Of a stretch of 31,319 nt of DNA, positions 1 to 31,319 are shown one piece after another. The notes below the pieces were generated by a model. It ran no database searches and was not told the DNA's origin. It worked only from the letters and a program-made list of their open reading frames with translations. Positions within the stretch are counted from its first letter, which is position 1. Each line of letters starts with the position of its first letter. The stretch is from a virus. Made by a program: the position numbers and the translations under genes. The DNA is taken from IMG/VR virus record IMGVR_UViG_3300031671_000005, positions 1 to 31,319 of that record; one strand, given 5' to 3'.

Positions 1-35
1 CACGGTCCCGGCGTGAATCCCTGCTTGTTTGGCAT
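1..35 (-). CDS. N-terminus of a small hypothetical protein, cut by window edge
   Basis: Only the first 11 codons are present (MPNKQGFTPGP). The ATG overlaps the stop codon of the upstream leftward gene as TGATG. A purine-rich GGGGG stretch at 41-45 lies 5 nt before it and serves as ribosome binding site. The TPGP motif near the N-terminus recalls a common class of small phage hypothetical proteins starting with a TPGPW motif, but the next residue is outside the window. Function unknown. It is probably the second gene of the leftward operon driven by the promoter at 329-357. Confidence 0.45.
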   Translation of the reverse strand, partial: MPNKQGFTPGP

Positions 36-292
36 CATATCCCCCTTGCGTAAATTACGATGTGCGGCTGGTCGCCGCCGCTTGGCCACTCAAACGCCAT
101 GAAAACCACGTTTCCGCGCGGCCTTTGCAGCGCGTACTCGGCGACAATCCGCTTCCAGCGGAGATGATTCGCGTAATGCGGCTTGCCTTCCGCCTCGTAT
201 TGCGCGGGAGTTTTGCGCCAGAGCACGTTGTAGGTAACTCCGTTTCCGGCCGTGACTCGTTCCTGAATTGCCACCACGGTTGCCGTGTCCAT
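35..292 (-). CDS. Small hypothetical protein, leftward early-type gene
   Basis: This 85-residue protein has no family that I recognise. An upstream in-frame start at 322 is possible, but the start at 292 is preferred because GGAGGG lies 7 nt before this ATG on the minus strand. The protein is mixed and soluble-looking with no membrane segment; the N-terminus (MDTATVVAIQERV) looks like a beta strand followed by a conserved-style domain with WRK and FEWPSGG motifs. The gene is first behind a strong-looking promoter containing an operator palindrome, and its stop overlaps the start of the next leftward gene. This is the arrangement of a phage early or regulatory operon diverging from the late genes. 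Role unknown. Confidence 0.6.
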   Translation of the reverse strand: MDTATVVAIQERVTAGNGVTYNVLWRKTPAQYEAEGKPHYANHLRWKRIVAEYALQRPRGNVVFMAFEWPSGGDQPHIVIYARGI

Positions 293-328
293 TTTCGTTC
301 CCTCCGTTGGTTTGCTGCTCACGGACCC

Positions 329-357
329 AATATAACCTAGCTCGTTAGGTATGTCAA
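329..357 (-). promoter_or_regulatory. Leftward sigma70-type promoter with operator in spacer
   Basis: On the minus strand TTGACA (352-357) and TATATT (329-334) are separated by exactly 17 nt, close to sigma70 consensus. The spacer holds the 16-bp palindrome at 335-350. The promoter reads into the genes at 292 and 35. A repressor on the palindrome would block polymerase directly. The boxes are seen; activity is inferred. Confidence 0.7.
335..350. promoter_or_regulatory. Operator-like palindrome, copy 1
   Basis: ACCTA-N6-TAGGT, a perfect 5+5 inverted repeat filling the promoter spacer. The same pattern recurs at 1275-1290 (perfect) and 31194-31209 (one arm with one mismatch), each directly next to TTGAC. 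It is likely the binding site of a dimeric phage or host repressor that is not encoded in the window. Confidence 0.6.
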
Positions 358-532
358 GGGAAAAGTTTCGATCCGCGAGCGTGTGTCCTATCAGTCAACA
401 GTCCGCTCGGTTCGCTGGGAAGCTCACAACGTGCACAAGATTAACGATTTAGCGGTCCGTAGCGTGCTCACTTTGCAATCCAGTTGCCCTCGCGCTTGCT
501 TTTTTCCGCGATCATAGTAATGTGTTCCGCAA

Positions 533-1048
533 ATGGCAACAGTCGCAAAACGGGTTTCACGGGCAAAACGCACGGCTCCAACGACTGCATTCACGTCGGA
601 AACGGCTAGGCGAGCGCAACGGCGCTCCGCCGAGTCAAAGCGCCGCAACCACTTCACGAAACTTATCGCGGATCAGACTGACTTCTTCGCCGCAGTGTTC
701 CACGACGTAACAATCCGCGCGGAATTGCTGACCGCTGTGACACTTGCCGCCCGCGAAGGCAACCCAGCACCCTTACTCTCTTTCTTCCGAGACGCCGCCG
801 ATAGGGTGCAGGGGAAGGCGCCACAGACAATCAATATAGTGCGTTCGTCCGCACCGGCGCGTCCGGTTTACGAGATCGAAGTTGATCTGCGGGGAATGTT
901 GGAACGGACCCAGCAACTCGCCGCGGGCCGCGAGCATCCGGCGCTTACGCCCGGCACGAGAGTTATCGACGTTCACGAGGTTAACGATGTGCGCGACGTT
1001 ATGGCCGTGGAACCGGCACCACAACCGGCACTAGCGGACCATGCGTAG
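533..1048 (+). CDS. Putative terminase small subunit-like protein
   Basis: This 171-residue protein has a very basic N-terminus (about residues 1-45, rich in K, R and T) and a helical middle. Residues about 70-105 read REGNPAPLLSFFRDAADRVQGK followed by QTINI in sequence order; a 'small-residue G/N, helix, DR-x-GK-x-Q' pattern like this is seen in many small phage packaging or terminase-associated proteins of the DUF5681/small-terminase type. Its place upstream of the large terminase fits DNA recognition for packaging. The C-terminal 60 residues are probably disordered and acidic. No strong Shine-Dalgarno is visible before the ATG. Alternative: a generic DNA-binding accessory protein. The family link rests on pattern memory only. 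Confidence 0.45.
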   Translation: MATVAKRVSRAKRTAPTTAFTSETARRAQRRSAESKRRNHFTKLIADQTDFFAAVFHDVTIRAELLTAVTLAAREGNPAPLLSFFRDAADRVQGKAPQTINIVRSSAPARPVYEIEVDLRGMLERTQQLAAGREHPALTPGTRVIDVHEVNDVRDVMAVEPAPQPALADHA

Positions 1049-1080
1049 CCTAAGCGTCGTGTTACCAACACTATACAGAC

Positions 1081-1105
1081 GTGTACACCAGATTGATAAT
1101 CTGGT
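1081..1105. repeat. Perfect inverted repeat next to an 8-bp palindrome
   Basis: In the 257-nt gap between the genes ending at 1048 and starting at 1306, positions 1087-1105 form a perfect hairpin with an 8-bp stem (ACCAGATT / AATCTGGT) and a 3-nt loop. It is immediately preceded by the palindrome GTGTACAC at 1081-1088, which overlaps it by two bases. There is no T-run afterwards, so it is not a canonical terminator. A protein-binding site or RNA hairpin is more likely. Confidence 0.5.
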
Positions 1106-1274
1106 ATCGGTGTTGATGCGCACGCTACACGCCGCGACTAACTCGCAGGTATGGCATCGCTCGTGCTCAGTGGTTGCAGTCTCAAGCACGCCGAGTACCA
1201 GTCTGGCGAAAAAATGTGAATTCGCGGACCGGACCCCCGCGATGCCACACGCCAATTTTTTTGTAAAATCCTTG

Positions 1275-1290
1275 ACCTATCAGGTTAGGT
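1275..1290. promoter_or_regulatory. Operator-like palindrome, copy 2
   Basis: ACCTA-N6-TAGGT, the same arms as at 335-350, here overlapping TTGACC (1272-1277) and ending 5 nt before the AGGAGG ribosome binding site (1295-1300) of the gene at 1306. No good -10 box follows at 16-17 nt. The real promoter may lie upstream (a weak TAAAAT at 1264-1269 without a clear -35), in which case the operator would sit at the transcription start. Confidence 0.5.
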
Positions 1291-1305
1291 TTTCAGGAGG
1301 AATTT

Positions 1306-1575
1306 ATGGATGCGGCTGATCGGGCTGAAGAGAACTCGGTAACGGTTTCCGAGCACGGCGAGATACAGGTGAACGCGCCGATTTGCCCGCACTGCGGGGC
1401 CGATCCGCTTTCGTTCAAGGTTTCGCAGGCGAAGGAAGGGCTGACGGACGGTTCGATTCTGGTTTACACGGTTTTTGCGTGCGGCGATTGCCGGAAGGCG
1501 ATTTCGGTTTCTGCGCGCGCGATTCCTCCGCAGGTGAGCCGGGCGATTGCGCGGCCGAAACTGGTGACGATGTGA
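1306..1575 (+). CDS. Small zinc-ribbon protein
   Basis: This 89-residue protein has a strong AGGAGG ribosome binding site at 1295-1300, 5 nt before ATG. Two CxxC knuckles are visible, CPHC near residue 27 and CGDC near residue 59, separated by a beta-rich stretch, which is a classic zinc ribbon. The C-terminus is basic. Phages often encode such proteins next to terminase genes, where they may bind nucleic acid or a protein partner; the partner here is unknown. The gene follows operator copy 2 directly, so it is probably the first gene of the rightward transcript. Its stop overlaps a GTG start of the next gene. Confidence 0.7.
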   Translation: MDAADRAEENSVTVSEHGEIQVNAPICPHCGADPLSFKVSQAKEGLTDGSILVYTVFACGDCRKAISVSARAIPPQVSRAIARPKLVTM

Positions 1576-1829
1576 GCGCCAGGGACCCGTCCAGGGGGTG
1601 GCGCTTCGTGCCTTACGGTGACCGCTGTGGGCACGTCATCCCGAAGAAGGAATCCGATCTTCATTCGCTGAGTACGCAGTGCGAATGCTTTCCGCAGCCA
1701 ACGTGGACGATGAACATGCATTGCCTTGTGATACACCAGCGTTTGCGGAAGGCACCCCAACAACGGCGTCCCATCCAATGGATCAAAGCATGGGCGGAAG
1801 AGAGGCACCTATGGCCGAAGGCTCTATGA
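1572..1829 (+). CDS. Small Cys/His-motif phage protein of unknown function
   Basis: This 85-residue reading frame starts at GTG, overlapping the upstream TGA (ATGTGA). The same frame is open further upstream inside the previous gene, but that part is a shadow. Residues 21-55 show H-V-I-P, then H31, C37-E-C39-x-P and V-x-H55. This spacing (HVIP..H..S..C.C.P...VxH) recurs in many small phage proteins and suggests a metal-binding fold. The C-terminal part is basic and Trp-rich. Its stop codon overlaps the next ATG (ATGA), indicating translational coupling. No enzymatic role can be assigned. Confidence 0.55.
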   Translation: MSARDPSRGWRFVPYGDRCGHVIPKKESDLHSLSTQCECFPQPTWTMNMHCLVIHQRLRKAPQQRRPIQWIKAWAEERHLWPKAL

Positions 1830-1987
1830 CGGATGTGTGTAGGGACCCAAGCATGAGTCACCCTCCGCTGTTCTATGACGGTAGACCACCGGAGAAAATG
1901 CCGAACTTTGTGACGAACAGGGAGTATGGCCGCAAACTTGCCCAGCGGCTCGACAATTACGGGAAGCCCGGCAAGACCGAGATATGA
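1826..1987 (+). CDS. Very small hypothetical protein
   Basis: This 53-residue polypeptide starts at an ATG that overlaps the upstream stop (ATGA) and itself ends in ATGA with the next gene. An internal ATG at about residue 10 has a somewhat better AGGGA ribosome binding site, so the start is uncertain. The C-terminal 25 residues (NREYGRKLAQRLDNYG) look like a basic amphipathic helix. No family recognised. Existence is supported mainly by exact overlap with both neighbours. Confidence 0.4.
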   Translation: MTDVCRDPSMSHPPLFYDGRPPEKMPNFVTNREYGRKLAQRLDNYGKPGKTEI

Positions 1988-2397
1988 TCTTCTATTTATC
2001 CCTATTCGTGTTCGGCGTTGCGGCTGGCTGGCTTGGGCCGCCGCTGCTGCTGCTGGTCCGCTCCACACTTAGCGCCAACCTCGCCAGCCTTTCCAGCGAA
2101 CAGAAGGTCGCGATCATAGAGCTGGTAGCGGAAAAGCTCGGCATCCTAGATGCCTTTAAGAAGGCCACCGACCCGAGCAAATTTCCGGTCACTACGGACC
2201 TCTTGGACTCACTGGTTCAAGCCGTCAACAAAAGCCTCGACAGTGTGGACAGGCACGCGCAGATTGGCGTACTTCTCGCGGCTTTCCTCGAGACGAACGG
2301 ATTCATCCAGGCTGGCGCCTTCGCCAAATGGCTTGAGGTTCGGAAGATGTCGGAATCGCAACCTCCGGGGGAAGATGCAAACTCAAGAGCAAATTGA
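1984..2397 (+). CDS. N-terminally anchored membrane protein, unknown function
   Basis: This 137-residue protein opens with a clear transmembrane helix at residues 2-26 (short N-terminus, then leucine-rich run), followed by a soluble helical domain of about 100 residues with an acidic, Ser-rich tail. The topology fits a single-pass inner-membrane protein with the bulk in one compartment. It is coupled to the gene before (ATGA) and overlaps the terminase start by 23 nt. Small membrane proteins next to terminase may be holin-like or superinfection-related, but a second membrane segment is not evident and the lysis genes are elsewhere. Function left open. Confidence 0.6.
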   Translation: MIFYLSLFVFGVAAGWLGPPLLLLVRSTLSANLASLSSEQKVAIIELVAEKLGILDAFKKATDPSKFPVTTDLLDSLVQAVNKSLDSVDRHAQIGVLLAAFLETNGFIQAGAFAKWLEVRKMSESQPPGEDANSRAN

Positions 2398-4051
2398 GCG
2401 CGAGTCCGAAAAGCTGCGCCGGGAACTCTGCGAAAGCGATCTCTGGTCATTCTGCGGCCAAGCATGGCAGGTCCTCGAACCGTCCCGCCCTTGGCATGGG
2501 ACATGGTATCGGCAGGCTATCGCGGAACATTTACAGGCGGCTTGGCGCGGCGACTTCCGCCGGCTGATTATCACCGTGCCGCCGCAGACCGGGAAATCCT
2601 CTCTCGTCACGAAACTATTTCCGATATGGGCGTGGATCAGCGAACCGAATACGCGCCTTCTTTTCGCGTCCTACAGTTTTGAAGCTCTGGCGGTGCCGAT
2701 GTCGGTTGATCGGCGCCGGGTTATTGAATCGGACTGGTATCAGCAGCGGTGGGGCACGCGGTTTCACCTGAGCGCCGATGACAACCTGAAATGGCGGTTC
2801 TCAAACGACAAGGGCGGCCACATGCTCGTGCTGACCGGCGCGACAGGCCTGGGCGGCGACGTTTTGCTCGTCGATGACCTCCACTCCGCCGAAGAGGCTC
2901 TTTCCGACGCTGATCGAACCAACGCCGTTACGCGGTTTCGCAAGGCGCTTATGTCTCGGCTCACGCCAGGCGGTCGGGATATTGCCATCATTGTCTGCCA
3001 GCGGTTGCATGAGCTTGACGTTGCCGGAACGATGCTGCGCGAGGGCGGCTGGGTTCACCTAAATCTGCCCGCGATTGCCGAACAGCATCATTCCGTCGCG
3101 CTCCCGCTTTCCAATGAGTACAAAGTCCGCAAGCCCGGCGACCTGCTGGATACCGAAACACTGAACAAGAAATACCTCGATTCCCGCATGATCGAACTCG
3201 GAGCAGACGGTTTCTCCGGTCAGTATCAGCAGGAACCCGCGCCCGCTGGCGGCATCATTTTCAAAACAGAATGGTGGAAACGGTACGAAGGCGCTGCGCC
3301 GCACAGCGATGTGATCGTGATTTCCGTTGACGCGGCGTTCAAGGCGAACCGGGATGCCGTTGCCGTCCACGCCTGGGGATTTCAAGGACCGAACGCTTAC
3401 CTGCTCGGCTGGACGACGGAGCCCCGCGGCTACGTCGCCACTAAGGACGTGATTCGCGCTATGGCCCACAAGTACCGGCCGAACGCAATTCTTATTGAGG
3501 AGGCGGCGAATGGAGCAGCCATTGTTGAAGAACTCGGGAAAGAATTTCCGGTTATCCCGATCCCCGTCAAGGATTCAAAAGAGTCTCGCGCACAGGCGTG
3601 CGCTCCGCAGGTACAGGCTGGTTGCGTCTCTGTTCCGGCCGGTTCGCTGGGTGATCGCTTCATCGTGGACTGTGCGAAATTCCCGAAAGGGGCAAATGAC
3701 CACGATGTGGATGCTTTTACTCTCGCCATAAACTGGCGGCGGTCGAACTCTCTGTGGGTGATTGACTACTACCGCGAAAAGGCGGCGGCAATGCCCAAGG
3801 CCGAAACGGAAACGCGCCGAGCGCAAGTCGATCAGTTCGAGACTTACGGCCGTGTTGCCCTTGGCGCGCGCAACCGACGCCCGATTCTGACGTGCGAATG
3901 CGGCGCTTCCCAGTGGACCGTAACGCACTTTTGGGACCACGCCGAGCGCAAATGCAGAACGTGCGGACAGGTAAAGGTGGATGATGCGAAGAAGGATTCA
4001 GGAGTGGCTGCGAAAGCGGAGACTCCGCAAACTTCGGTACGGGTCAACTAA
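2375..4051 (+). CDS. terL: Terminase large subunit (packaging ATPase-nuclease)
   Basis: This 558-residue motor protein translocates DNA into the prohead and cuts concatemers. The start at 2375 is chosen for the GGGGGAAG purine stretch just before it; the longer frame reads through the upstream gene. Residues 69-76 (PPQTGKSS) form Walker A, and 163-168 (VLLVDD) Walker B with the acidic pair. The C-terminal RNase H-like nuclease has D319 (ISVDAAF), E375 (ILIEEAANG) and D444/D446 (DHDVDAF). Length is usual for TerL up to about residue 470. The following 90 residues add a CxC (507, 509) and CxxC (527, 530) pair that looks like a zinc ribbon, an uncommon tail extension. The gene overlaps the next zinc-ribbon gene by 71 nt. 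Confidence 0.93.
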   Translation: MQTQEQIERESEKLRRELCESDLWSFCGQAWQVLEPSRPWHGTWYRQAIAEHLQAAWRGDFRRLIITVPPQTGKSSLVTKLFPIWAWISEPNTRLLFASYSFEALAVPMSVDRRRVIESDWYQQRWGTRFHLSADDNLKWRFSNDKGGHMLVLTGATGLGGDVLLVDDLHSAEEALSDADRTNAVTRFRKALMSRLTPGGRDIAIIVCQRLHELDVAGTMLREGGWVHLNLPAIAEQHHSVALPLSNEYKVRKPGDLLDTETLNKKYLDSRMIELGADGFSGQYQQEPAPAGGIIFKTEWWKRYEGAAPHSDVIVISVDAAFKANRDAVAVHAWGFQGPNAYLLGWTTEPRGYVATKDVIRAMAHKYRPNAILIEEAANGAAIVEELGKEFPVIPIPVKDSKESRAQACAPQVQAGCVSVPAGSLGDRFIVDCAKFPKGANDHDVDAFTLAINWRRSNSLWVIDYYREKAAAMPKAETETRRAQVDQFETYGRVALGARNRRPILTCECGASQWTVTHFWDHAERKCRTCGQVKVDDAKKDSGVAAKAETPQTSVRVN

Positions 4052-4280
4052 TCTCACTTGCCCGAACTGCGGAAACTGGCGGCATCTTGTCGAGCGGAAA
4101 TGGTTGTTCCCGTTCCTGGCTCTACGCCGGTACGAGGGCTGCATTCAGATTGAGTATGACGCCCGGTATCACCCGCTCACCGTGCTCTGCACCTGCCGGG
4201 TGTGCGGCGCGAAGTTCGGGCAGCCGCCGATGGTGAAGCATCAAGACTGGGTGGTTCACCCGCCGCTGAGGGAAACGTGA
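3981..4280 (+). CDS. Zinc-ribbon protein overlapping terminase
   Basis: This 99-residue basic protein has an arginine-rich N-terminus (residues 2-20), then CPNC near 27 and CxCxxC (CTCRVC) near 70. These make one treble-clef or zinc-ribbon type domain with a hydrophobic beta core between the knuckles. It starts 71 nt inside the terminase gene in another frame; ATG at 3981 or the adjacent ATG at 3984 are both possible after AAAGGTGG. Its stop overlaps the GTG of the next gene. It may help the terminase, whose tail carries similar cysteines, but no partner is proven. Confidence 0.6.
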   Translation: MMRRRIQEWLRKRRLRKLRYGSTNLTCPNCGNWRHLVERKWLFPFLALRRYEGCIQIEYDARYHPLTVLCTCRVCGAKFGQPPMVKHQDWVVHPPLRET

Positions 4281-5806
4281 GACTTCGGCTCTATCTGATT
4301 GCCACGGTCGCCGCGCTACTCGCGCCGTCGCTGGCCCTGGCTCAGACCACCTATACCGAGTCGGATGCGACTTCCGATTTGACTGCAACGCAGACCTGCA
4401 ATGCCATCTCGACCAAAAACAATTCTGCCATTGGCCCACTTTCGCTCCCTTCCTCTGGAGCAACCACCGGAACCGCCAGCGTTGGCATATTCAAAAGCAG
4501 CACGCAGAATTTCGAGTTGTATTCCGCTTCTGGCGTTCCCGCATCAACCTCATGGGCTTCGGGCAACTGGACCGTGAATCTCGACGTAACCACGGCGAAC
4601 TCAAACGTCAGTTGGACCGATACCTGCATCCTTCGTGTGAACTCCTCCGGGGTCTCGCAGGCAACCGTTGGGTCTCTGACTGGCCAGTCAGTCTCGATGG
4701 GGACAACTGGTGTTAAGAGTATGACGATCTCAGGTGCCACGCAGACGGCGCTCTCCACCGACCGATTCGTTATCGTAATTAACCTGAAAAACAGTAAGTC
4801 CACCGGCGCAGCGCAGACCGTCGGTCTGGACATGGGCAACGCCACGAACGACACGGTAGCGACTCCACTGGTATCCTCGGTGGCCTACACGCGGACCGAC
4901 AGCGAAACGCTCTCGCAGTCGGATAGCCCCGTTCGGCAGGCCGCCTTCGGTCGCGCCCCGGCTGAGTCGCAAAGCCCTTCAGACTCCACCGGCAGCAGCG
5001 AGGGATTCTCGGTATCCATCGGCGAGTCAATTTCGATGAGCGATTCGCCGGGAAGGTTTATCGGGTATCCTGCCGCGCTCTCCGAGGCGCAATCCGTCAC
5101 TGACTCACCAACGCGGTTGTACGCGGCTCTGCGCGGCCCGTCTGAATCGCAGGCAACCTCCGACTCTGCCGCCCGGCTGGCGACCTACGGAAAGGCCATC
5201 GCGGAATCGCAAGCCCCGACCGATTCTCCTGTGAGCCAATTCGGGCTGATCGCTACCGTTGGCGAAACAATGAGCGTCACCGATTCAACGTCGCGCATCG
5301 GTGGTTATTCGAGACTGCCTGGAGAAACGCAGGTGGTAAGCGATGCCGCAAGCCGGCTCGCGGCTCTCTCGGCTGGTGTGGCCGAGGCTCAATCGGTTAT
5401 CGACACGCCCTCACGGTTGGCTGCGCTACTGCTTCCGCTTACTGAATCGGCGAGTGTCACGGATTCGCTTGGGCGCTCGGCGGGATTCGGACGGGGGCTT
5501 TCCGAAGTCGGCTCCACGTCGGACCTACTTGGCCGCATGGCTGCCCTCATGCGCTCCGAGCCGGAAGCTATGCTCGTGAGTGATGCCCTTGGACGCCTTC
5601 AATCCCTGGGCCGATCGTTCACGGACGCGCAATCGCTCGTCGATACCGCCGTAGGGACATTCACCCACCAGGGGAAAACGTTTCCGCCAAGTCAGGGATT
5701 CCGGGTGGCGCCGGAAAACCGTGGCACGGCTGCTGGACCTGCGCCCAAAGGTACAGTTCTGCCACCAACCAGCAAGGGCACTACGGTGCCGGGGGTGCCG
5801 CATTGA
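4277..5806 (+). CDS. Exported repeat protein with twelve 20-residue repeats
   Basis: This 509-residue protein starts at GTG 4277 (GAGGG 6 nt before; GTGA overlap with upstream stop). Residues 1-22 form a Sec signal peptide (hydrophobic core, Ala-x-Ala-Gln end). Residues about 25-205 form a Ser/Thr/Asn-rich beta sandwich-like domain with the TWTVNLDVTTANSNVSW style of strands seen in phage and soil-bacterial surface proteins. From residue 210 there are 12 repeats of exactly 20 residues plus a partial thirteenth, each with an E-(S/A)-x-S-x-(S/T)-D-S core and a following Arg and hydrophobic patch. The last 45 residues are Pro/Gly-rich. It is probably a fibrous or adhesive virion or exported protein. 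Location between terminase and portal is unusual for such a gene. Confidence 0.75.
   Translation: MRLRLYLIATVAALLAPSLALAQTTYTESDATSDLTATQTCNAISTKNNSAIGPLSLPSSGATTGTASVGIFKSSTQNFELYSASGVPASTSWASGNWTVNLDVTTANSNVSWTDTCILRVNSSGVSQATVGSLTGQSVSMGTTGVKSMTISGATQTALSTDRFVIVINLKNSKSTGAAQTVGLDMGNATNDTVATPLVSSVAYTRTDSETLSQSDSPVRQAAFGRAPAESQSPSDSTGSSEGFSVSIGESISMSDSPGRFIGYPAALSEAQSVTDSPTRLYAALRGPSESQATSDSAARLATYGKAIAESQAPTDSPVSQFGLIATVGETMSVTDSTSRIGGYSRLPGETQVVSDAASRLAALSAGVAEAQSVIDTPSRLAALLLPLTESASVTDSLGRSAGFGRGLSEVGSTSDLLGRMAALMRSEPEAMLVSDALGRLQSLGRSFTDAQSLVDTAVGTFTHQGKTFPPSQGFRVAPENRGTAAGPAPKGTVLPPTSKGTTVPGVPH
4904..5671 (+). repeat. 60-bp-period coding repeats (12.8 copies)
   Basis: Within the gene at 4277, repeat units start every 60 nt from 4904. 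Each encodes 20 residues of the form ESxSxSDSxxRLxxxxrxxx; the E, D-S and Arg positions are best kept. There are no length changes across 12 units. Nucleotide identity between units is low, so the array is old and selected at protein level, not a recent expansion. A beta-solenoid or stacked rod with one turn per unit is a reasonable inference. Confidence 0.8.
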
Positions 5807-6117
5807 ACGCTCCTATCAATAAGTACCCGTATCAGAAGGACAGCTACTACATTGACTTCATAGAGCAACTGAACGCCGGCGAAACAATCACTTCGTTCAC
5901 GGTCACATCGCAACTCGATTTTTGGGGCACGTTCACCGATTCGACGGCAGAGATCATCTCCACGACTCCGGCTCCGTCACTGAGCGGCACCCAAGTCACC
6001 TTTTGGTATCAAGCTGGAAACGCCGGAGAACGGCACGTCGTTTCGGTTGATGTCGTGACTTCCGGAGGCCGACAGCTTGTCGGCGTCGTTGATTTGAATG
6101 TCCTTCAGGAGGAATGA
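5803..6117 (+). CDS. Putative fibre-tail adaptor-like small beta protein
   Basis: This 104-residue protein starts at TTG overlapping the upstream stop (TTGA), with GGGGGT 6-10 nt before. The pattern 'KxxxDSYYIDF-xxLNAGETI-xSFTVTS ... FWYQAGNAGERHVVSVDVVTSGGRQ' is the all-beta small domain common in phages as the fibre-tail adaptor or BACON-like accessory protein (known by pattern, not searched). No signal peptide, unlike both neighbours. It may link the repeat protein upstream or a fibre to the particle. Confidence 0.55.
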   Translation: MNAPINKYPYQKDSYYIDFIEQLNAGETITSFTVTSQLDFWGTFTDSTAEIISTTPAPSLSGTQVTFWYQAGNAGERHVVSVDVVTSGGRQLVGVVDLNVLQEE

Positions 6118-6118
6118 A

Positions 6119-6637
6119 ATGAGAAAAGTTCTGCTTTTTTCCGTGCTGAGTTTCTTCGCCCTAGGGCTGGCGGCGACACCGATCCAGGACCAGATGAGGA
6201 CCGTCGGAACTATCTCGGTCGTTGCGCGCCATCCGAACGGTCAGGTTTTCTATCGGTCCTCGCTTCCCGACCTTGAAACAAACGCCGGGTTGGACTTCCA
6301 AGCCGATGTCATGGGCACGACCGGGACTCAGGTTGCCGCGTGCAATTACCTCGCGCTGACCGACACGGCGATCAGCCCGGCGGCCACGGATACAACACTC
6401 TCCGGCGAGATCACCACGAACGGCCTCGCCAGAATCATAGGCACCTACGCACATACGACCGGCGCTGACACCTACTCCATCGCGCACACATGGACGGCGA
6501 CGGCCGCACAATCCGCACAGGGCGCCGGGATGTTCAACGCTTCGAGCGCGGGAACCATGTGCTTTGAGAACACCTTCACCAGCGTATCGCTCTCGACGAA
6601 TGACACGCTGACGCTGACTTGGACCATAACGTACTAA
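6119..6637 (+). CDS. Signal-peptide-bearing virion-like protein
   Basis: This 172-residue protein has an excellent AGGAGG (6107-6112) 6 nt before ATG 6119. Residues 1-19 are a Sec signal peptide (MRKVLLFSVLSFFALGLAA). The rest is all-beta: 'TNAGLDFQADVMGTTGTQ', 'YLALTDTA', 'DTTLSGEITTNGLAR', 'DTLTLTWTI'. This order (no-domain start, 'dtTLxGEi..gLaR', twin aromatic strand, C-terminal 'DTLtlTWxI') is a phage protein type found near portal and fibre genes in many uncultured phages; exact function unknown, perhaps head or tail fibre. It sits 10 nt before the portal fusion gene. Confidence 0.6.
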   Translation: MRKVLLFSVLSFFALGLAATPIQDQMRTVGTISVVARHPNGQVFYRSSLPDLETNAGLDFQADVMGTTGTQVAACNYLALTDTAISPAATDTTLSGEITTNGLARIIGTYAHTTGADTYSIAHTWTATAAQSAQGAGMFNASSAGTMCFENTFTSVSLSTNDTLTLTWTITY

Positions 6638-6647
6638 GGAGACTCTA

Positions 6648-9600
6648 ATGGCTTGGTTCGACAGGCTGGTTAAGGCCACAAATCACGGCACGAACTATCT
6701 GTTCGGTCGCCGGCCCGGCGCTGGCACCCCGGCGTCGCCGGGTATGCCTCCCTCTGGTAGCGATCACCCGCCGGCGAACCGCCCAACGCCAAATGAGTCT
6801 GTGATTCACGGCTGGGGCACGACTCAGGGAACGATTGGCCAGATGCAGGACAATAAGCCTCAGTCGAACTACGGCATCACCGGAGAGCAGAACGAGGGAA
6901 CCGGCCCCGGACCTTCGGCCGGCACGGACATCAACACTCCCGAGCAAAACGTCGCCCAGCGCGAGGGTATCCAGCCGATCCAAAACCCGCCGGGGATTTC
7001 GGTTGTTTCCTCGACAGACTGGTTTGGGCCGCTTCAACCGCTGCGCCCGGCGGCGCCGATGGGCACCGGAGCCCGGAAGTTTGAATACGTCCTCGGCCAG
7101 AACATCATCTTTGAGCCGCGCGCGAACGAGGCGATATCTTTCCGCGTCATGCGCGCCCTGGCCGATTCCACCGACCTTCTTCGCGCTGTGATAGAGACGG
7201 TCAAGAACCAGATGAAGCGGTCGAAGTGGGACATACACTCCCAACCGCTGCCCGGCGAGGAAGCGCGGGCTCAGGCGAAGCGCGAATCGCAGGACAAGCA
7301 ACTATTGGAACTCAGGGAACTTCTGCGCCATCCCGACGGCTTGCACCCGTGGGAAACGTTCTGTGGCGAACTCATGGAGGACATGCTGGTAGTGGACGCG
7401 CCCAGCGTCCTGATCCGCCGGGACCCAAGCGGGAAGAAGGTCAAATCTCTAGTTGTCGTGGACGGCTCGCGCATTACGCGCTACATCACGACCAGCGGAC
7501 TCACCCCGGAGTCCGACCCGGAATGCACGCATGAGGGCCATGCTTTGCTCGGGCGAATGCAGGAGCAGAAGGCGGGCAAGAAGTTTGTCGCCTGCAACTG
7601 TGCGGCCTACACCCAATACCTCTACGGCGTCAACGCGGTCAACCTCACCACACATGACCTCGTTTACATCCCGTACAACATGCGCCCGCACAAGCTCTAT
7701 GGCTACTCGCCGGTCGAGCAAATTATCGTGGCCATCAATCTCTACTTGCGGCGCGAAATGGCCCTGCTGGAATACTACACGTCCGGCAACATCCCCGAAA
7801 TGATCGCGTTCCTGCCGAACTCCGTCACCGTCGATCAGGTGAAGGAATTCGAGGAATGGTTCAATACGGTCAACCGTGGCGACCAAGCGTTTATGCGGCG
7901 CGTGCGGTTTCTTCAGAACCCATCGGCGAGCGGCGAGCCGAAAATTTTTGAGACGAAGCAGCACCTTCTCGCCGAGGAATTGGATAACTGGCTCGCTCGG
8001 ATCATTTGCTACGCCTTCAACGTTCCGCCGAACGCGCTGGTCAAGATGGGCTACGCGCGCGCAATGGCTCAGACCGTCGAGGATGAGAGCCAGGCGACCG
8101 GCATCGAGTCTTACCAGACGTGGTTCGCGTCCTTTATGAACCATATCATTCACGTCCAGATGGGGATGCCGCAGTACACCTTCGCCTTCCTGCCGATCCG
8201 CGAGACTGACCTGCTGGCCCAGCGGCAAGCCGACTCGCTGCTAGCTTCAAAGGGCGGAATGACCTGGAACGAATGGCGTCTTAGCGAGGGTCGGCCGCCT
8301 TACGGAGATGAATTCCCGGACGCCGACAGGCCGATAATCATAACTGCCGCTGGCTACGTTGTTATCGGGGATGGTGGCCCGGTCCAGCAGAAACCGCTCG
8401 CGCTGCCAACGCCGCCCGGCGCCGACGGCAAGGATCAAGAGAACGGCAAGGATGAGGAGGACGATTCCCCGCCGGATGGGAAGAAGGCCGTCTCGTTCCC
8501 TATTCAGGCCGCGCGGGTGAATGGGACTGAACCCCACGCGGCCTTCGGAAGAATCAGACAGGCGGTTCTCGAAACATTCCGGGAGCAAGCCGACGCGCTG
8601 AAGAAGGCGCTGGGAGAACTACGGAAAAATGAGCAACAAGACCTCGAAAAGAAGCTCTGGCTCGCCATCGCTGCCTACTACGCGCTCTTGCCGGACCGCA
8701 TCGAACCGGGCCTTAAGCAAGCCGCAATCGAAGCCGCCATGCTGGCGGCCCAGCAAGCGGGCGCTCCTCCGGGCATTCAGTCGGCAATATCTGCCTTCAC
8801 TCGTGCGAAAGATTATGCGCGATCACGTGCTGCTGAACTCGTTGGTAGGGTCCGTGCCGCCGATGGAACGCTTGCGGATAATCCAAACGCTCGTTGGGTT
8901 ATCTCCGAAACTACGCGGCAAGACATCCGCGAAGCCGTCGAAAAGGCGCTCGCCGGGGAACTGAAGGATGCGGAAGGCAAGCCTCTCGACTTGTCCGAAG
9001 CGATTCGCCGCCAACTTCTCGACACGCATTCCGGGCCATTCAGCGAGTACCGCGCGAACCTGATCGCACGCACCGAAATCAAGAACGCGCAAGCCGCCGC
9101 GAAGAACGAGACGTGGAAACGAATGGGCGTTCCGGCCTCAACGTGGTGGACAATGCACGACTCGAAGGTGTGCCCATTCTGCGCGATGAATGACGGCGTG
9201 ACGGTGCCGCTCGGTAAACCTTTCCCCTCGGGCGCGAAAAGCGTGGCTGACAGCCATCCGAATTGTAGGTGCCTACAGCTACCGGCCAATCTCGAAGGGA
9301 TGCCCGGCGCGCGGCGGCTATCGAAGTCAACTCTCGGGCTGCCGCAGACCTGGCACGCCTACTTCGGCCGGCACGAGGAAACGATTGCGAACGAGCACGA
9401 CCTTGCCCGCGGCTGGGGTAATTGGGGGCTGACGCCGGACGGTCGCAAGGGTGCCCAGCGCACGGCCGAATGGCTTGTCGGCCACGGGATAACTCGCATA
9501 GTTTCCTCAGACCTTCCTCGCGCCAAGCAGACGGCGGAAATCTACGGGAAGGCTCTCGATCTACCAGTCGAGCTTGCCCCGGAGCTTCGCTCGCTGAACG

Positions 9601-9956
9601 TTGGCGAATTCACCGGATCGCACAAGCCGTCCTCACGCGAACGGTTTCTCTACTACATCAAGCACACGCACCGGGTCATTCCGGGCGGCGAGTCGGTTCG
9701 CAGCTTCGTTCACCGGATCGCTGCTTTTGTTGTCCGCGACATGGCCGAACATCCCGACGACGACACGTTGTACGTCACCCATTCTTCAGGGCTCGGCGCG
9801 CTGTGGGAAGCGATCAACGGAGCGGATTGGAAGCACCTTGCCCACGATGACATCGTTGAGCCCGGCGGCGTGGCCGAACTGGCACACGGCGACATGAAAG
9901 CGATTTACCGGCCAGCACCGCAACGGTCCGGGGAACTGATCGAGGCCTTGCGATGA
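6648..9956 (+). CDS. Portal-MuF-histidine phosphatase triple fusion
   Basis: A single 1102-residue frame (AAGGAG 6 nt before ATG). Residues 1-125 are Gly/Pro/Asn-rich linker. About 130-570 is a portal protein (YGYSPVEQII, LRREMALLEYYTSGNIPEM). An acidic linker (about 585-615) leads to the MuF/SPP1 gp7-type head-morphogenesis domain, about 620-880, with ARTE, VCPFC (C842, C845) and HPNCRC (870-875). Residues 902-1102 are a histidine phosphatase: R908-H909, R958 (SSDLPRA), E979, GGES at 1013-1016 and second catalytic H1045 (YVTHSSG). The RHG motif reads RHE (Glu at 910). Portal-MuF fusions are known; a C-terminal phosphatase is to my knowledge unusual. Inferred role: a virion enzyme carried in or near the portal and possibly ejected with DNA, like MuF-linked effector domains. 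It may be processed by the protease encoded downstream. Confidence 0.85.
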   Translation: MAWFDRLVKATNHGTNYLFGRRPGAGTPASPGMPPSGSDHPPANRPTPNESVIHGWGTTQGTIGQMQDNKPQSNYGITGEQNEGTGPGPSAGTDINTPEQNVAQREGIQPIQNPPGISVVSSTDWFGPLQPLRPAAPMGTGARKFEYVLGQNIIFEPRANEAISFRVMRALADSTDLLRAVIETVKNQMKRSKWDIHSQPLPGEEARAQAKRESQDKQLLELRELLRHPDGLHPWETFCGELMEDMLVVDAPSVLIRRDPSGKKVKSLVVVDGSRITRYITTSGLTPESDPECTHEGHALLGRMQEQKAGKKFVACNCAAYTQYLYGVNAVNLTTHDLVYIPYNMRPHKLYGYSPVEQIIVAINLYLRREMALLEYYTSGNIPEMIAFLPNSVTVDQVKEFEEWFNTVNRGDQAFMRRVRFLQNPSASGEPKIFETKQHLLAEELDNWLARIICYAFNVPPNALVKMGYARAMAQTVEDESQATGIESYQTWFASFMNHIIHVQMGMPQYTFAFLPIRETDLLAQRQADSLLASKGGMTWNEWRLSEGRPPYGDEFPDADRPIIITAAGYVVIGDGGPVQQKPLALPTPPGADGKDQENGKDEEDDSPPDGKKAVSFPIQAARVNGTEPHAAFGRIRQAVLETFREQADALKKALGELRKNEQQDLEKKLWLAIAAYYALLPDRIEPGLKQAAIEAAMLAAQQAGAPPGIQSAISAFTRAKDYARSRAAELVGRVRAADGTLADNPNARWVISETTRQDIREAVEKALAGELKDAEGKPLDLSEAIRRQLLDTHSGPFSEYRANLIARTEIKNAQAAAKNETWKRMGVPASTWWTMHDSKVCPFCAMNDGVTVPLGKPFPSGAKSVADSHPNCRCLQLPANLEGMPGARRLSKSTLGLPQTWHAYFGRHEETIANEHDLARGWGNWGLTPDGRKGAQRTAEWLVGHGITRIVSSDLPRAKQTAEIYGKALDLPVELAPELRSLNVGEFTGSHKPSSRERFLYYIKHTHRVIPGGESVRSFVHRIAAFVVRDMAEHPDDDTLYVTHSSGLGALWEAINGADWKHLAHDDIVEPGGVAELAHGDMKAIYRPAPQRSGELIEALR

Positions 9957-10459
9957 ATCTCGGGAGCATGATCGCCACCGAAAGCCCGGAGGACGCCTAC
10001 ATCGGCGCGATCACCTATGGCGAGGTTCTGGACAAACTGACGCCAGATGAGGCGCTGATCTTCGTCTTACTGATTCGCGGATTCACCTATCACGAGGTCG
10101 CCGCGATGATCGGCATGTCCTATGCACGGGTGAAGCACGTCTGCGCCGACCTGATCCGCAAGGTTGAGTCTCTAACCTCCGCGACACCGCCGGTACCACT
10201 CTGTGAAAAAATAAAAGTATGCTCGAGCAAATCAGGCTTGACGCCCAGTTTGCCAAAGTCTCGGAATATCGCCATGAAGTCACCGGCGTCATCGCCGCCG
10301 AAACCCCGGACCGATCCGGCGAAATCCTCGACTACGAGCGGAGCAAACCACACTTCACGGAATGGTCGAAATCGCAATTCGCGGACTCCCGTGGAAAATC
10401 CAAGGGCAACGTCCGGCGGATGCACCAGCTTGATACCGTTGGGAAAATCGTTAGGCTAG
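9953..10459 (+). CDS. Small HTH protein whose frame runs into the protease gene
   Basis: The start overlaps the portal stop (ATGA). Residues 28-72 form a sigma-region-4/LuxR-like helix-turn-helix (LTPDEA, GFTYHEVAAMIGMSYARVKHV). The frame continues 240 nt inside the protease gene, encoding residues 90-168 that are Ser/Pro/Arg-rich and look like an accidental out-of-frame product. At 10206-10211 there is an A6 run; with one A fewer the frame would stop at once (TAA) after residue 85, just before the protease ATG. Either the overlap is real, a slip occurs at A6, or the homopolymer is miscounted. The HTH could control late genes or bind DNA during packaging. Confidence 0.6.
   Translation: MNLGSMIATESPEDAYIGAITYGEVLDKLTPDEALIFVLLIRGFTYHEVAAMIGMSYARVKHVCADLIRKVESLTSATPPVPLCEKIKVCSSKSGLTPSLPKSRNIAMKSPASSPPKPRTDPAKSSTTSGANHTSRNGRNRNSRTPVENPRATSGGCTSLIPLGKSLG
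10203..10214 (+). promoter_or_regulatory. GTG-AAA-AAA-TAA mini-ORF just before the protease start
   Basis: The 12-mer GTGAAAAAATAA ends 4 nt before ATG 10219. An almost identical 12-mer (ATGAAAAAATAA) precedes the tail tube gene at 15278-15289. Read as codons both are start-Lys-Lys-stop. It may be a translation leader that feeds ribosomes to the next start, an A-rich S1-binding enhancer or a promoter element. Confidence 0.35.
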
Positions 10460-11868
10460 AATTCGACGACGCCAACAAGCGCATCTACGCCACCGCGAAA
10501 ATCAGTGATTCCCGCACATGGAACGACATCAAGGAAGGCGTTCTCACCGGGTTTTCCATCGGCGGCCGTTACGTTGAAATTCACAAAGACGGCGCGTTGA
10601 CCCGCTACACCGCCGCACCATTTGAAGTCTCTGTTGTTGATCGCCCCTGCATTCCCGGCGCCACATTCGACCTGATTCACTCCGACGGCACAGTTGAAAT
10701 TCGCAAGTTCGCGCCGCGCGATGAGGCCGAAACATTGCTTCGCGCCGTGAAGGAATATCTCGAACGGCCAAATTCCGCGCTACCGCGGCAAGGCACAACT
10801 GGCGAACAAGATGAGTGGGGCCAACTCGAAGCCGCGAAGCCAAACCCCCTCGAAGGCGATTCTCCGCAGAACGAACGCAAGGGCGGCGTCCGCCAGGATG
10901 AAGGCGGCGAAGACGACCCCTACCTGAACGACAGCAAGGGCGCTACGCAGGCCAAGGCTGAAATCGAGAAGCGCGAGTTCTCAGGCGATCAGCGCAAGGA
11001 ACTGGCCGGAGAAGGTAAGGCACTCCCGGATGGTTCATTCCCAATCGCCAACGTTAGTGACCTGGAAAACGCGATTCGGGCGATAGGTCGAGCCAAGGAC
11101 CCAGACAAGGCGAAGGCTCACGTCAAGAGCCGCGCCAAGTCTCTCGGCCGTTCTGACCTTATTCCTGATACGTGGAAGGCAGATTCGGGCGACACCGCAT
11201 CGGCGGTTTTACCGCACAATGAAATTCAGGAGATAACAGCGATGGATGAACTCGAAAAGGGCACGAAAAAGCGGGCGAGCCAACGGCTTGCCGAGTTGCG
11301 CGACATGCACAAGGCGCACTTCTCCGCGATGGATTCCGCGCTGGACGGCGTTATCAAGACCATCGCTGGCCCTGACAGCGCCATGTCCGAAGGAAACTCA
11401 ATGCAAAACCGCTCGGGGGAAATCGTGAGCCAAGCAAAGCCGGCCATCAGTTTCAACCCGCAAGAGCCGACGAGTATCGGCAAGCTCGCCAAGAGGCTCG
11501 GTGTGTCCGAGGAAAACTTAGTAAAGGCTGTCAACGACACGAATGCCGAGAGCGGCCACGTCGATGTCGAGCAAATTGAAGCGCGCGTGCAGGCGACCGT
11601 CGAAAAGACCATGACGGACATCCTGAGTCGCGTGTTCGGCGCGCCTCCTGCCAACGATGCGGTGCGCGGCCCCGGCGCCGGACTGACCCGCGTTTCCCGC
11701 GATGAGGACACCCGTGCCGCTGGCCCGGCAGTCAAGGCCGATGAAGAGGAACTTCCTCCACCGCCTGGGGCCGATCCCCGGATGGCGGCTCTGTACAAAA
11801 CGGCCGCGTCCATGAAGCCGTCCACGCCTTCGGACGGAGCCGTGATCGGACTCAGCAAGATTCAGTAG
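10219..11868 (+). CDS. Prohead maturation protease fused to scaffold
   Basis: This 549-residue protein has an HK97-type (U35/S78-like) protease domain at residues about 15-160. H69 (RRMHQ) and S113 (LTGFSIGG) fit the catalytic pair, and the VTGVIAAETPDRSGEI opening and EVSVVDRPCIPGA end are typical. Residues about 250-310 hold the 'REFSGDQRKELAGEGKALPDGSFPI...' segment known from capsid-maturation proteins (DUF6582-like), and the last 208 residues are helical and scaffold-like. It removes the scaffold and processes head proteins. The start codon has only an A-rich leader before it. A separate internal start for the scaffold is visible at 11242. Confidence 0.85.
   Translation: MLEQIRLDAQFAKVSEYRHEVTGVIAAETPDRSGEILDYERSKPHFTEWSKSQFADSRGKSKGNVRRMHQLDTVGKIVRLEFDDANKRIYATAKISDSRTWNDIKEGVLTGFSIGGRYVEIHKDGALTRYTAAPFEVSVVDRPCIPGATFDLIHSDGTVEIRKFAPRDEAETLLRAVKEYLERPNSALPRQGTTGEQDEWGQLEAAKPNPLEGDSPQNERKGGVRQDEGGEDDPYLNDSKGATQAKAEIEKREFSGDQRKELAGEGKALPDGSFPIANVSDLENAIRAIGRAKDPDKAKAHVKSRAKSLGRSDLIPDTWKADSGDTASAVLPHNEIQEITAMDELEKGTKKRASQRLAELRDMHKAHFSAMDSALDGVIKTIAGPDSAMSEGNSMQNRSGEIVSQAKPAISFNPQEPTSIGKLAKRLGVSEENLVKAVNDTNAESGHVDVEQIEARVQATVEKTMTDILSRVFGAPPANDAVRGPGAGLTRVSRDEDTRAAGPAVKADEEELPPPPGADPRMAALYKTAASMKPSTPSDGAVIGLSKIQ
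11242..11868 (+). CDS. Nested scaffold protein from an in-frame internal start
   Basis: AGGAG at 11228-11232 lies 9 nt before an in-frame ATG at 11242 inside the protease gene. It would give a 208-residue protein (MDELEKGTKKRASQ...) made of the helical C-terminal part only. This copies the lambda C/Nu3 arrangement, where a free scaffold is translated from inside the protease gene. The start signal is seen; expression is inferred. Confidence 0.45.
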   Translation: MDELEKGTKKRASQRLAELRDMHKAHFSAMDSALDGVIKTIAGPDSAMSEGNSMQNRSGEIVSQAKPAISFNPQEPTSIGKLAKRLGVSEENLVKAVNDTNAESGHVDVEQIEARVQATVEKTMTDILSRVFGAPPANDAVRGPGAGLTRVSRDEDTRAAGPAVKADEEELPPPPGADPRMAALYKTAASMKPSTPSDGAVIGLSKIQ

Positions 11869-11915
11869 CGCGTCGCACGGGTGCATGGATTGAAACGCTG
11901 TACTGAGAGGAACCA

Positions 11916-13412
11916 ATGTACGAAGGGCTGACTGAAGAAACACTTTCCAAGGTGAACGCGCTCCGCAAGGACGTGACCACGACTGGCCTCAGCACGGCCA
12001 CGAACCTCCTGTACTACAACCTGGAGCCGTTGGCCCGCCGTCTGTACCCTGTGTGGTTCCCGCTCTTGAACTCCGTGCCTCGCAAAAAGACAGACAGGCC
12101 TGGAGCCGCAATCCATTGGAAGGCAATCACCTCCATCAATACGGGCGACCCCGGCACTTCCGAAGGCAACCGCAACGCGCAGATGTCCTTCACCGAACAG
12201 GACTTCATTGCGACGTACCGTTACCTGGGAGCCGAGTCCAGCGTCACCTTCCCAGCCCAGTACGGTTCGCAAGGTTTCGATGATGCAATCGGAATTGCGA
12301 ACGTCAACAGGCTATTCGGCCTGATGAACCAGGAAGAGCGGGTTCTTCTGTTCGGCAATGAGGGCACAGGAACTGGCGACAACGGGTTTCAACTCGGGAC
12401 CTGCCCGACTCCGGTTATCAGCGCCGTCACCGGCGGAACGATCACCGAGGCGGATTTCACCGTCTACGTTGTGGCCGTGACCGGCTGGGGCACGTCAGTC
12501 AATCCAATCACGGTCGGTTCAGGGAACGGCCTGCTGACTAGCACCGCGCGGACGAACGCCGACGGGACCACGGATACGGTTTACGGCGGCATCTCGGCGA
12601 TCAGTGCGGCTTCCAACCTTGCGGCTCCCTCCACCCAGGCGGTGAAGGTTGTCGTGACTCCCGTTCTCGGCGCGATGGCCTACGCCGCCTACGTTTCCAT
12701 CAATGCCGCGCCGACCACGGCCAACGCCTTTTTCATCGGCATCTATCCGTCGAGCACCTTCACGATCACCGCGCTGCCCGCCGGCTACACGACCAACCAG
12801 CTTGCCAACGCCACCGGGCTGAGCGCCGACAACAGCGCCAACCCGCTACACTTCGCCGGCCTGGCAACATGGGCTTTTGTCGGGGGAACCTGGACCGACT
12901 TGCAAGGTGCGAACCTCACTTCGGACGGTTCCGGCGGCATCGTCGAGTTTGAAAATCTGCTTCAGACGCTTTGGAACAATTACAAGTTGTCGCCCGATGC
13001 CATCGTGGTAGGCGGCGCGGCAACGATCAACTCCATCCGCACGAAGATTCTTTCTGGTGGCTCGACCGACGCCGTTCGCATCTTCCAGCAATTCAACCAA
13101 GCCGGAGAGGTAGTCGGCGGCGGTCTGGTCAAGGGTTACCGCGTCCAGTACACCGGCGGCCCGGCGAAGGTCATCCCCCTAGAACTGCATCCCTGGATGC
13201 CGGCCGGAACGATCCTTTTCGACATCCGCCAGAATCCATACCCCGAGTCGAACGTGGCGAACCCGCGCGAGATGGATGTGATGGCCGACCACTTCTCGAT
13301 CTACTGGCCGCTGCAATCGCTGAAATGGCAGGTCGGCACCTACGTTTTCGAGTCGCTGAAACACTACGTCGCCTTCGGGTCCGCGATACTGACTTCCGTT
13401 GGCGCCGGATAA
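11916..13412 (+). CDS. Major capsid protein with inserted domain
   Basis: This 498-residue protein (AGAGGA then ATG) sits directly after the protease-scaffold. HK97-fold features: N-arm, FTEQDFIATYRYLG, 'NQEERVLLFGNEG', then from about 316 'WTDLQGANLTSDGSGGIVEFENLLQTLW...SPDAIVVGGAATINSIRTKI' and the P-loop-like 'MAGTILFDIRQNPY..MDVMADHFSIYWPLQ' C-terminus. Residues about 163-310 are an extra beta-rich domain (VYVVAVTGWG, VTPVLGAMAYAAYVSINAAP) of Ig/FN3 type inserted in the shell fold. Such insertions often form surface decoration. Length exceeds the usual 300-400 residues because of it. Confidence 0.88.
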   Translation: MYEGLTEETLSKVNALRKDVTTTGLSTATNLLYYNLEPLARRLYPVWFPLLNSVPRKKTDRPGAAIHWKAITSINTGDPGTSEGNRNAQMSFTEQDFIATYRYLGAESSVTFPAQYGSQGFDDAIGIANVNRLFGLMNQEERVLLFGNEGTGTGDNGFQLGTCPTPVISAVTGGTITEADFTVYVVAVTGWGTSVNPITVGSGNGLLTSTARTNADGTTDTVYGGISAISAASNLAAPSTQAVKVVVTPVLGAMAYAAYVSINAAPTTANAFFIGIYPSSTFTITALPAGYTTNQLANATGLSADNSANPLHFAGLATWAFVGGTWTDLQGANLTSDGSGGIVEFENLLQTLWNNYKLSPDAIVVGGAATINSIRTKILSGGSTDAVRIFQQFNQAGEVVGGGLVKGYRVQYTGGPAKVIPLELHPWMPAGTILFDIRQNPYPESNVANPREMDVMADHFSIYWPLQSLKWQVGTYVFESLKHYVAFGSAILTSVGAG

Positions 13413-13421
13413 GGGCGCTCC

Positions 13422-13652
13422 ATGACCAATAATCTCGGGGTGGGAATTGTTATTTTCCTGCTCGGAGCGAACTCGGCGCTCCTGGGGTTAATTTACCGCT
13501 CCCTGATTTTCCGCATAAACAAGCTCGAAGATGAGGTTACGACGCTGTTTCGGGGCGTTATCGCTATGGCGGCGCTCCTCGATCCAGAAAAATCTGACAG
13601 GGTATTTGCGGTTTTCAATATCCCGGTAAATCCCTCTCCCAGGGAAAAGTAG
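13422..13652 (+). CDS. Small membrane protein
   Basis: This 76-residue protein has one transmembrane helix (about residues 6-28, GVGIVIFLLGANSALLGLIY), then a short coiled coil (INKLEDEVTTLFRG) and a polar end. It lies between the capsid and connector genes; its stop overlaps the next start region (TAGTG). No family recognised. It could be a membrane-located accessory protein. Weak ribosome binding site. Confidence 0.55.
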   Translation: MTNNLGVGIVIFLLGANSALLGLIYRSLIFRINKLEDEVTTLFRGVIAMAALLDPEKSDRVFAVFNIPVNPSPREK

Positions 13653-13654
13653 TG

Positions 13655-14311
13655 ATGGCTCCGGCGCCGCAGCCCTACGACCTGATCGACGTAGCGACCC
13701 TCGCGCAATACGCCAACCTTCCCAACCTCACAACGGACATGGAGGATGTCGCCCAGTCGCTTATTAGCGGCTTCAGCATGGAAGTCTGCAACTATGCGGG
13801 CCGCGCGCCGGGCAGCTTCAACGGCGTTGCAGCGTTTGCCGAAACCTACGACGGAAACGGGAACGACGAACTGTTTGTTGCCAATGCGCCAATCGTCACT
13901 ATCGCATCGCTGGACATCAACGGCATCCTGATTCCGCAGAGCGTGAGCGTCAGCACGCCCGGCTGGTACATCCCGCGCCAGGCCAAGTCGGTTGTGATGC
14001 GCACCGCGTCCACCGTCGTCTCCACCTTCAGTTCGACGGATTGGGCTGCGTTCACCGGATTGCCCGTCTGGAAGTTTTGGCGGGGTCGAGGTAACGTCCA
14101 GATCAGCTATACGGCTGGCTACAGCACGCCCCCGACCCCGCTAGTTGTCGCCGCGCTCAAGCAATGCACCATCTGGCTCAATCGGCGAATGCGCGAGGAT
14201 GAGAAGTCGCGCAATATGCCACAGTCCGGCACGACATCCTATGCCGCCTGGAACTGGTCGCCGGACGTTTACATGGCCGTCAGCCAGTATCGGCGCATGG
14301 CCCAAGTCTGA
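13655..14311 (+). CDS. Head-tail connector (gp6-like adaptor)
   Basis: This 218-residue protein binds below the portal. The opening YDLIDVATLAQYANL..., with two helices and SGFSMEVCNYAGR, is the HK97 gp6-like/YqbG adaptor pattern, followed by a beta insertion and a C-terminal helix with ALKQCTIWLNRRMREDEKS. ATG at 13655 and GTG at 13652 are both possible; AGGGA lies upstream. The stop overlaps the next ATG (TGATG). Confidence 0.75.
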   Translation: MAPAPQPYDLIDVATLAQYANLPNLTTDMEDVAQSLISGFSMEVCNYAGRAPGSFNGVAAFAETYDGNGNDELFVANAPIVTIASLDINGILIPQSVSVSTPGWYIPRQAKSVVMRTASTVVSTFSSTDWAAFTGLPVWKFWRGRGNVQISYTAGYSTPPTPLVVAALKQCTIWLNRRMREDEKSRNMPQSGTTSYAAWNWSPDVYMAVSQYRRMAQV

Positions 14312-14814
14312 TGATTACCGTCGAGATTCAGGGCTGGAATCAAACACTCGCCAAGCTCCAGTCGATACCCGAGGCGCTTCAGACCGTTCTCGCTGAAAAG
14401 ATCAACTTCTGGCTCGTGGAGATACAAAGGAAGATTCTCGCGGGTTTGGCGGCTGGTGCGCCACTCAAGAGCCGCCATGGTGATTCCGGGCTCGCCGGGT
14501 CAGTCCAGATCGAGCCAGCCGCACCGAATCCGTCGGTAGTCGCCGGGGCCGTCTTTTCCACCGGCCTCGGGATGGGCAAGGCGTATCGCTACGGCTTTGT
14601 GCAAGAGTACGGCGGCGAACGCTACTACGACATCTACCCGGTCAACAAGAAGGCGCTGTCGTGGATCGGAGACGACGGGAAGCGCGTTATCACCCACTAC
14701 GTTCGCCACCCGCCGCTCATGGCGCGCCCCTGGTTCTACCCGCCAGGCGCTGCAACGATCCCTGAGATTGGACCGGACATCAATAACGCAATCGCGGAGG
14801 TCTTGGCGAGATGA
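14311..14814 (+). CDS. Neck/tail-completion protein (HK97 gp10-like)
   Basis: This 167-residue protein begins MITVEIQGWNQTLAKL and has YRYGFVQEYGGERYYDIYPVNKKALSW..., then RHPPLMARPWFYP. The pattern 'G..V.YGG...PKKaL.w.....HPPlpaRPwl' belongs to the HK97 gp10-like neck protein family. Overlapping start (TGATG) and end (ATGA) put it in the same coupled set as connector and tail terminator. Confidence 0.8.
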   Translation: MITVEIQGWNQTLAKLQSIPEALQTVLAEKINFWLVEIQRKILAGLAAGAPLKSRHGDSGLAGSVQIEPAAPNPSVVAGAVFSTGLGMGKAYRYGFVQEYGGERYYDIYPVNKKALSWIGDDGKRVITHYVRHPPLMARPWFYPPGAATIPEIGPDINNAIAEVLAR

Positions 14815-15251
14815 AGGTGTCGCGCAGCGCCATTTCCGATGCGCTCATTGCCCTAGTGCAATCCGCGAACTATCCGTTTACCCAGGTCTCGAAGCACTAT
14901 CAGCACTGGGATGCCCAGGATACGTCCTCATGGCCAGTGGCCTACGTTCGGCACATCGGCGAGGAAGTGAAGCATCTGAATTACGCGCAACCCCAGTATT
15001 ACGTCCACTATCGGATTTTTGCCTACGCCTTGGTGAACGCGGCCGACCCGGTATTCGACGTTGACGATCAAGTGACGAACCCGCTGCTGGACGCGCTGGA
15101 CGCCGTTTTCACACCCGTTGGCGGCCAGAAGATCACGCTGGGCTTGCAGCCTGTGGATGAGTGTTTCATCGAAGGACCGATTTTCATTGCTGACGGCGTT
15201 GAGGATGGCCGGGCCGTGTACGTGGTCCCGGTGGTGGTGGTCACGATCTGA
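14811..15251 (+). CDS. Tail terminator (gpU-like)
   Basis: This 146-residue protein is coupled to the gene before by ATGA. The N-terminal helix (SAISDALIALVQSANYPFTQVSKHYQHWD) and the strand-rich remainder with VDDQVTNPLLDALDAVF fit the tail terminator family that stops tube growth. Position between gp10-like and tail tube genes agrees. Confidence 0.7.
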   Translation: MKVSRSAISDALIALVQSANYPFTQVSKHYQHWDAQDTSSWPVAYVRHIGEEVKHLNYAQPQYYVHYRIFAYALVNAADPVFDVDDQVTNPLLDALDAVFTPVGGQKITLGLQPVDECFIEGPIFIADGVEDGRAVYVVPVVVVTI

Positions 15252-15277
15252 TGACGCGACACCGCTTCGCTGCGGAT

Positions 15278-15289
15278 ATGAAAAAATAA
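15278..15289 (+). promoter_or_regulatory. ATG-AAA-AAA-TAA mini-ORF before the tail tube gene
   Basis: Second copy of the (A/G)TGAAAAAATAA 12-mer, 15 nt before ATG 15305, in the 53-nt gap after the tail terminator. The true ribosome binding site of the tube gene is AGGTGA at 15295-15300. Purpose unknown. Confidence 0.35.
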
Positions 15290-15304
15290 AGCATAGGTGA
15301 ACCG

Positions 15305-16099
15305 ATGGCTGCTCCAACGACTTTCGCAACAGAGTACGTTTTTGGCACCGGCCGCATTTACGCGGTGAACAACGGCACAGGCAAGGTTCCCACGTCGCCC
15401 GCCACCATCCAGCCAGCGCAATTCCTGTCCCTGCAAGAGGCAACGGTCGAAGAAGCTGTCACCCTGAAAGAACTCCCGTCCTCATACGAATTCCCCGATT
15501 CCGTGGCCAACGGCGAGCGGAAGATGACTGGCAAGATCACCTTCGGCCGCGTGGACCTTCTGCTGCTGAATGAGATTGTGTGGGGCGAGAACAGCTTCGC
15601 CGCAGGCGGCACGCTGGTCCAGGGTTCCGAGGCTGGCGCCGTTGGGGCTGCGACTCCATACACCTACTCTGCGACCAACGCGGCGACATTTATTGCCGAC
15701 CTGGGCGTTTATTACGTCGCCACTGGCAAGCAGTTGACGAGCCTCGGGGCGACCGGCACGCCGACCACAGGGGAGTATACAGTTGCGGCGGGCGTCTACA
15801 CCTTCGCTGCTGCTGATGGGGGTCTCGCAATCCTGGTCAATTACACCTACACGAGCCTCACCGCCGGCTCGAGCGTCACCGTGAACACGCAGATTATGGG
15901 CATGGCTGCCCGGCCGTCATTCGGCCTGTACCTGTCGATGCCGAGCGATGGTGCCAATTCCGACCTAATCATCTTCAACGCGCGCGCCGCCAAGCTCAAT
16001 CGGCCCTTCAAGTACAACGATTACCTGAAGGTCGAGCTCGACTGGGAAGCGTACCCCGGAGCGAACGGCGCGGTTTACCAGTGGTGCAGCGCAGTCTGA
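15305..16099 (+). CDS. Major tail tube protein
   Basis: This 264-residue protein builds the hollow tail tube. It follows the tail terminator and precedes the tail chaperones. Beta-rich N-terminus (EYVFGTGRIYAV, ATVEEAVTLKEL, GERKMTGKITFGRV), an insert with TGEYTVAAGVYTFAAADGG, and the end 'PSDGANSDLIIFNARAAKLNRPFKYNDYLKVELDWEAY' match tube proteins, where the last strand-helix-strand unit is best kept. AGGTGA precedes ATG. Confidence 0.8.
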   Translation: MAAPTTFATEYVFGTGRIYAVNNGTGKVPTSPATIQPAQFLSLQEATVEEAVTLKELPSSYEFPDSVANGERKMTGKITFGRVDLLLLNEIVWGENSFAAGGTLVQGSEAGAVGAATPYTYSATNAATFIADLGVYYVATGKQLTSLGATGTPTTGEYTVAAGVYTFAAADGGLAILVNYTYTSLTAGSSVTVNTQIMGMAARPSFGLYLSMPSDGANSDLIIFNARAAKLNRPFKYNDYLKVELDWEAYPGANGAVYQWCSAV

Positions 16100-16199
16100 G
16101 GAGGGTAGCGAAGAGATCGGCCGCCGAAACTGAAGTTCCCGCCACTACCGCCCGCCAGAAGCGCCGCTGCCCAGCGGACAAAATCAAGCGAGGAAAAAC

Positions 16200-16538
16200 G
16201 TGTTTCAGAGAAAACTACATTTTGAAATGGACGGTGTTTCATTTGACATCGCGCCGCTTACCGCGCTTCAGGTCGAGCAACACCTCACGCGGCAGGCTCA
16301 GGTTCTTCAGCGGTTCCAGAAGCTCAAGGCCGACGGCCAGCCCATCGACAGCGCCGTGGCCGAACAGCAGATGCTCGTATGTACGCTGGTCTGCGCTGGG
16401 CTGAACAACGCCAATCCCGACCTCAAGATCGACGAGTCGCGCCTGCGCTCCGAAGCGGATCAGAAGCTCATTGACGCGCTGCGCGAGAAGATCATGGCCG
16501 AGAGCGGTCTGACGATGGTGCCCACGGGGGAAGCGTAA
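16200..16538 (+). CDS. Tail assembly chaperone G-like protein
   Basis: This 112-residue protein has a GTG start with GAGGA 6 nt before. It holds a short beta opening (KLHFEMDGVSFDIAPLTALQVEQHL) and a helical remainder, as in lambda gpG-type chaperones that coat the tape measure during tube assembly. It ends at TAA 16536-16538; a G5 run at 16526-16530 just before permits -1 slipping into the downstream frame. Confidence 0.75.
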   Translation: MFQRKLHFEMDGVSFDIAPLTALQVEQHLTRQAQVLQRFQKLKADGQPIDSAVAEQQMLVCTLVCAGLNNANPDLKIDESRLRSEADQKLIDALREKIMAESGLTMVPTGEA

Positions 16539-16888
16539 GCCTCGATGAATTCTGGCCACAGTTCCGCGCGCAAATCATCGAGGCGACCGGCTGGACTCTC
16601 GAAGAGTTCGACCGCGCGCCGTTCCCGTTCGTCCTTGAACTCTACGAAGAATTCGTGCAGTCCCCACCTGCTCACGTGCTTTTGCGCGGGTTTGTCGGGT
16701 ACCGGCCTCCGCCGCGCCGAGCCAAGGCTAAACCTTCGCGCCCTGAGATCAGCACTCCGCAACTGCCGGAGCCGTTCGACCCGCAAGCGGAAAATCGGCT
16801 GCCGCCCGAAATCCGCGAAGCGCGGAAACAAATGCGCGAGGAAAAAGTGAAAGCGTGGATGGAATGGAAGAGGACGCAAAGTGCCTGA
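16200..16888 (+). CDS. Tail chaperone GT fusion by -1 frameshift
   Basis: Slipping back one base at the G-run (16526-16530) moves from the frame of the 112-residue protein into an open frame to TGA 16886-16888. The product is about 229 residues. The extension reads SVSLDEFWPQFRAQIIEATGW, then TLEEFDRAPFPFVLELYEEF, then Pro/Arg-rich and a charged helix ending MEWKRTQSA. FWPQF...EEF is the T-domain look of many tail chaperones. This frame has no good start codon of its own, which fits expression by frameshift only. It ends 8 bases into the tape measure gene, as expected from the lambda G-GT-H order. Confidence 0.7.
16526..16532 (+). other. Putative -1 slippery site
   Basis: GGGGGAA, read as G-GGG-GAA in the zero frame (acG GGG GAA gcg taa). 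P-site GGG re-pairs perfectly after a -1 slip; A-site GAA to GGA does not, so it is not a textbook XXXYYYZ heptamer. It lies 4 nt before the zero-frame stop, the usual place for tail chaperone slippage. Confidence 0.5.
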
Positions 16889-18923
16889 TAGCCAACTGCG
16901 AATAATCATCAGTGCCTCGACTGCGGAAGCCCAGGCGCGGCTTGAAGCCTTCGCCGCCCAGCTTCAGGCCTCTGGTGCGAGCGCCGAGGAAGCCGCCGCT
17001 GCTATCCGGCAACTTGGGGCGGCTGCCGATGTTGTCACGACCAGCGTAAGCGGCGCTACGGCTGCTGTCGCCGAGAACGCCGTAGCAACGGACGCCGCCG
17101 CATATTCAAACCGCGGCCTGGGTGGCGCCTTAGCCTACGGCACGGTTAGAGCGGCCGCCTATGAAGCCCGGCTCGGGCCGATGGGCTACGTTCTTGGCCG
17201 CATCGGATCGTCATCGAAAACCCTGGGACCGATTCTTCAGGCCCTCTTCCCCGTTGCTATCGCTGGCCTTTTCGCCGATATGCTGCTTCAGGTCGCGGAC
17301 AAGATGGTGAAGGTGCAAAGCGCGAGCGCGGAAGCCGAAATAACCCTCGCATCCATGCCCGGAACAATTGCGGCCCTGGATAACGGTCTCGAGGGGACCG
17401 GCAAGGTCGCCGATGCTGCGACTCAGTCCGTGGACAAACTCACTTCAGCCCTCTCGAAGATGCAGAAGGCGTCCCAAGGTTCATTCCTCGCGACTCTCAC
17501 GGTCGGTGGATCGGCCGTCCAGTCAACATCGAAGGCCGTCGAATCGCTGCGGTTGGAAGTCGCCGGAACGATGTCCGCGTGGCAGCATGGCGCGATCAAC
17601 GCCAAAACCGCTATCGAAGAATTGCGTGCGGATCAGGAAGCGGCGCAGAAGGCGGCTCTGGCCTCTGTAACGGGCAGGTCGGCGGGCGCGGGATCGTTTA
17701 CTGCCAGGCAGGGCGGAGGTTTTGGACCGGCCCCCATGATTCATCCGGTCGAGCAAATGAGCGCGGAACAGCAGGCGGCAATTGGAGCGATGGACACCGG
17801 AATTAGCCAGGTCGTCCGCACGGCTGAGGACGGGATTAAGAAGGCGGATGAAGCGGCCAAGAAAGCGGCTGAAAAGGCCAAGAAGGCGCATGAAGCAAAG
17901 CTTCGCCACGAGAAGGCTGTTCTGGACGCCATGCTCCGCAAAAAGGAGGAACACCCGATTATTGACCAGGCCGGGCTCGCCGAGGAAGCCCGCAACGACG
18001 CCATGCTCGAACAGATGACGGCCACTCTGGTCCAGCAAGAAGCGGAACTCAGGCGAATCGGCGCCCACTGGGCACCCATCGCCAAGCAGACCAAGGCCAC
18101 GGCCGATAATCTCAAGCTCGCCGAAGAGAGCATCAAGAAGATCAACGCGGTTGTCGCGCCAAACCTGAGCGCGCAGCAAACCCTCGGGCCGATGCTCGCG
18201 GCTGGAACGCCAGGGCAAGGCGCGATGGGTCCCGGTGGACTGTTCGGGCCTGGCGGGGCGGATGCAACCAAGCAGCCGCAGATGACCGCGGGGGTTGCGG
18301 TTGGTGGCTTCTTCAGCGCGGCCCTCGGCGGCGGCAGCGCGACGAAGCAACTCAACGTCATTACGCACAGTTTCAACAAGGCCCTCGACGGCTGGATTCA
18401 GGGCACGGAGACTTTCGGCCAAGCCTTCAGCCGCATGTGGGCGAGCTTGGCTGTAACCGTGATCGAGAACCTCGCCAAGATGGGAATTGAGATGGTCGCT
18501 CACACGGCACTCACCCTCATCATGCACAAACTCACACAGAAGGCCGCTGCTTCATCCGGGGCTGCGGCTGCTGGTGCGTCTGCGGCTCATGTTCCTATGG
18601 TTGGCTGGATGCTGGCACCAATGGAGATGGCGACCTTTTTCGCCCAGGCAATGTCTTTCGCCCAGGGCGGCCTCGTTCCCGCCACCGGCATAGCTCAACT
18701 CCACGCGCGCGAGATGGTGCTGCCCGCCCACTTGTCGGATTTCGTGCAGCAGAGCGCCGCGCAAGCCAGCGGCCAGGGGCGCGGCCCGTCGAACGTCCGA
18801 GTAAACTTCGCGCCGCAAGTGAACGCGACAGACGCGACCGGAGTGCGCGACGTGCTCAAAAATCACAGCAAGGTCTTTATGACGCACTTTTCCAGAGAGC
18901 TACGGAAAGCGAATCTACTCTAA
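16881..18923 (+). CDS. Tape measure protein
   Basis: This 680-residue protein sets tail length; at about 0.15 nm per residue this suggests about 100 nm. GTG start with AGAGGA before it, overlapping the chaperone end. Ala-rich helical throughout: hydrophobic segment about residues 100-140 (YVLGRIG...LQALFPVAIAGLFADMLL), Lys/Ala/Glu coiled coil about 310-430, second hydrophobic region about 510-600. The C-terminus has FAQGGLVPATG..LHAREMVLPAHLSDFV, the common tape measure end 'GGxVPGxG...EmVLP'. It ends 10 nt before the holin-like gene. Confidence 0.88.
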   Translation: MPDSQLRIIISASTAEAQARLEAFAAQLQASGASAEEAAAAIRQLGAAADVVTTSVSGATAAVAENAVATDAAAYSNRGLGGALAYGTVRAAAYEARLGPMGYVLGRIGSSSKTLGPILQALFPVAIAGLFADMLLQVADKMVKVQSASAEAEITLASMPGTIAALDNGLEGTGKVADAATQSVDKLTSALSKMQKASQGSFLATLTVGGSAVQSTSKAVESLRLEVAGTMSAWQHGAINAKTAIEELRADQEAAQKAALASVTGRSAGAGSFTARQGGGFGPAPMIHPVEQMSAEQQAAIGAMDTGISQVVRTAEDGIKKADEAAKKAAEKAKKAHEAKLRHEKAVLDAMLRKKEEHPIIDQAGLAEEARNDAMLEQMTATLVQQEAELRRIGAHWAPIAKQTKATADNLKLAEESIKKINAVVAPNLSAQQTLGPMLAAGTPGQGAMGPGGLFGPGGADATKQPQMTAGVAVGGFFSAALGGGSATKQLNVITHSFNKALDGWIQGTETFGQAFSRMWASLAVTVIENLAKMGIEMVAHTALTLIMHKLTQKAAASSGAAAAGASAAHVPMVGWMLAPMEMATFFAQAMSFAQGGLVPATGIAQLHAREMVLPAHLSDFVQQSAAQASGQGRGPSNVRVNFAPQVNATDATGVRDVLKNHSKVFMTHFSRELRKANLL

Positions 18924-18933
18924 GGAGATGAGC

Positions 18934-19152
18934 ATGCTGACCATCAAAAGGTTCCTCGCACGGTATTCGATCACGACTCATTCGATTGCCGCAGCCGTTG
19001 TGTTTCTCGTCGCGGCGTACCAAGGAGTACCGCAGTTTCGGACGGACGTTCTGGCCGTCTACAACCTGATGCCCCTGGCGCTCCGCGAAGCCGTTCTGGA
19101 CGCCGGGCTGCTCATCGGCTTTTACAAGACATGGAGGAAGGCAGGCAAATGA
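18934..19152 (+). CDS. Small holin-like membrane protein
   Basis: This 72-residue protein starts at 18934 rather than 18928 because AAGGAG (18922-18927) has a 6-nt gap to it. It has two hydrophobic stretches (about residues 14-31 and 54-66), a charged N-terminus (KRFLARY) and basic C-terminus (YKTWRKAGK). This fits a class II or III holin making lethal holes or a membrane helper. Coupled by ATGA to the lipoprotein gene; the SleB-like lysin follows two genes later. Family not recognised, role inferred from context. Confidence 0.55.
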   Translation: MLTIKRFLARYSITTHSIAAAVVFLVAAYQGVPQFRTDVLAVYNLMPLALREAVLDAGLLIGFYKTWRKAGK

Positions 19153-19538
19153 AAAATCGACGTTCGGCTGTTTGTGCCGTATTCGCTCTTCTGCTTCTAA
19201 CCGCAGGCTGTGCGAGCAAGGCGTATGTGATTCATCCCGGCTCGCCCAACCTATTCGACTCTCAGTCCTACGACGTCTTGGTGACGGCCCACGCGGCCAT
19301 CGAGCAAGCCAAGACAGAACTTGCGGCAGGCAAATTCGCCGCCACCGCCCCACAGGTCAAGTTGGCCCTCAACGCGCTGATCGACGCCTACGACGTGATG
19401 GACGTGGCCTACACGACCTACCACACCTCTGCCGTCGCTGGGACAGCCACAGCGGCTCAGGTTGCCGCACTTCAGAACGGCGTGGGTGCCGTGAACAACG
19501 CGATGGGTGGATTGACAGTCACCACCGGAGGCAAATGA
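19149..19538 (+). CDS. Lipoprotein in lysis cassette (spanin candidate)
   Basis: This 129-residue protein starts at ATG 19149 (overlap ATGA). Signal of lipoprotein type: MKNRRSAVCAVFALLLLTAGC with lipobox LTAGC and Cys at 21, after which it would be lipidated. The mature part is helical and Ala-rich (AHAAIEQAKTELAAGKF..., LNALIDAYDVMDVAYTTYH). An outer-membrane lipoprotein in a phage lysis module suggests an outer-membrane spanin-like role, but an inner-membrane partner of typical type is not adjacent, and standard o-spanins are shorter. It implies a host with an outer membrane or at least lipoprotein export. Confidence 0.6.
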   Translation: MKNRRSAVCAVFALLLLTAGCASKAYVIHPGSPNLFDSQSYDVLVTAHAAIEQAKTELAAGKFAATAPQVKLALNALIDAYDVMDVAYTTYHTSAVAGTATAAQVAALQNGVGAVNNAMGGLTVTTGGK

Positions 19539-19750
19539 TGAGCACGCCAAGCACAGGACTCAGCCCGACCCAATGGATTCTCCTAGTTCTCAATACCGCC
19601 GTCACCGGTTTGGCGATTGCCAACCCTGCCGAGGGGGCGGTGGTCGCGGCATTCGCCAGCATCATTCAGACCGCGCTTAACGCCTACACGGCCAATACCG
19701 GCACGACCATCGACCTGACGAAGATACCCATCGAGACGAAGGTGCCGTAG
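19538..19750 (+). CDS. Small hydrophobic protein in lysis cassette
   Basis: This 70-residue protein has start ATG 19538 (ATGATG; GGAGG 6 nt upstream) overlapping the upstream stop. It has one or two hydrophobic stretches (WILLVLNTAVTGLAIA and EGAVVAAFASIIQTALNAY). A holin or anti-holin is possible; with the 72-residue protein upstream it would make two membrane proteins around the lysin. The stop overlaps the lysin GTG. Confidence 0.5.
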   Translation: MSTPSTGLSPTQWILLVLNTAVTGLAIANPAEGAVVAAFASIIQTALNAYTANTGTTIDLTKIPIETKVP

Positions 19751-20169
19751 TGCCGCTGGAGGCTGAATTGGGCGAAGATGTGTTGTGGCTGGCGCTCTGT
19801 TGCTGGAAGGAAGCCCGCGGGCAAACCGCAGCCGCGAAGCTCGGGCAGTGCTGGGTCGTTCGGAATCGCGCGCGCTCTTCGTTGCCGCGCTGGCCTCGCC
19901 GGATTCTCGACGTGGTGACTCAGCCCTATCAGTTTTCCGCGCTGACTGCGCCAGGCGACCCGAACCTCGCGAAGTGGCCGAAGTCGCTTGATCCGTCGTG
20001 GGGCGATTGCATCTCGGCTGCTCGGGAATGCCTCTCTGGGAACACGCCCGATCCGACCGCCGGCGCGACCTTCTATTACAGTGACCCACTCTCCGCACCG
20101 CCGCCCGGCTGGGGTGGAATTGTTAGCACGGTCGAAATTGACGGGCTGCATTTTTACAAACTCGCATGA
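19750..20169 (+). CDS. Cell wall hydrolase, SleB-like endolysin
   Basis: This 139-residue protein starts at GTG (TAGTG overlap). Opening VLWLALCCWKEARGQTAAAKLGQCWVVRNRAR is the Hydrolase_2/SleB pattern, in which the Glu of EARG (E21) is the catalytic acid of a lytic transglycosylase or amidase-type activity; QPYQFSAL follows as expected. No signal peptide, so release needs a holin. Degrades peptidoglycan at the end of infection. The end overlaps the next gene. Confidence 0.85.
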   Translation: MPLEAELGEDVLWLALCCWKEARGQTAAAKLGQCWVVRNRARSSLPRWPRRILDVVTQPYQFSALTAPGDPNLAKWPKSLDPSWGDCISAARECLSGNTPDPTAGATFYYSDPLSAPPPGWGGIVSTVEIDGLHFYKLA

Positions 20170-20177
20170 GGACGCGC

Positions 20178-23100
20178 ATGAGAAAAATATTTCTCGCCAT
20201 CGGCTTCCTGCTGTTGAGTGCCGCACCGGCTTTCGCTCAAACAAACACTTTTTGCCCGACCAACCAAAACTGCGTTTACACCGGATCGCTGACGGCAACT
20301 GGCAACGGAGCGGCCGGGAATGTACCGATCAAGCCGACCACAACCGACGCGATCCAGTACGTGTCGCCCAATGGCCTGGACACGAACGACGGGCTGTCCT
20401 GGGGCACCGCGAAGCTCTCGATCTACGCTGCCTACAATGCGCTCTACGGATTGGCGACACCAGGCGGCACGATTTTCGTTGCGCCAAACTCAGCTTGCGG
20501 CGGACCCGTTACCGGACAGGGCTTGTGGATTATGGGATCGGGCGACCCGAACTATGCCACGCCGCCTAGCGGCTGGGTCAAGGCCATGCCGTTCTCACTC
20601 ATCGGTGTGCCCACAAACAACAGCGACGCCAATTCGCCCAGCCAAACGGTGAAGGTGGTTTGCGGCTCGACTGCTTCGGCTAATCTCCCGGCTCTGTGGA
20701 TTAGTTCCAGCAATGGCGGCACGATTAAGAACATATCGTTTCCCGGCGGCTACCAGACGGTCCGGTTCGGAATCGACTCGAACGGCGCGGACACGGATAC
20801 CGGAGCCGTCAACTGGATTTTCAAGAACGACGACTTCGTTTCCGGATTGGTTGCTAGCGGCGGTCCCACCATCGAAATCGGCTCGAACACGTTCAACGTG
20901 CACTGGGATGATGATTGGGCGCAAGCGGACTACAACGCGCCCGGCGGAACGGACCTACGGCAGGCTATCGTCTTCATGTACCTCGGCGGGCCGTCAGGAT
21001 GCCAGTCTCCATCCCTACAGTTCTTCAACAATCTGCACTTGAATAACGGCGGTATTCGCTGGCATAACCCAGTGCAACAAGGTTGCAACAACGGCGGCTC
21101 GCTTTTCGTGAATGGACTCGTGACCGAGAACCAAACCGACGGCAAGGGCGCGGTGTGGTTCGACAAACTTTCTTCATATGGAATCTACGAGATCAATAAC
21201 GTCGAAGTGGCCGACGCTTCGCCGTTTAGCCCTCCGATTGAGGTTGATGCGGCGACCGAGCAAAACTGGGATGCCCTCACAACTAATTCCGACACGTGCG
21301 TGCCGGGCATTTTTGTTGGGCCGAACGAATCCGGCTACTACACCGCTGGCACGGGCGGCGAGCCATCGAAGTGCGGCACCGTCGGATTTCATTACGGCAA
21401 GGTGTGGGGCCAGACGGACGCTGGCAGACGGCTATTCAGCTTCGATGCTTCGCGCTTTGCGAACCTCGCGCCACAGACCCCGGCAAGTTGGACTAACGCC
21501 ACCATATCGAGCGGGATCGCCGCTCCAGACGGCACCACCAATGCAGGCCAAGTGACTCTTGGAACCGTTACCTTCGCCACCGTCACCAAGAGCCCCGCCG
21601 TCGGCGATCTCGTTCTCGCTGGGGTATGGTACCGAGTCGAGTCCACCACGGGCATCAGCGGCGGCATCCCATTGTCGATTTACGCGACGGGCTGCACGGG
21701 CACCGCGCTGTTTCAGGATATCGGTGGCTTACTGACGCCATCTTCCGGCCCACATATTCTTAGCGAGGGGGAGAACGGCGACGGCCAATGGGTGTGGGCG
21801 AGCGGGGCGTTCAAAGTCACGCAGGCTGCAACGGGATGCGCCTTGGAACTGAACAGCGTTATGAACGTCACCAGCACGGGCTACGTCGATTACTTCGCCC
21901 CCGTGCTTGAGTACATTCCAGCGGGCTCTGGCGTCTCGCCAACCGAAGCGGCCGACATGGCCGTAAACCTCGCGCCCTACCCGAACACCATCGCACCGCC
22001 CGTCGTATCTACGCTGCCGGGCCATCCAATCGCCTTCGGCGGCTCTGGAGACAGTTTCCTGGCCACGCTCGACCACACGGCACTCACAGCGAATACAATC
22101 TTCGATCTGCCCGCTGGGAACGGTACCGCGCAGACGATCTGCACGAGCGTAGTGCCAGGACCTTGCAGTGGGTCGGCTGGCACGGGTTTCAACGGCGGGG
22201 CTGGAACATCCTACCAGGATGCCGAAGCGATTGCCGCGCCAGCCGACCCCGCATCGGGCTACGACCGCTTGTATATTGGTACCAGCGATGGCGACCTCCA
22301 CTGTTTGACGAGTGCAGGTGCGAATTGCCTGCCATCCAGCGGAAGCAGCGCATGGTCCGCGCTCACCGTTCCATCCGCCAACCTTTCGTTGGCAATGGGA
22401 ACCGATACGACCACTTTCACATGGAGCAATGCTGCGGCCAGTTTCTTCCTTGGTCAGTCCACCGCCGCTACTTCCTCGGCGAACGTGGATTCGCCGGAGG
22501 TTGAACTTTTTGGCACTTATTGGAACGGCACGGCGACCGCTAACGATGAATGGTTCTTCCAAGATGAGCCTGGAAATGGAACGAATCCGACTTCTACGCT
22601 CGCCATTTTTCACTCGGGCTCGACGGGCGCGGCGTTGGTCAGCGTTCCCGCCTTGACGGCAACTGGCAATATCAGCGCGGCATCATTCACAGTGAATTCC
22701 AGTGGAACGACGCCCGGCGTGCTCGAACTGCTTGGCAACACCTCTGCCCCCGCTCTTACGGCAAACACGTTCAGCCTGATCGGCCCGAACCTCGCCACCT
22801 TCACGGCTTACGGGATACAAGTTCCCTCGACCGCTCCGGCTACGAACACCGTCGAGGAATTCGGTGCGGCCAGCGGAGGGATTTCGCCCATCACATTCAC
22901 GAACGCTCCTACGCTCTCGGCGGCGAATCTAACGAGTTTCCCAACGCTAAATCAGAGCACCACAGGCACCGCTGCGAACGGCACGATTGCTACTGGCACA
23001 GCGACCCTCGGCACCGCCGCCATAGCTTCAGCAGCCTGTGCGACAGTCGTAACCGTCGCGGCAACCGGGGCTGTGACAACCGATGTCGTGACTGCCAGCT

Positions 23101-23267
23101 TCAATGGCGACCCAACCGCAGTGACCGGCTACGTGCCTCTCACGACAGGGATGCTAACGATTGTCGCTTACCCTACGGCGGGAGACGTGAATTTCAAGGT
23201 CTGTAATAACACCAGCGCGTCGATCACACCCGGAGCGATTACTCTGAATTGGGCGGTGTTGCCATGA
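20178..23267 (+). CDS. Exported beta-helix fibre or tailspike candidate
   Basis: About 1029 residues. The start at 20178 (AGGA 6 nt before) is preferred over ATG 20166. Residues 1-20 are a clear signal peptide (MRKIFLAIGFLLLSAAPAFAQ). Residues about 50-330 have the 'YVSPNGLDTNDGLSWGTAK...GGTIFVAP' start and repeating NxxF/xNN turns of a right-handed beta-helix of pectate lyase type. A Ser/Thr/Gly-rich middle (DRLYIGTSDGDLHCLTSAG) and a C-terminal beta domain (TDVVTASFNGDP...MLTIVAYPTAGDVNFKVCNNTS) follow, probably for trimerisation. Likely receptor binding or polysaccharide-degrading; active-site residues cannot be named. Confidence 0.7.
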   Translation: MRKIFLAIGFLLLSAAPAFAQTNTFCPTNQNCVYTGSLTATGNGAAGNVPIKPTTTDAIQYVSPNGLDTNDGLSWGTAKLSIYAAYNALYGLATPGGTIFVAPNSACGGPVTGQGLWIMGSGDPNYATPPSGWVKAMPFSLIGVPTNNSDANSPSQTVKVVCGSTASANLPALWISSSNGGTIKNISFPGGYQTVRFGIDSNGADTDTGAVNWIFKNDDFVSGLVASGGPTIEIGSNTFNVHWDDDWAQADYNAPGGTDLRQAIVFMYLGGPSGCQSPSLQFFNNLHLNNGGIRWHNPVQQGCNNGGSLFVNGLVTENQTDGKGAVWFDKLSSYGIYEINNVEVADASPFSPPIEVDAATEQNWDALTTNSDTCVPGIFVGPNESGYYTAGTGGEPSKCGTVGFHYGKVWGQTDAGRRLFSFDASRFANLAPQTPASWTNATISSGIAAPDGTTNAGQVTLGTVTFATVTKSPAVGDLVLAGVWYRVESTTGISGGIPLSIYATGCTGTALFQDIGGLLTPSSGPHILSEGENGDGQWVWASGAFKVTQAATGCALELNSVMNVTSTGYVDYFAPVLEYIPAGSGVSPTEAADMAVNLAPYPNTIAPPVVSTLPGHPIAFGGSGDSFLATLDHTALTANTIFDLPAGNGTAQTICTSVVPGPCSGSAGTGFNGGAGTSYQDAEAIAAPADPASGYDRLYIGTSDGDLHCLTSAGANCLPSSGSSAWSALTVPSANLSLAMGTDTTTFTWSNAAASFFLGQSTAATSSANVDSPEVELFGTYWNGTATANDEWFFQDEPGNGTNPTSTLAIFHSGSTGAALVSVPALTATGNISAASFTVNSSGTTPGVLELLGNTSAPALTANTFSLIGPNLATFTAYGIQVPSTAPATNTVEEFGAASGGISPITFTNAPTLSAANLTSFPTLNQSTTGTAANGTIATGTATLGTAAIASAACATVVTVAATGAVTTDVVTASFNGDPTAVTGYVPLTTGMLTIVAYPTAGDVNFKVCNNTSASITPGAITLNWAVLP

Positions 23268-23980
23268 TGACACTTTTGAAGATGGCGTTTCTGGGGCTAG
23301 CTTTCCTCAGTCAAGGCATCATGTTCCCAGGACCAGGAATGCCAGCCTCCACAGGAAGCTATTCCTGCACCGGCTCCGCAACGATTCTCTGTCAGTCGAA
23401 CGGAGCAGCAGCCGCAACGGTAACTCTGGCGAATCCCACTGGGAGCGGTAACACGCTGATCGTTGGAGTCAACGGCAATTATTCCACCGCGCCGACGATC
23501 TCCGATACCGGAGGCAATACATTCACGAAAATGATGGGGCCGATTTTCGCAGATAACACCAGCGCATCGCTCAATAGCATCACGCTCTATTGCGGCTCGA
23601 TCTCGACAACCGAGCCAGCGGATGTGATATCCACCACTGGCTCTCCTTACGGCCTCATCGTAGGTGAATTCCATAATGCGACGTGTACTGCCGATCCTTA
23701 CGCCCCCGGCGGAGTGCATTCTTATGGCGCCACTTCCTCAATGAGTAGCGGCGCTCTTGGCACGAACAACGCAACCGACTACCTGATTGGCTTGTTTACG
23801 TCCGGTGGCGCCCTCCCCTGGACGCTTACAGGCACCATGACATCAATGGTATACGACTCCTCTGGCTCCGGCCTCGAAATGATCTATCAGGTAGTGACTT
23901 CCACTGGAAGCTATGTGGCATCGGCGACCACGGCTGCTAGTAGCGAATGGGCTGCCTTTGCTTTAGGTTTGGAGAAGTGA
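23264..23980 (+). CDS. Putative exported or fibre-associated beta protein
   Basis: This 238-residue protein is coupled to the fibre gene (ATGATGA). The N-terminus MMTLLKMAFLGLAFLSQGIMF is hydrophobic, a signal peptide or anchor. The rest is beta-rich Ser/Thr/Gly protein with the GNTLIVGVNGNY...ISDTGGNTFTKM pattern and EWAAFALGLEK end seen in lectin-like domains of phage and soil bacteria. Carbohydrate binding is a guess. Confidence 0.55.
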   Translation: MMTLLKMAFLGLAFLSQGIMFPGPGMPASTGSYSCTGSATILCQSNGAAAATVTLANPTGSGNTLIVGVNGNYSTAPTISDTGGNTFTKMMGPIFADNTSASLNSITLYCGSISTTEPADVISTTGSPYGLIVGEFHNATCTADPYAPGGVHSYGATSSMSSGALGTNNATDYLIGLFTSGGALPWTLTGTMTSMVYDSSGSGLEMIYQVVTSTGSYVASATTAASSEWAAFALGLEK

Positions 23981-25281
23981 TGAAAACCTTCTTCGTCGTT
24001 CTCGCGCTCGCGCTTTTGCCGTTGATGCTTACCCGTCAGACGATTCGAGGTGGCGCGATAGAAGGCAGTTACGCCCGCGTCTGGCATCCTTTCGTGCAAA
24101 ATACAGACACCGCCTTGGTCGTTTCGCCGTCTTCCGCTTCCGGCACGGTAAGTGGGGCGGCGGTACCGTTTACCGCCGTGGGGAATGTCACCGGCAACAG
24201 CTACACGTCCACGGCAACCTGGACTCCCAGCAATCCCAGCGATGCTACGATGTCGGCGAACGCAGCAAGCTGCGTGGCGGCGGCTACTGTGTCGATCACG
24301 GCAGCTTATACCGGTCTGACCAGCGGAACGGCCACACTTACCTGCTCTACGGCTGCGACTGGCGAACTCTTATCTGGAGCAACGGTTTCGACCAGTGGAA
24401 CGCTTGGAAGCACTTCCAATCCAAGCCCTGCAATTTCCGTGTCAACTCCAAGCGGTTGGACGCTGGAATCTGCGGAGAACTTCAGCGGCGGCATTCTACA
24501 CGCTTCCGATAAAACGACACTTGGGAGCGAGAGCACCATCCAATGCACGACATCCCATAGCTCTGGCGGCTGCGCCCTTCAGGTCACGGTGGTGGGAGAC
24601 GGCTGTTCGTACTGCACGTGGACACTAAATGGCAACGTGGTTCCCTCGAGCGCCACGGCTATCTATTTGTCCTTCTGGCAATATGAGCCGGGGGCGGTTG
24701 AGGGTCTGTGGGGAGCGCCCAACTTCTACCTTGCGAATGTACAGGGAGGGGGGCAAGCCGAAATCGACGATAGATGGTCTGGCGTTACCTGCAATGGGTC
24801 TGGTCCTGGGAGCGACTACTACTGCACTCAAACGCGATCCGTATTCTCGCCGGGGTCGAACGCGACGGGCGGAGCCAACGCCGCATATTACGGGAGCACC
24901 TATTCCATTGGGTCTGGCTCATGGGTCCAGTACGAACTTTACTTTCAGCCGAACACTTCCGGGTCAAATAACGGCCTTTTCGACGTGTACCGGAATGGCG
25001 TTCTTATCGGTTCCACGGCAAACGGATCGGCAGGCGGAACTGGCAACGCCCCAACCGGAGATTTGAATGGTACTCTCAGCATGGCAGGAATGAGCATCGC
25101 TGTCGGGGGTTATTATCTACTGCAAAAGGTGACGGATTCGACAGGGACTGTATGCGAGGACCCCCAGAATCCTCCTGCTGGTGCTGTTTGGACTAACACT
25201 TCGTTCGCCAGTATGGCCCCGTGCCCCACGCACGCCAGCTTCAATCGCTACTTTGACGACATTATCGTGATGTACCAATGA
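23980..25281 (+). CDS. Exported protein with Ig-like and lyase/lectin-like fold
   Basis: This 433-residue protein starts at 23980 (tgATG overlap, GGAG before). Signal peptide MKTFFVVLALALLPLML. Residues about 45-140 form a Big2/Ig-like domain (TATWTPSNPSDATMSANAASC...AAYTGLTSGTATLTC). Residues about 165-433 are a jelly-roll with GGCALQVTVVGDG, IYLSFWQYEPG, SWVQYELYFQPNTSGSNNGLFDVYRNGVLIG, the style of polysaccharide lyase or concanavalin-like domains. Eight or more Cys may form disulphides, fitting export. Possible capsule depolymerase; catalytic residues not identified. Confidence 0.6.
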   Translation: MKTFFVVLALALLPLMLTRQTIRGGAIEGSYARVWHPFVQNTDTALVVSPSSASGTVSGAAVPFTAVGNVTGNSYTSTATWTPSNPSDATMSANAASCVAAATVSITAAYTGLTSGTATLTCSTAATGELLSGATVSTSGTLGSTSNPSPAISVSTPSGWTLESAENFSGGILHASDKTTLGSESTIQCTTSHSSGGCALQVTVVGDGCSYCTWTLNGNVVPSSATAIYLSFWQYEPGAVEGLWGAPNFYLANVQGGGQAEIDDRWSGVTCNGSGPGSDYYCTQTRSVFSPGSNATGGANAAYYGSTYSIGSGSWVQYELYFQPNTSGSNNGLFDVYRNGVLIGSTANGSAGGTGNAPTGDLNGTLSMAGMSIAVGGYYLLQKVTDSTGTVCEDPQNPPAGAVWTNTSFASMAPCPTHASFNRYFDDIIVMYQ

Positions 25282-25919
25282 CACCGAACGCAACTGCGAT
25301 TTTCCCGACTCCGGCGCTCGGGGTATGGAATTGGAAGTGGCCGGTCAAGAAAACACCTTCGTATAAAACCCTCGTCCAGACGCCCGCCGCGAACGTTGCC
25401 GAACTCCGCGTGTCTCTGACCAGCTACCCGATATGGAGCTTTGAACTGGACATCAGCTACCTCATGGGCGACGGCAACGCCAGCGCGAGCGCCTATCAAA
25501 CCATCGTCGGTTTTCTCGGTTCGATGCAGGGACAGGCCGGGCAATTCCTCTACGACGATCCCGAAGATGATCTTGTGAAGTCGGCAACCCCGGCAAACTG
25601 CACGCCAGCTACCGGAGACGGCGCCACCACACTATTTCAAACCACGCGGCAAATCGGCGCGATGGCGGACTTGATTCAGAACTTCAACGGCACGCCCATC
25701 ATCTATCTCGGCGGCGTCGCACAGGCAACCGGCTGGACTTTGGACAATCACGGCAACCTCACATTCACGACCGCGCCGGGCAGCGGTGTCACCGTCCAGT
25801 GGTCCGGGGCATTCTATTTTCTTTGCCGGTTCCTTGAGGACGAGTGGACCGATCTGCAAGAGGACTTGTACCAGATTTGGTCGCTCAGCGCGCTCAAGTG
25901 GAAGAGCCTGCTCGTATGA
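25278..25919 (+). CDS. Distal tail protein, DUF2460-like
   Basis: This 213-residue protein is coupled by ATGA at both ends. 'IFPTPALGVWNWKWPVKKTPSYKTLVQT...ELRVSLTSYPIWSFELDISYL...FLGSMQGQAGQFLYDDPED' is the DUF2460/TIGR02217 pattern, the distal tail protein of gene transfer agents and related siphophages. Joins tube and hub. Confidence 0.8.
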   Translation: MTPNATAIFPTPALGVWNWKWPVKKTPSYKTLVQTPAANVAELRVSLTSYPIWSFELDISYLMGDGNASASAYQTIVGFLGSMQGQAGQFLYDDPEDDLVKSATPANCTPATGDGATTLFQTTRQIGAMADLIQNFNGTPIIYLGGVAQATGWTLDNHGNLTFTTAPGSGVTVQWSGAFYFLCRFLEDEWTDLQEDLYQIWSLSALKWKSLLV

Positions 25920-26839
25920 AAACGATCACCACGGCGATGCAAACGCTCCTGGCGAGCAAGGTTCCGCTCAATCGAACGGACTTGTTTCTGATCGTCCTGG
26001 CGAACGGGCAGAGCATCTACGCAACCAGCGGGCAATCGCCGGTCGCCTTCGGCGGCAACGTTTACTGGCCGTCCACCTACGGGGCCTGGGAGCGCGGCAA
26101 CGCGCCGAGCCAGGTGTCCTTCACGCCGAAGACCGTCGAGATGGAACTGACTGTGAAGGCGGACAGCAGCGTTTCCTACCCCGGCACGTCAACGCCACTG
26201 ATGCAGACGGTTATCGCGGGCATGTTCGACAAAGCCGCCGTGACTGTCTCTACGCTTTTTTGGCCGTTCGGGATGACGACCCAGCAAGGGCTCACCACGT
26301 ATGGTTCGATAACCACCTTCGCCGGGGAAATCACCGAACTCCAGCAAACGGGCCGAAGCCAAGTCAAGTTCACCGTCACCAGCAGCGACTTCCTGCTCAA
26401 TCAGAACGTGCCGCGAAACCTGATTCAGTCGAGTTGCCGGCACACGCTGTACGACTACGGCTGCACGCTCCTGGCCTCGAACTTCACGAACGCGAACTCT
26501 GCGGCTATCGGCACCACGACATTGACGTTGGTGCTCGCCGTGGCGACCGTGCCGACCTGGTGGAACGCCTACATGACTTTCGCCCAGGGCAGCGTGAAAT
26601 TCACGTCGGGGCAGAACGCCGGGCTGTGGGGTTACATCAAGACGCAGGGCTCGGCCACCGGGACATTCCCGACCAACGTTTCGCTCGGCGCACCGATGCC
26701 GTTTTTGGTTTCAGTCGCGGACACCTTCGACCTGTTTCCGGGCTGCAATAAGTCGCTCACGGCTTGCGAAAATCAGTTCAATAACCTCATTAATATCGGG
26801 GCGACTCCGTTCGTTCCTGACCCGGAAATCGCAGCATAA
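25916..26839 (+). CDS. Tail hub protein, DUF2163/BR0599-like
   Basis: This 307-residue protein starts at ATG 25916 (ATGA overlap); a longer in-frame start at 25844 is inside the upstream gene. N-terminal 'TDLFLIVLANGQSIYAT...', middle CRHTLYDYGC and C-terminal GCNKSLTACENQFNNLINIGATPF are the DUF2163 and BR0599 hallmarks, with paired cysteines. In the Rhodobacter GTA this protein is the hub. The end (FVPDPEIAA) is repeated in a small frame just downstream. Confidence 0.82.
   Translation: MKTITTAMQTLLASKVPLNRTDLFLIVLANGQSIYATSGQSPVAFGGNVYWPSTYGAWERGNAPSQVSFTPKTVEMELTVKADSSVSYPGTSTPLMQTVIAGMFDKAAVTVSTLFWPFGMTTQQGLTTYGSITTFAGEITELQQTGRSQVKFTVTSSDFLLNQNVPRNLIQSSCRHTLYDYGCTLLASNFTNANSAAIGTTTLTLVLAVATVPTWWNAYMTFAQGSVKFTSGQNAGLWGYIKTQGSATGTFPTNVSLGAPMPFLVSVADTFDLFPGCNKSLTACENQFNNLINIGATPFVPDPEIAA
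26804..26839 (+). repeat. C-terminal coding segment, copy A of a diverged duplication
   Basis: The last 12 codons of the DUF2163-like gene (TPFVPDPEIAA-stop). It matches 26995-27030 (NAFRPDPEIAA-stop), with a shared core GACCCGGA and GCAT before the stop and scattered third-base changes. The pair brackets 155 nt of extra DNA. Confidence 0.65.
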
Positions 26840-26850
26840 AAGGATGAGCG

Positions 26851-27030
26851 TTGTACGAATACAGGAACAGCGAGCGTATAGCCATCCTGAAGATGCTGGT
26901 CAGGCGTGCGACCGTACTTGACCGGTGGCGTGCGTTTCGCAGGCCGGGACACTGGCTTAATGTTGCAAGACGTGAAATCTTAGTCGAATGCGGCAACGCC
27001 TTTCGCCCCGACCCGGAGATCGCCGCATGA
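26851..27030 (+). CDS. Small frame ending in a copy of the hub C-terminus
   Basis: A 59-codon frame from TTG 26851 (AAGGA about 8 nt before) to TGA 27028-27030, overlapping the next ATG as ATGA. The body is basic (SERIAILKMLVRRATVLDRWRAF) and unlike any family I know. The last nine residues are RPDPEIAA-like, copying the hub end. It may be a real small gene or just the remnant of an inserted 3' end of a homologous hub gene. Confidence 0.35.
   Translation: MYEYRNSERIAILKMLVRRATVLDRWRAFRRPGHWLNVARREILVECGNAFRPDPEIAA
26995..27030 (+). repeat. C-terminal coding segment, copy B
   Basis: Second copy of the hub terminal codons, here overlapping the peptidase start by ATGA, the junction style of all neighbours. 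This suggests copy B is the original operon junction and the 188 nt 26840-27027 are a later change. Confidence 0.6.
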
Positions 27031-27470
27031 CCCAGCGCGAAGCCGTTGTCGAGGAAGCGAAGAAGTGGCGTGGAGCCAAATATCACGACCGGGCAGCTAT
27101 CCCGTACATCGCTTGCGACTGCGCCACGTTTCCGCTGATGGTTTACTCGCGCGCGGGCGTTATCGAGTGGGACGGTACACTCCCGTTCTGGTCGCCGCAG
27201 GATTGGCTTCACAACCACAATGAGCGCAAGTACCTGGACCGGGCCGAGAAAGAGGCGGTCGAAATATCGGAAGAGTCGATTGGCCCTGGCGATCTGGCGC
27301 TCTACCGCGTCGTGCATTCATGGACTCACGGGGCAATCATCATCGAATGGCCGCGGTACGTTCTGCATCCTGTGGTCGGCCTCGGCGTCATTGGATCGCA
27401 TGGCACGCAAGAAGGTTTTCTCAAGCACCGGCCTCGGCGATTCTTCCGCTTCGTGAGAGAGGGAGTCTAG
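27027..27470 (+). CDS. Tail-tip NlpC/P60-like cell wall peptidase
   Basis: This 147-residue protein has the start at ATG 27027 (ATGA overlap). Residues 13-40 (KWRGAKYHD...ACDCATFPLMVY) place nucleophile C32 in a DCATF motif. GDLALYRV at 88-95, H101 in THGAI and H114 complete the expected Cys-His-polar triad. Same gene slot as GTA g14. Opens peptidoglycan during entry. Confidence 0.82.
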   Translation: MTQREAVVEEAKKWRGAKYHDRAAIPYIACDCATFPLMVYSRAGVIEWDGTLPFWSPQDWLHNHNERKYLDRAEKEAVEISEESIGPGDLALYRVVHSWTHGAIIIEWPRYVLHPVVGLGVIGSHGTQEGFLKHRPRRFFRFVREGV

Positions 27471-30400
27471 ATGGGCCTGTTGAATAAGACGCCGCCATTC
27501 AGGCCGACTCGCTATAACTCCGTACGCACAAACGTCTCCGAACTTGGTACGCCGCTGCCGATTATTTTCGGGCAGCAGCGCGTCGGTGCGAAGCTGCTGT
27601 GGTACGGCGATTTCAAGTCGGCCAAGGCGCAGACGCCCGGCGGATCGGGGCTCGGCAAAGGCGGCGAAAACTATGTTTATTCAACTAGTTTGATCGCCGC
27701 GCTGTGCCAGGGGCCGTGTCTTGGCCTGCTGAACCTCTGGCAGGGCGCAAATAAATATGTGGGCGACTTTTATACCGAGAACTTCACCGTGCCATCCGGC
27801 GGGGGATCGTACACCGTTGCGAACGCGACGGCTTTTATGCTCGATCATGGCGCTGCCCAGCAGTACACCTTCAGCTACGTCACAAACGATTACGGATCGC
27901 CAACGGTTGCTACCGGATTCGTTTTGGAGGACAGCGGCGGCTTCCTCTGGACAATTCGCTCCGACGACGCGACAGGTGGCCTAGTTGCGGTCAAGGGCTC
28001 GACCGGAACGGCTGCGGCCGTGTACCTCACCGACCCAACGGGCGCGACTTCATGGCAAATTGAAATCACGACAGCCGGATCGCTAGAAACCGTGTCGGTT
28101 ACCCTGAACGCTTCCTATCCCAAGTTTCTTCAAACATCGGCCGAATTCGCGCTCCAGGTAAGCGCCACCGGCAATTTGCAGACGTTCCCGCAGACGGTTG
28201 TTTCCTCAACCATTACGGGAACTGACGCGAGAGCACTGGTGGCCGTGCCAAGCGCTCCAGGCGCCGGGCAGTATTCGGTGGACCCCTCCACTGGTGTTTA
28301 CACCTTCGGCGCCGCCTTGGCGACCGTCACTATCGAGATTTCATACTCCGCGTTCCGATACCAGCTTGTCGCCGACGAACTCTCGGTCGTTCCCCTCACG
28401 TCGCCCTATCAGGTGACGATTGAGAACCAACCGTATTTTCAGACCGATGAGGGGGTTGTTTATTACCCGTCGGACGTGGCTCTCACGCCAGTTGGCGGCA
28501 CGCCGTCAGTCACCGGGACCTACAATCCCAACGGCGGGAACTACCTCTTCGCCCCCGGAGACGCTGGCAAGGGCATCGAAATCAGCTACCAGTACAAAGA
28601 CCCGAACGTTGATGTGAACGCGCCCAGTAGCCTCAACCTAACGTTTTTTGGCGGCACGCTCGGGCAGTCGCCGTGGTCGTACCTGGAATCGAACTATCCG
28701 GGGCAGGCCCTCGGCTACAGGATGATCTGTTACATCGCTTCGGAAGCGTTTTACCTTGGATTCTCGCCGATGATGCCCAGCCTGAATTACGAGGTTGCCG
28801 GGCTGCTCGCGGTTGGTGGCGGCGTCCGTGACGCGAACCCGGCCGATTGCATTTACGGCTTACTGACCGACCCCGGCTACGGTATCGGTTTTCCGGCTGC
28901 CTCCATCGACGACGCCTCGCTGCGCGGCACGGGCACATCGTTCGGGACTTCCTCTCCCAGCATGAAAGCCATGTGCGCGGCCAACGAATTCTTCATTTCG
29001 GATGTGCTCGACAATCAGATGAGTTGCGCGAGCGTAATAGGCCGCTGGCTCGAAGCCTCGCAAACCGGCGCTTACTGGTCGGAAGGGCTACTGAAATTCA
29101 AGCCGTACTACGGGTCGAGCGCGGTCGGTAACGGCTGGTTTTACGCGCCGCCGACTCAGCCGGTCGTGAGCCTCGATGACTCCGATTTCGTGCAGGACAA
29201 GGATTCGGACCCGATCAAAGTTACTCGGCGGGCGTGGCAGGACGCCTACAACCGCGTGCAGCTTTCCTGGGACGTGCGCGCGAATGATTACAACCCGGAC
29301 GTGCTCTACGCTCAGGATGACGCCTCGATTCAGCGGTTCGGTCTGCGAATTGAGGACCCGACCGACTACACCTTCTTGGTCGAAGAAGATGCCGCGCAAT
29401 TCGCCGCAAACATGCGAGTCCAGCGGAACACACAGATTCGCAACACCTACCAGTTCACCCTTCAGGAATCGTACTGCTATCTCGAACCGATGGACGTGGT
29501 TGAGATCACCGACGAAACGCTCGGCCTCGTCAGTGCCCCGGTGCGGTTGACCAGCGTTGAATATCAGGCGGACGGTTTCGTGGTCTGCGAAGCCGAGGAC
29601 TTTCCGTGGGCGGTTTTGAACGTTGTGCTTTATCCGAAGCAGGCTCAAGAGCCAACTGGCGGACCGTCCAGCACGGTGAACGATCCCGGCAACACCACGC
29701 TGACCATCCTCGAAGGCCCGAACCGGCTCAACAAGCAACTCGGCTACATCCTGTATGTCGGCGCGGCCGGCCAGAACAAAAATTGGGGCGGCTGCCAGCT
29801 TTGGATTTCACTCGACGGAACGATTTACTCGCCGCTCTACAAGTTTCAGAACGCCTCGCGGATCGGCAAGCTGACGGCGGCGCTGGCGGCCACGGCCGAC
29901 CCGGATACCACCGACACGCTCTCGGTCCAGATGATTAACTCCGACGCCGGGCTCATCAGCGTGCCGCAATCCGTAGCGGACCTGTTCGGAACGCTTTCGG
30001 CCATCATCACCGGATCGGGCGTTGAACTCATCAGCTATGAGAACGCGGCCCTCGCCGGAATCAACACCTACAACCTGACCTACCTCCGGCGCGGGGTCTA
30101 CGGCAGCGCGGTTGCCGCGCACAGCATCGGCGACGAATTCATGCGGATGGACGACGGAGTTTTCCAATACCAGTACGACCCGACGCTGGTTGGCACGACC
30201 GTCTACATCAAGGCGACCAGCTTCAACACGCTCGGGCAGAACGAACAGAGCCTCGCGGACGTGACGGCGCTGGAGTTTGCTCTTGAGGGAATCTCAGTAG
30301 GGGCCATTGACATAGTGGCTGGTCAGCCAAACACCGTGTTGAGTCAGAGCTTAACGTCGCTTCTTTCTTCCAGCAATAGTCATATCGGATACGTCGATCA

Positions 30401-30710
30401 GACAATTCCGCCTGGGGCCACTGGAACGTGGTGGTTTTTGAGCTTATATGCCGTCGTTCGCACGGCAGGGACGGCCGGGCTGGTCTACCTCACGCTCGAC
30501 TATTGGAGCGGCGGCGTACACTTCCCAGGGGCAGAGTACGACTCGCTTGACCCGACCGTGGCTGGCAATTCCGTACAGCAGTACATCAATATTACCGATG
30601 CCGACGCAGGTAAGCCAATCGCGGCATTTCTTACGTGGAGCGGGAGTCCGCCGAGCGACGCAGTGATTGACTTCTACGTTACCATAACCCGTAGGGTGTG
30701 GGTGAACTAG
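27471..30710 (+). CDS. Large tail-tip (J/megatron-like) protein
   Basis: This 1079-residue protein starts right after the peptidase stop, with GGGAG 6 nt before. N-terminal 'PTRYNSVRTNVSELGTPLPIIFGQQRVGAKLLWYGDF' is typical of gpJ and GTA-like tip proteins. Middle 'DPGYGIGFP...DDASLRGTGTSFG...LLKFKPYYG' and 'AAQFAANMRVQRNTQIRNTYQFTLQESYCYLEPMDVVEITDET' match phage-tail_3-type domains (about 620-720). The C-terminus has beta domains ending with a 130-residue fibre-like part for host contact. Stop at 30708-30710 within a CTAG shared with the opposite gene. Confidence 0.82.
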   Translation: MGLLNKTPPFRPTRYNSVRTNVSELGTPLPIIFGQQRVGAKLLWYGDFKSAKAQTPGGSGLGKGGENYVYSTSLIAALCQGPCLGLLNLWQGANKYVGDFYTENFTVPSGGGSYTVANATAFMLDHGAAQQYTFSYVTNDYGSPTVATGFVLEDSGGFLWTIRSDDATGGLVAVKGSTGTAAAVYLTDPTGATSWQIEITTAGSLETVSVTLNASYPKFLQTSAEFALQVSATGNLQTFPQTVVSSTITGTDARALVAVPSAPGAGQYSVDPSTGVYTFGAALATVTIEISYSAFRYQLVADELSVVPLTSPYQVTIENQPYFQTDEGVVYYPSDVALTPVGGTPSVTGTYNPNGGNYLFAPGDAGKGIEISYQYKDPNVDVNAPSSLNLTFFGGTLGQSPWSYLESNYPGQALGYRMICYIASEAFYLGFSPMMPSLNYEVAGLLAVGGGVRDANPADCIYGLLTDPGYGIGFPAASIDDASLRGTGTSFGTSSPSMKAMCAANEFFISDVLDNQMSCASVIGRWLEASQTGAYWSEGLLKFKPYYGSSAVGNGWFYAPPTQPVVSLDDSDFVQDKDSDPIKVTRRAWQDAYNRVQLSWDVRANDYNPDVLYAQDDASIQRFGLRIEDPTDYTFLVEEDAAQFAANMRVQRNTQIRNTYQFTLQESYCYLEPMDVVEITDETLGLVSAPVRLTSVEYQADGFVVCEAEDFPWAVLNVVLYPKQAQEPTGGPSSTVNDPGNTTLTILEGPNRLNKQLGYILYVGAAGQNKNWGGCQLWISLDGTIYSPLYKFQNASRIGKLTAALAATADPDTTDTLSVQMINSDAGLISVPQSVADLFGTLSAIITGSGVELISYENAALAGINTYNLTYLRRGVYGSAVAAHSIGDEFMRMDDGVFQYQYDPTLVGTTVYIKATSFNTLGQNEQSLADVTALEFALEGISVGAIDIVAGQPNTVLSQSLTSLLSSSNSHIGYVDQTIPPGATGTWWFLSLYAVVRTAGTAGLVYLTLDYWSGGVHFPGAEYDSLDPTVAGNSVQQYINITDADAGKPIAAFLTWSGSPPSDAVIDFYVTITRRVWVN

Positions 30711-31168
30711 GGTTGAACGGATGTCCTGACGTGGATGGCCAGCGCCCTGCGATTTTGCAGGAGGCCCCGCAGATTCGCCTGCACTTGGAATGCGAGCGGC
30801 AACCACCACAGGCCGCGCACCATGCGCAAGCGGCTTTCGCGCATTTTGTGAGACAGAAAGGCCAGTCCGAAAATCATCGCCTGCTGTTCAACGTAAACGG
30901 CCGGAGCGGGCATCCGCAAAATGGGACGCATCAGCGGGTCGCCCTCACGGGCTCCAAGGCTCAGGTTTTCTTCCGTCGAGTGCATGTCCAGCGCATTCGC
31001 CGTTGCCGCCGCCGCCCACAGCGCGATCACCGGCTTGTCGCGGAGCAAAGACCGATGCGGAACGGCTTCGGTTGCCACCGCCGCCACGACGGGCTTGTGA
31101 TGCGCGAGCGCGAGCGCCGGTACGAAAAGGGCCGCCACCGCAATTGTCAACGCCCAATTCATTTTCAT
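30707..31168 (-). CDS. Exported or membrane protein, convergent gene
   Basis: This 153-residue protein starts at ATG 31168, since AGAGGT lies 7 nt before it; the longer frame begins inside a GGAGG. Signal peptide MKMNWALTIAVAALFVPALALA then HHKP. The mature part has 'ALWAAAATANALDMHSTEENLSLGAREGDPLMRPIL', resembling DUF5658-type membrane proteins (aLDa.sT....G..E.NPl pattern, from memory), and further hydrophobic stretches (VEQQAMIFGLAFL, LWWLPLAF). Driven by its own operator-bearing promoter. Possible role in host surface change; unproven. Confidence 0.65.
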   Translation of the reverse strand: MKMNWALTIAVAALFVPALALAHHKPVVAAVATEAVPHRSLLRDKPVIALWAAAATANALDMHSTEENLSLGAREGDPLMRPILRMPAPAVYVEQQAMIFGLAFLSHKMRESRLRMVRGLWWLPLAFQVQANLRGLLQNRRALAIHVRTSVQP

Positions 31169-31187
31169 GTTCGTTACCTCTACCTCC

Positions 31188-31215
31188 ATAATAACCCATC
31201 AAGCTAGGTTGTCAA
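31188..31215 (-). promoter_or_regulatory. Leftward promoter with operator, right end
   Basis: On the minus strand TTGACA (31210-31215) and TATTAT (31188-31193) are 16 nt apart, and the spacer is exactly the third operator copy. It points into the exported protein gene at 31168. Same design as the promoter at 329-357. Confidence 0.6.
31194..31209. promoter_or_regulatory. Operator-like palindrome, copy 3 (imperfect)
   Basis: On the + strand ACCCA-N6-TAGGT; one arm has one mismatch from the perfect ACCTA-N6-TAGGT seen twice at the left end. It fills the promoter spacer, so it would be controlled together with the left genes, perhaps with weaker repressor binding. Confidence 0.5.
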
Positions 31216-31319
31216 GGGTTATCTCATGGTTGGATTCTGAACCCAGCGCCGGGCCGTCCGCAATGGGAAAGTGCGCGAGTGCGGGATTCACGAACCACAC
31301 TACCCGTAGTGGGCAGGCC

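Follow-up and report, generated by a model that had tools for sequence, protein, structure and literature searches.

What is an exported protein built largely of short repeats doing among the packaging genes of a tailed phage? The question is raised by a gene at positions 4277-5806 (+ strand) of a siphovirus-like phage genome, the 31.3-kb IMG/VR virus record IMGVR_UViG_3300031671_000005, here called the window (31,319 nucleotides). The gene appears to belong to a movable three-gene cassette of acidobacterial phages and prophages, which as a unit is absent from the family libraries searched.

The gene is an open frame with a GTG start and a TGA stop, encoding 509 residues. Its GTG at 4277 shares bases with the TGA that ends the upstream ORF (3981-4280), and GAGGGA stands in front of this start, as read from the sequence. 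The first 22 residues (4277..4342) form a Sec-type signal peptide, VRLRLYLIATVAALLAPSLALA followed by Q, with the predicted cut between ALA and Q. This signal, already recognised in the initial annotation, is evident by eye and passed a crude test of hydrophobicity and charge; its n-, h- and c-regions, by the same crude rule and by eye, predict a Sec-exported protein. Behind it lie an N domain of ~180 residues (4343..4888), modelled by AF2 and VIA-align as a jelly-roll-like beta sandwich, then twelve full 20-residue units with the consensus xExQSVSDSxxRLAAxxRxx (4901..5620), and finally a decayed thirteenth unit with a Gly/Pro/Lys-rich C-terminal tail (5621..5803). The C-terminus reads KGTTVPGVPH, while those of the related proteins at loci L004 and L019 read KSGTAPVH and KTGEAPVH.

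The initial annotation described twelve exact 20-residue repeats from about E210 to residue 449, followed by a partial unit. The layout stands: the full units span residues 209-448, all of equal length with no insertion or deletion, and the decayed unit follows. Exactness does not extend to the sequence, since pairwise identity between units averages 32% in protein and 42% in DNA, the latter bearing out the strong DNA divergence that had been remarked on. Residue identity at lags of 20, 40, 60 and 80 was 0.32-0.38, and shuffles (n=2000) reached at most 0.195 at any lag. The Glu, Asp and Arg positions are kept as described: across the twelve full units, Glu occupies position 2 in 12/12, Asp position 8 in 12/12 and Arg position 12 in 10/12. 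With the partial thirteenth unit included, position 2 is Glu in 12/13 (the remaining one being Asp), position 8 is Asp in 13/13 and position 12 is Arg in 10/13. Codons at the kept residues are mixed (GAA 8, GAG 4; GAT 7, GAC 5); from this and the low identity between units we infer that the repeat is old and constrained. The conserved spacing of acid 2, acid 8, Arg 12 and Arg 18 marks two 10-residue halves, and the Glu/Asp/Arg positions are held over 75 units from eight proteins, these units having been chosen by a loose acid/Arg rule. The repeats are rich in Ser, Ala, Thr and Gly, and their alignment within the window protein was too degenerate to serve as a search profile.

The gene does lie in the interval between the TerL gene (2150-4051) and the portal gene and is non-standard for it, as had been stated; it is not the immediate neighbour of either. 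On the TerL side intervenes a small ORF (3981..4280, +) with CxxC/CxCxxC motifs, whose stop overlaps the repeat-gene start; it had no PHROG match, and NCBIfam gave zinc-binding families below threshold only. On the portal side are two further genes. One (5803..6117, +), whose TTG start overlaps the repeat-gene stop, encodes a Gp77-like Ig protein without a signal peptide. It matched Pfam PF23148 (Gp77) at E 1.2e-9 and 39 bits, above the curated cutoff of 27, and weakly (E 0.004) a virion-associated phage protein, PDB 8jou_D. The other (6119..6637, +; start taken as ATG 6119 after AGGAGG) encodes a protein with its own predicted signal peptide and a phrog_5417 domain (E 6e-7, profile positions 22-155 of 156), hereafter the 5417 protein. 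From the repeat gene through these neighbours, each stop codon overlaps the next start or almost adjoins it, and the three predicted genes, repeat protein first, form a three-gene cassette. Next comes a gene (6648-9956) for a portal, Mu-F and histidine-phosphatase fusion (Pfam E 9e-12, 5e-10 and 1e-29), a product of 1102 residues in which the joining of a phosphatase domain to portal/Mu-F is unusual. Right behind it lies a sigma-70 region 4-like protein (9953-10459), an odd position for a regulator. The window further encodes a head-tail adaptor, a tape measure, and tail assembly and J-like tail proteins.

The repeat protein had no significant full-length match in Pfam, PHROGs, PDB sequences or INPHARED/GenBank phages and no match in PLSDB plasmids; its best NCBIfam model, ser_rich_anae_1, scored 24.8 bits where the cutoff is 650. 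Matches between the repeats and PDB sequences all had E values of 0.3 or more and were discarded as chance. Direct search of viral contigs returned a single match, the near-identical IMG/VR contig 3300031670_000022, which carries the same gene at 100% identity; N-domain scans of viral contigs found the same contig only, and a genome-contig scan with the L004, L019 and L012 repeats yielded nothing confirmed. Relatives were reached instead through the phrog_5417 neighbour. Where a phage contig had this domain and sufficient flanking sequence, an exported protein with 20-residue units of the same kind was in most cases encoded close by, namely at L004 (694 aa, SESNTASDAIARLAGFGRAD), L005, L006/L007, L010 (908 aa) and L012, with a weaker case at L009. 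With all six-frame ORFs of ~33 loci scanned, the repeat model matched a single ORF per locus; most of these loci had been fetched via the 5417 gene alone, so that their choice did not favour a repeat neighbour.

Gene order and domain composition vary among these relatives. Two acidobacterial MAGs (L023, L027) hold full orthologues, with N domains 67% and 49% identical to that of the window, respectively, and nine full units against the window's twelve, a difference of exactly three units. The order repeat, Gp77-like, 5417 is common to the window, L023 and L027; at L004 and L010 the three genes are adjacent with the 5417 gene first, and repeat and 5417 genes lie near each other at L005, L006/L007, L012, L015, L019 and L030. 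The N domain is exchanged between members while the repeat stays, as at L019, a locus found through its repeats: here the head is a LamG_3 lectin (E 1.8e-15), and a 5417 gene is present as well. Variants at other slots, with N domains swapped, occur in at least seven further phage contigs, and the L005 protein bears a TIG domain at its C end. In podovirus MW202512, a distant N-domain homologue lacking a signal peptide is encoded between the portal and MCP genes. The 5417 domain is itself broken by inserts of different kind at L006 (7719-8822) and L019 (5575-6495).

Conservation in phage and prophage cassettes supports the view that this is a real phage gene. A search of related phages for the same gene slot, as had been advised, recovered the cassette in slots after the portal, capsid protein or tape measure instead. 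It lies between TerL and portal in the window, between the portal and the protease/capsid region at L004 and L012, after the capsid protein at L005, immediately ahead of a terminase-like gene at L010 and on the tail side at L019, L023 and L027; several of these gene names were read by eye from sequence, the L004 portal being assigned by PF06074. On this mapping, the TerL-portal slot is not special for the cassette. L027 is part of an acidobacterial contig of 382 kb in which it has cellular genes on either side, and it therefore represents a prophage. On this basis, Acidobacteriota are the probable host group of the window phage. Only 2/297 sampled Acidobacteriota genomes were matched, one of them through the L027 prophage itself. 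The other, a weak match (L053; G207 contig C8, 85801-86205), is to a related repeat (E 2.8e-5) carried by a 2025-residue chromosomal frame, with no phage context recognised around it.

Export of the repeat protein was matched by export of its partner. With export status judged by eye and a crude rule, all ten exported repeat proteins had an exported 5417 partner (10/10), and the three non-exported ones (L013, whose unit is of a different AGxATGTG type, L015 and L030) each had a non-exported partner (3/3). Fisher's test gave p 0.003, or 0.005 if L023 and L027 are counted once, in both cases with kinship ignored. The exported partners include a clear lipobox at L012 (LAGC), a probable one at L005 (LVLCAC) and signal anchors at L004, L019, L023 and L027. 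The non-exported pair at L030 lies among genes for an S78 protease, a gp6-like connector, a head completion protein, HK97 gp10 and a tape measure, and its repeat protein had no relatives in viral contigs or phages. Export status, as predicted here, belongs to the repeat/5417 pair: two proteins of the particle-building region would switch together between exported and cytoplasmic forms.

A counterpart of the cassette is also found on chromosomes of ammonia-oxidising soil archaea. The same repeat type occurs in 8/70 Nitrososphaeraceae genomes (profile E down to 1e-19), 5417 proteins occur in 6/70, and five genomes hold both (hypergeometric 3e-5), with the two within ~18 kb of each other in at least three. 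No phage genes were recognised near L024, L026 and L028. Like the window protein, these archaeal giant surface proteins, whose repeats read [SA]-[DE]-S-x-x-V-x-D-x-x-x-R, are exported and 5417-linked; they differ in their chromosomal location, in BNR-like modules (by eye), in a C-terminal membrane anchor (L026, the one giant read to its end) and in length, some reaching 2000 to 4000 residues. The initial annotation had held that a clear match to a secreted host protein with no phage linkage would speak against a phage fibre or adhesin. These archaeal proteins supply half of that, and the linkage to phages is nevertheless strong and the Acidobacteriota share small.

The best structural model of the repeat family favours order over the disorder that had been named as counting against a rod. 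We predicted the repeat fold by AF2 from an in-register alignment of nine L004 units with those of the window, L019, L023, L012 and L010. The best of five models showed strands of ~7 residues and turns of ~3 throughout, with pLDDT 63 overall and 70-75 in its middle part and pTM 0.59; the other four had pLDDT from 50 down to 25. Foldseek gave no significant match to this model. Among Foldseek candidates, VIA-align superposed it on SufBCD (Z 15.4, 170 residues, 2.7 A) and pectinase beta-helices (Z 12-13); the parallel beta-helices matched included polygalacturonase, pectate lyases, SRRP adhesins and the LKA1 tailspike. From this family model the repeat is most like a two-sheet beta-solenoid with one coil per unit, which is compatible with the rod originally proposed. 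The unit would be a simple charged-ladder design, apparently solenoid, and orthologue length shifts by whole units. The predicted N domain has strands at mature residues 43-164 (pLDDT ~50-77); VIA-align placed IBDV VP2 at Z 9.8 and CBM4 at Z 7.3 among unrelated rows. We assign it with modest confidence to the jelly-roll-like sandwiches, in keeping with the beta sandwich-like domain suggested earlier. It had no Pfam match, and neither catalytic residues nor known sugar-binding ones could be identified.

We tentatively explain the repeat protein as an adhesin that is expressed late, exported through Sec and active at the infected cell's envelope. Late synthesis would follow from the overlapping gene string shared with terminase and portal, and is suggested because the codons overlap with those of head genes. 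The Gp77-like Ig protein and the exported 5417 partner, a lipoprotein or signal anchor in relatives, would be co-made with it. Once folded, a jelly-roll head, probably glycan-binding, may sit on a short beta-solenoid rod with a 20-residue coil per repeat, ~6 nm long if each coil adds 4.8 A, in which Glu2/Asp8 and Arg12/Arg18 would form stacked charged ladders. Once exported, the repeat protein would cooperate with the 5417 protein, most likely in binding glycans on the surface of the infected or lysing cell. Masking of these glycans could keep progeny from being trapped on their own host's envelope or debris. We favour this adhesin because of export, the anchored partner, the exchangeable lectin-type heads and the archaeal counterpart, and we rank it above a place in the virion; both readings are much less secure than export, cassette and repeats.

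Of the new fibre or adhesin type envisaged in the initial annotation, we retain the adhesin half. A virion fibre is not supported: the export signal, the partner's anchor or lipobox and the chromosomal counterpart in archaea speak at least as strongly for the cell envelope. A glycan-binding particle fibre attached via the Gp77-like protein, here exported first and docking after lysis, is a possible but more doubtful reading. It is favoured by non-exported homologues among connector genes (L030) and by the cassette neighbour that matches Gp77, by name a virion fibre-tail adaptor; the MW202512 homologue, without a signal peptide and between portal and MCP, is in line with it, as are the swappable heads on a conserved stalk, which are typical of receptor-binding proteins. 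However, an N-terminal signal peptide would part the protein from cytoplasmic assembly, the 5417 partner is membrane-anchored or a lipoprotein in several relatives, the archaeal counterpart is chromosomal and membrane-anchored, and we know of no precedent for virion docking after lysis. Quite unlikely, even taken jointly, are two compound schemes in which the fibre spans two compartments: the Ig-type adaptor would enter the particle in the cytoplasm and the Sec-exported, glycan-binding stalk would dock at lysis only, or the stalk would bridge the particle and the anchored 5417 protein at lysis.

An unlikely alternative is a passenger cassette (moron), that is, a host or archaeal adhesin module that alters the host surface without a role in phage multiplication. 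The Nitrososphaeraceae loci pairing repeat and 5417 genes without recognised phage genes nearby, the varying slot between phage genomes and the export of 10/13 pairs would all fit such a module. Yet the cassette lies mostly within head and tail gene strings, its start/stop overlaps with late-operon neighbours would leave little space for a promoter of its own, and phage versions without export exist. Very improbable, finally, is that the repeats are a disordered Ser-rich linker whose 20-residue period is a mere duplication relic. The window protein's own repeats reached a pLDDT of only ~30 (AF2, alignment of 7 sequences), and their Ser-, Ala-, Thr- and Gly-rich composition would suit a linker. 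Against this stand the twelve units without insertion or deletion, the charged positions kept across the loosely chosen 75-unit set, the regular strands of the in-register L004 model and its match to a beta-helix over 170 residues. The envelope adhesin remains our preferred reading.

Parts of this system have known parallels. Beta-solenoid adhesins and fibres, such as L. reuteri SRRP, two-partner secretion domains and CsgA / FapC, likewise have a predicted coil per short repeat, export and an adhesive context, but none had a sequence match with the repeat protein; for the curli-type CsgA / FapC a structural score was obtained for FapC only (VIA-align Z 2.3). By score the second cassette gene is a member of PF23148, Gp77, the podophage GP4 fibre-tail adaptor, whereas a tape measure and a J-like protein mark the window phage as siphovirus-like, and the exported repeat protein is not itself a Gp77 member. 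Porphyromonas gingivalis phages encode Q-rule exported proteins of unknown function (PMC10367356), which are likewise phage-encoded Sec substrates with a mature end glutamine; their host phylum is another, and the available part of that report describes no repeat protein. Exported phage proteins of unknown function, for example in Porphyromonas phages (PMC10367356), and beta-solenoid adhesins as a kind are known already. The combination of a movable repeat/Gp77/5417 cassette, a paired export change and an archaeal relative had no match in the families and literature searched; the literature, covered mostly outside subscription journals, gave no account of such repeats or of any tailed-phage fibre that is secreted. 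The cassette makes it testable whether tailed phages assemble part of their exterior beyond the cytoplasm, or remodel the host envelope late in infection.

Other genes of the window also stand out. The tail-gene region encodes a second large exported protein (20166-23267, 1033 aa, signal peptide MRTRMRKIFLAIGFLLLSAAPAFA), which by eye resembles a beta-helix of the pectate-lyase type and matched nothing in Pfam or PHROGs. A small probable lipoprotein (19131-19538; LLLTAGCASK) directly upstream of an endolysin-like gene could be part of a spanin. Within the J-like tail protein (27471-30710), one stretch matches phrog_8234, the family of a separate gene at 15305-16099.
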